From an uncultured Lachnospiraceae bacterium (GTDB lineage: Bacteria; Bacillota; Clostridia; Lachnospirales; Lachnospiraceae), in contig CACWHK010000001.1 in assembly GCA_902760755.1 (NCBI GenBank), positions 1 to 64,000 of the forward strand: a stretch of DNA of 64,000 nt, read 5' to 3'. A program made the translations under genes and the position numbers. Of this stretch, positions 1 to 64,000 are shown piece after piece. The notes under the pieces are model-generated. The model was not told where the DNA came from and made no database searches. It saw only the letters and a list, made by a program, of their open reading frames with translations. Positions within the stretch are counted from its first letter, which is position 1. Each line of letters starts with the position of its first letter.

Positions 1-35
1 CCCGTGGTGTCGAGGGTTCAAGTCCCCCTCCCGCT
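1..35 (+). tRNA. 3' end of a tRNA cut by the window edge
   Basis: The first bases carry a T-arm with the GGTTCAAGTCC core and a 3' acceptor strand rich in C, ending near an A discriminator; no CCA is encoded. The bases before the T-arm suggest a long variable arm, so a type II tRNA (Leu or Ser) is likely, but the anticodon lies outside the window. A probable first member of the tRNA cluster. Confidence 0.5.
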
Positions 36-71
36 ACTCGCTGGCCCCAAATACCGGGTCAAAAAAAGGCA

Positions 72-100
72 TTGACATAAGTTAGGAGCTTCAGTATAAT
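72..100 (+). promoter_or_regulatory. consensus promoter of the tRNA cluster
   Basis: TTGACA at 72-77 and TATAAT at 95-100 are separated by exactly 17 bp: a perfect sigma-A/sigma-70 match. The predicted start lies just before tRNA-Pro at 124. It fits strong stable-RNA transcription of the cluster. Confidence 0.85.
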
Positions 101-123
101 GTTCCTTGCCTTGGATGCCAGAC

Positions 124-199
<76 letters not shown>

Positions 200-218
200 T
201 TAAACAGAATAGTCGTAT

Positions 219-289
219 GCGGGTGTAGTTCAGTGGTAGAACACCAGCCTTCCAAGCTGGATATGTGGGTTCGATTCCCATCACCCGCT
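219..289 (+). tRNA. tRNA-Gly(TCC)
   Basis: Acceptor GCGGGTG (219-225) pairs with CACCCGC (282-288). The loop CTTCCAA between CCAGC and GCTGG gives anticodon TCC. The gene is 71 nt with discriminator T289 and no encoded CCA. It is 20 nt after tRNA-Pro, so the two are probably co-transcribed. Confidence 0.95.
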
Positions 290-311
290 TTCTTCTTTGT
301 AAAAGAAGTCT

Positions 312-385
<74 letters not shown>

Positions 386-390
386 CAAAT

Positions 391-418
391 CCGTGATTTT
401 GCGAAGCAAAATCATCGG
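391..418. repeat. GAA-loop hairpin in tRNA spacer
   Basis: GATTTTGC and GCAAAATC pair perfectly around a GAA loop (403-405), flanked by CCG and CGG. The apex GCGAAGC is known from biophysics as an exceptionally stable DNA mini-hairpin. It lies six bases after tRNA-Arg and just upstream of unit A. Confidence 0.75.
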
Positions 419-427
419 ACTTGAAAT

Positions 428-527
428 GCCGTTTTGCAGAGCAAAACGGCACGTAGAAAACCGCGAAGCGGTTTTTCGTAGGTGAGTTTAGCGGTCGCAG
501 TCGCGTCAGCGACGGAGAGCGATAAAC
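428..527. repeat. tandem three-hairpin unit, copy A
   Basis: Three hairpins follow each other: H1 428-450 (10-bp perfect stem, loop AGA), H2 457-475 (AAAACCGC / GCGGTTTT, loop GAA), spacer containing GTAGGTGA, then H3 486-527. H3 has the layout 5 bp (GTTTA/TAAAC), nine positions per side that are mostly paired, 5 bp (GTCGC/GCGAC) and a 4-nt loop GTCA. Within the nine positions G491-A522, G494-G519 and G497-A516 are opposed. The same architecture recurs at 951-1059 and 1074-1175. Confidence 0.8.
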
Positions 528-532
528 GAGCC

Positions 533-578
533 CTGGCCGAAGGAAGCGCAGCGAAGTGAGCGCGATTCTTTTCGGCAG
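533..578. repeat. imperfect hairpin closing spacer A
   Basis: GCCGAA (536-541) can pair with TTCGGC (571-576), and GCGC (546-549) with GCGC (560-563) inside it. It directly follows unit A and ends 10 bases before tRNA-His. It may be a further hairpin of the same repeat system or a processing structure. Confidence 0.5.
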
Positions 579-587
579 CACATATAT

Positions 588-662
588 GGTGGGTATGGCG
601 CAGTTGGCTAGCGCGCCAGATTGTGGCTCTGGAGGCCGAGGGTTCGAGTCCCTCTACCCACC
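588..662 (+). tRNA. tRNA-His(GTG)
   Basis: GTGGGTA (589-595) pairs with TACCCAC (655-661). G588 opposite C662 is the extra G(-1):C73 pair that marks tRNA-His. The loop TTGTGGC between CCAGA and TCTGG gives anticodon GTG. No CCA is encoded. Confidence 0.95.
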
Positions 663-684
663 CGAGGTTAGTTGGAGGGGCTAT

Positions 685-861
685 TATTCACAGTCCCACA
701 TGGGCGGTCGTCGCCTTGCCGTGCTTCGCACGTCAAACGCACCTTTGGTGCTTGTGGCGCCGACACTCCATGCGGTCCCTGCTTCGCAGGTTCGCGGTAC
801 GCGGTCAGTGCCGCTTTCATGCAAGCATGAGCGGCCGGACCGCGTATTGCGACTGTGAATA
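685..861. repeat. 177-bp multi-branched palindromic element
   Basis: An 11-bp perfect outer pair (685-695 with 851-861) closes a set of perfect hairpins: CGTGC/GCACG (720-732, loop TTC), GCACC/GGTGC (739-751, loop TTT), CCTGC/GCAGG (778-790, loop TTC), GCGGTCC/GGACCGC (772-778 with 837-843) and GCCGC/GCGGC enclosing TCATGC/GCATGA (810-835). Two apices read GCTTCGC, the complement of the GCGAAGC apices in the other spacers. It fills the tRNA-His to tRNA-Gln gap and has no believable CDS. Confidence 0.7.
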
Positions 862-873
862 GTGACACTTTAA

Positions 874-945
874 TGGGTCATAGCCAAGCGGTAAGGCACA
901 GGACTTTGACTCCTGCACTCGTTGGTTCGAATCCAACTGGCCCAG
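874..945 (+). tRNA. tRNA-Gln(TTG)
   Basis: TGGGTCA (874-880) pairs with TGGCCCA (938-944) with a G-T wobble. The loop CTTTGAC between CAGGA and TCCTG gives anticodon TTG. Discriminator G945; CCA not encoded. Repeat spacers lie on both sides. Confidence 0.95.
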
Positions 946-950
946 GATGT

Positions 951-1059
951 GCCGTTATTTCGCGAAGCGAAATCACGGCGGAGATAGGAAAACTGCGATG
1001 CAGTTTTCCGTAGGTGAGGTCGACGGTCAGAGTCGCGATAGCGACTCAGAGCGGTGACC
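951..1059. repeat. tandem three-hairpin unit, copy B
   Basis: H1 951-979 (GCCGT/ACGGC then ATTTCGC/GCGAAAT, loop GAA), H2 987-1009 (10-bp perfect stem, loop GAT), spacer GTAGGTGA (1010-1017), H3 1018-1059. H3 keeps the 5-9-5-4-5-9-5 layout: GGTCG/TGACC, GTCGC/GCGAC, loop GATA. Its inner positions differ from copy A by paired changes: C-G becomes G-C at 1030/1047, and the G-A mismatch becomes A-G at 1023/1054. Bases 950-980 are repeated exactly at 1073-1103. Confidence 0.8.
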
Positions 1060-1073
1060 GAATCCTGATACAT

Positions 1074-1175
1074 GCCGTTATTTCGCGAAGCGAAATCACG
1101 GCGAAGGATTTGCGTCAGCAAATCCACAGACGAGTTCAGCGGCCGTAGCCGCCGATGCGGCGGAGGGCGATGAAC
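1074..1175. repeat. tandem three-hairpin unit, copy C
   Basis: H1 1074-1102 is an exact copy of the one at 951-979. H2 1106-1125 is GGATTTGC/GCAAATCC with loop GTCA. H3 1134-1175 again shows 5-9-5-4-5-9-5: GTTCA/TGAAC, GCCGC/GCGGC, loop CGAT, with G-A, G-G and G-A oppositions in the same places as copy A. Relative to copy A the outer T-A pair becomes C-G and the inner T-A pair becomes C-G, so pairing is kept while sequence changes. The flanks GAG...GAGC(C/T)CTGG match copy A. Confidence 0.8.
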
Positions 1176-1211
1176 GAGCTCTGGTTTATGCCGTTCGGCA
1201 TACACTATGAT

Positions 1212-1284
1212 GGGCTACTAGCTCAGGTGGTAGAGCACTTGACTTTTAATCAAGTTGTCGGGGGTTCGAGTCCCCCGTGGCTCA
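1212..1284 (+). tRNA. tRNA-Lys(TTT)
   Basis: GGGCTAC (1212-1218) pairs with GTGGCTC (1277-1283) using two G-T wobbles. The loop CTTTTAA between CTTGA and TCAAG gives anticodon TTT. Discriminator A1284; CCA not encoded. Confidence 0.93.
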
Positions 1285-1369
1285 CTTGTCCGTAAAGATA
1301 TTACAGCATGTCGGATCCGGATTACGGATTCGACATTCTTAATATAAAGACATTTTTACCAAAAGATGC

Positions 1370-1451
1370 GCGGCCATGGCGGAATTGGCAGACGCGCAGG
1401 ATTTAGGTTCCTGTGGGCATTCCCGTGTGGGTTCAAGTCCCACTGGCCGCA
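1370..1451 (+). tRNA. tRNA-Leu(TAG)
   Basis: GCGGCCA (1370-1376) pairs with TGGCCGC (1444-1450). The loop TTTAGGT between CAGGA and TCCTG gives anticodon TAG, and the long variable arm fits tRNA-Leu. Discriminator A1451; no CCA encoded. It is the last tRNA, 27 nt before thrH. Confidence 0.95.
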
Positions 1452-1478
1452 CTTTTATTTTCAAGGAGAGAATCGAAA

Positions 1479-2084
1479 ATGGCTATGGATATTGTATGTC
1501 TGGATCTGGAAGGCGTTCTGGTACCTGAAATATGGATCGCATTTTCCGAAGCAACGGGAATCCCGGAATTAAAACGCACCACCCGGGACGAGCCGGACTA
1601 TGACAAGCTGATGAAGTTCCGTCTGGAGATCCTGAAGGAGCACGGACTGGGCTTAAAGGAGATTCAGGATACCATTGCCACCATCGATCCGCTTCCGGGA
1701 GCAAAAGAGTTTCTGGATCAGCTGCGTGAGATGACCCAGGTGATCATCGTAAGCGATACATTTACACAGTTTGCCAAGCCGCTGATGAAGAAACTGGGAT
1801 GGCCGACCATCTTCTGCAATACCCTGGAGGTGGCAGAGGACGGAACGATCACCGGTTTCCGGATGCGATGTGAAAAATCCAAGTACACAACCGTACGGGC
1901 GCTTCAGTCCATTGGATTCGATACGATCGCGAGTGGAGACAGCCACAATGACCTGGGAATGATCCAGGCCAGCAAGGCAGGCTTCCTGTTCAAGAGTACC
2001 GATGCAATCAAGGCCGAGTATCCGGAGCTTCCGGCATATGAGACCTATGACGAGCTGCTCGCTGCGATTCAGGCAGTACTATAA
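1479..2084 (+). CDS. thrH: ThrH-like HAD phosphatase / homoserine phosphotransferase
   Basis: A 201-residue cytosolic HAD-superfamily enzyme. Residues 9-12 (DLEG) form motif I with the nucleophile Asp, VSDT supplies motif II, and GDSHNDLGM near residues 150-158 is motif IV. The ThrH family dephosphorylates phosphoserine and can move the phosphate to homoserine; length and the DLEG variant of the usual DxDGT fit it. The start is the ATG at 1479 because AAGGAGAG lies 8 nt upstream; an upstream in-frame extension would run into tRNA-Leu. It follows the tRNA cluster and ends before a terminator hairpin. I see no other Thr or Ser biosynthesis genes nearby, so the true substrate is inferred. Confidence 0.88.
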   Translation: MAMDIVCLDLEGVLVPEIWIAFSEATGIPELKRTTRDEPDYDKLMKFRLEILKEHGLGLKEIQDTIATIDPLPGAKEFLDQLREMTQVIIVSDTFTQFAKPLMKKLGWPTIFCNTLEVAEDGTITGFRMRCEKSKYTTVRALQSIGFDTIASGDSHNDLGMIQASKAGFLFKSTDAIKAEYPELPAYETYDELLAAIQAVL

Positions 2085-2095
2085 AGCTTAACAAA

Positions 2096-2160
2096 GGAGA
2101 GACAGGAGAGACAGAGAGACAGAGAGACAGAGAGATCCGTCCCCTGTCTCTCTTTTGTCT
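2096..2160 (+). terminator. terminator built from an AGAGACAG-type microsatellite
   Basis: Purine-rich GAGACAG repeats run from about 2096 to 2135. The last copy AGAGAGACAG (2121-2130) pairs perfectly with CTGTCTCTCT (2144-2153), followed by TTTGTCTT. It can end thrH transcription. Because the left arm is repeated, several alternative registers of the hairpin are possible. Confidence 0.65.
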
Positions 2161-2199
2161 TCTGTAAGGATCAGATTGGAAGCTAAGGAGGAAAATGCA

Positions 2200-3246
2200 T
2201 TGGAAGATGCGGTAATCGAACTGAAGAGTCTGACCAAAAACTACGAGGATCAGCAGGTACTGAAGGGAATCGACCTTACGATCCATAAGAATGAGTTTCT
2301 GACGCTGCTGGGTCCGTCCGGCTGCGGGAAAACGACGACACTCAGGATCATCGCAGGGTTTGAAGAGCCTAGTGGCGGGCAGGTTCTGTTTGAGGGAGTG
2401 GATATCTCTAAGGTTCCTTCCTTCAAACGCGAGGTCAATACCGTGTTCCAGAAGTATGCGCTGTTCCCGTTCCTGAATGTGTTTGATAACGTGGCCTTCG
2501 GTCTGAAGATCAAGAAGATTGATAAGACCATGATCGACCATAAGGTGACGAAAATGCTGGAAATGGTGGGCCTGGCTGACTATGCAAAGCGTGACGTGTC
2601 GCAGCTTTCCGGTGGTCAGCAGCAGCGTGTTGCCATCGCCCGGGCACTGGTGAATGAGCCGAAGGTGCTGCTTCTGGATGAGCCTCTCGGGGCTCTGGAT
2701 GCCAAGCTCCGGAAGGAGATGCAGACGGAGTTGAAGAAGATCCAGAGAGAGGTTGGTATCACATTTATCTTCGTAACCCATGACCAGGAGGAGGCGCTCT
2801 CCATGTCGGATACCGTTGTGGTCATGAATGAGGGTATCATCCAGCAGGTGGGTACGCCGGAGGATATCTATAACGAGCCGGAGAACCGCTTTGTTGCAAG
2901 CTTTATCGGTGAGTCCAACATCATCGAAGCCGTAATGAAGAAGGATTATCTGGTATCCTTTGATGATTATGATTTCGAGTGTGTGGATAAGGGCTTCAAG
3001 GAAAATGAGAATGTGGAAGTGGTAATCCGCCCTGAGGATATCGATATCGTGAAAAAGAAGGGTGCAAAACTGACAGGCACAGTGGAATCCATTGTGTTCA
3101 AGGGCGTACATCACGAGATCGTCGTACAGACGGAGAAACGGAAATATCTGATCCACACAACGGATTATTTCGAGCCGGGTCTGGAAGTGGGACTTTCCTT
3201 CGGACCGGATGATATTCATGTTATGTATCGAATGGATTGGGACTAG
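2200..3246 (+). CDS. potA: spermidine/putrescine ABC transporter ATP-binding protein PotA
   Basis: The 348-residue ATPase powers import of polyamines through the PotB/PotC channel. Walker [10 protein letters not shown] is near residues 38-46, the signature LSGGQQQR near 136-143, Walker B LLLDEP near 156-161, and a C-terminal TOBE-type region follows, matching PotA length. The start is placed at TTG 2200: AAGGAGG (2185-2191) sits 8 nt upstream, whereas a longer in-frame reading from 2155 would start inside the terminator. The nearby ATG at 2195 is out of frame. It is the first gene of potA-potB-potCD. Confidence 0.92.
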
Positions 3247-3293
3247 GCGGAAGCAATGAGCCATGGCGAATACTGAAATGGGAGGGCATATCT

Positions 3294-4121
3294 TTGAGAC
3301 ATTATGCAAAGCTCATCCGGCCGTATCTGGTCTGGTCACTTGTCATTGTGATCGTTCCGCTGGTACTGATCATTTTGTACAGCCTTACCACCGGCGGAAA
3401 TGAACTTGTAAATATCAAATTCACGGGTGAGAACTTCCGGCGGATCGGAGAGCCGATCTACATGGACGTTCTGAAGAAGTCCCTGATCCTGGGGCTTATT
3501 ACGGTTGCCATCTGTCTGGTTCTGGGCTATATCCTTGCCTATGTGATCTCCCGGTTTAAGGACAGCACGCAGGATCTGCTGATCCTTCTTGTGACGATCC
3601 CCATGTGGATCAACACGCTGCTTAGAACCTACGCGTGGATCAGTCTGCTTTCCGATAACGGTCTCATCAATCGTCTGCTGGAAGCCTTCGGACTGGATCC
3701 GGTCACCTTCATGTATACGGATTTTGCGGTCATGATCGGTCTCATCAGTGACATGCTGCCATTCATGGTGATCCCGATCCATACCTCCATCCGGAAGATC
3801 GATCCGTCCCTGATCGAAGCATCCCATGATCTGGGTGCAAGCAACCGTCAGACCTTCTGGAAGGTTACCTTTAAGATGTCCATCCCCGGTGTGATCAGCG
3901 GTGTCATGATGACCTTCCTGCTTTCAATCTCCACCTTCGTTATTCCGAAGCTTTTGGGCGGCGGACAGTATATGCTGATCGGTAACCTGATCGAGAACCA
4001 GTTTATCTCCGTAGGTAACTGGAACTTCGGCAGTGCGATCTCCATCATTCTCACGATCATCATTTTCGCGGGAATCCTTCTGATGAAGAAGTTCGATAAG
4101 GACGAAAAGGAGGATAACTGA
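3294..4121 (+). CDS. potB: spermidine/putrescine ABC transporter permease PotB
   Basis: A 275-residue inner-membrane permease with about six hydrophobic segments and the EAA cytoplasmic loop (EASHDLGASNRQTFWKV, near residues 175-191) that docks on the ATPase. The best start is TTG 3294, with GGAGG 8 nt upstream and the sequence MRHYAKLIRPYLVW typical of PotB; a longer frame overlapping the end of potA lacks a good ribosome site. The stop overlaps the start of the next gene in a TGATG junction, so translation is coupled. Confidence 0.9.
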   Translation: MRHYAKLIRPYLVWSLVIVIVPLVLIILYSLTTGGNELVNIKFTGENFRRIGEPIYMDVLKKSLILGLITVAICLVLGYILAYVISRFKDSTQDLLILLVTIPMWINTLLRTYAWISLLSDNGLINRLLEAFGLDPVTFMYTDFAVMIGLISDMLPFMVIPIHTSIRKIDPSLIEASHDLGASNRQTFWKVTFKMSIPGVISGVMMTFLLSISTFVIPKLLGGGQYMLIGNLIENQFISVGNWNFGSAISIILTIIIFAGILLMKKFDKDEKEDN

Positions 4122-5950
4122 TGGGAAAGATGACGAAAAAGAGAAAGGCTGCGTATATAGCCTATATCGCAGTCCTGTTTATATTCTTTTATCTGCCGAT
4201 CGTTGTCTGCATGATCTATTCCTTCAACGATTCCAAGAGTCTGACCAACTGGACGGGATTTTCCTTCCGCTGGTACGGACAGCTGATCCAGGACGGAAAT
4301 ATCATGAAGGCCGTGTTCGTGTCCGTGACCATTGCGATCTTCGCCACCATCATTTCCACGGTACTCGGAACTCTGACGGCCATCGGTCTTTCCAAATCCA
4401 GAAAGATCCTTCGGCAGACGGTACTGAACGTAAATAACATCCCGATCATGAATCCGGATATCGTAACGGCCATCGGACTGATGCTCCTGTTCTCGTCCGT
4501 AGCCATGCCGAGAGGGTACTTTACCATGCTGCTGGCGCATATCACCTTCTGTACCCCCTTCGTGATCACCAGTGTGTATCCGAAGGTACGGTCGCTGGAT
4601 CCGGCTATTGCGGATGCGGCACTGGATCTCGGCGCAACTCCCTTTCAGGCACTGGTCAAGGTCATCATCCCCATGCTGAAGGACGGGATCTATGCCGGCG
4701 TGCTTCTGGCATTTACCATGTCCTTTGATGATTTTGTGATCTCATACTTCGTCACGGGAAACGGGGTTCAGAACATCTCCATCGTCGTTTACAATATGAC
4801 GAAGCGTACGAACCCCACCATCAACGCACTGTCTACCATCGTGATCCTTGTGATCGCCGTGGCCCTGATCGTATCCAGACTGATCCCTGCCATGATGAAG
4901 CGTACCATGCGTTACATCATGATGGGTATGGTGCTCCTTCTTCTGGGGATCGCCATCTTCACCGGCATTCAGAGCGGCGGAAGAACCCTTCGGGTCTACA
5001 ATGCGGGAGAGTATATCGATCCGGACCTTCTCACGAAGTTTGAGCAGGAAGCGGACTGCAAGGTGATCTACGAGACCTTTGATTCCAACGAGAGTATGTA
5101 TACGAAGCTGAAGAGCGGAGCGGAGTATGATATCCTGATCCCCTCGGACTATATGATCGAGCGACTTGTGAAGGAGGAGATGCTTCAGCCCGTAAATAAG
5201 AACAACATGAAGAATCTGGAGTCTCTGAACCCCTCCCTTAAGGGGCTTGCCTACGACCCGGAGAATGAGTATGCCGTACCGTACTTTGCGGGCTCCGTGG
5301 GAATCCTCTACGATACCACGGTTGTGGATGAGGAGGATGTGGAAGCCGGCTGGGAGCTGCTCCGGAACACCAAGTATAAGGGAAATATCTACATGTACGA
5401 TTCGGAGCGTGATTCCTTCATGGTGGCGCTGAAGGCTCTTGGCTACTCCATGAACACCACGGATGAGGAGGAAATAAGGAGGGCGTACCAGTGGCTGATC
5501 GACCAGCGGGATTCCATGCAGGTGGTTTACGCCGGAGATGACGTGATCGACAATATGATCTCCGGCAATAAAGCCATCGCTGTTGTATACTCCGGAGATG
5601 CCACTTATATCATGAGTGAAAATGAGAACATGGAGTATTTCGAGCCGGAGCAGGGCACAAATGTGTGGTGTGATGCCATGGTAATCTCCAAGGGCTGCAA
5701 TGATCTGGATCTGGCCCATGCCTTCATGGATTTCATGCTGGAGGATGAGAATGCCTACGCGAATTCCCTGTATGTGGGTTATACCTCACCGGTGGTTGCC
5801 GTAGCCATGAATCTGGCGACCGGAGAGTTCGACGGTATCGGCGCCTATATCCCCGGCTTTGAGGGCGAAAGGAATGAGGTTTTCCGCTATCAGGAGCCAA
5901 AGATCAAGGAGCTTTATGCGGACCTCTGGACGAAGGTGAAAGCATATTAA
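4121..5950 (+). CDS. fused PotC permease - PotD substrate-binding protein
   Basis: One 609-residue reading frame combines two transporter parts. Residues 1 to about 265 are a PotC-type permease with its EAA loop (DAALDLGATPFQALVKV, near 165-181). A last hydrophobic stretch around 268-284 leads into a PotD-type binding domain starting at GGRTLRVYNAGEYI (about 285) and running to the end, with the YDILIPSDYM motif. The extra transmembrane segment would place the binding domain outside the cell, tethered to the channel, which replaces the usual free lipoprotein. GGAGG lies before the ATG that overlaps the potB stop. No frameshift is seen at the joint. Confidence 0.92.
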   Translation: MGKMTKKRKAAYIAYIAVLFIFFYLPIVVCMIYSFNDSKSLTNWTGFSFRWYGQLIQDGNIMKAVFVSVTIAIFATIISTVLGTLTAIGLSKSRKILRQTVLNVNNIPIMNPDIVTAIGLMLLFSSVAMPRGYFTMLLAHITFCTPFVITSVYPKVRSLDPAIADAALDLGATPFQALVKVIIPMLKDGIYAGVLLAFTMSFDDFVISYFVTGNGVQNISIVVYNMTKRTNPTINALSTIVILVIAVALIVSRLIPAMMKRTMRYIMMGMVLLLLGIAIFTGIQSGGRTLRVYNAGEYIDPDLLTKFEQEADCKVIYETFDSNESMYTKLKSGAEYDILIPSDYMIERLVKEEMLQPVNKNNMKNLESLNPSLKGLAYDPENEYAVPYFAGSVGILYDTTVVDEEDVEAGWELLRNTKYKGNIYMYDSERDSFMVALKALGYSMNTTDEEEIRRAYQWLIDQRDSMQVVYAGDDVIDNMISGNKAIAVVYSGDATYIMSENENMEYFEPEQGTNVWCDAMVISKGCNDLDLAHAFMDFMLEDENAYANSLYVGYTSPVVAVAMNLATGEFDGIGAYIPGFEGERNEVFRYQEPKIKELYADLWTKVKAY

Positions 5951-5964
5951 ATGTTACATTTATG

Positions 5965-6009
5965 ATGAAAAATATCCCGTGATGTGTTACAATGTCATGG
6001 GATATTTTT
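5965..6009 (+). terminator. terminator hairpin overlapping a possible promoter
   Basis: AAAAATATCCC (5968-5978) pairs with GGGATATTTTT (5999-6009), giving an 11-bp stem ending in T's: a potCD terminator. A possible promoter lies within it: ATGAAA (5965-5970), 17 bp, TACAAT (5988-5993), with the -10 in the loop. This would drive the next gene at 6037. Confidence 0.6.
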
Positions 6010-6036
6010 ATTTTGAACCTGACGGGGGAAGAGAAG

Positions 6037-7614
6037 TTGAGTAAGAAATCTGCACAGGGTCAGGAGACCGTGGAAGGTAAGATAAAAGAGGAACAGATGG
6101 AACCGTCTTCGGATTCGATGAAAGCGGAGAGCGACAGGGAAGAAAGACGCTCGAACATGATCGCAAAGAAGACCAAAGGCTGGAGCAAGCAGGATATCCA
6201 CAGAGGGATCATCCTGACACTTTCTCTTTGCGTGGTTGTTGTTTTCATGAGCCTGCTGGGGAAGATCCCGGCTGTATTCGGATGGATCGGTACGCTCATC
6301 GCGGCCATGACACCTCTGATCATCGGATGTGCATTTGCATTCCTTCTGAACCCCATCGTAAAGTATCTGAAGAAGCCGCTTCTGAAGCTGACAAAGAAGT
6401 GGAAGAAGAAAACGTCGGAGGCGGAGAAGCTTGCGAATACGCTGGCAGTGGTGCTTACCATCATCCTGTTCGTCGGTATGATCATCGTGCTTCTTGCCAT
6501 CATTCTGCCGCAGCTGAAGGACTCTCTTTTTACGCTGTATGAAAAGCTGCCCAGCTACTTTGAAAGTGCAAAGAACTGGCTGAACGGTCTCTTTAAGAAC
6601 AGTCCTGAGATACAGAAAACCATCAGCAGCTACATGGACAACTTCCAGACCGTGCTCAGCAAGGTCTTCAATGATACCCTGCTTCCGAATATGAATACCA
6701 TCATTTCCTGGATTACCTCCGGACTGATGGGCGTCATCGGAGCCATTCTGGATATCATCATCGGTCTCATCGTTTCCATCTATATCCTGATCGATAAGGA
6801 ACACCTGAAGGCCAAGAGTAAGCGTGTGATCTACAGTATGGTAAAGAAGGAGCACGGCAACAAGATCCTGGATGCTCTGGAATATGTGAACCGTGTCTTC
6901 GGCGGTTTCGTAAACGGTAAGATCATCGACTCGGTAGTGATCGGAATCATGACCGGTATCTTCTGCGGTCTGGTAGGCATGCCCTACGCGATGCTGGTAA
7001 CCGTGATCATCGCCGTAACAAATGTGATCCCGTTCTTCGGTCCGTTCATCGGTGCGATCCCGTCTGCGATCCTGATCCTTGTGGAAAGTCCGCAGATGGC
7101 GCTGATCTTTATCATCTTTATCATCGTTCTGCAGCAGCTGGATGCAAACCTTGTGCAGCCGATCGTGCTGGGAGATCAGACCGGTCTGTCCGGCCTGGGT
7201 GTTCTTCTGGCCATCATCGTCGGAAGCAACCTGTTCGGAATGGTTGGTATGATCCTTGCCGTACCGCTCTGTGCGATCATCTTCACCATCCTTTCGATGA
7301 TCCTGAAGAACCGACTCAAGAAGCGCGGTCTTACGAGCCGGACGGAATACTATATGAACCTGAAGGGCTTTGACGAGGACGGGGTTCCGATCCGGGGGGA
7401 GCGTTCCAAGCCTGTTAAGACAAAGAAAACCTATCATTACATGCTTCGCTTCCTGAATAAGAAGAAAACGGACGAGAATGCCCTTGAGAAGAAGGAAGAG
7501 TATGATGATTACTCCGAGATCGAGGATCACTATTCCGTGATCGACGATGAGAAGGAGAAGGAAGTCGAAGAGCCGGATACAAACGAAGCAGAAGAAAAAG
7601 ACGACGAGGCATAA
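6037..7614 (+). CDS. AI-2E transporter family membrane protein (first copy)
   Basis: A 525-residue integral membrane protein of the AI-2E/PerM family (PF01594 type): two helices near the N-terminus, a long extracellular-type loop, and a cluster of helices around residues 235-415 carrying the family's PYAMLV...N.IPFFGPFIGAIP pattern. Members export small molecules or act as Na+/H+ antiporters; the substrate here is unknown. A charged N-terminal tail of about 45 residues and an acidic C-terminal tail of about 100 residues flank the core. The start is TTG 6037, after GGGGGAAGAG; the ATG at 5992 lies inside the upstream hairpin. A paralogue is at 22492. Confidence 0.82.
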   Translation: MSKKSAQGQETVEGKIKEEQMEPSSDSMKAESDREERRSNMIAKKTKGWSKQDIHRGIILTLSLCVVVVFMSLLGKIPAVFGWIGTLIAAMTPLIIGCAFAFLLNPIVKYLKKPLLKLTKKWKKKTSEAEKLANTLAVVLTIILFVGMIIVLLAIILPQLKDSLFTLYEKLPSYFESAKNWLNGLFKNSPEIQKTISSYMDNFQTVLSKVFNDTLLPNMNTIISWITSGLMGVIGAILDIIIGLIVSIYILIDKEHLKAKSKRVIYSMVKKEHGNKILDALEYVNRVFGGFVNGKIIDSVVIGIMTGIFCGLVGMPYAMLVTVIIAVTNVIPFFGPFIGAIPSAILILVESPQMALIFIIFIIVLQQLDANLVQPIVLGDQTGLSGLGVLLAIIVGSNLFGMVGMILAVPLCAIIFTILSMILKNRLKKRGLTSRTEYYMNLKGFDEDGVPIRGERSKPVKTKKTYHYMLRFLNKKKTDENALEKKEEYDDYSEIEDHYSVIDDEKEKEVEEPDTNEAEEKDDEA

Positions 7615-7633
7615 AGGAGAAGGAGTTAGGAGT

Positions 7634-8542
7634 ATGGCAGAGAAGAGAACGGCTTACAGCAATAAGGAAATGCTTGCATGGACGGCACATTTTTCCGACA
7701 TCATGAATACCAGCGCAGAGAAGATCAAGCTGGTGAACATCTGCGGGAAGGAGAAGAATGTCGTTCCCACCATCGAGACCCATAAGAGAGTCATGATCTT
7801 CGCGGATGCAACCCACGAAAATCTCTTCTATGAGCTTTGGGAGAAGGGACTCGGTGAGTATGATGTATGGTTTGCCGAGGGACTGATCCCCAACGAGAAT
7901 ATCAAGCAGGGAAAGATCATGGAGTTTGCAACCCGCAAGCTGTCGAATCCTTCCGTGATCTTCATCGTAAATGAGAATACCCGTGAGAGCTACCGGATCG
8001 GGATGAAGAATGAGTTCTTCAGTAAGGGTACCGTGAAGTATGTGGGACGGGAGATCCGTGCCGTGATCATGAGCATGCTGGGTGTGGATTCCCATGATAC
8101 CATCGCCATCGTCAGCGGGGAAACCATCGTGATCGAGTCTGCCATCATTGCAAGTGAGGGACAGATCATCGCCGTGGAGCCCAATGCCCAGGATCTTCGG
8201 ACCATGGAGGAGAACATCAACAAGTTCGGTATCCACAATGTTACCATCATTCCGGATCTTTCGGATGAGTCTCTGGAGAGTATCCCGACACCGCGTCTTT
8301 CCTTCATCGTTGCCACCAAGTATCTGGAGAAGGATATCGAGCGGCTTCTGAAGAAGAATCCGAAGATGCAGTTCGTGATCTATACCCTGGAGCTGGATGT
8401 GCTTTCGGGAATCAAGGCAATCTTCGATAAGTTCAATATCCAGGATATGGAGGTAACCCAGATCACCATCAGTAAGACGGATAAGAACTCCGTCTTTGTG
8501 ACCCAGCCGTCTCCGTGGCTGATCACCGGAGAGATCCATTAG
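7634..8542 (+). CDS. degenerate CbiT-like (precorrin methyltransferase fold) protein
   Basis: A 302-residue soluble protein. Its second half follows the layout of CbiT, the cobalamin-pathway decarboxylating methyltransferase: GREIRAVIMSMLGV, then a glycine-loop position, AIIASEGQIIAVEPN, then HNVTIIPD and a late VTQITISK strand. However, the SAM-binding loop that should read like DIGAGTG is IVSGETI here, so catalysis is doubtful. The first half resembles the linker of CbiE-type proteins. No cobalamin gene is near; it sits 20 nt after the AI-2E-family gene with a strong ribosome site (AGGAG), probably in its operon. The start ATG 7634 is chosen on that site. Confidence 0.55.
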   Translation: MAEKRTAYSNKEMLAWTAHFSDIMNTSAEKIKLVNICGKEKNVVPTIETHKRVMIFADATHENLFYELWEKGLGEYDVWFAEGLIPNENIKQGKIMEFATRKLSNPSVIFIVNENTRESYRIGMKNEFFSKGTVKYVGREIRAVIMSMLGVDSHDTIAIVSGETIVIESAIIASEGQIIAVEPNAQDLRTMEENINKFGIHNVTIIPDLSDESLESIPTPRLSFIVATKYLEKDIERLLKKNPKMQFVIYTLELDVLSGIKAIFDKFNIQDMEVTQITISKTDKNSVFVTQPSPWLITGEIH

Positions 8543-8559
8543 CTATCGAAAATACATTC

Positions 8560-8588
8560 TTGTAATCGAACAATATGTTTGATATAAT
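8560..8588 (+). promoter_or_regulatory. promoter for the helicase gene
   Basis: TTGTAA (8560-8565), 17 bp, TATAAT (8583-8588). Predicted transcription starts at about 8595, inside the left arm of the following hairpin, so the transcript would lack the full stem-loop. Confidence 0.7.
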
Positions 8589-8625
8589 GAAGCCGTCATG
8601 ACAGGAACGCTGTCGTGACGGCTTC
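8589..8625 (+). terminator. 15-bp-class hairpin ending the CbiT-like operon
   Basis: GAAGCCGTCATGACAG-type left arm (from 8589) pairs with the arm ending TGACGGCTTC (8616-8625) around a short loop, with one mismatch. The T-run is poor. It touches the TATAAT box of the helicase promoter. Confidence 0.6.
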
Positions 8626-8654
8626 TTATGTATTTGAACGGAAGGATGATGGAA

Positions 8655-10832
8655 ATGAGCGATCTTCTGATGGAACTGAATCCGTCCCAGCGGCAGGCTG
8701 TGACCGAAACGGAAGGGTACGTGCGCGTGATCGCGGGAGCCGGCAGCGGGAAGACCAGAGCCCTGTCCCACCGGTTTGCGTATCTTGTTGAAGAGCTGGG
8801 GATCCTGCCGGGACATATTCTCTGCGTTACATTTACCAATAAGTCCGCGAATGAAATGCGGCAGAGGATCCACCTGCTGACCGGGGATCAGGATACCGGG
8901 TACATCAATACCTTCCACGGTTTCTCAGTGTCGGTGCTGCAGGAGGATAGCTACGCCGTGCAGTACCCGAAGAGCTTCCTTGTGCTGGACAATTCGGACA
9001 TCGACGATATGCTGAAGCTGATCTATGAGGAGCGGAACCTGTCCCTTCGGGATATGACCTTCTCGAATGCGAGAGACATGTTTGAGATGCGGAAGCTGAA
9101 GGAGGATCCGAAGTACTACGAGGATCTTTTGAACATGTCGCCGGAAGCACTGAGGGAGAAGTATGAGCAGGCAACCTCGGTCAGGGATATCCTGTTCTAC
9201 GGGTATCTTTATCAGGAGAAGAAGTGCTTCGGTCTGGACTACAATGATCTGATCATTTTCACCCTTCATATTTTCCGGGAGCATGCAAAGATCCGGGAGA
9301 AGTGGCAGCGACGTCTGGAATATATCATGATCGATGAGTTCCAGGATATCGATCCTCCTCAGTATGAGCTGATGAAGGTACTGGCGGCCTATCATAAGAA
9401 TCTTTTCGTGGTGGGGGATCCGGATCAGACCATCTACAGCTGGCGCGGAGCGGACGCCGGATTTTTGATGGGCTTTGATGAGGAGTTTCCGGGAACCAAA
9501 ACCATTTTCATGAATGAGAACTACCGGTCTACGCCGGAGATCCTTTCCGTGGTGAATTCCCTGATCGATACCAATACCCTGCGGATCAAAAAGGATCTCG
9601 TCCCCATGCGGGAGGCGGGAGAGAAGGTGTTTTGTTTTATCGGGAAGAATGCGGAGGAGGAGGCGGACTGGCTGACGGGAGAGATGCTGGTACTGCACGG
9701 CATGGGGGTTCCGTACCGGGATATGGCGGTTCTTTACCGTGCACACTATGTGACCAGGACCCTGGAGCAGGCTCTGCTGCATGAACCTGCAACGGGGAAA
9801 CCCATCCCTTATACCATCTACTCCGGGGTACCGTTTTACGGGAGAACGGAGATCAAGGATGCCCTTTCTTATCTGCGCATGGTTTTATACAGGGATGATC
9901 TTTCCTTCCGCCGGATCGTAAATGTTCCGAAGCGGAATCTGGGGAAGCGCAGGATGCAGTTTCTGGAGGCCTACGCGAAGGAAAATGATACAAGCCTGTA
10001 TATCGCACTCCACGAGAATCTGGAGCATGAGCTGATCCGGGGGACTAAAGCGGTGCATTTTGTCCGCCTCATCGAAAAGTATGCGGAGCTTTGTGACAGT
10101 CTTTCGGCGTCGGAGCTTCTTTCCAAGCTTCTGAATGAGAGCGGATATGAGGAAATGCTCCGGACGGAAGGAGCTCAGGAGCGGCTGGACAATCTGGCAG
10201 AGTTAAAGCAGTCTGTCTTCGAGTATGAGACCACCTGCGGGGAAGAGGCAGGGATTGAGGACTATCTTCGGCATGTGGCCATGTATACCAACGCGGATGC
10301 AGATGCCGGGTCCGAGGACCGGGTACGGCTTATGACGGTCCATGCTGCGAAGGGACTGGAGTTTCCCTATGTTTTTCTCTGCAGTCTGAATGAGGGGATC
10401 TTCCCGTCCAGGAAGCTGAAGACACTGGAGGAGATGGAGGAGGAGCGAAGACTGGCCTTCGTAGCCATGACCCGCGCGAAGGACCGGCTGTACCTATCCT
10501 GCGCGGAGGGGACGCATTTTGACGGAATCCCCCGGTATCCCTCCAGATTCCTTCTGGATATCGATCAGGAGCTTCTGGAATATGCAAAGACCCCGGAGGA
10601 GTCGCTGATCGAGAATACGAAGCGGTTTATCGAGAGTGAGAGCCGGATCCTGAAAAAGAAGGAGGACCGTACCTTCTTCGAACCGGGACAGCGGCTGGAG
10701 CATGCTGTCTTCGGCCCGGGTACAGTCCTCGAGCTTCATCAAAAGGAAGGATGCTACCTCGTTAAGTTCGACCGGATCGATACTCCGAGGGAGATCTCCT
10801 GTAAGGTTCATATGGTCCCGCAGGAGGGATAA
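8655..10832 (+). CDS. pcrA: UvrD/PcrA-type superfamily 1 DNA helicase
   Basis: A 725-residue 3'-5' DNA helicase used in repair and replication-transcription conflict clearance. The N-terminus has LNPSQRQAV (Q motif) and Walker A AGAGSGKT near residue 28; DEFQDIDPPQY is motif II, VGDPDQTIYSWRGA motif III, MTVHAAKGLEFPYVF motif V and FVAMTRAKDRLYLS motif VI. A C-terminal tail with PGQRLEHAVFGPGTV is the Tudor-like RNA polymerase contact seen in PcrA. Four in-frame ATGs occur at 8628, 8646, 8649 and 8655; the last is chosen because GGAAGG is 9 nt upstream. UvrD and PcrA cannot be separated without alignment. Confidence 0.9.
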   Translation: MSDLLMELNPSQRQAVTETEGYVRVIAGAGSGKTRALSHRFAYLVEELGILPGHILCVTFTNKSANEMRQRIHLLTGDQDTGYINTFHGFSVSVLQEDSYAVQYPKSFLVLDNSDIDDMLKLIYEERNLSLRDMTFSNARDMFEMRKLKEDPKYYEDLLNMSPEALREKYEQATSVRDILFYGYLYQEKKCFGLDYNDLIIFTLHIFREHAKIREKWQRRLEYIMIDEFQDIDPPQYELMKVLAAYHKNLFVVGDPDQTIYSWRGADAGFLMGFDEEFPGTKTIFMNENYRSTPEILSVVNSLIDTNTLRIKKDLVPMREAGEKVFCFIGKNAEEEADWLTGEMLVLHGMGVPYRDMAVLYRAHYVTRTLEQALLHEPATGKPIPYTIYSGVPFYGRTEIKDALSYLRMVLYRDDLSFRRIVNVPKRNLGKRRMQFLEAYAKENDTSLYIALHENLEHELIRGTKAVHFVRLIEKYAELCDSLSASELLSKLLNESGYEEMLRTEGAQERLDNLAELKQSVFEYETTCGEEAGIEDYLRHVAMYTNADADAGSEDRVRLMTVHAAKGLEFPYVFLCSLNEGIFPSRKLKTLEEMEEERRLAFVAMTRAKDRLYLSCAEGTHFDGIPRYPSRFLLDIDQELLEYAKTPEESLIENTKRFIESESRILKKKEDRTFFEPGQRLEHAVFGPGTVLELHQKEGCYLVKFDRIDTPREISCKVHMVPQEG

Positions 10833-10835
10833 GGG

Positions 10836-13199
10836 TCAGTCCTTTCCGCCTTCCCGCATGGTGTATTCCGTATCTTCATCCATCATCTTCAGTATGATCT
10901 CGGCAAAGCGGGGATCAAACTGGGTTCCGCTTCCGTGGATGATCTCGTCCCGGATCTTTTCCTGGGACATGATGTTCCGGTAGCTTCGCTTGCTGGACAT
11001 GGCATCATAGGCATCCGCCACGGCAACGATGCGTGCCTCCTCCGGAATCTCGTCACCCACAAGACCGTCCGGATAGCCGGTTCCGTCGAAGCGTTCATGA
11101 TGCCACCTTGCACCTATGGAAAGCTTCGGCATCTCCTTGATATTCTTCAGGATCTGTGAGCCGATGACGGGGTGCCGCTTGATCAGTGCGAATTCCTCTT
11201 CGTCCAGCTTGCCCGGCTTGTTGATGACGGAATCGGGAACGCCGATCTTTCCGACGTCATGCAGGAGACCGATGATATAGATATCGCTCTGTTCCTTTAC
11301 GCTGTAGCCGTAGCGGCGGGAAATCTCTTTTGCGTACTCGGCTACCCGGCTCGAGTGACCGTTAGTGTAGGTGTCCTTCGCGTCGATGGCACCGGCCAGG
11401 GAGCTTACGACATTCAGGAACAGTTGCTCATTTTCCTTTGTCTTCTTTTCAACCTCGTCCTCCAGATGCTTCTGCAGACGGAGCAGCTCTGCAATCTGCT
11501 TTACCCGAAGAGTAAGGATTTCGGGGATAAAGGGCTTTCGGATAAAATCCTTTGCACCGAGGGAAAGCGCCTTCTTTTCGGCAGTGGTATCATTCTCGGA
11601 GGTAAGGAAGACAACGGGAATATCCGCGATCTCTGTTTCCTCCGCTCGAAGGTGCGTCAGGGTTTCGAAGCCGTCCATGCCGGGCATGTTGATGTCCAGC
11701 AGGATAAGATCGGGACGGTTCTCCTCCAGGAAGGAGAGAAGTGCTTCTCCCGAATTCAGCTTGGTTACGGCCACATCATTCTTTCCCAGGATCCGCTCCG
11801 CCAGCTTCAGGTTCATGGGGTCATCATCCACCACTGCAACCCACAGCTGCTTGCCGCTGCCTCTTGCAATCTTTTCCGTTTCCAGAAATTCGGTCTCATA
11901 GCTGATCTCCAGCATACTTCCGTTCTTGTCACGCCAGCTCCGGACGATATTTCCGGCCACCTGTTCCACCGCCTGGGACTTGATGTCGGTAAGGAGGATG
12001 AAGAACATGTTCTTTCGTACCTGCATCAGAAGATCGCTCCGGCGGAGGGTGCTTCCAAGATGCTCGCCGAAGAGCTCGTAGTATTCCGGTGCCTTCTCCA
12101 CGTCCATATCCACATCGGGCGCAAGGGTCACAAGGATCTTACATGCATTTCTGTGATAGCGCATGACGTAGCGCATGATATACCGATAGACACCCACAAA
12201 GGAGGTCATATCCAGCTTCAGGGCGGTGGTGGCCTCATTTCGTTCTGCGAGGATCATGGTCAGGGTCTTCAGATCCATGACGTAGGAATCATCGGCGTCC
12301 GTATTCTTATCGTAAATGGCATAGCCATGCTTTCCGTTGTTCTTAACGGTGTAGAGGGCCTTGTCTGCCTTCTTCAGGGCATCTGCATAATCGTCTCCCT
12401 GACCCTTCAGCTTAACGGCTCCGACGGATGCACCGAGAGGGATGTCCATATCCTCCCCCAGGATCCGCTTGGCATCCGCGAAAAGGGTTTTGTTCAGATT
12501 GTCGGCGAATTCCCTGATGGCATCCTCGTCCTTCAGAGAGGTGGAAAATGCAACGAATTCGTCGCCGCCCATACGTCCCGCGATATCATCCTGTCCTAAG
12601 AATCCGCGGATCAGGATGGCAAAGCTGATCAGGATCTTGTCGCCGGCTCCGTGGCCGTAGATATCATTGACCAGCTTGAAGGAGTCCAGGTCGATCATCA
12701 TAAGATATCCGGCCTTCCTGCGACAGAGCATTTCCAGCTTACTGTTCACGGCGCTCTTGTTCAGAAGCCCTGTCAGATTGTCGATGGTGGCTTCCTCATA
12801 GAAGCGGTGCATCATATCCCGGCGCTTCAGGATATTCTGGATACGCTTGATCAGAACCGCCGGCTCGAAGGGCTTCCGGATATAGTCGGAGACACCCATC
12901 TCAAAGCCCCGTGTTTCGGATTCATTGTCCTCTTCGGAGGTGAGGAAGACGATGGGGATATCCTCCAGATCCATCTCATCCTCCAGAGCATGGATCCGTC
13001 GAACGGTCTCGAAGCCGTCCATTTCCGGCATCATGATATCCAGAAGGATAAGGTCCGGGATTTCTTCCACCTTAAGATACTCCAGAAGTTCAATTCCGGA
13101 GGTGAATGTGGTGGTTTCGATCCCGTTCTTTGTCAGTATATTGGTTGCTACTCTTAAGTTGAGTGCATCATCATCAACCAAAGCTACGTGGTTTCCCAT
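10836..13199 (-). CDS. REC-GGDEF-REC-HD-GYP cyclic-di-GMP response regulator
   Basis: A 787-residue signalling protein with two receiver domains: REC1 (phospho-Asp54 in LLDIMMPEMDG) and REC2 (Asp502 in LLDINMPGMDG). Between them is a GGDEF cyclase domain with an intact GGDEF at 211-215; the inhibitory RxxD site is not kept (GQDD at 202-205). Residues about 300-450 look like a second, degenerate GGDEF (RRSDLLMQVRKNMF). The C-terminus is an HD-GYP phosphodiesterase with LLHDVGK (HD 647-648) and HHERFDGTGYP (700-710). It can therefore probably both make and break c-di-GMP. It is divergent from the histidine kinase at 13327, with interleaved promoters, so the kinase is the likely phosphodonor. 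Confidence 0.9.
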   Translation of the reverse strand: MGNHVALVDDDALNLRVATNILTKNGIETTTFTSGIELLEYLKVEEIPDLILLDIMMPEMDGFETVRRIHALEDEMDLEDIPIVFLTSEEDNESETRGFEMGVSDYIRKPFEPAVLIKRIQNILKRRDMMHRFYEEATIDNLTGLLNKSAVNSKLEMLCRRKAGYLMMIDLDSFKLVNDIYGHGAGDKILISFAILIRGFLGQDDIAGRMGGDEFVAFSTSLKDEDAIREFADNLNKTLFADAKRILGEDMDIPLGASVGAVKLKGQGDDYADALKKADKALYTVKNNGKHGYAIYDKNTDADDSYVMDLKTLTMILAERNEATTALKLDMTSFVGVYRYIMRYVMRYHRNACKILVTLAPDVDMDVEKAPEYYELFGEHLGSTLRRSDLLMQVRKNMFFILLTDIKSQAVEQVAGNIVRSWRDKNGSMLEISYETEFLETEKIARGSGKQLWVAVVDDDPMNLKLAERILGKNDVAVTKLNSGEALLSFLEENRPDLILLDINMPGMDGFETLTHLRAEETEIADIPVVFLTSENDTTAEKKALSLGAKDFIRKPFIPEILTLRVKQIAELLRLQKHLEDEVEKKTKENEQLFLNVVSSLAGAIDAKDTYTNGHSSRVAEYAKEISRRYGYSVKEQSDIYIIGLLHDVGKIGVPDSVINKPGKLDEEEFALIKRHPVIGSQILKNIKEMPKLSIGARWHHERFDGTGYPDGLVGDEIPEEARIVAVADAYDAMSSKRSYRNIMSQEKIRDEIIHGSGTQFDPRFAEIILKMMDEDTEYTMREGGKD

Positions 13200-13249
13200 G
13201 TGTTTCTGTTACCTTTCACGCATACTAGAACTTTTTGTCTGCACCCTAT

Positions 13250-13278
13250 AGAATACTTGAAAAGTTGAAATTTTGCAA
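13250..13278 (-). promoter_or_regulatory. promoter for the c-di-GMP regulator
   Basis: On the minus strand TTGCAA (plus positions 13273-13278), 17 bp, TATTCT (13250-13255). It interleaves with the divergent kinase promoter, so RNA polymerase can occupy only one at a time. Confidence 0.6.
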
Positions 13279-13285
13279 TTATACT
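13257..13285 (+). promoter_or_regulatory. promoter for the hybrid histidine kinase
   Basis: TTGAAA (13257-13262), 17 bp, TATACT (13280-13285). It overlaps the opposite-facing promoter at 13250-13278. Confidence 0.65.
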
Positions 13286-13326
13286 ATGAAAGAAAGATGA
13301 TTTTTTTACGGATTTGAGGTACTGAC

Positions 13327-15999
13327 ATGAAAAGAAGCCGGAAAAATCTGCTGATCACACTGACACTGACCTTCGTCCTTATGACACTGCTGGTTATTTT
13401 CACTGCCCGCGTGGTCTTTCGGACGGTCTTTTCGTCCGTACAGGAGATCGGAGATGATAAGGCCACGGCGATCACAGCGGATCTGGAGAACTATCTGGAT
13501 ACCGCCAAGAGTGTTCTCTGGGTGGCTGCCGATACGGTTGACCATATGGTCGCGAAGGGCGCAACCGACGAAGAGATCATTGAATACATCACCCGGGAGT
13601 CCACCCGGACGGAGGAACAGTTCGATGACAGCTATACGGGTCTCTATGGTGTGATCCGCGGGAATTATGTGGACGGAGTCGGCTGGGTTCCGCCGGAGGA
13701 CTATGATCCCACCACCAGGGACTGGTATCTTACCACCGTGGGTGCGAAGGGTGAGGTCGTGATCGTATCGCCTTACGTGGATGCACAGACCGGAAATGTG
13801 ATCATTTCCGTGGGCAAGGCTCTGACAGATACGAAGAATGCCATGGCCATGGATCTGACACTGAACGGGGTGCAGGAAATCGTTGAGAAGATCCAAATCA
13901 ACGGCTACGGCTATGGATATATCGTTAATTCGGACGGTATGGTCATCGCCCACCACGACCGCTCGGAAAACGGAAAGAACTATAATGATCTTCCGGAGTA
14001 TCATGAGCTGTTTCAGCAGGTGCTGGAGGTGGATAAGGGTAACTTTGATACGAAGATCAACGGTGAAAAATGTACCGTTTTCGTGGATGAGGTAATGGAT
14101 CAGTGGCATCTGGTCATCATTACAAAGAACTCGGACCTCTATAAGGATCCGATGACCCTTCTGGTGGCAAGTATCCTGATCAATCTTGTTGTATTTATTC
14201 TGATCTCCGTATTCTATCTGATCGGTTACCGGAGTGAGCGGAAGTTCAATGTCCGGATGGAAGAGATGAAGGAGATCGAGCGGAGGAAGGACTACGAAGC
14301 AAAGGTGCTGAAGCTGGAGAAGTCGGCGGCAGACAGTGCGAATAAAGCAAAGAGTGATTTCCTTGCGGATATGAGCCACGAGATCCGGACGCCGATCAAC
14401 GCGGTTCTCGGTATGAATGAAATGATCCTCCATGAGTCAAAGGAGGAAGCAACCCTGGAATATGCCTCCAATATCAAGAGTGCCGGAACAACCCTGCTTT
14501 CCATCATCAATACGATCCTGGATTTCTCCAAGATCGAGGATGGAAGGATGAGTCTGGTACCTGTGGAGTTTGAGACCTGCGAGCTGATCAACGGCCTGGT
14601 GAATTCCATCAGCGAGCGGGCGAAGGAAAAGAATCTGGAGTTTAAAATGGATATCGATCCGTCAATCCCATCCCGACTGATGGGGGATGATGTCCGGATC
14701 AGCCAGGTGATCATGAACCTTCTTACAAATGCAGTGAAGTATACGGAGAAGGGTGAGGTTCTGCTTACGATCCGTAGCCTTGGTATGCGGGATGAGAAGG
14801 CGCTGCTCTTTATCTCCGTGAAGGATACCGGAATCGGTATCAAGAAGGAGGATATCAACAAGCTGGCGGTATCCTTCGAGCGTCTGGATGAGAAGCGGAA
14901 TCGTCATATCGAGGGAACCGGCCTGGGCATCTCCATCGTGATCAAGCTCCTGGATATGATGCACAGCGGACTGAAGATAAAGAGTGAGTACGGCGTCGGT
15001 TCGGAGTTCTCCTTCGAGCTGCCGGTGGATGTGGCGGATCCCGCGCCCATGGGCGAGTGGAAGCATGTTGGCAGAGGAACGTCGAAATCCGAAAGCCGGG
15101 ATGTCTCCATGATAGCTCCAAAGGCCCGGATCCTGCTTACGGATGATAATGCCATGAACCGGAAGGTAGCAGCCAATCTGCTGAAGCTCTTCCATATCAC
15201 GCCGGTGCTCTGTGCATCCGGTGAGGAAACCATAAAGCAGATGAAGGAGCATGAATTCGATCTGCTGCTTCTGGATCATATGATGCCGGAAATGGACGGA
15301 ATCGAGACACTGGACCGACTTATGCGTTCGTCCCTGGTAAAGAGCACCCGGGTGATCGCCCTTACGGCAAATGCGGTTGTGGGAGCCAGAGAACAGTATC
15401 TGGAGGCCGGCTTCCATGATTATCTTTCCAAGCCGATCCATATTCCGGAGCTGGAGAAGATCCTGCGGAAGCATCTTCCCGCAAGTCTGATCGAGGAGGT
15501 TCCAGAGGAGACAGCGGAAGAACCGACGGAAGATACTGCTGAAGAGAAGGAAGCGGCGGAAGAGAAGAAAGCTTTGGAAGAAGTCGTAGAGGAGATCCCG
15601 CTGACAGAAGCTGGTGAGGAGCCGGCACCGGAGGATGCTTCGGCCGGTCCGCTGGAAAGACTCCGGAGCATCGGCATTTCCGTCGAAGACGGACTGGGAT
15701 TCTGTGCAGATGATGAGGAGTTCTACCTGGAGATCATTCATGATTATATCGACGCAGCTCCGGAACGGATCGAACAGCTGGATACACTCCTTGCCGGCGA
15801 GGATATGAAGAATTATAAGATCCTGGTTCATACCATCAAGAGTGCGTCCAAGACCATCGGCGCCATGCCACTCTTCGAAAGAGCACTGGATCTGGAGCAG
15901 GCAGCGGCGGGAGATCAGCTGGAGTATGTACGGCAGCACCATGATGCACTGCAAAAGGAGTTTCAGGAGCTGGTAAATCAGCTGAAGGAGACAGTCTGA
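13327..15999 (+). CDS. membrane hybrid histidine kinase (dCache-HisKA-HATPase-REC-Hpt)
   Basis: An 890-residue sensor kinase. A first transmembrane helix (residues 8-32) and a second (about 275-300) bracket an extracellular region with a Cache-like core (DPTTRDWY, GYGYIVNSDG). Then come HisKA with DMSHEIRTPINAV (phospho-His about 350), the ATPase N, G1 and G2 boxes (NLLTNAVKYT, DTGIGI, GTGLG), a receiver with LLLLDHMMPEMDG (Asp about 649), an acidic Glu-rich linker, and a C-terminal Hpt with VHTIKSASKTIG (His about 835). All phosphorelay residues are present. The ligand is unknown. The divergent REC-GGDEF-REC-HD-GYP protein is a plausible end acceptor. Confidence 0.9.
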   Translation: MKRSRKNLLITLTLTFVLMTLLVIFTARVVFRTVFSSVQEIGDDKATAITADLENYLDTAKSVLWVAADTVDHMVAKGATDEEIIEYITRESTRTEEQFDDSYTGLYGVIRGNYVDGVGWVPPEDYDPTTRDWYLTTVGAKGEVVIVSPYVDAQTGNVIISVGKALTDTKNAMAMDLTLNGVQEIVEKIQINGYGYGYIVNSDGMVIAHHDRSENGKNYNDLPEYHELFQQVLEVDKGNFDTKINGEKCTVFVDEVMDQWHLVIITKNSDLYKDPMTLLVASILINLVVFILISVFYLIGYRSERKFNVRMEEMKEIERRKDYEAKVLKLEKSAADSANKAKSDFLADMSHEIRTPINAVLGMNEMILHESKEEATLEYASNIKSAGTTLLSIINTILDFSKIEDGRMSLVPVEFETCELINGLVNSISERAKEKNLEFKMDIDPSIPSRLMGDDVRISQVIMNLLTNAVKYTEKGEVLLTIRSLGMRDEKALLFISVKDTGIGIKKEDINKLAVSFERLDEKRNRHIEGTGLGISIVIKLLDMMHSGLKIKSEYGVGSEFSFELPVDVADPAPMGEWKHVGRGTSKSESRDVSMIAPKARILLTDDNAMNRKVAANLLKLFHITPVLCASGEETIKQMKEHEFDLLLLDHMMPEMDGIETLDRLMRSSLVKSTRVIALTANAVVGAREQYLEAGFHDYLSKPIHIPELEKILRKHLPASLIEEVPEETAEEPTEDTAEEKEAAEEKKALEEVVEEIPLTEAGEEPAPEDASAGPLERLRSIGISVEDGLGFCADDEEFYLEIIHDYIDAAPERIEQLDTLLAGEDMKNYKILVHTIKSASKTIGAMPLFERALDLEQAAAGDQLEYVRQHHDALQKEFQELVNQLKETV

Positions 16000-16014
16000 T
16001 CCGACAGCTTTTTC

Positions 16015-16044
16015 TTGCACATTATTCTTAAAATATAGTATAAT
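16015..16044 (+). promoter_or_regulatory. promoter for the zinc-ribbon gene
   Basis: TTGCAC (16015-16020), 18 bp, TATAAT (16039-16044), giving a leader of about 60 nt before the ATG at 16110. Confidence 0.65.
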
Positions 16045-16109
16045 CGTAGCTGGAGAGTATGTATTGTTTGCTCTGCATGATATGGGCGTGCAGAGGAGAG
16101 GGGGGACTT

Positions 16110-16871
16110 ATGTTACACGCATTTACAAGAAACTATAATGACCTTTCGACTGAGGCCGGATTTCAGTTTGAATACTACTGTGATTGCTGCGGAAATGGTT
16201 TCAAGAGCTCCTTTATAGAGTCCTCGACCTATGGGAAGCAGCAGAAGACCCGCCGCTTCGGCGGACTGTCCGGAACCGTGGGCGGGATCCTGGGAAGCTT
16301 CGGAAGCGGTCTTGGAAGCAATATCGGTTATGCCGTGGAACGCGGTGCTGATTATGTGGGAGATCGTTATGAGAATCAGTCTCCGGAGTGGAGAAGAGAG
16401 CAGGAGCAGGCCTTCGATCAGGCACAGGCTGAGGTGCGCGGACTGTTCCGGAAGTGTCCTTCCTGTAATAAGTGGGTCTGTGAGACCGACTGCTGGAATG
16501 AGGAAGAAGGACTTTGCGTAGAATGTGCTCCGCGAGAGGCAGGGTATGTTGCGCAGGCAAGAAACAAGGCAATGCGTCGGAACATCGACGAGGCTGCGGA
16601 GACCGCACAGGTATGGCAGGGCAAGCTGGAAACACGGACTACCGTATGTCCGAACTGTGGTAAGCCCGCGGGTGCAGGAAAGTTCTGCAACGAGTGTGGA
16701 GCACCTCTCGGAAATCAGCGTTGTCCGAACTGCGGTGCTGAGGTGGCACTGGGCGTTAAGTTCTGCGGAGAGTGCGGAACACCCATGCAGAAATCCTATA
16801 AATGTGTGAACTGCGGCTTTGACAATCCGCCGGGAACGAAGTTCTGCGGAGGCTGCGGAACCAAGCTGTAG
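16110..16871 (+). CDS. multi-zinc-ribbon protein
   Basis: A 253-residue soluble protein with many paired cysteines. A CDCC pair lies near the N-terminus, then a Gly/Ser-rich stretch, then CPSC and CETDC, CVEC, and three C-terminal zinc ribbons: CPNC...CNEC, CPNC...CGEC and CVNC...CGGC (double-zinc-ribbon type). It most likely binds zinc structurally, mediating protein or nucleic-acid contacts; function unknown. The start is ATG 16110, preceded by an AGGAGAGG-rich site; the frame is open further upstream to 16059 but lies in the leader. A terminator follows directly at 16903. Confidence 0.75.
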   Translation: MLHAFTRNYNDLSTEAGFQFEYYCDCCGNGFKSSFIESSTYGKQQKTRRFGGLSGTVGGILGSFGSGLGSNIGYAVERGADYVGDRYENQSPEWRREQEQAFDQAQAEVRGLFRKCPSCNKWVCETDCWNEEEGLCVECAPREAGYVAQARNKAMRRNIDEAAETAQVWQGKLETRTTVCPNCGKPAGAGKFCNECGAPLGNQRCPNCGAEVALGVKFCGECGTPMQKSYKCVNCGFDNPPGTKFCGGCGTKL

Positions 16872-16902
16872 AAAAAAGCTGCTTGGAGGAATGATTTTTA
16901 TG

Positions 16903-16942
16903 ACACCGGGGATGACTTGGATGGTTGTTCCCGGTGTTTTTC
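16903..16942 (+). terminator. intrinsic terminator of the zinc-ribbon gene
   Basis: ACACCGGG (16903-16910) pairs with CCCGGTGT (16930-16937), followed by TTTT. It is the reason for placing the start of the next gene downstream of it. Confidence 0.8.
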
Positions 16943-16977
16943 TACTTATGGAGTTTATTACTTACGGGAGGGTTACC

Positions 16978-17937
16978 ATGAATTATAAAGCTACGATCGA
17001 TCAGAAGGCAGAGGGACTGCATCTGGAGGATACGAACATTTCCATCGGGAAGGAAGGAATCGGCTTCGGAAAAGGCCGGATCGACTTTGCGGAGGTGGCC
17101 GGGATCAAGCCCATCAACCACAGAGTCTATATCGAAGCACTGGACGGCAGGGAAACGGAGATTTCCATGCTGGGCTTCTCCTTCGATGGGTTTTGGGAGG
17201 AACTGGTGAAGCTGTTCGGAGAACGTACCGGGGATGCACTCTTTATCGAGGAAGAGAAGCTGATGGACTGCGAGGGAGAATATGAGCTGCCGGCAAGCAG
17301 TATCGCGCCCAGGGAAGCCGGACGGGGGAGGATACAGCTTTACACCGATGCCCTCTGCATCCTGCCCGTGAGCAGTCATGCTGTACGGGTTCCTCTTTGT
17401 TATGCGGAGGAGATCACTTTGGAGGGATATATTCTGCGGATCCGTATGCGTACGGGAGAGATCTACACCGTGGGCCGTATGGGCTATGATACTCGGCCAT
17501 TTGCGGAACGCTGCATAAAGCAGGCGAAGAAAACCAAAGAAGCCAGAGAAAAGCAGCTGAAAGGCCTGCAGGTTCAGGAACCCTTTACGGAGAAGGGACT
17601 GTTCCGTACTGCACAGACCGAAGAATACTGGCTGTCCGCCTACGGAAAAAACTGCTGTGCCGTGGAACTCTTCACCAGGGATAAGGCAGCTACCTACCTG
17701 TATCGCTTTGAAGACCGTCGGCTCTTCACCTTCCGCCTGGAAGAAGCCATGGAAGCCGTGGGCAGCCACCGCGAGATCATCTTCCTCTCCGCCGAAGAAC
17801 TCACCGACAAACCCCTGTACCGCATGGCTATCCATCGCTCCGAAGCCGTCCGCTTCCTCCGCAGCTGCACCGCCGGAAGGATCATCCACACCTCCTCCCA
17901 CAAAGAGAAACTTAACGAGTTTCTCTCTTCATCATAA
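16978..17937 (+). CDS. protein of unknown function (possible PH-like fold)
   Basis: A 319-residue soluble protein that I do not recognise. Alternating hydrophobic strands in the first 60 residues (KAEGLHLEDTNISIG...IDFAEVAGI) and again near 110-165 suggest two PH-like beta domains, followed by a helical charged stretch (KQAKKTKEAREKQ) and a C-terminal domain. The frame is open upstream to 16819, but the start is set at ATG 16978: GGGAGGG is 5 nt upstream and the terminator at 16903-16942 rules out earlier starts. Toward the end codons become richer in C-ending triplets than in neighbouring unknown genes. No transmembrane segment is seen. Confidence 0.6.
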   Translation: MNYKATIDQKAEGLHLEDTNISIGKEGIGFGKGRIDFAEVAGIKPINHRVYIEALDGRETEISMLGFSFDGFWEELVKLFGERTGDALFIEEEKLMDCEGEYELPASSIAPREAGRGRIQLYTDALCILPVSSHAVRVPLCYAEEITLEGYILRIRMRTGEIYTVGRMGYDTRPFAERCIKQAKKTKEAREKQLKGLQVQEPFTEKGLFRTAQTEEYWLSAYGKNCCAVELFTRDKAATYLYRFEDRRLFTFRLEEAMEAVGSHREIIFLSAEELTDKPLYRMAIHRSEAVRFLRSCTAGRIIHTSSHKEKLNEFLSSS

Positions 17938-17942
17938 ATATA

Positions 17943-17972
17943 TTGAGAATCTTAAATAAAATGTGCTATAAT
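17943..17972 (+). promoter_or_regulatory. leuS promoter
   Basis: TTGAGA (17943-17948), 18 bp, TATAAT (17967-17972). The leader to the ATG at 18008 is only about 30 nt, too short for a T-box. Confidence 0.7.
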
Positions 17973-18007
17973 ACACTTTTGTATAATCTCTTTGGAGGAC
18001 AAAACCA

Positions 18008-20440
18008 ATGGCAAAGTATAACCATAAGCTGATCGAGGCAAAATGGACCAAGAAGTGGGAAGAAAACCCCATCAATGTGAACGACGGTAAGAAAGAAAAG
18101 TACTACTGTCTGGATATGTTCCCGTACCCCTCCGGTAACGGCCTTCACGTAGGCCACTGGAGAGGCTACGTCATTTCCGACGTGTGGAGCCGCTATCAGC
18201 TGATGCATGATAAATACGTGATCCATCCCATGGGCTGGGATGCCTTCGGACTTCCGGCAGAAAACTACGCCATCAAGAACGGTGTGCATCCTGCGATCTC
18301 CACGGCATCCAACGTCGCCAACATCAAGCGTCAGATCCAGCAGATCGCTGCCATCTATGACTGGGATATGGAAGTAAACACCACGGATCCCGAGTTCTAT
18401 AAGTGGACCCAGTGGATCTTCGTTCAGATGTTCAAGAAGGGACTGGCTTATGAGAAGGAGATGCCTATCAACTGGTGCCCTTCCTGCAAGACCGGTCTTG
18501 CAAACGAAGAGGTAAAGGAAGGTAAATGTGAGCGCTGCGGTGCTGACGTTACCAAGAAGAACCTTCGTCAGTGGATGCTGAAGATCACAGCCTATGCTGA
18601 CCGTCTTCTGGCAGATCTGGATAAACTGGACTGGCCGGAGAAGGTAAAGAAGATGCAGACGGAGTGGATCGGTAAGTCCAAGGGCGCGGAGGTAGACTTC
18701 AAGCTGGAGGGACGCGAGGATTCCATCCGTGTGTATACCACCCGCCCGGATACCCTGTATGGTGCCACATTTATGGTGCTTGCCCCCGAGCATAAGCTGG
18801 CAGCAGGACTTGCAACCCCGGAGACTAAGGAAGCAGTGGATGCCTATATCTACCAGACATCCCTTCGTTCCTCTGTTGACCGTATGGCAGATAAGGAGAA
18901 GACCGGCGTCTTCACCGGAAGCTATGCCATCAACCCGCTGAACGGAGCCAAGGTTCCCATCTGGCTTTCTGACTATGTACTGGCAGACTACGGAACCGGT
19001 GCCATCATGTGCGTACCTGCCCATGATGACCGTGACTTTGAATTCGCAAAGAAGTTCAACCTCCCCATCATTCAGGTTATCGCAAAGGACGGTGTGGAGA
19101 TTCCCGATATGCAGGAGGCTTATACCGAGGCTTCCGGCGTTATGATCAATTCCGGTGACTGGAACGGCATGGAATCCTCCGTGCTGAAGGAGGAAGCTCC
19201 CCAGTACATCGAGGATAAGGGCTATGGCAAGGCAACCGTGAACTACAAGCTGCGTGACTGGGTATTCTCCCGTCAGCGTTACTGGGGTGAGCCGATCCCC
19301 ATCGTTCACTGCCCGGATTGCGGAGCCGTTCCGGTTCCCGAGGATCAGCTGCCGCTTCTTCTTCCGGATGTGGAGAAGTACGAGCCTACAGGTACCGGCG
19401 AATCACCGCTTGCTGCCATTGACAGCTGGGTGAATACCACCTGTCCCTGCTGCGGTAAGCCGGCAAAGCGGGAGACGAACACCATGCCCCAGTGGGCAGG
19501 CTCCTCCTGGTATTTCCTGCGTTACGTGGACAGCAAGAATAAGAATGAACTGGTGAGCAAGGAGAAGGCAGATAAGTACCTTCCGGTAGATATGTATATC
19601 GGTGGTGTTGAGCATGCCGTGCTTCACCTGCTTTACTCCAGATTCTATACCAAGTTCCTGTATGATATCGGAGCCGTAAGCTTCGACGAGCCGTTTAAGA
19701 AGCTCTTCAATCAGGGTATGATCTGCGGCCGCGACAAGGTGACCGGCGCACCCACCAAGATGAGTAAGTCCCTCGGAAATATTGTTTCTCCGGATGACAT
19801 TGTAGAAGAGTACGGCTGTGATACACTGCGTCTCTATGAGCTCTTCGTAGGGCCTCCGGAACTGGATTCCATCTGGGATGATGCCGGAATTGACGGAATC
19901 TTCCGTTTTATCCGCCGGTTCTACACCATGGTGACCGAGAACCTCGAGAAGGATGCGGCTGAGACACCGGAGCTGCTGCAGCTGCGACATGGACTTACAA
20001 AGGCCATCTCCCAGCGTCTTGAGAGCTTCAGCCTGAATACGGTGATCTCCGCATTTATGGAGTATAACAATAAGTTTGTGGATCTGACCAAGACCACCGG
20101 CGTGGACAAGGAGACTCTGAAGGTGATGGTTCGCCTGATCGCTCCCTTCGCACCGCACATCGCAGAGGAGCTCTGGGAGGCTCTCGGCGGAACAGAAACT
20201 GTCTTCCATGAGACCTGGCCGGAGTATGACGAGAAGTACCTGGTGGTTGATACCATCGAGCTTCCGGTACAGATCAACGGTAAGACCCGTGCGACAGTAC
20301 AGGTTCCTGCAGATGCCGATAAGGATGCAATCCTTGCAGCAGGTAAGGAAGCCATCGCTTCCCGCCTGGAGGGCTTCACCATCGTGAAGGAGATCTATGT
20401 ACCGAAGAAGATCATCAACATCGTAGTTAAGCCGCAGTAA
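18008..20440 (+). CDS. leuS: leucyl-tRNA synthetase
   Basis: An 810-residue class I synthetase that charges tRNA-Leu. PYPSGNGLHVGH near residues 38-49 is the HIGH-type motif and KMSKS near 584-588 is the second ATP-binding signature. The inserted CP1 editing domain is present, with TTRPDTLYGATF, and zinc-finger Cys pairs occur (CPSC...CERC and CPDC...CPCC). Length is usual for bacteria. GGAGG lies before the ATG. It is a single-gene unit with its own promoter and terminator. Unlike many Firmicutes leuS genes it has no T-box leader. Confidence 0.97.
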   Translation: MAKYNHKLIEAKWTKKWEENPINVNDGKKEKYYCLDMFPYPSGNGLHVGHWRGYVISDVWSRYQLMHDKYVIHPMGWDAFGLPAENYAIKNGVHPAISTASNVANIKRQIQQIAAIYDWDMEVNTTDPEFYKWTQWIFVQMFKKGLAYEKEMPINWCPSCKTGLANEEVKEGKCERCGADVTKKNLRQWMLKITAYADRLLADLDKLDWPEKVKKMQTEWIGKSKGAEVDFKLEGREDSIRVYTTRPDTLYGATFMVLAPEHKLAAGLATPETKEAVDAYIYQTSLRSSVDRMADKEKTGVFTGSYAINPLNGAKVPIWLSDYVLADYGTGAIMCVPAHDDRDFEFAKKFNLPIIQVIAKDGVEIPDMQEAYTEASGVMINSGDWNGMESSVLKEEAPQYIEDKGYGKATVNYKLRDWVFSRQRYWGEPIPIVHCPDCGAVPVPEDQLPLLLPDVEKYEPTGTGESPLAAIDSWVNTTCPCCGKPAKRETNTMPQWAGSSWYFLRYVDSKNKNELVSKEKADKYLPVDMYIGGVEHAVLHLLYSRFYTKFLYDIGAVSFDEPFKKLFNQGMICGRDKVTGAPTKMSKSLGNIVSPDDIVEEYGCDTLRLYELFVGPPELDSIWDDAGIDGIFRFIRRFYTMVTENLEKDAAETPELLQLRHGLTKAISQRLESFSLNTVISAFMEYNNKFVDLTKTTGVDKETLKVMVRLIAPFAPHIAEELWEALGGTETVFHETWPEYDEKYLVVDTIELPVQINGKTRATVQVPADADKDAILAAGKEAIASRLEGFTIVKEIYVPKKIINIVVKPQ

Positions 20441-20457
20441 ATTCATTTCAAACACAG

Positions 20458-20494
20458 GACCGGAAACTGATTTGAGTTTCCGGTCTTTTTTTTT
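20458..20494 (+). terminator. leuS terminator
   Basis: GACCGGAAAC (20458-20467) pairs perfectly with GTTTCCGGTC (20476-20485) around an 8-nt loop, followed by nine T's. A strong intrinsic terminator. Confidence 0.95.
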
Positions 20495-20570
20495 GTGATC
20501 CTCTCGAAAAGCAAAATGAAATATGATACTATGGTATAGAAAACATTTTCAAGGATCAGAGGAGACGCGT

Positions 20571-20846
20571 ATGCAGGTAGCATATATTACAGGAACCAGA
20601 GGACATTTGATCATAGAGCTGACGGACGGGAGGCTTGTATATGCTCCGGGGGAGCTTACCATGGATGCAAGGTTCTATGTTAATATCAGTGGGGACTGGT
20701 ATTGGGCAAAGGAATCCGCGAGAGAATCCGTGCTGCCGGACGCATCTGATTTTTATGGAGCTGTCTCCGGAAACGAGAAAGAAGAGCTGATACACGCAGT
20801 TGAGATGCATCAGAAGCCGGGAAGTGTACGGATTATTTTTGACTGA
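20571..20846 (+). CDS. Imm74-like immunity-type small protein
   Basis: A 91-residue protein. GTRGHLIIE, DGR, GEL, a conserved Trp pair (DWYWAK), NEKEELIHA and a final IIFD match my memory of Imm74, a family found beside polymorphic toxins. If so it would bind and neutralise a toxin in the cytosol. No toxin gene is present on either side, so it would be an orphan. The start is ATG 20571 with AGAGGAGA upstream; a longer frame from 20523 lacks a ribosome site. The family call rests on pattern recognition only. Confidence 0.5.
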   Translation: MQVAYITGTRGHLIIELTDGRLVYAPGELTMDARFYVNISGDWYWAKESARESVLPDASDFYGAVSGNEKEELIHAVEMHQKPGSVRIIFD

Positions 20847-20871
20847 TCACGATAGAATGGAGGACTTGGCC

Positions 20872-20952
20872 ATGCCGGATACGATTACATTTACGATACC
20901 GAAACAGAAGAATACCGCAAGCAGGGCGGAAACCCTGGAGGGCGAGGAATAA
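20872..20952 (+). CDS. 26-residue small protein, unknown
   Basis: A short frame starting MPDTITFTIPKQKN and ending in an acidic ETLEGEE. ATGGAGG at 20857-20863 sits 8 nt before the ATG, as good as any site in the window, and it lies 25 nt behind the Imm74-like gene on the same strand. It ends just before a terminator. It may be a real small protein, or a remnant of a longer gene cut down by deletion. Confidence 0.45.
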   Translation: MPDTITFTIPKQKNTASRAETLEGEE

Positions 20953-20956
20953 AAGG

Positions 20957-20984
20957 AACGGAGCATCTTAGTCGATGCTCCGTT
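20957..20984. terminator. bidirectional terminator between converging genes
   Basis: AACGGAGCATC (20957-20967) pairs perfectly with GATGCTCCGTT (20974-20984), loop of six, followed by CTTT. The MATE gene's stop codon lies in the loop. Confidence 0.75.
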
Positions 20985-22332
20985 CTTTCGGGAAGTATTT
21001 TCGGAAAGTTATTATGAATAGGATCACCGCCAGAGTGGCAGCGATATAGTCGGTTACCGGCTGGGTCATCGCTGCCATTCGTGCTGTATCAAAGCATGTG
21101 GTGAAGATGATCAGCATCGGATAGTAGATGATGCCCTGACGTGAGATCGACAGGATCAGGGACGGAACCATGGCTCCCGTGGACTGGATCGCATTGATCA
21201 TAACAAAGAGCAGTCCGATCACGGGGCCGGACAGGATGTACACCCGGGAGAATTCAAAGCCGTAGGCGTAGGCCTCCGGTTCCTCCAGGATGAAGCGTAC
21301 CAGCGGACCGGCAAAGACATAGCAGACCACGGTCATGACGATGCTCATGATAAATGCAACGATCAGCGTGAACCTGAGAACCGCCAGATACCGTTTTCGC
21401 ATCCTTGCGCCGAAGCAGAAGCCCAGCAGCGGCTGTATGCCGACACCGACGCCGATCAGGAGCATGACGCAGATCGTGTTTACCTTCATGGCAACACCTA
21501 AGCCTGCAACGGCCATATCGCCGTAGCCTGCCATGACCTTATTGATCACGATGTTCGAGGTGCTCATCAGCACGGAGTTAAGCGCCGCCGGGATACCGAT
21601 GGCCAGAACACCGAGAGAGACGGTACGTTTGATCGTAAAATGCTTCAGACGGACGGACAGCATGGAGCGTTTGGAGCAAAGGTGCGAGATGTAGAAGAGG
21701 GCCGAGACGATGTTTCCGAGCACGGTTGCAAGAGCCGCACCGGATACCGTCCAGTCCAGCGTCAGGATCAGGATCGGGTCCAGAATGATATTCACCAGGT
21801 TTCCGACGATCATTCCGGTCATGGCGGTCTTCGGATGCCCCTCCGCACGTATGATGTTACTGAATGCGTTGCTGATAATAAGGAATGGAATTCCGAAAGC
21901 CACGATGGTAAGATACTGCTTTGTGAATTCCAGAGAATCATCGCTGGCACCCACGGCACGGGCTACCGGTTCTGCAAAGAGAAGGATTCCGCCCAGAGAA
22001 ATGACACCGATCACGGTACCACCCCAGAAGCAGAAGCTGGATGCACGTTTCGCCATCTCATGTTCTCCCTCACCAAGCTTTCGGGAAATAAGAGAGGTTC
22101 CTCCGATCCCGAAGAGCATACCGATGGCCATGAACAGCAGGAACACGGGAGTGGCCAGTGAGACCGCTGTAACCATCAGTGCATTCTTGGTCTGACCGAT
22201 GAAGACGGTATCTGCCAGGTTATAGAGCAGTACCATCAGCATACTGATGATGGACGGAATGATGTTTGAAAATACGGCTTTCGGAACAGGCGCGTTCCGG
22301 AAAAACTCCATGGATTTTTCGGGTGAATTCAT
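20968..22332 (-). CDS. MATE-family multidrug/Na+ efflux transporter
   Basis: A 454-residue integral membrane protein with about twelve hydrophobic segments and the repeated MATE halves. The opening VPKAVFSNIIPSIISMLMVLLYNLADTVFIGQ resembles the family's first helix pair. Such carriers export drugs or metabolites using Na+ or H+ gradients; this one's substrate is unknown. The ATG at 22332 is preferred over a TTG at 22350 because AGGA lies 8 nt before it. It faces away from the AI-2E-family gene across a shared promoter region. Confidence 0.88.
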   Translation of the reverse strand: MNSPEKSMEFFRNAPVPKAVFSNIIPSIISMLMVLLYNLADTVFIGQTKNALMVTAVSLATPVFLLFMAIGMLFGIGGTSLISRKLGEGEHEMAKRASSFCFWGGTVIGVISLGGILLFAEPVARAVGASDDSLEFTKQYLTIVAFGIPFLIISNAFSNIIRAEGHPKTAMTGMIVGNLVNIILDPILILTLDWTVSGAALATVLGNIVSALFYISHLCSKRSMLSVRLKHFTIKRTVSLGVLAIGIPAALNSVLMSTSNIVINKVMAGYGDMAVAGLGVAMKVNTICVMLLIGVGVGIQPLLGFCFGARMRKRYLAVLRFTLIVAFIMSIVMTVVCYVFAGPLVRFILEEPEAYAYGFEFSRVYILSGPVIGLLFVMINAIQSTGAMVPSLILSISRQGIIYYPMLIIFTTCFDTARMAAMTQPVTDYIAATLAVILFIITFRKYFPKERSID

Positions 22333-22379
22333 AGTGGATATCCTGATCAAAATGATTGTTCATGAAATGTAACTTCCAT

Positions 22380-22408
22380 ATTATAGTCATTCTCCACCAA
22401 TTTGTAAA
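22380..22408 (-). promoter_or_regulatory. MATE gene promoter
   Basis: On the minus strand TTTACA (22403-22408), 17 bp, TATAAT (22380-22385). Confidence 0.7.
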
Positions 22409-22414
22409 TAAGAT

Positions 22415-22443
22415 TTGTACAAATGTGATATCTGTGGTAGAAT
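22415..22443 (+). promoter_or_regulatory. promoter for second AI-2E-family gene
   Basis: TTGTAC (22415-22420), 17 bp, TAGAAT (22438-22443). It is back to back with the MATE promoter at 22380-22408, the two -35 boxes being 6 bp apart. Confidence 0.65.
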
Positions 22444-22491
22444 CAAATGGATTGCGAACAATACAACAGGGTTTTGTCATCGGGGGATCTT

Positions 22492-23892
22492 ATGAAGTTT
22501 AAAAAAGAATGGTTACAACATAGATGGGTCGGAAATGCCATCGCGATCTGTATCGGCGTGGTGCTTTTCGTCCTTTTGGAGCACCTTAGCACCGTGTTCG
22601 GCTGGGTAGGAGGAATCTTCCGGTTCCTGACGCCGGTGATCATTGGTCTTGCGATCGCATATGTCATCGATCCGCTGGCCCGGCTCTTTGAGCATCATCT
22701 GTTCAGGGGACTGAAATCCTGGCAGCTGCGGCGTATGCTTGCGGTGACGCTGGCACTGATCCTGATCCTGGTTCTGGTGGTCATGCTGATGGTGTATCTG
22801 ATCCCGCAGCTGGTGGACAGTATCTCACAGTTTGTCGGAAATCTGGGAACCTATTCCGATCAGCTGAAAAAATGGATTGAAGGCGTCGGGGAGAAGTTTC
22901 CGAAGCTTCCGATCAATCCCGCAAAGATCAACGGCTTTCTGGATGATATCACCAAGAATCTCATGACCTGGATCGGGGATAATAAGGAAGTGATCCTGAA
23001 TAAGGGACTTGATTTCGGAAGCGGTCTTGTGACATTTATCCTTGGCCTCATCCTTGCAATCTACTTCCTGTTCGGTAAGTACTTCCTGGTGGCAGGAGGC
23101 AAGCGGTTCCTTCGTGCATCCATGCCTGCAGAGCGGTACTCGGGAACCATGCGGTTCTTCTCCCGCTGCAATGCCATCATGACACGTTATGTGGCCTTTG
23201 ACGTACTGGATGGTATCATCATCGGCGTTGTAAACGGTGTCTTCATGGCCATCATGGGCATGCCCTATGTTGTGCTGATCTCCGTGGTCGTTGGTGTTAC
23301 AAATCTGGCTCCGACCTTCGGACCTCTGGTGGGTGCGGTGATCGGTTCCTTCATTCTCTTACTTGTGAATCCGTGGGATGCGCTGATCTTCCTGGTCTTC
23401 ACGCTCATCCTTCAGACCATTGACGGATATGTACTGAAGCCGAAGCTCTTCGGAGATTCTCTCGGGGTATCCAGTGTTGTGATCCTGGTCTTCATTATCA
23501 TCGGCGGTCGTATGTTCGGCATCATGGGTGTGCTGCTTTCCATTCCCATCGCAGCCATCGTAGACTTCTCGTACCATGATTACTTCCTGGCCTGGATGGA
23601 GCAAAGGCGCGGCATCAAGGACGGTGACGCGGAGACTCCGGAGGCAGAATCCGAGAAATCCAGACAGCAGCTGGAAGCCAGAGAGCAGCAGCGTGGTGAA
23701 AAGCTGGAGGAGTGGAAGGAAGCCCGAAAGCAGGAGAAGGAGCAGGAGAAGCAGGAGAAGGAACTGGAGAAGTTGGAAAAGGAAGCGAAGAAGCAGGAGA
23801 AGGGGCAGGTAAAAGAAGCTAAGAAGCAGGAAAAGGAACTGGCGAAGGAGGCTGTAAAGTCTTCGAAGTCAGAAGAAAATGATGATGAATAA
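22492..23892 (+). CDS. AI-2E transporter family membrane protein (second copy)
   Basis: A 466-residue paralogue of the protein at 6037. It shares the two N-terminal helices with LEHLSTVFGWVGGIF, the MPYVVLISVVVGVTNLAPTF core and the LGVSSVVILVFIIIGG helix. The last 90 residues are a Lys/Glu-rich coiled-coil-like tail built from EKQEKELEK-type repeats, facing the cytoplasm by the expected topology. The start is ATG 22492 with GGGGG 7 nt upstream; the ATG at 22447 precedes it without a ribosome site. Substrate unknown. Confidence 0.82.
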   Translation: MKFKKEWLQHRWVGNAIAICIGVVLFVLLEHLSTVFGWVGGIFRFLTPVIIGLAIAYVIDPLARLFEHHLFRGLKSWQLRRMLAVTLALILILVLVVMLMVYLIPQLVDSISQFVGNLGTYSDQLKKWIEGVGEKFPKLPINPAKINGFLDDITKNLMTWIGDNKEVILNKGLDFGSGLVTFILGLILAIYFLFGKYFLVAGGKRFLRASMPAERYSGTMRFFSRCNAIMTRYVAFDVLDGIIIGVVNGVFMAIMGMPYVVLISVVVGVTNLAPTFGPLVGAVIGSFILLLVNPWDALIFLVFTLILQTIDGYVLKPKLFGDSLGVSSVVILVFIIIGGRMFGIMGVLLSIPIAAIVDFSYHDYFLAWMEQRRGIKDGDAETPEAESEKSRQQLEAREQQRGEKLEEWKEARKQEKEQEKQEKELEKLEKEAKKQEKGQVKEAKKQEKELAKEAVKSSKSEENDDE

Positions 23893-23902
23893 GAAGAAAG
23901 GC

Positions 23903-23931
23903 TTGAAAGTCTTAATAAAATGAGCTATAAT
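23903..23931 (+). promoter_or_regulatory. promoter for the OFA-type carrier
   Basis: TTGAAA (23903-23908), 17 bp, TATAAT (23926-23931). The -10 overlaps the left arm of the following terminator hairpin. Confidence 0.75.
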
Positions 23932-23969
23932 CTCCATTTGGGTTTTGTACCCGAATGGAGATTGTTTTT
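23929..23969 (+). terminator. terminator overlapping the next promoter
   Basis: AATCTCCATT (23929-23938) pairs perfectly with AATGGAGATT (23954-23963), with an inner GGG/CCC, followed by GTTTTT. It can end the AI-2E-family transcript. RNA from the new promoter would start at about 23938, after most of the left arm, and so escape termination. Confidence 0.75.
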
Positions 23970-23987
23970 CAGAAGAGGAGAGTCGTC

Positions 23988-25355
23988 ATGGGCGAAGAGA
24001 ATGTAAAAACCGGCGGCTGGCGCTCCAATAAGTGGGTTCGCGCAGCTATCCCGGCACTGCTGCTGCACTGCAGTATCGGTACAGTTTACTGTTGGTCACT
24101 GTTTAGTCAGAATATAGCCGAGCATATCGGTTTTTCCAAGGGTGCAGTAGAGTGGGCATTCAGTTTTGCCATCTTCTTCCTTGGAATGTCTGCGGCTTTC
24201 CTTGGTAATTTCGTAGAGAAGGATATCCACAAGTCCTCCCTGATCGCAACCATCTGCTTCTCGGCAGGTATGGCACTGACCGGTCTTTTCATCTACCTGG
24301 GTGGAGAGGGTCAGTCCCTTCACGGAAGTCCGGTGGTCCTGATCGGTATCTACTTCAGTTACGGTTTCATCATGGGTATCGGTCTCGGTACCGGTTATCT
24401 TTCCCCGGTTAAGACGCTGATGCTGTGGTTCAAGGATCGTAAGGGTCTGGCTACCGGCCTTGCAGTTGCGGGCTTCGGTGCAGCAAAGGCCATCGCAAGC
24501 CCCATCATGGAGGCTCTGCAGGAGAGCGTCGGAATCTATGTAATGTTCTGGATCCTGGCAGGCGTATACTTTGTCATGATGTTTGTAGGTCACCTGCTTC
24601 TGGCAAAGCCGGCAGGCTGGCATGAGCCCCAGGGCAAGGGCGAGAAGCCGAGTATCATGGCTGTTCTTAAGACAAAGCCCATCGGCAACTATATCGGTAT
24701 CTGGCTGATGTTCTACATCAATATCACCTGTGGTCTGGCGCTGATCTCTCAGGAGAAGTCCATCGTTAAGTGTATCGGTCTCATCGGATCCGTCGGTGTG
24801 ATCTCCACCTTCTCTGCAATCTTTAATGCAGGTGGTCGTCTCGGGTTCTCCGCATGGGCAGATACCATGAAGGACCGAAATACCATCTACAAGATGATCT
24901 TCATCCTGTCCATCGCATTTACCGCAATCGTTATGGTGACACAGGGTATCAAGAACGGCGAGGGAAATACGCTGCTGATCATCCTCGTGATCGCACTGAT
25001 CATGGTTGTAAATGCAGGCTACGGCGGAGGCTTCTCCAACGTACCGACACTGCTTTCCGATCATTACGGAATGGGATCCATCTCTGCGATCCACGGTATC
25101 ACACTTTCTGCCTGGGCATTTGCAGGTCTGACCGGTAACCAGGTGGCAACCCTGATCGTAAATAACACCGGTGAGTTTATTACACGTGTGGATGACGGTA
25201 AGGAATCCCTGGTCAATCCGGTGGGATATCAGAACGTGCTGTTCTTTACACTTGCACTTTATATCGTAGCCCTTCTGCTTTGCCTCTTCCTGGTTCGTCC
25301 GACGGACAAGGCGCTGGAAGCAAAGGCTGCAAAGAAGGCTGCAAAGCAGCAGTAA
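23988..25355 (+). CDS. OFA-family MFS transporter (oxalate/formate antiporter-like)
   Basis: A 455-residue twelve-helix carrier of the major facilitator superfamily. The first helix region IPALLLHCSIGTVYCWSLF and GYGGGFSNVPTLLSDHYG near residue 345 resemble the OFA group, which includes oxalate:formate exchangers but also many carriers of unknown monocarboxylates. GMGIGLGTGYLSP-like sequence (MGIGLGTGYLSP) lies in helix 4. The start ATG 23988 follows AAGAGGAGAG. It is a single gene between its own promoter and terminator. Substrate cannot be read from sequence. Confidence 0.82.
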   Translation: MGEENVKTGGWRSNKWVRAAIPALLLHCSIGTVYCWSLFSQNIAEHIGFSKGAVEWAFSFAIFFLGMSAAFLGNFVEKDIHKSSLIATICFSAGMALTGLFIYLGGEGQSLHGSPVVLIGIYFSYGFIMGIGLGTGYLSPVKTLMLWFKDRKGLATGLAVAGFGAAKAIASPIMEALQESVGIYVMFWILAGVYFVMMFVGHLLLAKPAGWHEPQGKGEKPSIMAVLKTKPIGNYIGIWLMFYINITCGLALISQEKSIVKCIGLIGSVGVISTFSAIFNAGGRLGFSAWADTMKDRNTIYKMIFILSIAFTAIVMVTQGIKNGEGNTLLIILVIALIMVVNAGYGGGFSNVPTLLSDHYGMGSISAIHGITLSAWAFAGLTGNQVATLIVNNTGEFITRVDDGKESLVNPVGYQNVLFFTLALYIVALLLCLFLVRPTDKALEAKAAKKAAKQQ

Positions 25356-25412
25356 TCCTGCGGTTCCGTAGAAAAATAGGATTGAAATCCATATTCAATC
25401 GTCAGAATTTAC

Positions 25413-25448
25413 AAAAAAGAAGAAGTGGCCCGGCGCCACTTCTTTTTT
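25413..25448. terminator. OFA carrier terminator
   Basis: AGAAGTGGC (25421-25429) pairs with GCCACTTCT (25435-25443); A's before and TTTTTT after make it work on both strands. Confidence 0.85.
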
Positions 25449-25475
25449 GTGCGGAAACAGTGTATAATCACGGAT

Positions 25476-26273
25476 ATGAAAAAGAAGAATCGTAACAAGC
25501 TCATATTGTTTATCGGGGTGGGTCTGATCATTGCGTTGACGGCTTTGCTTCTCTTTCTTCCGGGAGGGAAGAAGGATCCCGTAGATACCACGGCACTGGA
25601 TGGCCCTGCCACAGAGGAGGAACCGGCCGATATCAGTGACGTAACGGAGGAAATGACCGAGACACCCACGGAAGCGCCGGTTCTGATCACGGCCGTGCCT
25701 GCCACCGAATCCACGGAGGAACCGACAGAGGCTCCGGTGGATGGCGCGGGGTCCCATGCGGGGAAGCTGGGCAGCAGCTTCAACATCCCGGAGGGCTTCT
25801 ATGACATTTCTCCGAAGGGGTATCAGGAAGGCTACTTCTACGTGTTTGAGAATCCGGAACGTAAGATGCGGCTTCAGGTGGCGGAGTACCACTTGGAGGA
25901 GCGCAGAGTCGGATTTGACGGAGAGTATACGGTCTATCATAATATGTATAAGAACGATCCCGGGACGGATGTGACCTACGATAAGAAGGAAGATAATCAT
26001 TATGTGATCTCCGGGTATTCCGAGGATTACGCAAAGATTTTCTATATAGAAAGCTACAAATATGCGGATCGGAACGAGGTTCAGATTATGGCGGAGTATC
26101 CGAATGACGGATGGAAGGAAACCTGTGACGGGCTGCTGGATGTGCTTTTGGACAGCTACACCTATACCTTTATCTCGAATCCGGACCAGAAGCAGACGGA
26201 GGCGGATCCCTTTGCGGATCCATATGCAGATCCGGGAGAAGACCCAAATGGAGATTCGGCCTTCGGACAATAA
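25476..26273 (+). CDS. membrane-anchored extracellular protein of unknown function
   Basis: A 265-residue protein with a Lys/Arg-rich start and one hydrophobic helix (residues 9-28), without a lipobox. A Thr/Glu/Pro-rich linker (about 33-92) leads to a folded domain (STARTING near FNIPEGFYDISPKGYQEGYFYVF) and an acidic DPFADPYADPGEDP tail. So it is probably tethered outside the membrane. Not recognised. There is no ribosome site before the ATG, and TATAAT at 25463-25468 is 7 nt upstream, so the message might be leaderless. It precedes the DUF4317 gene by 18 nt. Confidence 0.6.
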   Translation: MKKKNRNKLILFIGVGLIIALTALLLFLPGGKKDPVDTTALDGPATEEEPADISDVTEEMTETPTEAPVLITAVPATESTEEPTEAPVDGAGSHAGKLGSSFNIPEGFYDISPKGYQEGYFYVFENPERKMRLQVAEYHLEERRVGFDGEYTVYHNMYKNDPGTDVTYDKKEDNHYVISGYSEDYAKIFYIESYKYADRNEVQIMAEYPNDGWKETCDGLLDVLLDSYTYTFISNPDQKQTEADPFADPYADPGEDPNGDSAFGQ

Positions 26274-26291
26274 TACACATGGGAGTTTAGT

Positions 26292-27521
26292 ATGAAACCA
26301 GGCGATATCAGCGAGATCAGACATTTATATCAGCTTGACCCGGAGCGGTGCAATATCCACCGGATCAGCGGCTGCTTTGTAAACGGAGAGAAGACGAAGG
26401 TGGCATGCTTCACCGAGAACTTCCTGACCCTTCCCGAGGAGGAGCGTTTCAAGTATCTGGAGCTCTTTCGGAAATGTCTTTCCGGAACCAGGGATAAGAA
26501 CCTGCTGTTGCTCCGGCCAAGACAGGTGCATAGAGATGACCATTCCGGGGACATGATGGGAGAGGAGTGTAAGCTTCTGCAGGCCCTGGTGGAAACGGAC
26601 CTGAAGGATGATGCAACCCTGCAGGAGTTTTTTGATGCCGTGATCCGGCATTTTAATTACGTGGATAATTATCTGATCCTGCTGGCTCGACAGAACTATG
26701 ATGTGCCGGGCAAGACCACGGACGGACTGGAGCTGGAGGATGCCTCGGAGGAGGTTTATGCCCATGTGCTCTGTGCCATCTGCCCCGTGAAGCCCACGAA
26801 GCCGGGCCTTGGATATGTGCCGGAGGAGAATGCCTTCCACAATCTGGCCCTGGGGCAGATCGTGGATCTTCCCATGAATGGCTTCCTGTACCCGGCCTTT
26901 ATCGAGCGTTCCACGGATCCGGACTATGTCCTTTATTATACAAAGGATACTGTGGATATCCGCCCGGCCTTCGCGGATGCGGTGCTGGGAAGTGCTGCAC
27001 CTCTTGCGGCTGCAGGACAGAAGGAAAGCTTCTCCGCCCTGCTTTCTGATACCCTGGGGGAAGAGAGTAATCTGGAAACCGTGCTGCAGATCCATGAGAG
27101 CCTGCAGACTCTGGTGAAGGAGAAGAAGGAAGAGCAGGAAAGCCCGGTGCTGGGGAAGGAAGAGGTCCGCGGAATCCTTCGGGACTGCGGGGTCGGCGAA
27201 GAGCGCCTGCAAAGCTTTGATGACCGGTTTGACCTGGTGTTCACGGCTCCGGTTCAGGAAGAAAAGGAAGAGAACAAAGAATCGGAGGATGATTCGGCCA
27301 TTTCCAGATATCCTGAGGAGGTCCCCGTGGAGGAACGGATCTTTGTGGCCTCGAACCTTGTGCCCCAAAGAACCCTGGAGGTGAAGAATGCGGACTTTAC
27401 GATCCGGATCCATACGGACCGGACCGAGCTTCTGGAGACACGGACCATTGACGGGAAGAAATGTCTTGTGATCGAGCTGGAGGACGGTGTGTCCGTGAAC
27501 GGAATCCCGATCCGGAATTAG
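26292..27521 (+). CDS. DUF4317-family protein
   Basis: A 409-residue soluble protein. Features recalled for DUF4317, a family largely confined to Lachnospiraceae relatives, include the opening DISEIRHLYQLDPERCNIHRISGCFVNGEK, LLLARQNYDVPGKTTDG, EVYAHVLCAICPVKPTKPGL and GFLYPAFIERSTD. Function is unknown. An acidic, Lys/Glu-rich insert lies around residues 275-350. A weak GGGAG site precedes the ATG. It sits in an apparent three-gene unit (25476, 26292, 27538) of unknown function. Confidence 0.72.
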   Translation: MKPGDISEIRHLYQLDPERCNIHRISGCFVNGEKTKVACFTENFLTLPEEERFKYLELFRKCLSGTRDKNLLLLRPRQVHRDDHSGDMMGEECKLLQALVETDLKDDATLQEFFDAVIRHFNYVDNYLILLARQNYDVPGKTTDGLELEDASEEVYAHVLCAICPVKPTKPGLGYVPEENAFHNLALGQIVDLPMNGFLYPAFIERSTDPDYVLYYTKDTVDIRPAFADAVLGSAAPLAAAGQKESFSALLSDTLGEESNLETVLQIHESLQTLVKEKKEEQESPVLGKEEVRGILRDCGVGEERLQSFDDRFDLVFTAPVQEEKEENKESEDDSAISRYPEEVPVEERIFVASNLVPQRTLEVKNADFTIRIHTDRTELLETRTIDGKKCLVIELEDGVSVNGIPIRN

Positions 27522-27537
27522 TTGATTTAGGAGTGAA

Positions 27538-28704
27538 GTGAAGGTGCAGTACAGTTTCAGTAAACTGCTAAGAAAAAACCTTTTATATTTGGCCTTTCCG
27601 GTGGTCCTTGTTCTCTCGGTCCTTCTGCTGCTTTTGCAGCAGGTGGCGCGTCTTGAGACGTTTCAGACGGGAACCATGGAGGATACAGCCGAGGTGAAGG
27701 AGTTCTTTAACTCCGGGCAGAGAAATGTATCCGTGATCCTTCCGGGCCTGAAGAGCACAGGCTTCTCCCAGATGGAGAATGATAAGGAGCGGGCGGAGTA
27801 TTTCTACCGGATGGAAGGGAAAGAGATGCAGCTCGTGCTTCTGAAGAAGTCCACGGCGAATGAGTACCGGAGAGGAGAGCTGGAGAAACGCCCGATCCAT
27901 GTACGGATCGTAAAGGATGAGGTGGCGGCACGGCACATCGAGCGGGAATATGCCAACACCCTGGGGATCTCCGGGGAGTCCATGGATGGCATCTGTTCCG
28001 TCTATATCTTTGACGAGACAGAGTATCCTCTGATGCGGATCCGGATTCTTCGCATTTCGTCCATCTCCATCGCGATCCTGTTGGCCCTGCTGATGATCTA
28101 TGTGATCCTGGCAACGGCATTTCCGGCCCTGAACCACGAGGCAAGAGTCCTGAAGCGCTACGGAAATGTGGGCCGGATCGTCCGGCGGCTGGACCGGGAG
28201 ATGGAAAAGAAACTGAAGTTCCATCAGGACAATGTAACCGTGACGGAAAACTACCTCATCGTATCCTATATCTCGCATATTGATGTGGTTCAGATCGATG
28301 ACATCAAGTATCTTTCCAAGCATGTGGAGAAGCGGAAGCGGGGACTGGGACGCCCGATCCATGTTTACCGGCTGACGGCTTCGAATGCGGATGATCTATA
28401 CTTCGAGGCAGACTTCTTCGATGAAGAGACCGTAAATGATGTGATCTACTTCATGCGGGGCGAACCGCTGCTGGAATATGAGGAATATGTCCAAAAGGAG
28501 CGGGAGGAAGAAGAAAACGAGATGGCGGAGAAGCTCCGGGAGCAGGAGCCGGAGGCGGTTCCGGCGGCTGAGGCAGAGGAACTGAACGAGCTGTTCGAGG
28601 AAGAGCAAGAGGAAGAACAAGCAGAAGTCGCAGAGGATAAAACGGAAGAAAACAAAGAGAATAATTCAGAAGAAAATACAGAAGATAACAAAGAAGCAGA
28701 ATAA
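27538..28704 (+). CDS. two-helix membrane protein with acidic tail, unknown
   Basis: A 388-residue protein. Hydrophobic helices lie at about 15-35 and 170-195, bracketing an extracytoplasmic domain of about 130 residues. The cytoplasmic part (about 200-310) contains a predicted beta-rich region (VTVTENYLIVSYISHIDVVQIDDIKYLSKH), followed by a Glu-rich low-complexity tail. GTG 27538 is 4 nt from TTAGGAG; a GTG at 27544 is an equally possible start. I do not recognise a named family. It ends in a strong terminator. Confidence 0.6.
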   Translation: MKVQYSFSKLLRKNLLYLAFPVVLVLSVLLLLLQQVARLETFQTGTMEDTAEVKEFFNSGQRNVSVILPGLKSTGFSQMENDKERAEYFYRMEGKEMQLVLLKKSTANEYRRGELEKRPIHVRIVKDEVAARHIEREYANTLGISGESMDGICSVYIFDETEYPLMRIRILRISSISIAILLALLMIYVILATAFPALNHEARVLKRYGNVGRIVRRLDREMEKKLKFHQDNVTVTENYLIVSYISHIDVVQIDDIKYLSKHVEKRKRGLGRPIHVYRLTASNADDLYFEADFFDEETVNDVIYFMRGEPLLEYEEYVQKEREEEENEMAEKLREQEPEAVPAAEAEELNELFEEEQEEEQAEVAEDKTEENKENNSEENTEDNKEAE

Positions 28705-28710
28705 CGAAGT

Positions 28711-28745
28711 AAAAAAAGAAGCCGGCAAGTTCCGGCTTCTTCTTC
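28711..28745. terminator. bidirectional terminator
   Basis: AAGAAGCCGG (28716-28725) pairs perfectly with CCGGCTTCTT (28732-28741); A-run before and T-rich after serve both converging genes. Confidence 0.9.
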
Positions 28746-28758
28746 GTATAGGTTCTGA

Positions 28759-29175
28759 TCAGTCGATCTCGATATTCTCAGCAGCAGCTGCGGCATCGGA
28801 AACAGCCTCCTCAGCCTCCTTTGCAACATCTGCAGCGGCATCTGCGACACCGTCCAGAGATACATACTCACGGTCTCCGGTTTCGCCTTCGTCCAGAATG
28901 ATCTCGCTGTCGGCAACTGCCTCGTCCTCGGCTGCGCTCCACTTCTCCTTCACATTCTTCGCTGTCTCGGATACCTTCTTTGCAGCATCCAGAGTGGTGC
29001 TCTTTACCTTAGCGGTAGCCTTCTGAACCTTGGTATCAACATCATACTTCTCATTTGCTTTCTTGTAGGTCTCGGTCTCGCGAATCTCATCCTTGAAAAG
29101 AGAGCATACACCGGCAACTGCAAGTGCTGCCACGCCAAGCTTGAATACACCTCCGACCATCTTTCCAATGCCCAT
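28759..29175 (-). CDS. small membrane-linked helical protein, unknown (YtxH-like layout)
   Basis: A 138-residue protein. One hydrophobic segment (VFKLGVAALAVAGVCSLF, about residues 10-27) is followed by a long Ala/Lys/Glu helix and an acidic Ala-rich end. The layout resembles YtxH-type or apolipoprotein-like stress proteins but no named motif is seen. AGGAGGGG precedes the ATG at 29175, implying good translation. Confidence 0.6.
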   Translation of the reverse strand: MGIGKMVGGVFKLGVAALAVAGVCSLFKDEIRETETYKKANEKYDVDTKVQKATAKVKSTTLDAAKKVSETAKNVKEKWSAAEDEAVADSEIILDEGETGDREYVSLDGVADAAADVAKEAEEAVSDAAAAAENIEID

Positions 29176-29213
29176 GAATAACCCCTCCTGTGTGAAAAAT
29201 ATTTCATATCGAC

Positions 29214-29242
29214 ATTTTAACGCAGGGACAGGAAAAATGCAA
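29214..29242 (-). promoter_or_regulatory. promoter of the small helical protein
   Basis: On the minus strand TTGCAT (29237-29242), 17 bp, TAAAAT (29214-29219). Confidence 0.6.
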
Positions 29243-29359
29243 GAAGTAGTAGAAAATGGACGGCTATTCGGTTATACTTGAATATGGTTCGTGCGTCGAA
29301 GTATAAGACGTGAATAGGGACCGTTTTATGACCATTGAAGGACAAAGGATAAGGGCAAC

Positions 29360-31225
29360 ATGGAACAGAGTAAAAACCTCGGTTTTTTTGAAGAAGAGCA
29401 AAAGAAGGATGAAGCGTCAAGACAGGCGCTGCAGAAGGCCTATGACAGGATCGCGTGGCTGAGGCTGGCGGTATTCCTGGCGGCTGTGATCCTTCTTTAT
29501 TTGGGAATCACGAAACGCCCCGGACAGGAGTTATATCTGATCGGCGGAATCCTGGCGATCGTAGGCTTCCTCGTTCTGATCCGGATCCATGACGGGATCG
29601 AACGAAAGCAGCGGCTTCTGGAGGCCAGAAGAACAGCGGTGGATGCCTATCCGGCACGGTTCGGCACCGAGTGGCGTGACTTCCCGGATGACGGAGGACG
29701 TTACCTGGAGAAGACGGATACGGTGGAACGGGATCTGGATCTTCTCGGCCCTGGGTCTCTTTATCAGATGATCAGTATCTGCCAGTCCTCCTACGGAAAA
29801 TGGAGGCTCGCGGATACACTGAAGGACCCCTACGCCATCATGTCGGAGCGGTCAGAGCGTCAGGCGGCGATCCGGGAGCTGGCGGATAACCCGAAGTTCC
29901 TTCTGGATTATGAATCTGCGGTGCGTCAGGCCTTTGTTGACAACCGAAGACATCCGACAAGAGATGATGATACAAGAAAGCCCGGAAACACCTACAAGCC
30001 GGGAAAGATCAGATTTGCAGGATGGATGGGACTGCTGATGATCCTGGTTCCGGCTGCGAACCTGGCGGTGGTGATCGCCATTCTGACCGGTATGATCCAG
30101 CCGGCATGGATCCTGGTTTCCTTCCTTGTGGGATACATGATCACTGCAGGCTGCAGGGGACGGGTGGAGGCCCAGACCCGAGGCATCTTTACTTCTGAAA
30201 TGACCAGCGGACAGGTCTATCCGATCTTCCGGACCATCAAGGATGCGGAGTTTCAGTCAGAGAAGCTGACGAAGATCCGGAACCGCGTGGTGGGAACCGA
30301 CGGTATGATGGCAGCCCAGAAGCGTCTGTCCCGGCTGGCGGATCTTAAGAATCTTGACTATAACCCGGTAGTGGGAATGCTTCTGACCGGCTTTGTGGGC
30401 TGGGATTTCATTCTGGCCTTCCTGGCGGCACGCTGGGACAGAGAGTGCGGTGAGGCATTTGCGGGAAGCTTTGATATCATTGCGGAGTTAGAGGAGCTGG
30501 GCAGCTTTGCAGTTCTTTCCGTGGTTCGTCCCACGGTGACGCCGGAGCTTACCATGACACCGGAGGAGGCCAAGAAAAATCGGGGAATCAGGGAGAACGG
30601 TCTGCATTTCCGTGAGCTGGCACATCCGCTGCTGGATCCGGAGAAGGTAATCTCCAATGATGGGGATATGAGCTCTCCGCTGACCATTATCACGGGCTCG
30701 AACATGTCCGGAAAGACCACCTTCCTTCGTACGGTTGCTATCAATCTGGTGCTTTCCTACGTGGGGGCAGGGGTTGTTGCAAAGGAGTTTTCCTCCGGCT
30801 TCCGGAGACTCTTTACCTCCATGCGGGTACAGGATGATGTGGCAGGCGGAATCTCCACCTTCTATGCAGAGATCCTCCGGATCAAGGAGATGGCGGAGTA
30901 TATCCGTCAGGATACGGCAGAACCCGCCCTTTGTCTTATCGATGAGATCTTCAAGGGTACCAACTCCGCGGACCGGATCGTGGGTGCGGAGGAGGCTCTG
31001 AAGAAGCTGTCCCGGGACGGAAGCATGGTCATCGTTTCCACCCATGACTTTGAACTCTGCAGTCTGCAGCAGGCGGACGGGACTCCGGCGGAGAACCGGC
31101 ATTTTGAGGAATCCTACGAGGATGACAAGCTGGTATTCGATTACAAGATGAAGGATGGCCCGTGTACCACCAGAAATGCCAGGGCACTGCTTCAGATGGC
31201 CGGACTTATGGATGTTTCCGAGTAG
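29360..31225 (+). CDS. membrane-anchored MutS-family ATPase
   Basis: A 621-residue protein whose C-terminal third is a MutS domain V ATPase: Walker A GSNMSGKTT near residue 445, then DDVAGGISTFYAEILRIKEM (signature region), Walker B LCLIDEIFKGTNS and STHDFEL. The N-terminus differs from MutS: two hydrophobic segments near 33-75 and two near 210-255 imply membrane insertion, and the mismatch-recognition domain I with its Phe-x-Glu motif is missing. Function is unknown; a role in mismatch repair is unlikely. The start ATG 29360 follows a weak AAGGATAAGGG. Confidence 0.82.
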   Translation: MEQSKNLGFFEEEQKKDEASRQALQKAYDRIAWLRLAVFLAAVILLYLGITKRPGQELYLIGGILAIVGFLVLIRIHDGIERKQRLLEARRTAVDAYPARFGTEWRDFPDDGGRYLEKTDTVERDLDLLGPGSLYQMISICQSSYGKWRLADTLKDPYAIMSERSERQAAIRELADNPKFLLDYESAVRQAFVDNRRHPTRDDDTRKPGNTYKPGKIRFAGWMGLLMILVPAANLAVVIAILTGMIQPAWILVSFLVGYMITAGCRGRVEAQTRGIFTSEMTSGQVYPIFRTIKDAEFQSEKLTKIRNRVVGTDGMMAAQKRLSRLADLKNLDYNPVVGMLLTGFVGWDFILAFLAARWDRECGEAFAGSFDIIAELEELGSFAVLSVVRPTVTPELTMTPEEAKKNRGIRENGLHFRELAHPLLDPEKVISNDGDMSSPLTIITGSNMSGKTTFLRTVAINLVLSYVGAGVVAKEFSSGFRRLFTSMRVQDDVAGGISTFYAEILRIKEMAEYIRQDTAEPALCLIDEIFKGTNSADRIVGAEEALKKLSRDGSMVIVSTHDFELCSLQQADGTPAENRHFEESYEDDKLVFDYKMKDGPCTTRNARALLQMAGLMDVSE

Positions 31226-31273
31226 ATTGTGAAAAGTGCATGAAAAATATTATTCAATTTCGACAAAATGACG

Positions 31274-31302
31274 TTGACGTAAGAAGTAAAAAAAGGTAAA
31301 AT
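31274..31302 (+). promoter_or_regulatory. promoter of the 695-residue orphan gene
   Basis: TTGACG (31274-31279), 17 bp, TAAAAT (31297-31302). Confidence 0.7.
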
Positions 31303-31386
31303 GTCTATTAGGATTGCGGGATTATGCGCATGTATTGTGTGTAGTTACCAATCACGTTATTTATGGAGAAATGAGGAGGAGGAGAC

Positions 31387-33474
31387 ATGGCATTACCGGC
31401 AAATATCACAGCAGGGAGCGACAACAATGTCTTATCGATCGCTGCTTCCAACAATAAGGGGCTGCTTATCCGTTTCCTGAACGAACAGGTTGAGGATGGA
31501 TTTTATGCGCTGGTTATTGACTATCTGAAGGACACCAATTTCGATCTGAAGACCATGACGGTGGATGAGGATGTTCGTTCTCAGTGCGCTAAGCTGTATG
31601 AGCTGGGCGAATTCGTGGACGAGAACATCAAGCAGCCGGAGCGGTTTGAGATCGATGAGTGGATCGAGCCGTTATTCAGCTTTGTATATGGAGATATCGA
31701 TCCTTCCGATATCGATGCTCCGATCAATACAACCGGTATCTACCGTTACAGCATCTGGCTGATCTATCTGTATCAGAGAGAGAAGTTCGGAGAGGCTATG
31801 CGGCTGATCGGTGAGCGTATCGCACCGCTTCTGATCAATGTCAGCTATCAGATTCTTGAGGATGATGATCGTCCGAAGAACTTTGATAAGGCTTTGATGG
31901 GATATCTGGATCTGATCCATGTTGTTATGGAGATGGGTCTTCCGACCTCCATGGCTAATTCGGATGCTTATCTTTCCAATCTGGAAGTTCTGTTCGATTA
32001 TGTAGTTGAGGATCCCCATGTCGGTATCGATTATAAGACCCAGCTCAGTATCGGACTGTTCAATACATTTATTGCCAACAAGGATTACAACAAGGCATTT
32101 GAGTTCTACGGACTGAATGCAGAGTATATCCCCATTGACAACATGGCAGTATATGAGAGCTTCAAGGAGCTGATCCGCAACGTCAACACGACACAGGATA
32201 CCAGCGTTCTTTCCAGAAATGTTCTGACAGCCATCTCCAAGCAGGAGATCTACAATAAGCGTATTGATACCCTGATCTCTGAGGTTTCCGCATTCGTTAA
32301 GAAGGTTTATCTCTATATCGAGAATGAGCCGGATATGAAGAAGAACCTGCAGACCCTGGGTGCCGGCGCACAGCTGACGGGTAAGACCAATATCTTTGAA
32401 GGCCTCTATGAGTACAACCTGGTATTCTATGAGTGCGGTATCAAGGAGCTGGTTAACTCCGACGTGACCGGACGTTCCTGGGAGGAGAAGTATGAGATCC
32501 TTGAGAAGCTGTATACAACACTGAACGTTGTATTTGACGGCTACAATGTATACGAGCTTTCCAACAAGATCGAGCATCAGTATGTTGAGATCACCTGGAT
32601 CAATGACTATGTAAATGCAAATCCGTCCCTGCTGAAGATGTTCTTCAGTGTTAAGGAGAAGATCAAGGCATTTAAGGTTCGTAAGAATGCGATCCTTGAG
32701 AAGTCCAAGACCAACTACGAGATCAAGCAGATGATCGATGATCGTCAGAAGACCCTTGTATTCATGGCTGCAGAAGACATGATCATCAACGGTCTGAACG
32801 GCGGAAGAGTTGCGATCATCAACAGCGATTACGATCCGAAGAAGGCTGAGAAGTATCTTACGAAGGATTACGCAGAGGTTGTGGTTCCTGCCAAGTACAA
32901 GAAGGCGGAGATCCCGCAGTCCGGCGGAAAGCTCTTCGGACGTGCTTCCACACCTGCCATGGATCCGGATCTTCGCAAGCTGCTGGATGATTCCAAGATC
33001 GAGGAAATGCTGTACAAGTCAGAATGGCTGTGGTATCAGTTTGAGTCCAAGGGACAGGAGTCCCAGACGCAGCAGGAAGCTACCTACAGCGTTGTCTGCC
33101 TGGTAAAGGCAGTCGAGAAGCTGCTTGACAAGAAGGGTGGCGGATCCGTAAAGCCGGAGACAACTCCGAACAAGAAGGTCATCATCACCAAGACCGGTAA
33201 GGTTATCGAGCTTTCGGATGAGGGAAGCCAGACTTCCTCCGAGCGCAGCACGGCAACACCGAATGTGGTTGACAATATCAATAACATTCAGAATTCTCTG
33301 AAGGATAAGTCGGAAGAAAATGTTGAGTATGTAAAGTCTTACATCAATGACTGGCTGGATTCCGTCATGAAGTGTAAGTTTGATCTTGACACAATGCTTT
33401 CACTGTTTGAAGCAGAGGAATTAAGAACCAAGAGCTTCCAGGTACTGAAGAAGCTCAGAGCGGACATCCTGTAA
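31387..33474 (+). CDS. large soluble protein of unknown function
   Basis: A 695-residue protein I cannot assign. It has no signal peptide or membrane segment. The first 480 residues look all-helical, with repeat-like spacing (for example YLDLIHVVMEMGL, YNKAFEFYGLNAEY, YEILEKLYTTLNVVFDGYNVYEL). Residues about 485-600 are mixed, then a Thr/Ser-rich linker (about 600-640) and a final helical segment follow. A near-consensus promoter and the GAGGAGGAGGAGA ribosome site suggest high expression. It is alone between the MutS-like gene and a strong terminator. Confidence 0.65.
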   Translation: MALPANITAGSDNNVLSIAASNNKGLLIRFLNEQVEDGFYALVIDYLKDTNFDLKTMTVDEDVRSQCAKLYELGEFVDENIKQPERFEIDEWIEPLFSFVYGDIDPSDIDAPINTTGIYRYSIWLIYLYQREKFGEAMRLIGERIAPLLINVSYQILEDDDRPKNFDKALMGYLDLIHVVMEMGLPTSMANSDAYLSNLEVLFDYVVEDPHVGIDYKTQLSIGLFNTFIANKDYNKAFEFYGLNAEYIPIDNMAVYESFKELIRNVNTTQDTSVLSRNVLTAISKQEIYNKRIDTLISEVSAFVKKVYLYIENEPDMKKNLQTLGAGAQLTGKTNIFEGLYEYNLVFYECGIKELVNSDVTGRSWEEKYEILEKLYTTLNVVFDGYNVYELSNKIEHQYVEITWINDYVNANPSLLKMFFSVKEKIKAFKVRKNAILEKSKTNYEIKQMIDDRQKTLVFMAAEDMIINGLNGGRVAIINSDYDPKKAEKYLTKDYAEVVVPAKYKKAEIPQSGGKLFGRASTPAMDPDLRKLLDDSKIEEMLYKSEWLWYQFESKGQESQTQQEATYSVVCLVKAVEKLLDKKGGGSVKPETTPNKKVIITKTGKVIELSDEGSQTSSERSTATPNVVDNINNIQNSLKDKSEENVEYVKSYINDWLDSVMKCKFDLDTMLSLFEAEELRTKSFQVLKKLRADIL

Positions 33475-33529
33475 ATGTTGTGAGGATGTTCAGTCCTCCT
33501 GTAGCGCCGTGTGTGGTTCTTCGCGGCAG

Positions 33530-33559
33530 AAAAAAGACCGGGTCATCCCGGTCTTTTTT
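33530..33559. terminator. terminator of the orphan gene
   Basis: GACCGGG (33536-33542) pairs with CCCGGTC (33547-33553), loop TCAT, with six A's before and six T's after; works in both directions. Confidence 0.93.
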
Positions 33560-33594
33560 CTATGCCTGTATTGTTCATTGTTCCGTGCTTTCGG

Positions 33595-34119
33595 TCAGCC
33601 CTTCAGCGGGTGCTTTCGAAGATACAGCCAGAGAACCGGCTTTTCCAGGATCCGCTTCAGTTTGATCTGAAGCTTGGTCTCCCCGGCTACGGGCTGTACC
33701 AGGATACTGGTGATACGCGCGTTGTTCGCGCCCCAGATATCGGTCAGCAGCTGATCCCCGACGAAGAGAATACGGCCGCGGCGAAGCTTCATGGCCCTGG
33801 CGGCTTTGATGTACCCGTTGGCCCGGGGCTTGGCAGCCTTGTAGATGTACTTCGGATCCGGGAGACCTTCCTCGTGCAGCTCGGACACGAAGTTTGCAAC
33901 ACGGGGCTCGTCATTGTTGGAGACAAAGCAGATGGAGAAGCCGATCTCGCGAAGCTTCTTCAGAAGGGCGCGGCTTCGGGCATCGGTCATGGCGTCGTGG
34001 GGGACGAGAGTGTTGTCGATGTCGAAGATGAGGCCGCGGTAGCCCTGGCGGTAATAATGGTCGAAGTCGATCGCGTATGTTGAACTGTAGTACTCATTTG
34101 GATATAAAAAACGTCCCAT
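33595..34119 (-). CDS. YqeG-type HAD phosphatase
   Basis: A 174-residue HAD subfamily IIIA enzyme. Motif I is FDIDNTLVPHD, motif II FVSNN, Lys lies in AAKPRANG and motif III is VGDQLLTDIWGAN, all as in YqeG (a phosphatase sometimes annotated as phosphatidylglycerophosphatase GEP4-like). The start is ATG 34119 (MGRFLYPNEYY) with GAGGA 6-7 nt upstream; an extension to 34176 overlaps uvrC. It lies 53 nt downstream of uvrC and is probably co-transcribed. Confidence 0.85.
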   Translation of the reverse strand: MGRFLYPNEYYSSTYAIDFDHYYRQGYRGLIFDIDNTLVPHDAMTDARSRALLKKLREIGFSICFVSNNDEPRVANFVSELHEEGLPDPKYIYKAAKPRANGYIKAARAMKLRRGRILFVGDQLLTDIWGANNARITSILVQPVAGETKLQIKLKRILEKPVLWLYLRKHPLKG

Positions 34120-34172
34120 GGTTTTCCTCACGTGATTTGATTGATTTAGTATAACACAGTTGAGCGGATTAG

Positions 34173-36014
34173 TCACGGCGCTTTGTCCTTCTGTGGATGG
34201 AAGAAATCGTAGACTGATTGGGCAGAACGTTTGTCAAGTTCGGGGAGGGCTGCGATGTCTTCCACGGTAGCCGCCTGCAGTGCCTCCATTGTCTTAAAAT
34301 GAAGGAGGAGTGCACGGCGCCGTTTCTCTCCGATACCCGGTATGTCATCCAGGATGGAGTGCACCTGCCCCTTGCTGCGCAGGAGCTGGTGATAGGTGAT
34401 GGCGAAGCGGTGGGTTTCGTCCTGCAGGGCTGTGATCATGTGCATGGCTTCGCTGCCCTTCGGAAACTCCACCTCCTGATCCTTGTAGTAAAGCCCGCGG
34501 GTACGGTGGTGGTCATCCTTCACCATGCCGCAGACGGGAATCTCCAGTCCCAGACTGTCGAGTACCATTTCCGCAATATGAACCTGCCCCTTGCCACCGT
34601 CCATCATAAGAACGTCCGGAAGAGGCCCCAGCTTTTCGTTGGTGTACCGGCGGGTGAGAACCTCCTTCATGGAGGCGTAGTCATCCGGCCCTTCCACGGT
34701 CCGAAGACGGAACTTGCGGTAGGCATTTCTCCGTGGCTCTCCGTTTTCGAAAACCACCATGGAGGCTACACTGTGATAGCCGGAAATGTTGGAAATATCG
34801 AAGGCCTCCATCCGGGATGCGTTCCGGATCTGCAGAAGATCTGCGATCTCGCGGACTGCTCCGATGGTGCGCTTTTCCTTCTTCTTGATCCGCTCCATAT
34901 CCTGTTCCAGAACCAGACGGGCATTATCCTCCGCCAGGGATAGGAGACCAGCCTTGTCACCGCGCTGGGGCTGCAGAAGAGAGACCTTCTGTCCCTTCTT
35001 CTCAGACAGCCAGGAGAGAAGGATTTCCGTGTCCGGAACCGTGATCCTGGTCAGGATTTCCTTCGGGATATAGGGAGTGCTGTTGTAGTACTGCTTGATG
35101 AATTCTCCGAGTACCTCGTCGTCAGGTTCTGCGGCATCCGCGGACATGTGGTGATTTTCACGGCCGATCAGTTGCCCGTCTCTGACAAAGAAGACGGTGA
35201 TCACGGTGTCCTTTTCGCCCCGGGCATACGCGATAATGTCGCGGTTCTCGGCATTTGTGTCATTCATCCGCTGTTTATCCATGATGTGGTTGATGCTTTC
35301 GATCAGGTCCCGTACCTCGGCAGCCTTCTCGAATTCCATGGCAGCCGCATGCTCCTTCATCTGCTGCTTCAGACGACTCAGCAGCTCGTGGGTGTCTCCC
35401 TTCAGAAAGGCCATGGCCTGCCGGATCTGCTCGTTGTATTCCTCCCGGGATACGAGTCCCTCGCTGCAGGGACCGCTGCACTGACCGATCTGGTAGTAGA
35501 GGCAGGGGCGTTCCTTGCCGATGTCCCGGGGAAGGTTCCGGTTGCAGGTGCGAAGCCGGAAGAGCCGCTGCACCAGCAGGATGATATCATGGACGGCCTT
35601 GCCGTCGGTATACGGGCCGAAGTATTTGGACTTGTCCCGGCGCATGTGATGACTGTAGAGGATCCGGGGATAGGCCTCGTCCACGGTGACGCGGATATAA
35701 GGATACCCCTTGTCGTCGGTCATCAGGGTGTTGTAGCGGGGACGATATTCCTTGATCAGATTGCATTCGAGGACCAGAGCTTCCATCTCGGAGCCGGTTA
35801 CGATGTACTCAAAGTAGGAAATCTGGGAAACCATTTTTGCGATCTTTAAGGAACCGCCGTGTCCGTGTCCCTTGCGGAAATACTGGCGCACGCGGTTGTG
35901 CAGAGACGTGGCTTTGCCCACGTAAAGAATCTCCTCGCTGTCACTGTGCATGAGGTAGACGCCGGGGAGGTTCGGAAGCTTCTTCAGTTCTTCTTCGATG
36001 TCGAATTCTTTCAT
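34173..36014 (-). CDS. uvrC: excinuclease ABC subunit C
   Basis: The 613-residue nuclease makes both incisions in nucleotide excision repair with UvrAB. The N-terminal GIY-YIG nuclease (PGVYLMHS...EEILYVGKA, residues about 18-36) is followed by a Cys-rich stretch (CNRNL, CLYYQIGQCSGPC), a UVR motif near 205-235, the RNase-H-like C-terminal nuclease (EAFDISNISG, VLMMDGGKGQV) and a helix-hairpin-helix end (IPGIGEKRRRALLLHF). Length is typical. UvrA and UvrB are not in the window. Confidence 0.96.
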   Translation of the reverse strand: MKEFDIEEELKKLPNLPGVYLMHSDSEEILYVGKATSLHNRVRQYFRKGHGHGGSLKIAKMVSQISYFEYIVTGSEMEALVLECNLIKEYRPRYNTLMTDDKGYPYIRVTVDEAYPRILYSHHMRRDKSKYFGPYTDGKAVHDIILLVQRLFRLRTCNRNLPRDIGKERPCLYYQIGQCSGPCSEGLVSREEYNEQIRQAMAFLKGDTHELLSRLKQQMKEHAAAMEFEKAAEVRDLIESINHIMDKQRMNDTNAENRDIIAYARGEKDTVITVFFVRDGQLIGRENHHMSADAAEPDDEVLGEFIKQYYNSTPYIPKEILTRITVPDTEILLSWLSEKKGQKVSLLQPQRGDKAGLLSLAEDNARLVLEQDMERIKKKEKRTIGAVREIADLLQIRNASRMEAFDISNISGYHSVASMVVFENGEPRRNAYRKFRLRTVEGPDDYASMKEVLTRRYTNEKLGPLPDVLMMDGGKGQVHIAEMVLDSLGLEIPVCGMVKDDHHRTRGLYYKDQEVEFPKGSEAMHMITALQDETHRFAITYHQLLRSKGQVHSILDDIPGIGEKRRRALLLHFKTMEALQAATVEDIAALPELDKRSAQSVYDFFHPQKDKAP

Positions 36015-36020
36015 GCAATC

Positions 36021-36062
36021 ATTCTATCACATATGGAAAAAAATAGCCATCTGTGATAAAAT
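36021..36062. promoter_or_regulatory. divergent uvrC/hprK promoter region with inverted repeat
   Basis: TATCACATATGG (36025-36036) and CCATCTGTGATA (36047-36058) form an inverted repeat with one mismatch. A minus-strand TAGAAT (36021-36026) and a plus-strand TAAAAT (36057-36062) lie at its two ends; -35 boxes are not clear. It may be an operator shared by both genes. Confidence 0.45.
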
Positions 36063-36087
36063 CATAGTGCTTGCATACCAATGTGAC

Positions 36088-36316
36088 GTTCATGGTGAAG
36101 CACTCCGCCGTGTTCCATGCCGCGACACCGTTCGCACTCCATTTCACGACGTAGCGGTTTCACTGCGAATTATGCGTAATCAGCTCCTATGGATGCTTCT
36201 TACTCATAATTCGCAGCACTAGGGTGTTTCGGTCGCTTTGCTTCCTCATCACCCAAGTGCCGACGTCGCTCAATGGTCGCTGCATGAAACAGGCATCGTG
36301 CTCTATCACCATGAAC
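36088..36316. repeat. 229-bp imperfect palindrome in the hprK leader
   Basis: GTTCATGGTGA (36088-36098) is the exact complement of TCACCATGAAC (36306-36316). The next bases also match imperfectly inward (AGCAC with GTGCT; TGTTCCATGC with GCATGAAACA; GCGAC with GTCGC), and the centre holds a perfect 12-bp pair CTGCGAATTATG/CATAATTCGCAG (36163-36174 and 36205-36216). No credible gene is inside. Its right arm covers the region where hprK should begin. It could be a MITE-like insertion or a structured leader. Confidence 0.7.
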
Positions 36317-37233
36317 TGTTTGGCACGAACAAGAAGTTGAATCTGAAGAACTACACGCCGGAGATTGATACGGAGACGATTTTGATCACAGATCCGGATA
36401 TTAACCGGCCGGCGCTGCAGCTGGCAGGGTTTTTTGAGCATTTTGATTCTGCCAGAGTACAGATCTGCGGAAATGTGGAGCATGCGTATCTTGCGGATAT
36501 GCATACGAGGGATGAGAATATCGAGATTTTCGATAAGCTGTTCCAGTTCCCGATTCCCTGCCTTGTGTTCTGCCGGGATATCGAGCCGTACGATTTCATC
36601 ATTGAGGCCGGAAAGAATCATGGGATTCCGGTGCTTTCCTCTGCGTCCACGACCTCGAACTTCGTGCATGAGGCGGTGCGATGGCTGCATGAGGAGCTGG
36701 CTCCGCGGATTTCAATCCATGCGGTTCTTGTGGATGTATTCGGTGAGGGCGTGCTGATCATGGGAGACAGCGGTATCGGTAAATCCGAGGCGGCACTGGA
36801 GCTTCTGAAGCGGGGACACCGTCTGGTAGCCGATGATGTGGTGGAGATCAAGAAGATCAGTGATGATCAACTGATCGGTCAGAGCCCTGCTATCACAAGG
36901 CATTTTATCGAGCTTCGAGGCATCGGTATCATCGATGTGAAGACCATGTTCGGTGTTGAGTGTGTAAAGATCTCACAGCAGATCGATCTTGTGATCAATC
37001 TGGAGGAGTGGGATAAGGATGCCAACTATGACCGGATGGGACTTGAGGATCAGTATGTGGAGTTCCTGGGGAACAAGGTGGTAAGCCACAATATCCCGAT
37101 CCGTCCGGGCCGGAACCTGGCGATCATCGTAGAGTCTGCGGCGGTCAACCACCGTCAGAAGAAGATGGGCTACAACGCGGCACAGGAAATGTACCGCCGC
37201 GTCATGGAAAATATACAGAAGAATTCACAGTAA
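36298..37233 (+). CDS. hprK: HPr kinase/phosphorylase
   Basis: A bifunctional enzyme that phosphorylates and dephosphorylates Ser46 of HPr/Crh in carbon catabolite control. The core begins LNLKNYTPEIDTETILITDPDINRPALQLAGF; Walker A GDSGIGKS is near residue 157, followed by GHRLVADDVVEI and the signature LRGIGIIDVKTMFG. The usual N-terminal 10-15 residues are replaced by sequence from the palindrome, and no in-frame ATG or ribosome site exists: GTG 36298 is a tentative start, TTG 36238 or TTG just before the core being alternatives. glcK, murB, rapZ, whiA and a Crh-like gene follow. Confidence 0.9.
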   Translation: MLYHHELFGTNKKLNLKNYTPEIDTETILITDPDINRPALQLAGFFEHFDSARVQICGNVEHAYLADMHTRDENIEIFDKLFQFPIPCLVFCRDIEPYDFIIEAGKNHGIPVLSSASTTSNFVHEAVRWLHEELAPRISIHAVLVDVFGEGVLIMGDSGIGKSEAALELLKRGHRLVADDVVEIKKISDDQLIGQSPAITRHFIELRGIGIIDVKTMFGVECVKISQQIDLVINLEEWDKDANYDRMGLEDQYVEFLGNKVVSHNIPIRPGRNLAIIVESAAVNHRQKKMGYNAAQEMYRRVMENIQKNSQ

Positions 37234-37251
37234 AACGGGAGGGTTAAAAAC

Positions 37252-38190
37252 ATGGCAAATTATGTATTCGGAGTTGATATCGGAGGAACCACGGTGAAGA
37301 TCGGTCTCTTCTCTGCAGAGGGGGAGCTTCTGGATAAGTGGGAGATCACCACAAGGACCGATGACGGCGGTGCATTTATCCTCGGAGATATCGCAGCCTC
37401 CGTAACAGCAAAGATGGAAGAAAAATCCATCGCGAAGGAGGATGTGATCGGCGTCGGCATGGGCGTTCCGGGACCGGTGCGCGAGGACGGAACCGTGATC
37501 AAGTGCGTGAATCTCGGCTGGGGTATCTTCAATGCAGCTGAGGAGCTGAGCAAGCTTCTCGATATGAAGGTAAAGGTCGGGAATGACGCGAATATGGCAG
37601 CCCTGGGCGAGATGTGGCAGGGCGGTGGTAAGGGCCATCAGAATATCGTTTGCGTGACCCTCGGAACCGGCGTGGGCGGAGGTATCATCCTGAACGGAAA
37701 GATGCTGGCAGGCGTGAACGGAGCCGGCGGTGAGATCGGACATATGACCATGGATCTGGCAGAGACGGATGTCTGCAACTGCGGAAAATGCGGCTGCCTG
37801 GAGCAGTATGCTTCCGCGACCGGTATCGTTCGTATGGCCAACAAGGCACTGAATGCATCGGATCGTCCCTCCAAGCTGCGTGAGGTTCAGTATATCTCTG
37901 CAAAGGAGATCTTCGATGCCGCAAAGACCGGCGATGATCTGGCCATGGAGCTGGTAGATGAGCTCGGAAAGAAGCTGGGGCTTGCTGCAGCACAGATCGC
38001 AGCCGTTGTGGATCCGGAGGTTTTCGTGATCGGCGGCGGTGTGAGCCGTGCAGGTCAGATTTTGATCGATGCCACCGAGAAGTATTTCAAGCAGTACGCA
38101 TTCCATGCATGCCGAAGCACCACCTTCGAGCTGGCGGTTCTCGGCAATGATGCAGGCATGTACGGCGGGGCAAGAGCAGTCCTCGGATAA
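37252..38190 (+). CDS. glcK: ROK-family glucokinase
   Basis: A 312-residue sugar kinase, most likely phosphorylating glucose with ATP. GVDIGGTTVKIGLF (residues about 5-18) is the phosphate-binding loop, and CNCGKCGCLEQYAS carries the ROK zinc-binding Cys motif. GVGMGVPGPV and TLGTGVGGG are also typical. GGGAGGG precedes the ATG, 18 nt after hprK, so they form an operon. If the organism lacks working PTS transfer (see the Crh-like gene), ATP-dependent glucokinase would be the main entry step, but this is inference. Confidence 0.9.
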   Translation: MANYVFGVDIGGTTVKIGLFSAEGELLDKWEITTRTDDGGAFILGDIAASVTAKMEEKSIAKEDVIGVGMGVPGPVREDGTVIKCVNLGWGIFNAAEELSKLLDMKVKVGNDANMAALGEMWQGGGKGHQNIVCVTLGTGVGGGIILNGKMLAGVNGAGGEIGHMTMDLAETDVCNCGKCGCLEQYASATGIVRMANKALNASDRPSKLREVQYISAKEIFDAAKTGDDLAMELVDELGKKLGLAAAQIAAVVDPEVFVIGGGVSRAGQILIDATEKYFKQYAFHACRSTTFELAVLGNDAGMYGGARAVLG

Positions 38191-38238
38191 CCCTTCGGAC
38201 CCCTGTTATGAAAAATGACGGAAAAAGGGTTTTTTTTC
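38189..38238 (+). terminator. possible terminator after glcK
   Basis: AACCCTT (38189-38195) pairs with AAGGGTT (38225-38231), loop of 29 nt, followed by T's. Weak because of the long loop. Confidence 0.4.
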
Positions 38239-38263
38239 AGAAAAATTCGTGAAAGTTTCTTTA

Positions 38264-38309
38264 TTGTAAACACGGGCACTATCATGTATCATTTATGATG
38301 GTGCCCGTG
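38264..38309 (+). promoter_or_regulatory. murB promoter inside an inverted repeat
   Basis: TTGTAA (38264-38269), 17 bp, TATCAT (38287-38292). CACGGGCAC (38271-38279) and GTGCCCGTG (38301-38309) are perfect complements with ATCAT/ATGAT further inside, so the -10 box lies in the loop. Could be an operator or a terminator whose left half is promoter DNA. Confidence 0.6.
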
Positions 38310-38363
38310 GATTTTATGTAACGTAACTCGGGCTTTGGAATCGAGAAATGCCAGAGGAACCAT

Positions 38364-39239
38364 ATGGAGTACAGGATTAATGAACCGATGAAACTTCATA
38401 CGACCTTTCGGACCGGAGGCCCGGCCCGGCGGTACTGTTCCATAGCATCGATCGAAGAATTAAAGGATGTTATGTCAACCGCGAATCGCGAGGGCGATAA
38501 GATCTATATCATCGGAAACGGCAGTAACCTGCTGGTATCCGACCGGGGGATCGACGGAACGGTGATCGAGATCGGAGACCGGTTCCGGAAGATCCGGGTG
38601 ATCGATGCCCCCGAAGAGACCGGCATTTACGCCGAGGCGGGAGCACTTTTATCCGTGATCGCCACCACCGCAAGGGATGCGGGTCTGGATGGAATGGTAT
38701 TTGCATCCGGAATCCCGGGAACCCTCGGCGGAGCGGTTTCCATGAATGCCGGAGCCTACGGCGGCGAGATGAAGGATATCATCGAATATGTGGACGTCCT
38801 TAAGGACGGGAAAGAGGAGCGGATTCCCGGTTCGGATATGAAGTTCGGTTACCGGACCAGCCGCTGCCACGATGAACCGTTGGTGGTCCTCGGAGCAAAG
38901 CTTCGCCTCACGCCCGGAAAGAAGGAAGAGATCGCTGCAGCCATGCAGGAGCTCAGCATCCGGCGGAGAGAGAAGCAGCCACTGGAGTATCCCAGTGCCG
39001 GTTCCACCTTCAAGCGGCCGGAGGGCTACTTCGCAGGAAAGCTGATTCAGGATTCGGGACTTGCAGGTTACCGGATCGGAGGCGCGGAGGTCTCCGCAAA
39101 GCACTGCGGATTTGTGATCAACCGGGGGGGTGCAACCTCGGAGGATATCTATCAGCTGATCCGACACATCATAAAGACAGTGGATGATACATTTCATGTG
39201 GTTCTTGAACCGGAGGTTCGGATCCTCGGAGAGTTTTAA
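38364..39239 (+). CDS. murB: UDP-N-acetylmuramate dehydrogenase
   Basis: A 291-residue cytosolic FAD enzyme that reduces UDP-GlcNAc-enolpyruvate to UDP-MurNAc in peptidoglycan synthesis. FRTGGPARRY and IIGNGSNLLVSD bind FAD; GIPGTLGGAVSMNAGAYGGEM, YRTSR, SAGSTFKRP and the C-terminal catalytic Glu region LEPEVRILGEF are all present. It is the type II form of MurB lacking the E. coli extra loop. It sits between glcK and rapZ as in other Clostridia. Confidence 0.96.
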   Translation: MEYRINEPMKLHTTFRTGGPARRYCSIASIEELKDVMSTANREGDKIYIIGNGSNLLVSDRGIDGTVIEIGDRFRKIRVIDAPEETGIYAEAGALLSVIATTARDAGLDGMVFASGIPGTLGGAVSMNAGAYGGEMKDIIEYVDVLKDGKEERIPGSDMKFGYRTSRCHDEPLVVLGAKLRLTPGKKEEIAAAMQELSIRRREKQPLEYPSAGSTFKRPEGYFAGKLIQDSGLAGYRIGGAEVSAKHCGFVINRGGATSEDIYQLIRHIIKTVDDTFHVVLEPEVRILGEF

Positions 39240-39283
39240 ACAGGCGCTATCTTTATGCGCCCTTTGACAGGAGATCAGGGTAT

Positions 39284-40162
39284 ATGCGTTTTGTGATCGT
39301 AACGGGAATGAGCGGAGCCGGAAAGTCCACGGCCCTCCGGACCATGGAGGACATGGGATATTTCTGTGTGGATAATCTTCCTGTGCTTCTGATCGAGAAG
39401 TTTGCCGAGATCTCCAGAGACCAGAATTTTAACTATGACCGGGTGGCTGTCGGGATCGATATCCGAAGCGGGAAGAAGCTGGATGACCTCTCCCTGGTGC
39501 TGGCCAACCTGAAAAATGATAATTTTACCTACGAGATCCTGTTCCTGGACGCAAATGATTCCGAGCTCGTGAAGCGCTTCAAGGAGACCCGGCGGGAGCA
39601 TCCGCTGGCCCGGGGCGGCAGAGTGGAGGACGGGATCTCAGAGGAACGCGGCAGGATCGCATTCCTGAGAGAGATCGCGGATTATATCGTAGATACCAGC
39701 GGGCTGCTTACCCGCGAGCTGAAGAAGGAAGTCAGCAAGATCCTTACGGCTGAAAAAGAATACTCAAACATGATCGTATCCGTTGTATCCTTCGGATATA
39801 AGAACGGAATTCCGAGAGATGCGGACCTGGTCTTTGATGTCCGGTTCCTCCCGAACCCTTACTACGTGGATGAGTTAAAGCACCATACTGGAAATGAAGC
39901 GTGCATCCAGGACTATGTGATGAAGTCCGGAGACGGAGAGAAGTTCCTTGAGAAGTTATATAACCTTCTGGAATTCCTGATCCCGCAATATGTGGAGAAT
40001 GAAGGAAAGCATCAGCTGGTGGTTGCCATCGGCTGTACCGGAGGCAGACACCGCAGCGTTACGATCGCCAATCTGATCCATGAACGACTGCAGGCCCTTC
40101 CCTATTCCGTGAGAGTGTTCCACAGGGATATCGGGATGGATACCGTACTGAAGGGTGAATAA
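39284..40162 (+). CDS. rapZ: RapZ/YvcJ family nucleotide-binding protein
   Basis: A 292-residue P-loop protein. Walker A GMSGAGKST is at residues 8-16, FCVDNLPVLL follows, and the C-terminal GCTGGRHRSV is the family signature. In E. coli RapZ guides RNase E to glmZ sRNA; in Bacillus the YvcJ homologue affects competence. In Firmicutes its RNA role is unclear. AGGAG precedes the ATG. It is followed by whiA with a 3-nt gap; the yvcK gene that separates them in Bacillus is absent here. Confidence 0.94.
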   Translation: MRFVIVTGMSGAGKSTALRTMEDMGYFCVDNLPVLLIEKFAEISRDQNFNYDRVAVGIDIRSGKKLDDLSLVLANLKNDNFTYEILFLDANDSELVKRFKETRREHPLARGGRVEDGISEERGRIAFLREIADYIVDTSGLLTRELKKEVSKILTAEKEYSNMIVSVVSFGYKNGIPRDADLVFDVRFLPNPYYVDELKHHTGNEACIQDYVMKSGDGEKFLEKLYNLLEFLIPQYVENEGKHQLVVAIGCTGGRHRSVTIANLIHERLQALPYSVRVFHRDIGMDTVLKGE

Positions 40163-40165
40163 GAT

Positions 40166-41077
40166 ATGTCATTTTCATCAGAGCTTCGGACCGAGCTTTG
40201 TAAGCGGATCGACCGGAGCACCCACTGCCGGATCGCCATGCTGGCGGGGATCATTGCCCTGGACGGCAAGGTGAAGGAGGAAAACGGGAAGCGGTTCCTG
40301 TCCATCCGGATGGAGAAGGATGAGGTCGTGGAAACGGCCGGAAAGCTGCTCCTTTTGCTCTTTGGAATCGAAAAAGAAGACCTTACGATCATCCCCCGTG
40401 CCCAGGAGGGCGCCAGGGTCCGAATCGAGGATCCTGCCCGGATGGAGCGGATCTTTGAAACATGCAAGCTGCAGGAGGTGGAAGGACGCCTGGATGTGGA
40501 TGATATCGTTCTATCGAAGGGGTGCTGCAGAACCGCCTATCTTCGGGGCACATTTCTGGCAGCAGGATCGGTTTCCGATCCCAATTCCCAGTACCAGCTG
40601 GAGATCGTGACGGACCGGGACTCCGTGACCCGTCAGGTACTGACAGCCCTGTCCGGCTATGACGTGGAGGGGCATGTAACGGAACGCCGCTACAGTCAGG
40701 TGGTCTATATCAAGGATGCGGACGGCATCTCGGAGACCCTCGGACAGATGGGCGCCGCAAATGCCATGATGGAGTTTGAAAATGTCCGGATCCTGAAGGG
40801 CATCCGGAACAACGTGAACCGTGAGGTAAACTGTGATACCGCAAATATCACGAAGATCGCAAATGCCGCGGCAAAGCAGATCGAAGAGATCAAAAGGATC
40901 GAAGAGACCATCGGATTTTCGGCACTTCCGCCGGGACTCTCGGAGCTGGCAGGGCTCCGGCTGGAGAATCCGGAGCTTTCCCTGAAGGAATTGGGAGAGC
41001 GGATGGATCCGCCGCTCGGGAAGTCCGGTGTAAACCATCGGCTCCGGAAGCTAAGTGAGATCGCGGAGAAGCTGTAA
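40166..41077 (+). CDS. whiA: WhiA-type DNA-binding regulator
   Basis: A 303-residue protein with an N-terminal LAGLIDADG-homing-endonuclease-derived fold (FSSELRTELCK, GCCRTAYLRGTFLAAGS) and a C-terminal helix-turn-helix (LSLKELGERM...GKSGVNHRLRKL). WhiA controls sporulation in actinomycetes and cell division/metabolism genes in Firmicutes. It is 3 nt behind rapZ. A 7-bp hairpin without a T-run (41087-41105) lies between it and the Crh-like gene. Confidence 0.94.
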   Translation: MSFSSELRTELCKRIDRSTHCRIAMLAGIIALDGKVKEENGKRFLSIRMEKDEVVETAGKLLLLLFGIEKEDLTIIPRAQEGARVRIEDPARMERIFETCKLQEVEGRLDVDDIVLSKGCCRTAYLRGTFLAAGSVSDPNSQYQLEIVTDRDSVTRQVLTALSGYDVEGHVTERRYSQVVYIKDADGISETLGQMGAANAMMEFENVRILKGIRNNVNREVNCDTANITKIANAAAKQIEEIKRIEETIGFSALPPGLSELAGLRLENPELSLKELGERMDPPLGKSGVNHRLRKLSEIAEKL

Positions 41078-41169
41078 TCGTATGTCAGGCACCGGGCAGG
41101 TGCCTTCACATAAAAGGTAAAAGAACCCCGGGAGGGAGTCATACAAAAGCTACACGAAGGAGAATCATT

Positions 41170-41427
41170 ATGACAAGCAAGAAATGTATCATTCAGTTAC
41201 CCAGTTATGCAGAAGCACGTCCCGTAGCAGAGATCGTTCAGACGGCGAGTCAGTATGAGAGCCGGATCTTCCTGATCTCCGGGGATAAGAAGATCAACGC
41301 AAAGAGCATCATGGGTATGATGAGTCTGTCCCTTTGCAACAACGAAGAGATCGAGGTTGAGGCGGCCGGTCCGGATGAGGAAGCAGCCGTATCCGCACTT
41401 GTGGATTACATGAGTCCCGTTGCATAA
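41170..41427 (+). CDS. crh: Crh-like HPr-family protein lacking His15
   Basis: An 85-residue HPr-fold protein. In HPr the motif LHARP carries His15, the PTS phosphate acceptor; here residues 13-18 are YAEARP, so position 15 is Glu. NAKSIMG places the regulatory Ser at position 46, exactly as in HPr and Crh. Bacillus Crh likewise lacks His15 (Gln) and keeps Ser46, and its gene follows whiA in the same order. So this is probably a regulator phosphorylated by HprK (36298) that assists CcpA, not a sugar carrier. GAAGGAG precedes the ATG. Confidence 0.85.
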   Translation: MTSKKCIIQLPSYAEARPVAEIVQTASQYESRIFLISGDKKINAKSIMGMMSLSLCNNEEIEVEAAGPDEEAAVSALVDYMSPVA

Positions 41428-41455
41428 TTTGCCTGACGTTGCATTGCATATTTTG

Positions 41456-41508
41456 TTGTTTTTTATATTGTTTTATGGTAGAATAAGATGGATTTTATCC
41501 ATCTTATT
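41456..41508 (+). promoter_or_regulatory. promoter with overlapping hairpin before the Sel1 gene
   Basis: TTGTTT (41456-41461), 17 bp, TAGAAT (41479-41484). AATAAGATGGAT (41482-41493) pairs perfectly with ATCCATCTTATT (41497-41508), so the stem starts within the -10 box. The hairpin plus TTTT may end the crh transcript. Confidence 0.65.
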
Positions 41509-41545
41509 TTCGTTAAGGTGATTGCATTGTGGAGGTTGATGCGGC

Positions 41546-44257
41546 ATGGGATTATTCAGCAATATCAAAGACAAGATCATGAATATCGGTAAACCGAAAT
41601 CCAACAAGAGCAGCGTGGAGCTTCAGTTCGATAAAGCCATGAATCTGATGGAAAACGCCAACGGGATTGAGGCGGTTGAGATATTGGAAAAGATTGCTGA
41701 TATAGGGATCATGGATCAGCAGTATAAAGATCTGGGAACGGAATCGCTCAAGATCCTGAGCGGCTTCTATGAGACCGGTTCTTATAAGAATGCCAAGACG
41801 GAACGTGATCTTAACAAGGCTGCATCCTATCTGGAAAAGTATACGAATTTTACAAATGACGGAGAATCCACCTATAAGACGGCGGAAATGTATCTGGAAG
41901 CACAGAACTTCTCCAAGGCGATCACATTTTTTGAGAAATCCACACAGCGCGGAGTGAAGGCTGCGTACATGAAGCTGGGCTCCATCTACGAGAACGGTCT
42001 CTCCCGGATCGACCAGTACGGCAATAAGAGTGAGTTCGTGATCCCGGTGGATCTTGAGAAGGCCATGTCCTGGTATAAGAAGCTGGCGGACATGGGTGAC
42101 TCCAAGGCCGTAGCGGCATATGAGCGCTGCGATTATGCATCCAAGCATACCGACAGTCTCGAGTTCGAGGAGAAGGACAAGATGTACTCCGAGATCGCCG
42201 AGAAGCGGAAGGAGAAGGGCAAGGAGCCGCGCTACAAGGCAATCGACCCTGCCAAGCTCCAGTATCAGTATACCTATGTACATAATCAGGTGGATGGTTA
42301 TATCCACAAGCTGCCGAAGGACTGGGTGAAGACCATCAACGAGGAGACGGACGAGGAGTACTATGCTCCCAGCATCACCTATCGTGACTTCGCCATCTAT
42401 GTATCCTATGACAGTATTCCGAGGGATTCCAAGAAGACACTGGAGAATTACCTTCGGTACTGCAACGAGGCATTTGATGAAGAGCTTCAGCTGAAGCCCT
42501 ACATCACCGAGTATGCCGACGGTATCTGCACGACCTTCTATCACAAGGCCATGAACAAGGGTATTGTTACATTTGCCTTCTATTCCGGACGCCGGCTTGC
42601 CTGCATGCGGTTCGTCTGCGCAACCATGGAGATCATCGAGCAGTACGAGGAGATCATCTTCGAGACCGCCAACTCCTTCGCATTCGTTGCACCGACCCGT
42701 GTCAGTGACCAGAGTCTGAACCGGAAGGATAACCAGTACTACAGTGAGGCAGTTTACTGCTATTATCTGGAGGACTATGAGGGAGCCATGACTGCTGCAA
42801 AGCAGGCCCTGAAGGAGGGCTCCATCAAGGCCAGCTACCTGCTGATCGACCTTTACTACGATAAGGATTCGCCTTACCGTGATATCGAGAAGACCATCAG
42901 CTACGCAAAGCAGCTCTTTGATGCCACCAAGGATCCGGAGCTTGCATTCCTGATCGGTAATATCTATGACCAGCAGCAGAAGGACTACATGAAGGCCCTG
43001 AACTGGTATGAGAATGCACATCGTCTCGGACATAAGAGGGTTGCCTTCTATCTCGGACGTTTCTATTACTACGGTCTGCTCCGGACCAAGAGAGACGGAG
43101 ACAAGGCCATGACCTACTTCCTGGAGGCGCAGAAGAACGGTATCGTTGAGGCAGATGCCTATATCAAGGATATCAAGGAGCTGAAGGGTGAGGACCTGCA
43201 GAGTGCAGTTGAGAAGTGGGACCGTGCCGTAGAGGCGGGAAGTGCTTCCACCGCGTTAAATGTGGCACTGAAGAAGCAGAGTCAGGTCTTCTATATTGCA
43301 ACCAACTATGAGATCGAGAAGGCGTTCCTGGAGGCCCTGAATCTGGGCAGCACCCAGGCAGCCTATGAGCTGGCGAAGATCTACGAACGTCAGGAGAAGG
43401 ATCCGGAGTTCACCGGCGAGAAGAAGAGCATGGAGTACTTCGAGAAGGCCTTCGATCAGGAATTCGACGGATTCGATAAGGTGGACCTCTTCAAGGTGAT
43501 CCAGTACAAGGAGTCGAAGGGTGAGTCCAAGGAGAATCTGATCAAGCTTTATATCCGGAATGCAGCCATGGGTCATATCCCCGCAGCCGATAAGGTTGTT
43601 GAGATGGTTGGCTACCGTACACCGGCCATCACCGAGCTGTACAGTGCCCTGATGGACCTTGCGGAAACCGGAGATGAGAACGCCATCGTCTCCATGAACA
43701 AGATGGAGAAGAAGTATCCGGATCTTGTTATCGCAGAGCCGGAGAAGGATGAGAAGGTTATTGAGAACAAGTTCTTCCGTCTGATCGTTCCGAAGAACTG
43801 CAGTCCTACCATCAATGATGACGGTGGTACCATCCCGCTGGCGGATTCCGTGATCGAGTTCGCGGTAGCAGAGCTTCCGGTAAAGGTTGAATCCGAGGAC
43901 GATTACTTAAAGATCTACAAGCTGATCCTGTCCGAGTATCTGCCGGATGATTCGGCTGAGATCATCATTGCAAACTCCCGGATGATCGGTTCCGGTATGA
44001 AGGAATCCAAGAACAACATTCATTCCTTCAGTATCCTGCTGATCAGCTCCAAGAACCAGTATCTCTTCAAGCTGTCCTCCAAGGACCGCCGTCAGATGAT
44101 GCAGTTCAAGGACGAGGTAACGAAGATCGCAAAGTCGCTGGTTGAGACCGGAGAGATCTATGTGGCTACAGAGGGCAACCGCAGAGATATCGGTCTGTCA
44201 GTACTGCTGAAGGCAAATGAGGGAGGCTTCCTTTCTATCGGAAAGTCCGAAAACTAA
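41546..44257 (+). CDS. Sel1/TPR-repeat protein, unknown function
   Basis: A 903-residue soluble protein. Sel1-like helical repeats occur in the N-terminal part (KAAYMKLGSIYENGL, KAMSWYKKLADMGDSKAVAAY) and again from about 410 to 700 (ALNWYENAHRLGHKRVAFYLGRFYYYGLL, EKAFLEALNLGSTQAAYELAKIYE). Two beta-rich domains of similar layout, at about 245-390 and 735-890, resemble PsbP/DcrB-type folds. It probably acts as a scaffold; no catalytic motif is seen. GGAGG lies upstream of ATG 41546. No partner is suggested by its neighbours. Confidence 0.72.
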   Translation: MGLFSNIKDKIMNIGKPKSNKSSVELQFDKAMNLMENANGIEAVEILEKIADIGIMDQQYKDLGTESLKILSGFYETGSYKNAKTERDLNKAASYLEKYTNFTNDGESTYKTAEMYLEAQNFSKAITFFEKSTQRGVKAAYMKLGSIYENGLSRIDQYGNKSEFVIPVDLEKAMSWYKKLADMGDSKAVAAYERCDYASKHTDSLEFEEKDKMYSEIAEKRKEKGKEPRYKAIDPAKLQYQYTYVHNQVDGYIHKLPKDWVKTINEETDEEYYAPSITYRDFAIYVSYDSIPRDSKKTLENYLRYCNEAFDEELQLKPYITEYADGICTTFYHKAMNKGIVTFAFYSGRRLACMRFVCATMEIIEQYEEIIFETANSFAFVAPTRVSDQSLNRKDNQYYSEAVYCYYLEDYEGAMTAAKQALKEGSIKASYLLIDLYYDKDSPYRDIEKTISYAKQLFDATKDPELAFLIGNIYDQQQKDYMKALNWYENAHRLGHKRVAFYLGRFYYYGLLRTKRDGDKAMTYFLEAQKNGIVEADAYIKDIKELKGEDLQSAVEKWDRAVEAGSASTALNVALKKQSQVFYIATNYEIEKAFLEALNLGSTQAAYELAKIYERQEKDPEFTGEKKSMEYFEKAFDQEFDGFDKVDLFKVIQYKESKGESKENLIKLYIRNAAMGHIPAADKVVEMVGYRTPAITELYSALMDLAETGDENAIVSMNKMEKKYPDLVIAEPEKDEKVIENKFFRLIVPKNCSPTINDDGGTIPLADSVIEFAVAELPVKVESEDDYLKIYKLILSEYLPDDSAEIIIANSRMIGSGMKESKNNIHSFSILLISSKNQYLFKLSSKDRRQMMQFKDEVTKIAKSLVETGEIYVATEGNRRDIGLSVLLKANEGGFLSIGKSEN

Positions 44258-44268
44258 ACGGTTTGGAG

Positions 44269-44290
44269 AGCCCCGATCTTCGGGGCTTTT
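44269..44290 (+). terminator. terminator of the Sel1 gene
   Basis: AGCCCCGA (44269-44276) pairs perfectly with TCGGGGCT (44280-44287), loop TCT, followed by TTT. Confidence 0.88.
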
Positions 44291-44355
44291 CCTCGTACAT
44301 ACAGTGAAGAAGCGCATGACCGGGAGAAGGCATGCAGTGAAGGAGGATATGGATT

Positions 44356-45828
44356 ATGGCATATGACGCTAAGTACATGGAACGCGCGATCAAGCTTGCA
44401 AAGCTCGGGATCGGACGGGTAGACCCGAATCCGCTCGTCGGAGCCGTGATCGTAAAGGACGGAAAGATCATCGGTGAGGGCTATCATACCGGTTACGGGA
44501 TGCTTCATGCAGAGAGAGAGGCAATCAACAGTCTGCTGGAGTCTGCTCACGGAGCGGAAATGTACGTGACCATGGAGCCCTGTGCTCATACAGGCAAGCA
44601 GCCGCCCTGTACCTCCGCCATCATTGATGCCGGAATCCGCACCGTCTATGTGGGTTCCTCGGATCCGAACCCGAAGGTGGACGGAAAGGGCATCTGGATG
44701 CTCCGTCAGCACGGGATCGAGGTTGTGACCGGATGCATGAAGAAGGAGTGCGACGCTCTGAATCCGGTTTATTTCCACTACATCACCACCAAGCGTCCCT
44801 ATGTAGTGCTTAAGTATGCAGTTACCCTGGATGGTAAGATCGCAACCACCACAGGTGCCAGCCGGTATATCTCCGGTGATTTCGCCCGCGGTCGTGTTCG
44901 CGGCATGCGGAACCAGTACCCGGCCATCATGGTCGGGATCGGAACCGTCCTTGCGGATGATCCGACTCTGGATAACCGCAGACAGAAGGATCGTACTCCG
45001 ATCCGTATCATCTGCGATACCCATCTGCAGATCCCCATGGATTCCAAGATCGTTCAGACGGCAGAGAAGATCGAGACCTACGTGGCTGCCAGCGAGCGGA
45101 TCCCCGAGGAGACAAAGAAGAAGGTTGCAGAGCTGGAAGAGAAAAATGTTCATGTGCTCCTGATCCCGGAGAAGGACGGACACATCGATGTAGATGCCCT
45201 GATGGATAAGCTGGGAGAGATGGAGATCAGCGGTATCATGTCCGAGGGCGGCGGAAATCTTTCCTGGAGTCTGCTTCGTGACGGTATCGTAAATGAGGTT
45301 GTTCTCTTTATCGCACCGAAGATCTTCGGCGGTATTACGGCCATGACCCCGGTTGAGGGCGAGGGCGTTAACTTTGTAGAGGATGCACTTCCGCTTCATC
45401 TGGTGGAGTCCGAGGTACTTCCGGGCGGTGATATCTATGCCCGTTATATCGTAGGACCGGAGCCGGAGGAAGAGGATGAGCATGTGGATGTAGAGACGGC
45501 AGAGCCGCGTCCGCTGGCGTGGATCTCCTCCAGTCCGCAGCCGGAAGCGCCCACGGATTTCCAGAAGGGTGCCACCATTGAAACACCTGCTGAGGAGCAG
45601 CCCATGTCGGCGGCTGATTCCATGGAAGCCATGGAGATGGGCAGCGTGTCCAGATCCAAGAAGCAGGAGGAAGACTGGGTTGAGGCAGACCAGATCTCCT
45701 CACAGACTCCGGAAGGCCGGGATCTGGAGGATCTGTATGACAGGCCTCCGGTAGAACTGGAGAACCGGATCGTGACGGAGGTTCTTTCCGCGGATCTGAA
45801 TCCGTTCAACATCGAGGGGAACGAATAA
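44356..45828 (+). CDS. ribD: riboflavin deaminase/reductase RibD with C-terminal extension
   Basis: The bifunctional enzyme catalyses steps two and three of riboflavin synthesis. The deaminase half has HAERE and PCAHTGKQPPC zinc-binding motifs; the reductase half starts near KRPYVVLKYAVTLDGKIAT and includes GASRYISG and SEGGGNLSWSLL. At 490 residues it is about 120 longer than usual: from about residue 372 on, an acidic, Pro/Ser/Glu-rich and probably disordered tail is added. First gene of ribD-ribE-ribBA-ribH. I see no FMN riboswitch in the 65 nt between the terminator and the ATG. Confidence 0.95.
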   Translation: MAYDAKYMERAIKLAKLGIGRVDPNPLVGAVIVKDGKIIGEGYHTGYGMLHAEREAINSLLESAHGAEMYVTMEPCAHTGKQPPCTSAIIDAGIRTVYVGSSDPNPKVDGKGIWMLRQHGIEVVTGCMKKECDALNPVYFHYITTKRPYVVLKYAVTLDGKIATTTGASRYISGDFARGRVRGMRNQYPAIMVGIGTVLADDPTLDNRRQKDRTPIRIICDTHLQIPMDSKIVQTAEKIETYVAASERIPEETKKKVAELEEKNVHVLLIPEKDGHIDVDALMDKLGEMEISGIMSEGGGNLSWSLLRDGIVNEVVLFIAPKIFGGITAMTPVEGEGVNFVEDALPLHLVESEVLPGGDIYARYIVGPEPEEEDEHVDVETAEPRPLAWISSSPQPEAPTDFQKGATIETPAEEQPMSAADSMEAMEMGSVSRSKKQEEDWVEADQISSQTPEGRDLEDLYDRPPVELENRIVTEVLSADLNPFNIEGNE

Positions 45829-46490
45829 TGTTTACCGGAATCGTAGAGGAACAGGGTGAGCTTCTGTCCATGGAACGGGGAACGGCTTCGGCCGTTCTTT
45901 CCATTCGTGCGAAAAAAGTTCTGGAGCAGACGAAGGTGGGTGACAGCATCGCCGTAAACGGTGTGTGTCTTACCGTAACGAAGCTGGCTTCGGATCGTTT
46001 CTATGCGGATGTGATGGCAGAAACCCTCCGGCGCTCCTCTCTGGGAGAGCTGCATGTGGGAGGACGTGTGAATCTGGAACGTGCTCTGGCAGCAGGAGAG
46101 CGGATGGGCGGACATATCGTGTCCGGCCATATCGACGGCACCGGCCGGATCCTTTCCGTACGGACGGAGGATAACGCCGTCTGGTACCGGATCGCTGCAG
46201 AACAAAGGATTCTCCGACTGATCGTGGAGAAGGGCTCGGTGGCGATCGACGGAATAAGCCTCACGGTGGCAACGGTTTCTTCGGACAGCTTCGAGGTTTC
46301 CGTGATCCCGCACACCCGGGAGGTTACAACCCTGGCAACGAAGAAGGCCGGGGACACAGTGAATCTGGAGAATGATATCATCGGCAAGTATGTCGAGCGG
46401 CTTCTTCAGACAACGAAAGAAGATACTATGAGCAGCACGGCCCCCGGGGGACTCACCATGGAGTTTCTGGCGGAGCACGGAATGCTGTGA
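45828..46490 (+). CDS. ribE: riboflavin synthase, alpha subunit
   Basis: A 220-residue enzyme joining two lumazines to yield riboflavin. Two homologous barrels are visible: [12 protein letters not shown] with [15 protein letters not shown], and [13 protein letters not shown] with [13 protein letters not shown]. The ATG overlaps the ribD stop codon by one base, so translation is coupled. Length and motifs are normal. Confidence 0.97.
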
Positions 46491-46507
46491 CAGAAGGGTT
46501 TAGATCT

Positions 46508-47710
46508 ATGGCAGAGTTGAATACGATCGACGAGATCCTGGAAGAGCTTCGGGCAGGACGTCCCGTGGTGATCATGGATGACGAAGATCGGGAGAATGAG
46601 GGCGACGTGATCGTGGCTGCGCAGTTTGCTACCACGGAAAACGTCAATTTTATGGCAAAATATGCAAGGGGACTGATCTGTATGCCCATGGATCCGTTAT
46701 ATTCGGACCGGTACAATCTTCCCCAGATGTGCATCGTAAATACGGACAATCATTGTACGGCATTTGCCGTGTCGGTGGATCATATCTCCACCACCACCGG
46801 AATCTCCGCAGAGGAGCGGGGGATCACCGCCAGAGCCTTTGCATCAAAGGATGCGAAGAAGGAGGATTTCCGGAGACCCGGACATATGTTTCCGCTGGAA
46901 GCAAAGGCCGGGGGCGTGATCGAGCGAAACGGCCACACGGAGGCAACCGTGGATCTTTGCAGGATCGCAGGTCTGGAGCCGGTGGGCCTTTGCTGTGAGA
47001 TCATGAATGATGACGGCTCCATGGCCCGCTATGATGATCTCGTTGCATTTGCAAAGGAGCATGACTTAAAGATCTCCACCATCGAAAAGCTGGTGCAGTA
47101 CCGGAAGGAGCATGAGGTTTTCGTAAAGGAAGTAACGAAGGCAAAGCTTCCCACCCGGTACGGAGAGTTTATGATCCACGGGTACATCAATCAGCTGAAC
47201 GGGGAGCATCATGTGGCTCTCACCATGGGAGATGTGACGGACGGAAGTCCGGTGCTGGTCCGGGTGCATTCCGAGTGCCTGACCGGAGATGCCTTCGGTT
47301 CCATGAAATGTGACTGCGGAGAGCAGCTGGATGCGGCCATGAAGCAGATCTCAGCCGAGGGACGGGGGGTTCTCCTCTATATGCGGCAGGAGGGCCGGGG
47401 AATCGGCCTCATCAATAAGATCCGCGCCTACGCCCTGCAGGATCAGGGCAGGGATACGGTGGAGGCCAATCTGGAGCTGGGTTTCCCCGAGGATGCCAGA
47501 GACTATACCATCGGAACCCAGATCCTGGTGGAGCTGGGCGTCCGGAAGATGCGGCTTCTGACCAACAACCCGTCGAAGATCTACGGACTGGCGGGATACG
47601 GACTGGAGATTGTGGAACGTGTGCCCATCGAGATCGCACCCTCCACCTATGACCGGTTCTATCTGAAGACGAAGAAAGAGAAGATGGGACATATCCTAAA
47701 GGATGTCTAA
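46508..47710 (+). CDS. ribBA: bifunctional DHBP synthase / GTP cyclohydrolase II
   Basis: A 400-residue fusion. The N-terminal half makes dihydroxybutanone phosphate ([29 protein letters not shown]); the C-terminal half opens GTP, with [21 protein letters not shown] (zinc Cys residues), RQEGRGIGL and NNPSK. Both halves look intact. ATG 46508 with AAGGG about 10 nt upstream is preferred over GTG 46487, which overlaps the end of ribE. Confidence 0.97.
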
Positions 47711-47713
47711 GGA

Positions 47714-47751
47714 GGTGCGATCATGACGAAGTCAGATATATGAATCGCACC
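47714..47751 (+). other. hairpin enclosing a six-codon micro-ORF between ribBA and ribH
   Basis: GGTGCGAT (47714-47721) pairs with ATCGCACC (47744-47751). The loop holds ATG (47723) through TGA (47743), encoding MTKSDI, with AAGGAGG just upstream at 47709-47715 partly in the stem. It may be a leader peptide coupling ribBA and ribH translation, or chance. Confidence 0.4.
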
Positions 47752-47808
47752 GACCGACACGCCGCCGAACTTGCGTGAGGTGGCAATACATATCAGAAAG
47801 GAATCATC

Positions 47809-48270
47809 ATGAAGAAGATTGAAGGAAATGTAGTAGCGGAGGGCCTGAAGGTCGCCATCGTTGCAGCGCGTTTCAACGAGTTTATCGTATCCAAGCTGGT
47901 GGCAGGAGCAGAGGATGGTCTGGTACGTCACAATGTGAATACGGATGATATCACCGTAGCATGGGTACCGGGTGCCTTTGAGATCCCCGTGGTTGCAAAG
48001 AAGCTGGCGCTTTCCGGAAAGTATGATGCAGTGATCTGTGTTGGTGCAGTGATCCGCGGACAGACCAGCCATTATGATTATGTGTGTGCAGAGGTTTCCA
48101 AGGGAATCGCACAGGTATCCCTGGAGGCAGGGATCCCGGTGATGTTCGGAATCCTTACCACCGACAATATCGAGCAGGCAGTAGAGCGTGCAGGCACCAA
48201 GGCAGGAAACAAGGGATATGACTGTGCACTGGGTGCCATCGAGATGGTGAACCTGCTGAAGCAGCTGTAA
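47809..48270 (+). CDS. ribH: lumazine synthase (riboflavin synthase beta)
   Basis: A 153-residue enzyme that condenses dihydroxybutanone phosphate with the pyrimidine from RibD; it forms 60-mer or pentamer shells. [31 protein letters not shown] and [12 protein letters not shown] are the active-site segments, with the catalytic His in [14 protein letters not shown] precedes the ATG. Last gene of the rib operon, 99 nt after ribBA. Confidence 0.97.
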
Positions 48271-48275
48271 GCCTC

Positions 48276-49088
48276 ATGACAAACCTTTTATTCTTTGATA
48301 TTGACGGTACACTTATTACTGATGATGATCGGCATATGTTCCCGGCAGATGCGAAAGCAGCCCTGCAGGCTGCCCGCAATGCCGGGAATCTCTGCTTTAT
48401 CAACACCGGACGGGTGCGCTGTAATGTGGAGCCCTATATCACGGACCCCGGCTTTGATGGCCTGGTCTGTGGCTGTGGCACCTATATCGAATTCCGGGGA
48501 GAGATCCTTCACCGTCACCGGATTCCTGAGGCGCGGTGCAGGGAGCTGGCCCATATCTGTCGGGAATGCCGGATGCAGGCTCTCTTCGAGCATACGGATA
48601 TCACCTTCTATGATGCAAAGCTGGATATGCCGTACATCCTGCCGGTGGTGCGTTCCATGGAAAAAGAGGGGCGTCCCATGCCGGGAGACATCGATGCTCC
48701 GGACTTCCGGTTCGACAAGTTCTCCGGTTGGTTTGATGCGAAGAGCGACGTGGAACGGTTTCGAAGGGAGATTCGGGAGGATTTCACCTATATCGACCGG
48801 GGACAGGTGGCCGGACAGAGCTTCTTTGAGCTGGAACCAAAGGGCTACTCCAAGGCAAGCGGCATCCGCTTCCTGATGGAGCATTTCGGGATTCCCCGGG
48901 AAGCAGTTTACGCCTTCGGAGACAGCAACAATGATCTGGAAATGATGGAGTTCGCCGGCCACAGCATCTGTATGGGCGAGGGCAGTGCGGCATGTAAGGC
49001 GGCTGCGGGTTATGTGACCGCGGCGGTGGATGCCGGAGGACTAAAAGAAGCGCTGGAGCATTTCCGTCTGACGGGAGAGTCGGTTTAG
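48276..49088 (+). CDS. Cof-type HAD hydrolase
   Basis: A 270-residue HAD IIB phosphatase. Motif I is FFDIDGTLI, Thr/Ser motif II is INTGR, the cap holds a Cof-like domain, and motif IV is FGDSNNDLEMMEFAG. Substrate may be a sugar or nucleotide phosphate, possibly the pyrimidine phosphate of the riboflavin pathway, since the gene begins 6 nt after ribH; the dephosphorylation step has no dedicated gene here. That link is inference from position. Confidence 0.85.
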   Translation: MTNLLFFDIDGTLITDDDRHMFPADAKAALQAARNAGNLCFINTGRVRCNVEPYITDPGFDGLVCGCGTYIEFRGEILHRHRIPEARCRELAHICRECRMQALFEHTDITFYDAKLDMPYILPVVRSMEKEGRPMPGDIDAPDFRFDKFSGWFDAKSDVERFRREIREDFTYIDRGQVAGQSFFELEPKGYSKASGIRFLMEHFGIPREAVYAFGDSNNDLEMMEFAGHSICMGEGSAACKAAAGYVTAAVDAGGLKEALEHFRLTGESV

Positions 49089-49112
49089 CCATAGTCTTTA
49101 TCTGGAGTGATT

Positions 49113-50024
49113 ATGCGAGAGTATTTAAATGACGAGGAACGTCGGAAATATGAGGGCGAACCGCCGAAGGACGGACCGAACCCGCTGGGGGGGCCGGAGG
49201 ATGAATCCGGACATACCGCCACGGAGTTTGATGTGCCGGAGAAGATCAGTGTGATCGAACAGCTCCGGATCTGCATCATGTCCCCGAAGCAGATGATCGG
49301 CCTCTCACAGCTTCCCGTGGGGAAGTTCATAAAGTATACGCTCTTCATGGGACTGATCCTGCAGATCATGCTGTATGTGATCCCGGTTGTTGTAACCCTG
49401 ATCCACTTCGGAGGCTTTCAGAATCTCTTTACCAACAAAATGCCGGAGTTCCACGTGGCGGGAGGGAAGCTCCATGCGGAGGAGCCCTTTACCATAGGTC
49501 TCGGTTCCTATCAGATCGTGGTGGATACCTCGGCACCGGAGGTGAACCGGGACAGTCTCGGAAGCGTACCCCTCACCTTCGCCATCGGAAGCGAGAAGGT
49601 GCAGGCCATCGTGACGGAGAACGGGCTTCAGGAGGTGTTAGTCAGCCAGAAGGTTTCCGATTATTTCCCGGACGGATTTAACCGGGAGGAGCTGGTTTCC
49701 GCAATCCCCGGCTTCTATATGGCCATCGTTCTGGCAGGGCTGTTCCTGATGATCATAACCCTGGGGAAGTATCTGCTGGGTGCATTATTCTACATGCTGC
49801 TGGCATGGCCCCTTGCAAGAAACACCGGCCTTTATCTGAACAAGGGAAATATCTTCCGGTTCTGCTTCTATGCACAGACCATCGGCATGCTCCTTGTGAA
49901 TGTCAACAAGGCTACCGGCACCTATATTCCGAGTGTGATCGTTTCCATGGTGGGAATCTTTATCACCATGCGCCTTATTTTTAAGACCTTTGCACCGTAT
50001 GCGCGTTACGGTACGGATGAGTAA
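49113..50024 (+). CDS. DUF1189-like membrane protein
   Basis: A 303-residue protein with a charged N-terminal tail (about 40 residues), a first helix (YTLFMGLILQIMLYVIPVVVTLI), an extracytoplasmic domain of about 110 residues and several C-terminal helices (from about 210). Layout fits DUF1189, unknown function. TGGAG lies 5 nt before ATG 49113; a GTG at 49107 is less likely. Confidence 0.55.
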   Translation: MREYLNDEERRKYEGEPPKDGPNPLGGPEDESGHTATEFDVPEKISVIEQLRICIMSPKQMIGLSQLPVGKFIKYTLFMGLILQIMLYVIPVVVTLIHFGGFQNLFTNKMPEFHVAGGKLHAEEPFTIGLGSYQIVVDTSAPEVNRDSLGSVPLTFAIGSEKVQAIVTENGLQEVLVSQKVSDYFPDGFNREELVSAIPGFYMAIVLAGLFLMIITLGKYLLGALFYMLLAWPLARNTGLYLNKGNIFRFCFYAQTIGMLLVNVNKATGTYIPSVIVSMVGIFITMRLIFKTFAPYARYGTDE

Positions 50025-50039
50025 GAAAACGGAGGTCCT

Positions 50040-50540
50040 ATGGAGATCGAACGAAAATTCCTGGCAGATCCGGGAGAGCTGGATCTGACACAGTATAAAA
50101 AGAAGGAGATGTCCCAGGGGTATATCTCCACGGATCCGGTGATACGGATCCGGCAAAGCAACGATTCCTATATCCTAACCGTGAAGAATGGAGGTCTTCT
50201 GGTACGGGAGGAGTTTGAAACTCCGCTTTCCCGGGAGCAGTACAATGCGCTGGCGAAGAAGGCGGAAGGGGTCTTCCTTTCGAAGACCCGGTATCTGATC
50301 CCGCTGGAGGAGGGCTACACCGCGGAGCTGGATATCTTCCATGAGGCTCTGGAGGGCCTGGTCTACGTGGAGGTGGAATTCCCGACGGTGGAGGAAGCGC
50401 AATGCTTCCGAGCACCGAAGTGGTTTCTTCGGGAGGTAACGGAGGATGGCTCCTATACAAATGCGGCACTGAGTCGTCTTTCACCGGAGGAGCTGGTACA
50501 TTTTCTTGAAAAAGCAAAAGATAAGGGGGAAGCAGTATGA
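50040..50540 (+). CDS. CYTH-domain triphosphatase-like protein
   Basis: A 166-residue protein opening with EIERKFL, the ExExK metal-binding signature of the CYTH/triphosphate tunnel family. Alternate charged strands (VIRIRQ, YILTVK, REEFETPL, KTRYLIPL, AELDIFHEAL, VYVEVEF) form the tunnel. Likely hydrolyses inorganic triphosphate. The ATG is 15 nt after the previous gene; its end overlaps the DJ-1 start by 4 nt. Confidence 0.9.
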   Translation: MEIERKFLADPGELDLTQYKKKEMSQGYISTDPVIRIRQSNDSYILTVKNGGLLVREEFETPLSREQYNALAKKAEGVFLSKTRYLIPLEEGYTAELDIFHEALEGLVYVEVEFPTVEEAQCFRAPKWFLREVTEDGSYTNAALSRLSPEELVHFLEKAKDKGEAV

Positions 50541-51094
50541 GCAAGGTATATGTATTTTTGGCGGAAGGCTTTGAAGAGAGTGAGGCAGTGGTGCCCATCG
50601 ATCTTATGCGCCGTGCAAGGCTGGATGTGGTTACGGTATCCATCACGGAGGATCCGGTTGTGGTAAGCTCCCACGGAATTCCCGTTACGGCAGATACCAC
50701 CATCGGAAGTCTTACGGAGACGGCGGATGCCATCTTCCTGCCCGGCGGACTGAAGGGAACCAACAACCTTAAGGAAAGCGAGGCCGTTGCCGCAAAGATC
50801 CTGGAGCATAAGGAGGCAGGGAAGATCCTTTCCGCCATCTGTGCCGCACCTACGGTGTATGGTCTGATGGGACTGCTGGAGGGGAAGAAGGCTACCTGTT
50901 ATCCGGGAAAGGAAACAGAGCTTCTCGGTGCGGAGTGGACCGGTGCCGTGCAGACCGTTGCGGTGGACGGACAGTTTGTGACCAGCCGGGGTATGGGAAC
51001 ATCCATAGACTTCGGACTGAAAATGATCGAATTACTGATCTCCGATGCTAAGGCACAGGAGATCGCAAATCAGGTCCTTTATCCGAGAGCTTAG
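50537..51094 (+). CDS. DJ-1/PfpI family protein
   Basis: A 185-residue protein of the DJ-1 superfamily. The nucleophile-elbow Cys sits in ICAAPTVYG, and Glu in AEGFEESEAV is the conserved acid next to it; LPGGLKGTNNL and GTSIDFGLKMIE are typical. Family members include deglycase-like and chaperone proteins; exact role unknown. Starts in an ATGA overlap with the CYTH gene. Confidence 0.92.
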   Translation: MSKVYVFLAEGFEESEAVVPIDLMRRARLDVVTVSITEDPVVVSSHGIPVTADTTIGSLTETADAIFLPGGLKGTNNLKESEAVAAKILEHKEAGKILSAICAAPTVYGLMGLLEGKKATCYPGKETELLGAEWTGAVQTVAVDGQFVTSRGMGTSIDFGLKMIELLISDAKAQEIANQVLYPRA

Positions 51095-51140
51095 AGAAAG
51101 ACCCGGTCAAGGACAACTCGAAACAGATGAAAGGAAGGAA

Positions 51141-52556
51141 ATGAAGAATATCACGATTCGTGACATCCTGAAAATGACGGATGGAACGCTTATATGCATG
51201 AAGGAAACGGAAGATGAGGGAGAGGTTGCCGAACGGTTGGTGACGGACCTTTGTATCGATACCCGGGAGATCAAGGAGGGTGATCTCTTTATCGCCCTTC
51301 TCGGAGAGAATACCGACGGACACCGGTATGTCTCCCAGGCCATGGAGACCGCTGTGGCAGCAGTGGTGAATAAGAAGCCGGAGGAGATCTATACCACGGA
51401 GGAATCCCTGCAGGCTGCAAAACGGCACGGGGATGTTCTGATCCTTGTGGAGGATACGGAGAAGGCCCATCAAGCCATCGGAGCTGCCATCCGCATGCAG
51501 TATGAGCGGGCAGTGATCGGCGTCACCGGAAGCGTGGGAAAGACCACCACACGGCGTATGATCGCAACGGCCCTCGGCAGCAGCCGGGAGGTTTATGAAA
51601 CGCCGAGAAACTTCAACTCCAGATACGGCGTTCCCATCACCACCAGCCGCATGCTGGATGAGCCCTCGGAGATCGCGGTGCTGGAAATGGGCATCGACCG
51701 GATCGGTGAAATGGATATCCTGCAGGCTGTAGCACGGCCGGAGATCGCAGTGGTAACCATGATCGGAACCTGCCATATGGAGTATTTCGGTTCTCAGGAG
51801 GTTATCCGGGAGCAGAAGCTTCGCTGTGCGGGACCGGACGCAGTGCTTTTCCTGAATGCGGATGATCCGCTGCTTCGGGAGATGAAGGGTAAGACCATTA
51901 CGAAGGAAACCTATTATTACGGCTTCAGCGAGGATGCGGATTATCGCGCGGTTGACGCGGAGCCCACGGAGGACGGCATCCGTTTTACCTATGTCCATGG
52001 GGAAAACAGGATTCCTGTTGAGCTTCCGGTGGCCGGGCAGCACAATGTCCGGAATGCAGTGGTGGCCATGGCAATCTGTGATTATCTTGGTATGGATCTG
52101 ACTCTGGCTGCGTCGGCACTGGCTGCCTTCGAGCCCATGCGCCAGATCAAGCGGAAGATGGAATCGGGAACCACCGTGATCGATGACACCTACAACGCCA
52201 GTCCGGATTCCATGAAGGCTCTTCTTACGGTTCTTTCCGATTATAAGACGGAAGGAAAGCGCTGGGCCGTTCTCGGAGACATGTTCGAGCTTGGATCCAA
52301 TGAGCTGGAGCGGCATGCAGAGGTGGGAGACTTCTTTGCGGGACTTAATGTAGATTATCTGGTGACTGTGGGCCGGATGGCGAAGGAGCTGGGAGCCCAT
52401 GCGGTACGGGCCCTTCCGTCCCTGGATTACACCGCCTTTGATGATCTGGAGGGGGCAACCGCCTATCTGAAGGAGAACCTTGCACCGGAGGATGTGGTGG
52501 TAGTCAAGGCCTCCCACGGAATGCATTTTGATGAGATCGTACAGAGTCTGATATGA
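51141..52556 (+). CDS. murF: UDP-N-acetylmuramoyl-tripeptide-D-Ala-D-Ala ligase
   Basis: A 471-residue Mur ligase adding D-Ala-D-Ala in the last cytosolic step of the UDP-MurNAc-pentapeptide. ATP loop GVTGSVGKTTTRRM, ETPRNFNSRYGVP, LEMGIDRIGEM, AGQHNVRNAVVAMA and DDTYNASPDSMKA are all characteristic of MurF. Start ATG 51141 has AAAGGAAGG upstream; the longer frame overlaps the DJ-1 gene. Confidence 0.94.
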   Translation: MKNITIRDILKMTDGTLICMKETEDEGEVAERLVTDLCIDTREIKEGDLFIALLGENTDGHRYVSQAMETAVAAVVNKKPEEIYTTEESLQAAKRHGDVLILVEDTEKAHQAIGAAIRMQYERAVIGVTGSVGKTTTRRMIATALGSSREVYETPRNFNSRYGVPITTSRMLDEPSEIAVLEMGIDRIGEMDILQAVARPEIAVVTMIGTCHMEYFGSQEVIREQKLRCAGPDAVLFLNADDPLLREMKGKTITKETYYYGFSEDADYRAVDAEPTEDGIRFTYVHGENRIPVELPVAGQHNVRNAVVAMAICDYLGMDLTLAASALAAFEPMRQIKRKMESGTTVIDDTYNASPDSMKALLTVLSDYKTEGKRWAVLGDMFELGSNELERHAEVGDFFAGLNVDYLVTVGRMAKELGAHAVRALPSLDYTAFDDLEGATAYLKENLAPEDVVVVKASHGMHFDEIVQSLI

Positions 52557-52578
52557 AAATGAAAATCTTTTTCATTTT
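52556..52578. promoter_or_regulatory. Fur-family operator upstream of zur
   Basis: A perfect 10-3-10 palindrome: AAAATGAAAA (52556-52565) and TTTTCATTTT (52569-52578). It directly precedes the -35 box and resembles AT-rich Fur/Zur boxes. Weak alternative: murF terminator. Confidence 0.6.
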
Positions 52579-52581
52579 CTC

Positions 52582-52610
52582 TTGACATTTTCATAAACAG
52601 GATATAAAAT
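52582..52610 (+). promoter_or_regulatory. zur promoter
   Basis: TTGACA (52582-52587), 17 bp, TAAAAT (52605-52610). The -10 box overlaps the downstream operator. Confidence 0.8.
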
Positions 52611-52652
52611 GAAAATCGTTTCCGATTTCAATATGGAAATGGTTTTCATTTT
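52606..52652. promoter_or_regulatory. second operator cluster overlapping the zur promoter
   Basis: AAAATGAAAA (52606-52615) pairs with TTTTCATTTT (52643-52652), the same arms as the upstream operator but wider apart. Inside, TGAAAATCG (52610-52618) and CGATTTCA (52623-52630) form a further palindrome. Placed at -10/+40, binding would block transcription, fitting autoregulation. Confidence 0.6.
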
Positions 52653-52690
52653 TAATTTCCGAATTTGCGCAAATTGAGGAGATACTTCAA

Positions 52691-53110
52691 ATGACAACGA
52701 AACCGAATTACAAGACGAAGCAGCGTACTCAGCTGCTTGATTACATGAAGACGGTACCCGGCGAGCACATCACCGTGAATGATGTCTGTGATTATCTGCA
52801 TAGACAGGGAGTATCCATAGGTCAGACCACGGTCTACCGGCAGATGGAGCGGATGGTGGATGAGGGACTGGTCCAGAAGTACGTGATCGACGCAAACAGC
52901 CCGGCCTGCTTTGAGTATGTGCCGGAGGACAGTCACCGGAAGGGTGTCTGCTTTCACTGCAAATGTGAATCCTGCGGGAAGCTCTTCCACATGAACTGCG
53001 AGGCGCTGACTGAGGTGAAGGATCACCTGATGGAGCATCACGGATTTCAGCTGGATCCCTTCCGTACCGTATTCTACGGGCTTTGTGAGGCCTGCAGAAA
53101 GACAGCATGA
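52691..53110 (+). CDS. Fur-family metal regulator (probably Zur)
   Basis: A 139-residue repressor. Winged helix: YKTKQRTQLLDYMKTV...TVNDVCDYLHRQGVSIGQTTVYRQMERMVDEGLVQKY. The C-terminal half has two structural Cys pairs (CESCGKLFHMNC, LCEACRK) and metal-site His in FHCKC and EHHGFQ. The downstream zinc-lipoprotein gene and the AT-rich palindromes suggest zinc sensing (Zur), but Fur or PerR specificity is not settled by sequence alone. TTGAGGAG precedes the ATG. Confidence 0.85.
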   Translation: MTTKPNYKTKQRTQLLDYMKTVPGEHITVNDVCDYLHRQGVSIGQTTVYRQMERMVDEGLVQKYVIDANSPACFEYVPEDSHRKGVCFHCKCESCGKLFHMNCEALTEVKDHLMEHHGFQLDPFRTVFYGLCEACRKTA

Positions 53111-53168
53111 GGAAGTATCCCTCCGAAGGGGATACGGAAAAGACAGAAGTTTTGAAAGGACTACGAAT

Positions 53169-54257
53169 ATGAAGCATCTTGGTTTAAAGAAGTTCACAAC
53201 CCTTTTTGTGACGGCCGCCATGTCTCTTTCTCTGATGGCATGCGGCGATAAGAGCGGCAGCACGGTGGGTGCGGCAGCTACTACGGCAGAGGATCAGAAG
53301 GCCGGAAAGAATCTGCAGATCGTTACCACCATTTTCCCGGAATATGACTGGGTACGGCAGATTCTCGGTGAGAATCCCGCCGGTGCAGATATCACACTCC
53401 TTCTGGATAACGGAGCGGATCTGCACAGCTACCAGCCCACGGCAGAGGATATCGCAAAGATCAGCACCTGTGATCTCTTCATCTACGTCGGAGGGGAATC
53501 TGATGAATGGGTGAATGATGCCCTGAAGGAAGCAACCAATCCGAATATGGCAGTCATCGATCTTCTGGAGGTTCTCGGAGACTCCGCAAAGCAGGAGGAA
53601 GTGGTTGAGGGTATGCAGGCAGATGAGCATGATCACGACCATGAGCACGAAGAGGGCGAGGACCATGAGGCAGATGAGGATCATGACGGGGACGCACATC
53701 ATCATGATGAGCGCGAGATCGAGTACGATGAGCATGTATGGCTCTCCGTTAAGAATGCTAAGATCTTCGTAAATGAAATCTCAGAGAAGCTTTCTGCCCT
53801 GGACGCTGCAAATGCAGATGCTTATAAGAAGAACGCGGAGGCTTACAACGTATCTCTTACGGAGCTGGACGAGAAGTATACATCCCTCTTCAGCAACGCA
53901 AAGGAGAAGACCCTTCTCTTCGGAGATCGGTTCCCCTTCCGCTATATGATCGAGGATTACGGACTTTCCTACTATGCGGCATTTATCGGATGCTCCGCAG
54001 AGACGGAGGCCAGCTTTGAGACCATCACCTTCCTTGCCGGAAAGGTGGATGAACTGGGACTGTCCAGCATTTTCGTGCTGGAGGGCGGAAATCATAAGAT
54101 TGCCGAAACCGTAAAAAACAGCACCAAGACTCGGGATCAGGAGATCGTTTCCCTGAACTCCATGCAGAGCACCACAAAGCAGGATGTCGAAGCGGGTGCA
54201 ACCTATCTTGGCATCATGGAAGCAAACTATGAGACTCTCTCCCGGACGGTGAAGTAG
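53169..54257 (+). CDS. ZnuA-like zinc-binding ABC transporter lipoprotein
   Basis: A 362-residue extracellular solute-binding lipoprotein. A signal peptide ends at a lipobox with Cys (LSLMAC, about residues 21-26). It belongs to the A-1 zinc/manganese group: NGADLHSYQPTAEDI carries the first metal His, and a His/Asp/Glu loop (about 148-180, many HDHEH and HHH) is characteristic of ZnuA. EHVWLSVKNAK gives the second His and GDRFPFRYM the third. Downstream of zur in an apparent operon; no znuB or znuC gene follows, so its permease must be elsewhere. The start ATG 53169 has GAAAGG upstream. Confidence 0.9.
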   Translation: MKHLGLKKFTTLFVTAAMSLSLMACGDKSGSTVGAAATTAEDQKAGKNLQIVTTIFPEYDWVRQILGENPAGADITLLLDNGADLHSYQPTAEDIAKISTCDLFIYVGGESDEWVNDALKEATNPNMAVIDLLEVLGDSAKQEEVVEGMQADEHDHDHEHEEGEDHEADEDHDGDAHHHDEREIEYDEHVWLSVKNAKIFVNEISEKLSALDAANADAYKKNAEAYNVSLTELDEKYTSLFSNAKEKTLLFGDRFPFRYMIEDYGLSYYAAFIGCSAETEASFETITFLAGKVDELGLSSIFVLEGGNHKIAETVKNSTKTRDQEIVSLNSMQSTTKQDVEAGATYLGIMEANYETLSRTVK

Positions 54258-54288
54258 GAACCTTTGCGGCGGCTTATGTTCGAAATGC

Positions 54289-54316
54289 TTGACATTTTCC
54301 GGTAACATGATAAGAT
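54289..54316 (+). promoter_or_regulatory. promoter of the DUF6465-like gene
   Basis: TTGACA (54289-54294), 16 bp, TAAGAT (54311-54316). Confidence 0.65.
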
Positions 54317-54369
54317 AGTACATGTTAGTTGAGGGAAATGGTTAGCAACTGAACGTTAGGAGGAATTAT

Positions 54370-54588
54370 ATGAAGACATCCGTATATGTTGAGTTTTACG
54401 GAGAGCAGGTAAGCCAGGATGAGCTTGTTGCCGAGGTTAAGAAGATCTGGGAAGCAAGCGGTAAGAAGGCTGCCGATCTTAAGAGCATCGCTCTCTATGT
54501 AAAGCCGGAGGAAGATAAGGCGTACTACGTGATCAACGGAGATGAGACCGGAGACTTCCACATCATCAACACACAGAATGATTTCTAA
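54370..54588 (+). CDS. DUF6465-like small protein
   Basis: A 72-residue soluble protein: MKTSVYVEFYGEQVSQ, then a helix with EVKKIWEASGKKAADL and the strand IALYVKPEEDKAYYVINGDETG. It matches my memory of the DUF6465 family of Lachnospiraceae and relatives; function unknown. GTTAGGAGG lies 8 nt before the ATG and a consensus-like promoter precedes it, suggesting high expression. Confidence 0.75.
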   Translation: MKTSVYVEFYGEQVSQDELVAEVKKIWEASGKKAADLKSIALYVKPEEDKAYYVINGDETGDFHIINTQNDF

Positions 54589-54603
54589 AGAGGTCATGAA
54601 GAA

Positions 54604-54634
54604 GCCTCTCCCTGCTTCGGGAGAGGCGTTTCTT
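54604..54634 (+). terminator. terminator of the DUF6465-like gene
   Basis: GCCTCTCCC (54604-54612) pairs perfectly with GGGAGAGGC (54619-54627), loop TGCTTC, followed by GTTTCTT. Confidence 0.88.
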
Positions 54635-54681
54635 ATTTCCATGGACTTTCTATGGAAATCGCGTACGGGATATGTTAGAAT
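54635..54681 (+). promoter_or_regulatory. hisH promoter with operator-like palindrome
   Basis: TGGAAA (54653-54658), 17 bp, TAGAAT (54676-54681). ATTTCCAT (54635-54642) and ATGGAAAT (54652-54659) form a perfect 8-9-8 inverted repeat covering the -35, a good position for a repressor. Confidence 0.5.
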
Positions 54682-54717
54682 AGGGCTCTAAACGAGAAAC
54701 CGGATCGAGGTGAGACT

Positions 54718-55323
54718 GTGATAGCGATTATCGATTATGATGCAGGAAATATAAAGAGTGTGGAAAAGGCCCTTCAGTATCTGAAGCAGGATGTGATCCT
54801 GACCAGAGACCGGGAGGAAATCCTGGCGGCTGACCGTGTGATCCTTCCCGGAGTCGGAAACTTCGGGGATGCCATGGAGAAGCTGCACGGATACGGACTG
54901 GTGGATGTGATCCGGGAGTATGTGGCTTCCGGAAAGCCCTTCCTCGGAATCTGCCTTGGCCTTCAGCTTCTTTTCGGAGAGAGTGAGGAGAGTCCCGGCG
55001 TTCCGGGTCTCGGGATCCTGTCCGGACGGATCACGAAGATTCCGGAGGGAGAGGGACGGAAGGTCCCCCAGATCGGATGGAATGATATCACCCTGAATAC
55101 ATCGTCCCGCCTTTTTGCAGGCGTTCCGGACCATAGCTATGTTTATTTCGTTCATTCCTATTATCTGCAGGCAGAGAATCCGGCAGAGGTTGCGGCTACC
55201 ACGGAGTACGGCGTTACGATCCATGCGGCCGTGGAGGCCGGAAATGTATACGCCTGCCAGTTCCACCCGGAGAAGAGCTCGGAGGTGGGGCTGAAGATCC
55301 TGACGAACTTTACGAAGCTTTGA
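54718..55323 (+). CDS. hisH: imidazole glycerol phosphate synthase glutaminase HisH
   Basis: A 201-residue glutaminase that supplies ammonia to HisF. DYDAGNIKSVEKAL, GICLGLQLLF (nucleophile Cys about 80), PQIGWNDI, YFVHSYY and CQFHPEKSS give the catalytic triad and oxyanion sites. It starts with GTG 54718 behind GAGGTGA. hisF is 52 nt downstream; other his genes are not in the window. Confidence 0.95.
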   Translation: MIAIIDYDAGNIKSVEKALQYLKQDVILTRDREEILAADRVILPGVGNFGDAMEKLHGYGLVDVIREYVASGKPFLGICLGLQLLFGESEESPGVPGLGILSGRITKIPEGEGRKVPQIGWNDITLNTSSRLFAGVPDHSYVYFVHSYYLQAENPAEVAATTEYGVTIHAAVEAGNVYACQFHPEKSSEVGLKILTNFTKL

Positions 55324-55375
55324 TCACATCCGGTGTATTCGAACGGATGGCTTTATATCAGTATAGGAGCATAGC

Positions 55376-56137
55376 ATGCATACAAAACGAATCATCCCCT
55401 GTCTGGACGTAAAGGACGGACGTGTGGTAAAGGGAGTTAACTTTGTAGACCTGATCGATGCCGGGGATCCGGTATCCTGCGGGATCGCTTATGATGCGGC
55501 AGGTGCGGATGAACTGGTATTCCTTGATATCACCGCCTCCAGTGACCGCCGGAACATTGTGGCGGACATGGTGCGGAAGGTGGCGGAGACCGTTTTTATT
55601 CCATTTACGGTGGGTGGCGGTATCCGGACCGTAGAGGACTTCCGGGCCATCCTTCGGGAGGGGGCGGATAAGATCGCCGTGAATTCCGCTGCCATCGATA
55701 ATCCGCAGCTGATCTCGGATGCGGCTGAGAAGTTCGGAAGCCAGTGCGTTGTGGTTGCCATCGATGCAAAGCGAAGAGCGGACGGGAACGGCTGGACCAT
55801 CTATAAGCACGGCGGACGGCTGGACTGCGGGATCGACGCCATTGAGTGGGCTGCAAAGGCAGACCGCCTCGGTGCGGGAGAGATCCTGCTTACATCCATG
55901 GATTGCGACGGAACAAAGAACGGATATGATCTGGAGCTGACCAGGGCAGTGTCAGAGGCGGTATCCATTCCGGTGATCGCCTCCGGCGGAGCAGGAACCG
56001 TGGACCATTTCTATGAGGCAGTGACGGAAGGGAAGGCGGATGCAGCGCTTGCAGCGTCCCTGTTCCACTTTAAGGAGCTGGAGATCCGGGAAGTAAAGGA
56101 GGCACTCCGTGCACGCGGGGTATCGGTAAGATTATGA
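55376..56137 (+). CDS. hisF: imidazole glycerol phosphate synthase cyclase HisF
   Basis: A 253-residue TIM-barrel that makes imidazole glycerol phosphate and AICAR in histidine synthesis. [18 protein letters not shown] holds the first catalytic Asp (residue about 11) and [16 protein letters not shown] the second; [10 protein letters not shown] and [11 protein letters not shown] bind phosphate. The stop overlaps the GNAT start. Confidence 0.96.
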
Positions 56138-56577
56138 TCGAGTACAAGTATATGCGGCTGCCCAGGGAGCAGTATCTCTCACTTCGTGCCTCCGTAGGCT
56201 GGAAGTCTCTGTCAGACCGTCAGATTCATGCTGCCATTTACGGCTGCAAGGCCATGATCACGGCCTGGGATACGGAGACGGGAGAGGTGGTCGGTATGGG
56301 CCGGCTGGTAGGTGATGAGCTGGTCATTATGAATATCCAGGATCTGATCGTTCGTCCGGACTATCACGGACGGGGCATCGGATCCATGCTGATCCGTTAT
56401 CTTCGGGAGAAGGCAGCGGAGGCCCTGGAACCCGGAGAGGAGCTGATGTTCACTCTGATGTGTGCCAAGGGACGGGAACGCTTCTATGAAAAGAACGGAT
56501 TTATCGCACGTCCGACGCCGAATCTCGGGCCGGGCATGATCATGTACCTTCATGAGGAGGACGGACCGAAGGAGTGA
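56134..56577 (+). CDS. GNAT-family acetyltransferase
   Basis: A 147-residue acetyl-CoA-dependent enzyme. The acetyl-CoA loop is [13 protein letters not shown] (about 74-86) and the late helix is FYEKNGF. The acceptor is unknown. The ATGA overlap with hisF implies co-translation, but a role in histidine metabolism is not shown. Confidence 0.88.
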
Positions 56578-56608
56578 TTATCATTTCTGAAGGTCCGGGG
56601 AACGTAGG

Positions 56609-57232
56609 ATGCAGATCGATCAGACCACATTTGAATCAAAAACCACAAAACAGAAACTCGACCTGTTCGGGATTATCCGATTGGGCGTTTTTCTGTTTTT
56701 TGGTATGGCTTTATTTTTCTTCTGGTTCATCCATGGGTTTCACGGTAAGCTGTTTGACGGATTTCCGAAGGAGTGCAAGTTCTACGCCGGATACGGAGAG
56801 TTTATTGTCGGAAAAGCAACGGTTGGCGAGATGCTGGATCAGACGGTACCACTGGAGCTTACATCGAGTGAAAAGAATACTATTCTTGCTCCGGGAGGGC
56901 GATATAACTGTAGTATGAAGGCACATAATTTCAACTTCGTTTCCATGGATGTTAAAAACCTTACCGGGAAGCCGGCACCGCTTACGGATTGTACGGTGAT
57001 GCGTGTAAATGTATCGGGGACAGAGGATGTTGAGAAGTACATTCACTTTGATTTTCCGATCATGAATTCAGAGTGGTGTCTGAAACACAGTGTAGGCTCC
57101 CCGAACTTCATCTGGCCTTTGGGATACAGTGAACTTTGGATGTATTCTGCAGAGTGGACCGGAGAAGCTGCCTACACGGTAGAAATAGAGAATCATAAAG
57201 TAGTTGGCATCGATGCGTATATACAGGAATAG
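56609..57232 (+). CDS. single-pass membrane protein of unknown function
   Basis: A 207-residue protein. One hydrophobic helix (LGVFLFFGMALFFFWFI, about residues 26-42) is followed by a beta-rich domain of about 160 residues, probably extracytoplasmic, containing CKFYAGYGEFIVGKA and a late WTGEAAYTVEIENHKVVG. I do not recognise the family. The ribosome site is weak. It precedes 57242, another membrane protein, by 9 nt. Confidence 0.55.
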   Translation: MQIDQTTFESKTTKQKLDLFGIIRLGVFLFFGMALFFFWFIHGFHGKLFDGFPKECKFYAGYGEFIVGKATVGEMLDQTVPLELTSSEKNTILAPGGRYNCSMKAHNFNFVSMDVKNLTGKPAPLTDCTVMRVNVSGTEDVEKYIHFDFPIMNSEWCLKHSVGSPNFIWPLGYSELWMYSAEWTGEAAYTVEIENHKVVGIDAYIQE

Positions 57233-57241
57233 GAGTGCCGG

Positions 57242-57898
57242 ATGGATCAGGTGTGGACCTGCTCGGATGAGTGGAAACAAGTGAATCGAATCCTTGATAA
57301 GACGAGGAAGCTGGGGATCCTTTGTATGCTCCTTCCTTTTCTTTGTATGCTGCTTTCCGGTCTGCTTCAGGGAGTCCGGGCGTTAAAAGACGTGGGAATA
57401 TGGTTCTATAACGTGTCATATGCGCTGTCGCTTCCGCTTTTCCTGGTGTCCCTGATCTGTTATATCCTGTGGATCATTGGCAGCATCAGACTATGCAACG
57501 CATATAATCCGGAGGAGGCACTTCGCTGGTGTCCGGTCACAAAGGACGGACTGCTCTTTCTCTATGATCTTACAAATCCGGAGTTTCTGGAAGAGTTGGA
57601 GGAACGCCCGATTCAGGAGGAAAATATGCTGACACGACTGGATCATCTGCAGGATAAGCTGGCTGAGGAGGAAACAAGGAATCTGCTTCTTTCCTTGGAT
57701 ATGCTGGAGCAGTTCGGAATCCATGTGCTGGGGATTACGGAGAAGAAGAATGGAATCCTCGGAACCAAATGTGTTTGCTGGTTCGGAAGGAATGAGCAGG
57801 GGGAGGATATCAGCCATTCATTTTACTTCTATTCGAAAGCGAAGGAAAAAGTGGCCTTTCGGGAGGCGCTGGACCGGGTGTATCAGAACTCAATCTAA
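57242..57898 (+). CDS. two-helix membrane protein of unknown function
   Basis: A 218-residue protein with helices at about 24-46 (LGILCMLLPFLCMLLSGLLQG) and 55-82, then a cytoplasmic or outside domain of about 130 residues (LEELEERPIQEENMLTRLDHLQDKLAEEE, then GILGTKCVCWFGRNEQGEDISHSFYFY). No named family. Ribosome site GGAGTG; co-transcribed with the previous gene by spacing. Confidence 0.55.
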   Translation: MDQVWTCSDEWKQVNRILDKTRKLGILCMLLPFLCMLLSGLLQGVRALKDVGIWFYNVSYALSLPLFLVSLICYILWIIGSIRLCNAYNPEEALRWCPVTKDGLLFLYDLTNPEFLEELEERPIQEENMLTRLDHLQDKLAEEETRNLLLSLDMLEQFGIHVLGITEKKNGILGTKCVCWFGRNEQGEDISHSFYFYSKAKEKVAFREALDRVYQNSI

Positions 57899-57911
57899 CA
57901 ACGGATATAAG

Positions 57912-57951
57912 AAAATCCGGGCATGCCGTTTTCGGCAGATGCCCGGATTTA
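57912..57951. terminator. bidirectional terminator
   Basis: AAATCCGGGCAT (57913-57924) pairs with ATGCCCGGATTT (57939-57950), with an inner GCCG/CGGC. It serves both the plus gene and the converging activase fusion. Confidence 0.85.
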
Positions 57952-57983
57952 TTCATTATCTTGCAGGTATAATGAGCCATGCC

Positions 57984-60900
57984 TCATTGCTCGCGCAGGT
58001 TCTTTCTTGCGGCAGCCAGCATCAGCTTGATACGGTTGATCTGGTTTACCTCGGACGCGCCCGGGTCGAAGTCGATGGGCACGATATTGGAATCCGGGTA
58101 GACCGCGCGGAGCTTCTTGATCACGCCCTTACCGATGATATGGTTCGGCAGGCAGGCAAAGGGCTGCGCACAGACGATGTTCGGGGTTCCGGAGTGGATC
58201 AGCTCCACCATCTCACCGGTCAGGAACCAGCCCTCACCGGTCTCATTTCCGATAGATACGATGGGGCGGGCATAATCCGCAATCTTATCGATGGGCACGG
58301 GAGCAGAGAAGCGCTTGGATGCAGCCAGTGCCCTGGCCATGGGCTTCCGGACATGCTCCATATATCTTATGGCAGCATTTCCGATGACCTTGGCCTTTTT
58401 GGATTTACCCAGGAATTCATACCGGTAGCCTGCATTAAAGAAGCTGTAGAGCATGAAGTCGGTAAGATCCGGCATCACGGCTTCGGCTCCTTCCTGTTCC
58501 AGAAGGTCCACCAGATGGTTGTTGGCGGAGGGAAGGAACTTAACAAGGATCTCTCCGACGATACCGACTCTCGGTTTCTTCACATTCTCATGGATCGGAA
58601 TCCGGTCGAAGTCACGGACGATATCCCGGCAGATCTTACTGAAGTTTCTGGAGCCTCTCTCGATATCCCGTATACAGATCTTTTCCCATTTCCGGTGAAG
58701 CTTGTTGACGGAGCCGGGAACCTTCTCGTAGGGCCGCGTATGGTAGACGCAGCGCATGAAGATATCGCCGTAAAGCAGTGCGTGAAGGGAGCACTTGATG
58801 GCCTTCAGGTTATATTTTACGCCCGGGTTCTTTTCCAGTCCCTGGGCACTGATGGCGATGACCGGAATATGTCCGTAGCCCGCCTTGGCAAGGGCACGGC
58901 GGATGAATCCCACATAGTTTGTGGCACGGCAGCCGCCACCGGTCTGGGTGATGGCCACCGCCAGGTTGTCCGTATCGTATTTACCGGAGGTGATGGCCTG
59001 CATCATCTGGCCCACCACGATGATGGACGGGTAGCAGGCGTCATTGTTGACGAACTTCAGTCCGGTATTGATGGTATCACGGTCCGCATCCGGAAGTACC
59101 ACGAAGTTGATATGCAAATGTCGGAGTGCTGCCTGCAGCATGGAGAAATGGATCGGTGACATCTGCGGGCAGAGCACGGTGTAATCCTTCTGCATGTCCT
59201 TGGTGAACAGGGCGCGGTCCAGTGCCGTGGAAACCGGTGTGGGCTTCACGTGATGCTTCTGACGTGCCTTAACCGCGGAAAGAAGGGAACGGATACGGAT
59301 CCTTGCCGCACCCAGGTTGGATACCTCGTCGATCTTAAGCACCGTGTAGATCTTATTGGAATTGGAAAGGATATCGTTCACGCAGTCCGTGGTCACGGCA
59401 TCCAGTCCGCAGCCGAAGGAGAAGAGCTGGATCAGCTCCAGATTCTCACTGGTCTTTACATAGTTAGCCGCGCGGTACAGACGGGAGTGGTACATCCACT
59501 GGTCTGCAACGATGAGGGGACGCTCCACCTCGGAGAGGTGGGAGATGGAATCCTCGGAAAGCACGGCAACGCCGTAGGAATTGATCAGCTCCGGGATACC
59601 GTGGTTGATCTCCGGATCCACATGGTAGGGACGACCGGCCAGAACGATACCCAGCTTTCCGGTTTCCTTCAGGAAGGCGATGGTTTCCTCGCCCTTCTTC
59701 TGCAGATCCTTCTTTACCCGGTCTGCCTCGGCATAAGCGGCATCCACCGCGTCACTGATCTCTTTCTTTGTGATGTCTGTATGCTTCTTAAACTCACGCA
59801 GCATACGGGCCTTCAGGGCTTCCGGATTATCCAGTGCCAGGAAGGGACGGATATAGGTGATCTTTCCTGTCTCGATCTCCTCCATGTTGTTCTTGATATT
59901 CTCGGAGTAGGAGGTGACGATGGGGCAGTTGTAGTGGTTAATGGCGTCCGGGGTCTCATTTCTCTCGTAAGGAACACAGGGGTAGAAGATGGTCTTTAAG
60001 CCCTGCTTAACCAGCCACATGACGTGTCCGTGGCTGATCTTGGCCGGATAGCACTCCGTATCGCTGGGGATCGACTCGATACCCATGTTATAGATATCCT
60101 TGGAAGACTTGGGAGAGAGGATTACCCGGTAGCCCAGCTTCGTAAGGAAGGTGTGCCAGAAGGGATAGTTCTCATACATATTGAGAACCCGGGGCACGCC
60201 GATCTCACCACGCCTTGCCTTCTCCGGGGGAAGGGATTCGTAGTTGAACAGCTGATTATACTTATAGTCATACAGGTTCGGCAGGTTCTCGGCATTCTTC
60301 TTCATTCCGAGACCGCGCTCGCACCGGTTGCCGGTGATGAAGCGGCGTCCGCCGGTGAACTTGTTGATGGTCAGAAGACAGTTGTTGGTGCAAAGCCCGC
60401 AGCGGGCCATCTGGGTTTCGTAGGTAAGAGCCTTCACATCCTCCTCGGAAATGGTGGTAGAGGTAAAGCCCTCCGTATAATTCTCCCGTGCGATCAGGGC
60501 AGCACCGAAGGCACCCATGATCCCGGCGATATCCGGACGGATGGGCTCACGGCCGGACACCAGCTCAAAGGCGCGGAGCACCGCGTCGTTGTAGAAGGTT
60601 CCGCCCTGTACCACGATCTGATGTCCCAGCTGCTTCGGATCGGTGAGCTTGATCACCTTAAGAAGCGCATTTTTAATGACGGAATATGCAAGACCGGCGG
60701 AGATATCCTCAACGGAAGCCCCCTCCTTCTGGGCCTGCTTTACCTTGGAATTCATGAACACCGTGCAGCGGGAGCCAAGATCGATGGGAGTTTTTGCAGT
60801 AAGAGCAATCTCCGCAAAATCATGGACCTCATAGTCCAGAGACTTTGCAAAGGTCTCGATGAAGGAACCGCACCCGGAGGAGCAGGATTCGTTCAGCATG

Positions 60901-62207
60901 ACATTGTCCACCACGCCGTTCCGGATCTTGATACATTTCATATCCTGACCGCCGATGTCCAGGATGGTATCCACCTCCGGATCAAAGAAAGCGGCTGCCG
61001 TATAGTGGGCGATGGTTTCCACCTCGCCGTAGTCCAGATTCATGGCAGACTTAAGAAGTGCTTCGCCGTAGCCGGTGGAGCAGCTTCCGGCGATCTTCGC
61101 CGTGGAAGGAAGAAGAGAGTAGATCTCCTTCATGGCACGGATGGTTGTTTTCACGGGACTTCCGTTGTTGTTGGAATAGAAATCATAGAGCAGCTCGCCC
61201 CGCTCACCGATCACCGCCAGCTTCGTAGTGGTGGAGCCGGCATCGATCCCGAGGAACACATTTCCGCTGTAGGTGGCAAGATCGCCGCGGCGGACATGAT
61301 AGGAGTGCTGACGCTCGCGGAACTCCGCCAGCTCCTTTTCGTCCTTAAAGAGCGGATCCAGACGGCTGACCTCTACCTCGATCTTCAGGTCATCCGACAG
61401 CTTCTCCGTAAGTGCAGAAAGACTGATGGTCTTCTCCGAGTCGGAGTGAAGTGCCGCACCGATGGCTGCGAAAAGATGGGAGTTTTCCAGAAGGATCGCA
61501 TGCTCTGCATCCAGGTTCAGGGTACGGATAAAGGCCTCCCTCAGCTGATCCAGGAAATGCAGGGGCCCTCCCAGGAAGGCAACATGTCCGCGGATCGGCT
61601 TGCCGCAGGCAAGACCGGAGATGGTCTGGTTTACAACGGCCTGGAAGATGGACACCGCCAGGTTCGGCTTGGTGGCACCCTCGTTGATGAGGGGCTGGAT
61701 ATCGGTCTTGGCGAACACGCCGCAGCGTGCGGCAATCGGATAGACCGTGTCATAGGTTTTTGCATATTCATTTAATCCGGATGCGTCTGTCATAAGAAGG
61801 GCAGCCATCTGGTCGATAAAAGAGCCTGTACCTCCGGCACAGACGGAATTCATACGCTGTTCGATCCCGCTTTTGGAGAAATAGATGATCTTTGCGTCCT
61901 CACCACCCAGCTCGATGGCAACATCCGTCTTCGGTGCAGCCTTCTCCAGGGCGCTGGAGACACAGACAACCTCCTGCTCAAAGGGGACATCGATCACCTT
62001 GGCCAGAGCCAGACCTCCGGAACCGGTGATGTCCGGAGCCACCTCGCAGTCACCCAGCTTTTCCGATGCGTGGGTAAGGAGCTCCCGCAGGGTTTCCTTG
62101 ATCCTGGCAAAGTGTCTCCGGTACTCCGAGAAGAGCAGTTTGTTATCTTCATCCAGAACCGCCACCTTGACAGTGGTCGATCCGATATCAATGCCTAAGC
62201 GTTTCAT
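57984..62207 (-). CDS. double activase / 2-hydroxyacyl-CoA dehydratase-like fusion
   Basis: A 1407-residue protein. Two BadF/BcrA-type ASKHA ATPase domains come first: [15 protein letters not shown] (residue 4 on) and [16 protein letters not shown] (about 320 on). Each has a later cysteine: [11 protein letters not shown] and [14 protein letters not shown]. Then come Cys-rich [10 protein letters not shown] and GNRCERG, a DUF2229-like region with [15 protein letters not shown] and FYPCVPYE, and HgdB/D-type dehydratase parts ([25 protein letters not shown]). Cys clusters suggest [4Fe-4S] centres in the activase and the dehydratase-like part. Family members of this size occur in Clostridia; the substrate is unknown. 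AAGGAG precedes the ATG. Confidence 0.9.
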
Positions 62208-62275
62208 AATACTCCTTTTTTTTGCAGCCGAAATCCCCGTTTCGACATATTAATAGTAGAATTAACCGAAATTAC

Positions 62276-62304
62276 ATTATATATGAAACAAGTGGAAAAG
62301 ACAA
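62276..62304 (-). promoter_or_regulatory. promoter of the activase/dehydratase fusion
   Basis: On the minus strand TTGTCT (62299-62304), 17 bp, TATAAT (62276-62281). Confidence 0.7.
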
Positions 62305-62360
62305 GAACAAAGTCTCCTGCAGAAGGGCGGGTTTGTATAGGGTAAGTTGGTGCTAACAAC

Positions 62361-62400
62361 TTGTGTTTTTCCCCCGATTATAGTATAATATGCAATCGGG
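62361..62400 (+). promoter_or_regulatory. promoter of the rhomboid-like gene with -10 in a palindrome
   Basis: TTGTGT (62361-62366), 17 bp, TATAAT (62384-62389). CCCGATT (62373-62379) and AATCGGG (62394-62400) are perfect complements with the -10 box in the 14-nt loop. Confidence 0.65.
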
Positions 62401-62469
62401 TATGTCCGTCGGATCGAAGGGAACGATCGGAGGGATCATCGTGATTAAAGAGACATTCGGAGTGGCTAC

Positions 62470-63417
62470 ATGAAGACGAACAAGTTTGGTAAATCCTGGG
62501 AGCGTTATACGATCCCGCATCTTCCGCTCATAATGACCTGGTGCTTTATCGCCGGGTATATCTTTGCATATTTCTTTGAGAACTTCTATGCGTATCTGGT
62601 TCTGGATCCCGTAATGATACTGGAACGGAATCAGTGGTGGCGGCTGATCACCTGGATCTTTACGATCCCCTTCCCGCTGTCGGATACGCTCAGCTATCTG
62701 CTTGCGCCCATCGCGCTTTATTTCTACTATTTTGTCGGTACACAGCTGGAAGGCGTCTGGGGACGCGGGATGCTGAATCTGTATGTATTCGGAAATATCC
62801 TGCTTACGGATATCGCCGTGATCGTAACGTATCTGATCGACAGCAGTGCTGAGAGCCGGGCCATTTACGGGTCTCTTTCCGGAAACGGTTATGTCCTTCC
62901 GGTGACGGATACCACCCGATATATGCTGCTGGCCATGTTCCTGGCCCTGGCCGTGATCTTCAAGGATCAGGTGGTGCTTTTCGCGCTGGTGATCCCCATG
63001 AAGATGAAATGGCTGGCGTTGATCGATGCGGTATTCATGCTGTATGAATTCATCAAATTCCCGTATCTTTATACACGGGTTGTGATCATAGTCTGCGTTG
63101 TGACCTTCCTGATCTTCTTCCTTATCAATCTGAAGAAGAACAGCCGGAGTATCTCGCAGATCCAGCGAAGCTACCGGTTTAAGAAGGCGGTGGGAGCAGG
63201 AAAGCGGCAGGCCAGCCATGAGGTTGTGCATACCAGTGACCACGGAAATGTGATCACCATGCGCCCGAAGACCAGGGGGCCCATCCACCAGTGTACCATC
63301 TGCGGGCGGACGGAGCAGGATGATCCGAATCTGGAGTTCCGTTACTGCTCCAAATGTGCAGGAAACTATGAGTACTGCAGTGATCATATCTTCACCCATG
63401 TACATAAGGAATCCTGA
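62470..63417 (+). CDS. rhomboid-like membrane protein with C-terminal zinc ribbon
   Basis: A 315-residue protein. Six or so hydrophobic segments lie in the first 215 residues. NQWWRLITWIF (about 54-64) and GTQLEGVWG (about 89-97) match rhomboid/derlin-type loop motifs. The catalytic GxSG Ser followed by a His in later helices is not convincing (GSLSG is in a loop), so it is probably an inactive derlin-like protein. The C-terminal 60 residues carry CTICG, CSKCAGNYEYC and HIFTHVH: a zinc-binding ribbon. Divergent from the fusion gene. Confidence 0.65.
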   Translation: MKTNKFGKSWERYTIPHLPLIMTWCFIAGYIFAYFFENFYAYLVLDPVMILERNQWWRLITWIFTIPFPLSDTLSYLLAPIALYFYYFVGTQLEGVWGRGMLNLYVFGNILLTDIAVIVTYLIDSSAESRAIYGSLSGNGYVLPVTDTTRYMLLAMFLALAVIFKDQVVLFALVIPMKMKWLALIDAVFMLYEFIKFPYLYTRVVIIVCVVTFLIFFLINLKKNSRSISQIQRSYRFKKAVGAGKRQASHEVVHTSDHGNVITMRPKTRGPIHQCTICGRTEQDDPNLEFRYCSKCAGNYEYCSDHIFTHVHKES

Positions 63418-63450
63418 CGATCATCAAATGAAGTTAAGAGGTTAAGACCA

Positions 63451-64000
63451 TTGGAAGCGAAGAAGCTGAGGAAGGAAGCGAAGGTCCTGCTTACGGATCT
63501 TTCGGCGGACCGCGACAGAGAAGAGAATCTGAAACGATATACAGGGATTACGGCAGCGGCATTTTCCGCCTATGCAGGGATCAAGCTTTCCATGAACTAT
63601 TTCACCTTGCGTGAGATGGAGCAGGAGGCTTTGCTGCAGGGAGAAGAGCGGGATGAGGATTCCTGGGCCGTGCAGAGTGCCGTGAAGAGTCTGGAGGGAG
63701 AGCATCCCGAACAGGAGATCGAAAAGACGCGGGAGCTCCGTGACCGGATCACGACACGGATGAAGGTGCTCACTGCCTATACGGACTTTTTTGAACAGCA
63801 TGAATATATACTGAACCGGAAGGAAGCCGGGATCCTCGGGAACGTGGAACAGGTTTCCTTAGAGCAGCTGGCGGATGAAGCATTCGCTTACGTCTTCTCC
63901 GATCAGGATAAGATGGTGGTAAATGCAAGGATTAAGGCCATTGTGGAGCAGCTGCCGGTGCGAATGACAAAGCAGCGGTTCTATGACATCCTCTCCCAGG
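63451..64000 (+). CDS. partial CDS of unknown function, open at window end
   Basis: An open frame of 183 codons from a TTG at 63451 to the window edge, with AAGAGG 9 nt upstream. It has no stop codon in the window. The N-terminal part is charged (EAKKLRKEAKVLL), then mostly helical (LKRYTGITAAAFSAYAGIKLSMN, TRMKVLTAYTDFFEQHEYILNRKEAG). I do not recognise it. It follows the rhomboid-like gene by 33 nt and may share its promoter. Confidence 0.6.
   Translation, partial: MEAKKLRKEAKVLLTDLSADRDREENLKRYTGITAAAFSAYAGIKLSMNYFTLREMEQEALLQGEERDEDSWAVQSAVKSLEGEHPEQEIEKTRELRDRITTRMKVLTAYTDFFEQHEYILNRKEAGILGNVEQVSLEQLADEAFAYVFSDQDKMVVNARIKAIVEQLPVRMTKQRFYDILSQ

Follow-up and report, generated by a model that had tools for sequence, protein, structure and literature searches.

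The window analysed here, a stretch of 64,000 nucleotides from an uncultured Lachnospiraceae bacterium (contig CACWHK010000001.1), begins with a run of tRNA genes for Pro, Gly, Arg, His, Gln, Lys and Leu, annotated on the plus strand between 124 and 1452. Upstream lies a promoter-like site (72-100, plus strand) that matches the consensus at 12 of 12 letters; judged from this consensus match, it could drive the tRNA run together with the hairpin units located in the Arg-His and Gln-Lys spacers. Scanning 1-1500 for terminator-like sites gave a single one (1.6 expected by chance), which lies inside tRNA-Lys; the tRNA spacers are free of them, and intrinsic terminators were rejected as an explanation of the units.

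Three units are present, all on the plus strand, and in predicted folds each is composed of hairpins H1, H2 and H3. In unit 1, H1 (428-450) belongs to a perfect stem at 427-451 with the loop AGA. It is followed by H2 (456-477), which has a GAA loop and lies within a match to covariance model R2 at 454-536, by the linker GTAGGTGA (478-485), by H3 (486-527), whose conserved purine-purine oppositions appear in fold, sequence, model and alignment, and by the tail GAGCCCTG (528-535), which is predicted to pair with the linker. Unit 2 comprises H1 (951-979), an H2 of 10 bp with a GAT loop (987-1009), the same linker GTAGGTGA (1010-1017), H3 (1018-1059) and the tail GAATCCTG (1060-1067). Unit 3 comprises H1 (1074-1102), H2 with a GTCA loop (1106-1125), the linker ACAGACGA (1126-1133), H3 (1134-1175) and the tail GAGCTCTG (1176-1183). 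The linkers and the tails of units 2 and 3 are defined by sequence, and H3 in both by fold, sequence and model; the 3' tails belong to the element. H3 measures 42 nt in every unit and reads as 5 bp, nine positions, 5 bp and a 4-nt loop, then mirrored. RNA folding z-scores for units 1, 2 and 3 are -5.9, -7.7 and -5.2 for the whole unit and -3.5, -5.9 and -3.0 for H3 alone. A further H1-type hairpin occurs at 394-414.

An earlier note on this DNA had placed the units and described the geometry of H3 correctly, and it was also right about the change from C498-G515 to G1030-C1047 and about purine-purine oppositions at the same three places of each H3. Its outer helices GTTTA/TAAAC and GTTCA/TGAAC pair as claimed, and GGTCG/TGACC does so with an innermost G-T. 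The proposed order of H1, H2, intervening sequence and H3 stands, the shared linker being limited to units 1 and 2.

The note recognised no named family, and Rfam agrees. At gathering score, the window yields tRNA and, far from the units, a GA-cis RNA (RF02987, 47707-47794, 60.1 bits, above its gathering score); nine other loci yield tRNA only. Over the units, a lax Rfam search of 380-1215 returned nothing above chance level, and no report of the element was found in the open-access literature searched. Clostridiales-1 RNA (RF01699) was rejected as their identity: its match in the neighbouring His-Gln spacer (685-861, minus strand) has no overlap with the units and reaches 29.5 bits against a gathering score of 48. 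That Clostridiales-1-like copy is bounded by the inverted repeat TATTCACAGTC ... GACTGTGAATA, as if it were a mobile element, and a better match elsewhere in the same genome (L002 1514-1655, 42.9 bits) is also below the gathering score.

A covariance model built from the three window H3 copies (R1) identified a fourth copy in the same genome, upstream of prfB (E = 5.7e-7). Across the genus, R1 matched in 8 of 61 genomes, with 20 places at E <= 0.1 in the seven other genomes. One of the 24 R1 places (G016:C20, E = 0.059) sits in coding sequence and was dropped as chance, which left an alignment of 23 copies. A model of H2 plus H3 (R2) was then made from 19 of them, leaving out L022, L027, L030 and L031, whose outer helix MAFFT had shifted. 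Applied to 18 genomes, R2 matched in nine, with G034 newly added, and gave 29 copies at E < 1e-4; a model made from 29 copies (R3) again matched in nine of 18 genomes. The other 43 genomes of the genus were searched with R1 only, under stricter filters. In total, 30 copies occur in 9 of the 61 genomes, at 11 places, with at most nine model matches per genome; the genomes are assemblies, many of them incomplete, and G026 carries most of the rarely shared places. The 30th copy, at rplO of G038 (22.6 and 31 bits in two model searches), was counted from its sequence and lies outside the 29-copy alignment, which holds 40 locus matches minus 11 with E > 1e-5 (opposite-strand echoes, partial tandem pieces and weak rows). 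A weak match in the tRNA run of G046 (L212, 25.9 bits) is absent from the genome-wide search and was not counted.

Wider searches returned little beyond these genomes. R1 on 120 genomes (at most 45 candidates scored in each, stricter filters) matched the window's own genome only, with no match in 119 other genera represented by one genome each. R2 on 397 genomes of the family, with only 11 candidates scored per genome, is weak negative evidence. The exact H3 pattern occurs in two contigs among 84,980 species genomes, those of G026 and G016, both 'Eubacterium sp.' MAGs and one of them from goat omasum; it is absent from viral contigs. BLAST of 428-540 against phages and plasmids returned nothing. 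A strict variant pattern (AGGTGTGRAG + CGRAACCCT) retrieved from the 61 genomes just three known copies and one chance match, and a looser variant had no match in the window.

The 11 places, at which gene names were tested, extend well beyond tRNA operons, a dispersal that the earlier note missed. Four are tRNA spacers (Arg-His, Gln-Lys, Ser-Asn and Asn-Cys). The others are the spacers between two fumarase genes, between secA and prfB, between rpmD and rplO, between cbiJ and cobB, between a BPD transporter gene and an NHL-repeat gene, and between a sugar-nucleotide-type nucleotidyltransferase and a dehydratase, together with one in-frame site inside iorB of G026. The element is oriented with the neighbouring genes at 11 of 11 places, and several units at one place share one orientation. 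A sign test gives about 0.002-0.004, for 8 or 9 independent events, and not the 0.0005 of 11, because some tRNA and fumarase copies may be local duplicates. The MIRU of mycobacteria are comparable in being short, gene-oriented repeats of operon spacers, but they have small reading frames of their own and insert where start and stop codons overlap.

H2 lies directly 5' of H3 in 23 of 23 copies inspected. It is a 10-bp helix with a 3-nt loop in 22 of the 28 distinct rows, the loop being GAA in 13 of 28. Most copies at tRNA, fumarase and prfB places have H1 before H2; the rplO, cbiJ-cobB, iorB and sugar-nucleotide copies lack it. The core of the element is H2 plus H3, about 80-85 nt, and H1 is optional; from the three-hairpin unit of the earlier note, H2 and H3 are retained as constant parts, but H1 is not. 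Linker and tail pair with each other in many of the predicted folds and so close H3. Purines oppose each other at the base of H3, where 35/81 is G.A in 17 of 28 rows and 36/80 is A.G in 25 of 28. Inward from this base follow 5 bp, position 42/74, 2 bp, position 45/71 (G.G in 14 of 28 rows), 2 bp, an internal loop, 5 bp and the terminal loop. The internal loop sets G-N-A over G-N-A, with 48/68 as G.A in 25 of 28 rows and 50/66 as A.G in 21 of 28. At the secA-prfB place of G006 (L085 4603-4966), four tandem units start 95, 93 and 93 nt apart, and the three downstream ones look degenerate. In the fumarase spacer of that genome (L084 5472-5551), a unit broken off within H3 stands directly before a complete one, like a partial tandem duplication; this partial unit looks degenerate too.

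Parts of this architecture resemble the REP sequences handled by TnpA-REP (RAYT) enzymes, which are also short hairpins with conserved stem mismatches, found mostly in spacers. On this reading, the element would be a hairpin of single-stranded DNA that carries a 5' GTAG tag and mismatches in its stem and is mobilised by a TnpA-REP-type Y1 (HUH) transposase. The frequent GAA loop of H2 would fit, as such a loop is very stable in DNA. GTAG stands directly before H3 in units 1 and 2 and CT occurs in the tail; passages of PMC8266576 describe E. coli TnpA-REP as requiring GTAG and a bulge and as cutting at CT beside the hairpin. In a search of six carriers, matches to Y1 domains (PF01797), of the REP kind or another, are present in G006, G021, G026 and G038, where the enzyme could act elsewhere, but the carriers G000 (88% complete) and G016 (100% complete) have none. 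Unlike REP, the element is present in few copies and has an obligatory second hairpin, only 10 of 29 linkers contain GTAG, and units sharing a place point one way instead of forming inverted pairs (BIME). Copy number, loss of GTAG, orientation and perhaps the gaps in PF01797 speak against REP membership, not against single-stranded DNA itself, and we regard a REP-like origin as unlikely. The main text of a REP survey (PMC3733652) contains none of the terms Firmicutes, Clostridi, Eubacterium and Lachnospir. In G006, contig C1 has eleven PF01797 matches, several in 154-residue frames and with near-equal scores, as of a multiplied IS200-type element. The model matches of this genome lie away from its PF01797 genes, and the ends of IS200-type elements were rejected as an identity.

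The fold itself is well conserved. An alignment of 28 distinct rows has 96.6% of 686 helix cells paired and a double change in 21 of its 25 pairs, and its covariation score is 0.672 (shuffled partners 0.245; slid partners at most 0.181). Model-made alignments favour the structure of the model, and in the 29-copy alignment some type II rows have their outer helix off by one column; the 19 copies aligned with MAFFT also have 96.6% of its 467 cells paired, with double changes in 18 of 25 pairs. The covariance-model search that the earlier note had set as a test found further copies in the genus that keep their pairing; neither of the two outcomes named there as refuting was seen. Orthologous copies repeat the pattern: 149 of 150 helix cells are paired in the six prfB copies (double changes in 11 of 25 pairs), as are 166 of 172 in seven Arg-His copies from six genomes (13 of 25 pairs).

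H3 copies at the same place in different genomes share an identity of 0.71 (39 pairs), those at different places within a genome 0.58 (45 pairs) and all others 0.56. As exceptions, the fumarase and Asn-Cys copies of G006 are mutual nearest, as are the Ser-Asn and Asn-Cys copies of G026; hence, places do not always evolve independently.

Compensatory change had been read in the earlier note as a mark of selection. This step is not automatic, since template switching is described in PMC8794818 as able to create and to maintain or mend stems without selection. By this route, the copies could be decaying insertions without function, their stems kept perfect by template switching at quasi-palindromes, and the near-perfect palindromes of H1 and H2 would suit such a process. 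Position 42/74 of H3 behaves differently. Its counts are A.G 13, G.A 7, A.A 3, G.G 1, A.T 1, T.A 1 and gap 2, so that A.G/G.A exchange accounts for 20 of 26 cells, and 3 of 5000 shuffles do as well. The six orthologous prfB copies have A.G in three cases and G.A in three. Template switching yields complements and therefore cannot exchange A.G for G.A, in orthologues or elsewhere, nor would it keep the G.A and A.G around the internal loop, and the objection is met for H3. The oppositions at 45/71, 48/68 and 50/66 are conserved, with covariation no better than in shuffles, partly because these positions hardly vary. The fold, including its purine-purine positions, is retained at orthologous places, and the absence of function is largely excluded for H3; for the family, we consider it very improbable. 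Selection on a folded molecule, either RNA or single-stranded DNA as the earlier note had it, is supported by the exchange at 42/74 and by the prfB copies. On the gene-sense strand, G-T outnumbers A-C (22 against 9 cells, which are non-independent), and the sequences therefore suggest that the folded strand is likely the gene-sense one, as RNA or as sense single-stranded DNA.

Comparison of filled and empty sites shows that the element inserts. Within iorB of G026, the insert amounts to 30 codons with the frame open, and the Pfam POR domain begins after it, at residue 58. The gene is present in 19 of 61 genomes; of the other 18, the 13 inspected at this position all lack the insert. Next to the transporter-NHL spacer, the upstream gene ends of G016 and G000 are 99% and 97% identical to that of G026, and both spacers are without the element. 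The fumarase, sugar-nucleotide and cbiJ-cobB spacers of relatives gave no model match (L148-L158, L160-L162), and L159, outside the model search, has a short spacer in the alignment. Between rpmD and rplO, the spacer is short and holds a purine-rich ribosome binding site in G006, G049, G046 and G033; the element stands 5' of that site in G021, G016 and G038, and different sequence of similar length, which gave no match, is present in G026 and G060. The secA-prfB spacer is short in G038, G046, G034 and G021, while that of G050 has other hairpins and no match. G023 has an Arg-His spacer of about 6 nt in its tRNA run. The same places are thus mostly empty in the relatives examined. Since most genomes of the genus lack it, the element is dispensable.

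Duplication of the target is only suggested. Flanking direct repeats agree at 9 of 9 letters for the sugar-nucleotide copy and 8 of 9 for the iorB copy, against a cross-site maximum of 7 that four other copies do not exceed. An 8/9 repeat at rplO of G038 joins the rpmD end to letters near rplO and was rejected as not credible. By eye, the element has no terminal inverted repeats, and its exact ends are approximate. In the rpmD-rplO copies (L201, L200, L199) and in L083, it ends just 5' of a purine-rich ribosome binding site and its left end is purine-rich too.

The single orientation could stem from an asymmetric purine-rich target. Extended further, the element may be a mobile two-hairpin RNA module that works within the transcript, has a conserved purine-purine recognition face and spreads, guided by its target, to the 5' side of purine tracts resembling ribosome binding sites, hence always gene-sense and with a put-like read-through activity of its own. 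Such an activity would make the element harmless or useful on arrival. We give this combined proposal a small chance.

The read-through component is modelled on the putRNA of phage HK022, described in PMC9378689 as an RNA of about 70 nt with two stem-loops and non-canonical pairs that acts in cis. By analogy, the nascent two-hairpin RNA of the element might bind RNA polymerase and suppress pausing or termination through the operon. Its length of about 80-85 nt, its two adjacent hairpins with conserved non-canonical positions and its gene-sense placement in operons, including tRNA runs, would agree with this. The likeness, however, is one of plan only: put is a phage element near promoters, whereas the copies studied here sit mid-operon and close relatives do without them. 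Taken alone, a put-like role seems distinctly unlikely to us.

An effect on processing or stability of the transcript between two genes is a tentative possibility and the more conventional one, given that the element sits between a gene end and the next ribosome binding site. Passages of PMC10969869 describe ERIC copies as able to expose an RNase E site, and Correia copies as cut by RNase III, and ERIC, Correia and BOX resemble the present family as small dispersed folding spacer elements, some of which act on the transcript. They belong to different lineages, and MITE-type terminal inverted repeats were not seen in the present family. Against cleavage, the H1 and H2 stems of only about 10-12 bp are short for RNase III, and the iorB copy is intragenic, where a cut would destroy the message. 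That copy also invites comparison with the Rickettsia palindromic elements (RPE). As outlined in sections of PMC10969869, RPE are roughly 150 bp long and frequently inserted in frame in genes; the present element does so at 1 of 11 places, lies mostly in spacers and is about half that length, with a conserved two-hairpin fold.

On balance, we hold as probable, with modest confidence, that this is a dispersed, co-transcribed RNA element kept for its fold, in which the purine-purine positions form a recognition surface and whose effect is local to the operon transcript. The element, H2-H3 and often H1, would enter short operon spacers in gene sense, and once a gene; an inserted copy would be transcribed together with its neighbours, the transcript being the molecule that folds. 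The G-A opposition at the H3 base, the A.G/G.A and G.G positions in the stem and the G-N-A over G-N-A loop may then form the face on which a protein or RNA polymerase docks. The consequence would be confined to the operon transcript, as processing or stability between two genes or as read-through by RNA polymerase, and could make the insertion tolerable and, at some places, worth keeping.

Sequence alone is the usual basis for judging dispersed bacterial palindromes. This family shows, side by side, that the element inserts, keeps one orientation and has long held a defined fold in which a non-Watson-Crick position undergoes A.G/G.A exchange. It allows the passage from mobile repeat to retained RNA element to be tested directly, and provides a control where covariation in stems might be put down to template switching.

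Two observations concern the tRNA spacers. Unit 3 (1103-1184 of the window) is identical over 82 nt between G000 and G026 (L093 5016-5097), unlike the other copies of these genomes, which differ; a recent transfer of that stretch may account for this. The Arg-His spacer of G038, G006, G026 and G046 (L013, L015, L019, L212) also holds a hairpin array of another kind, which has GATGCCG and several GCGAAGC loops.
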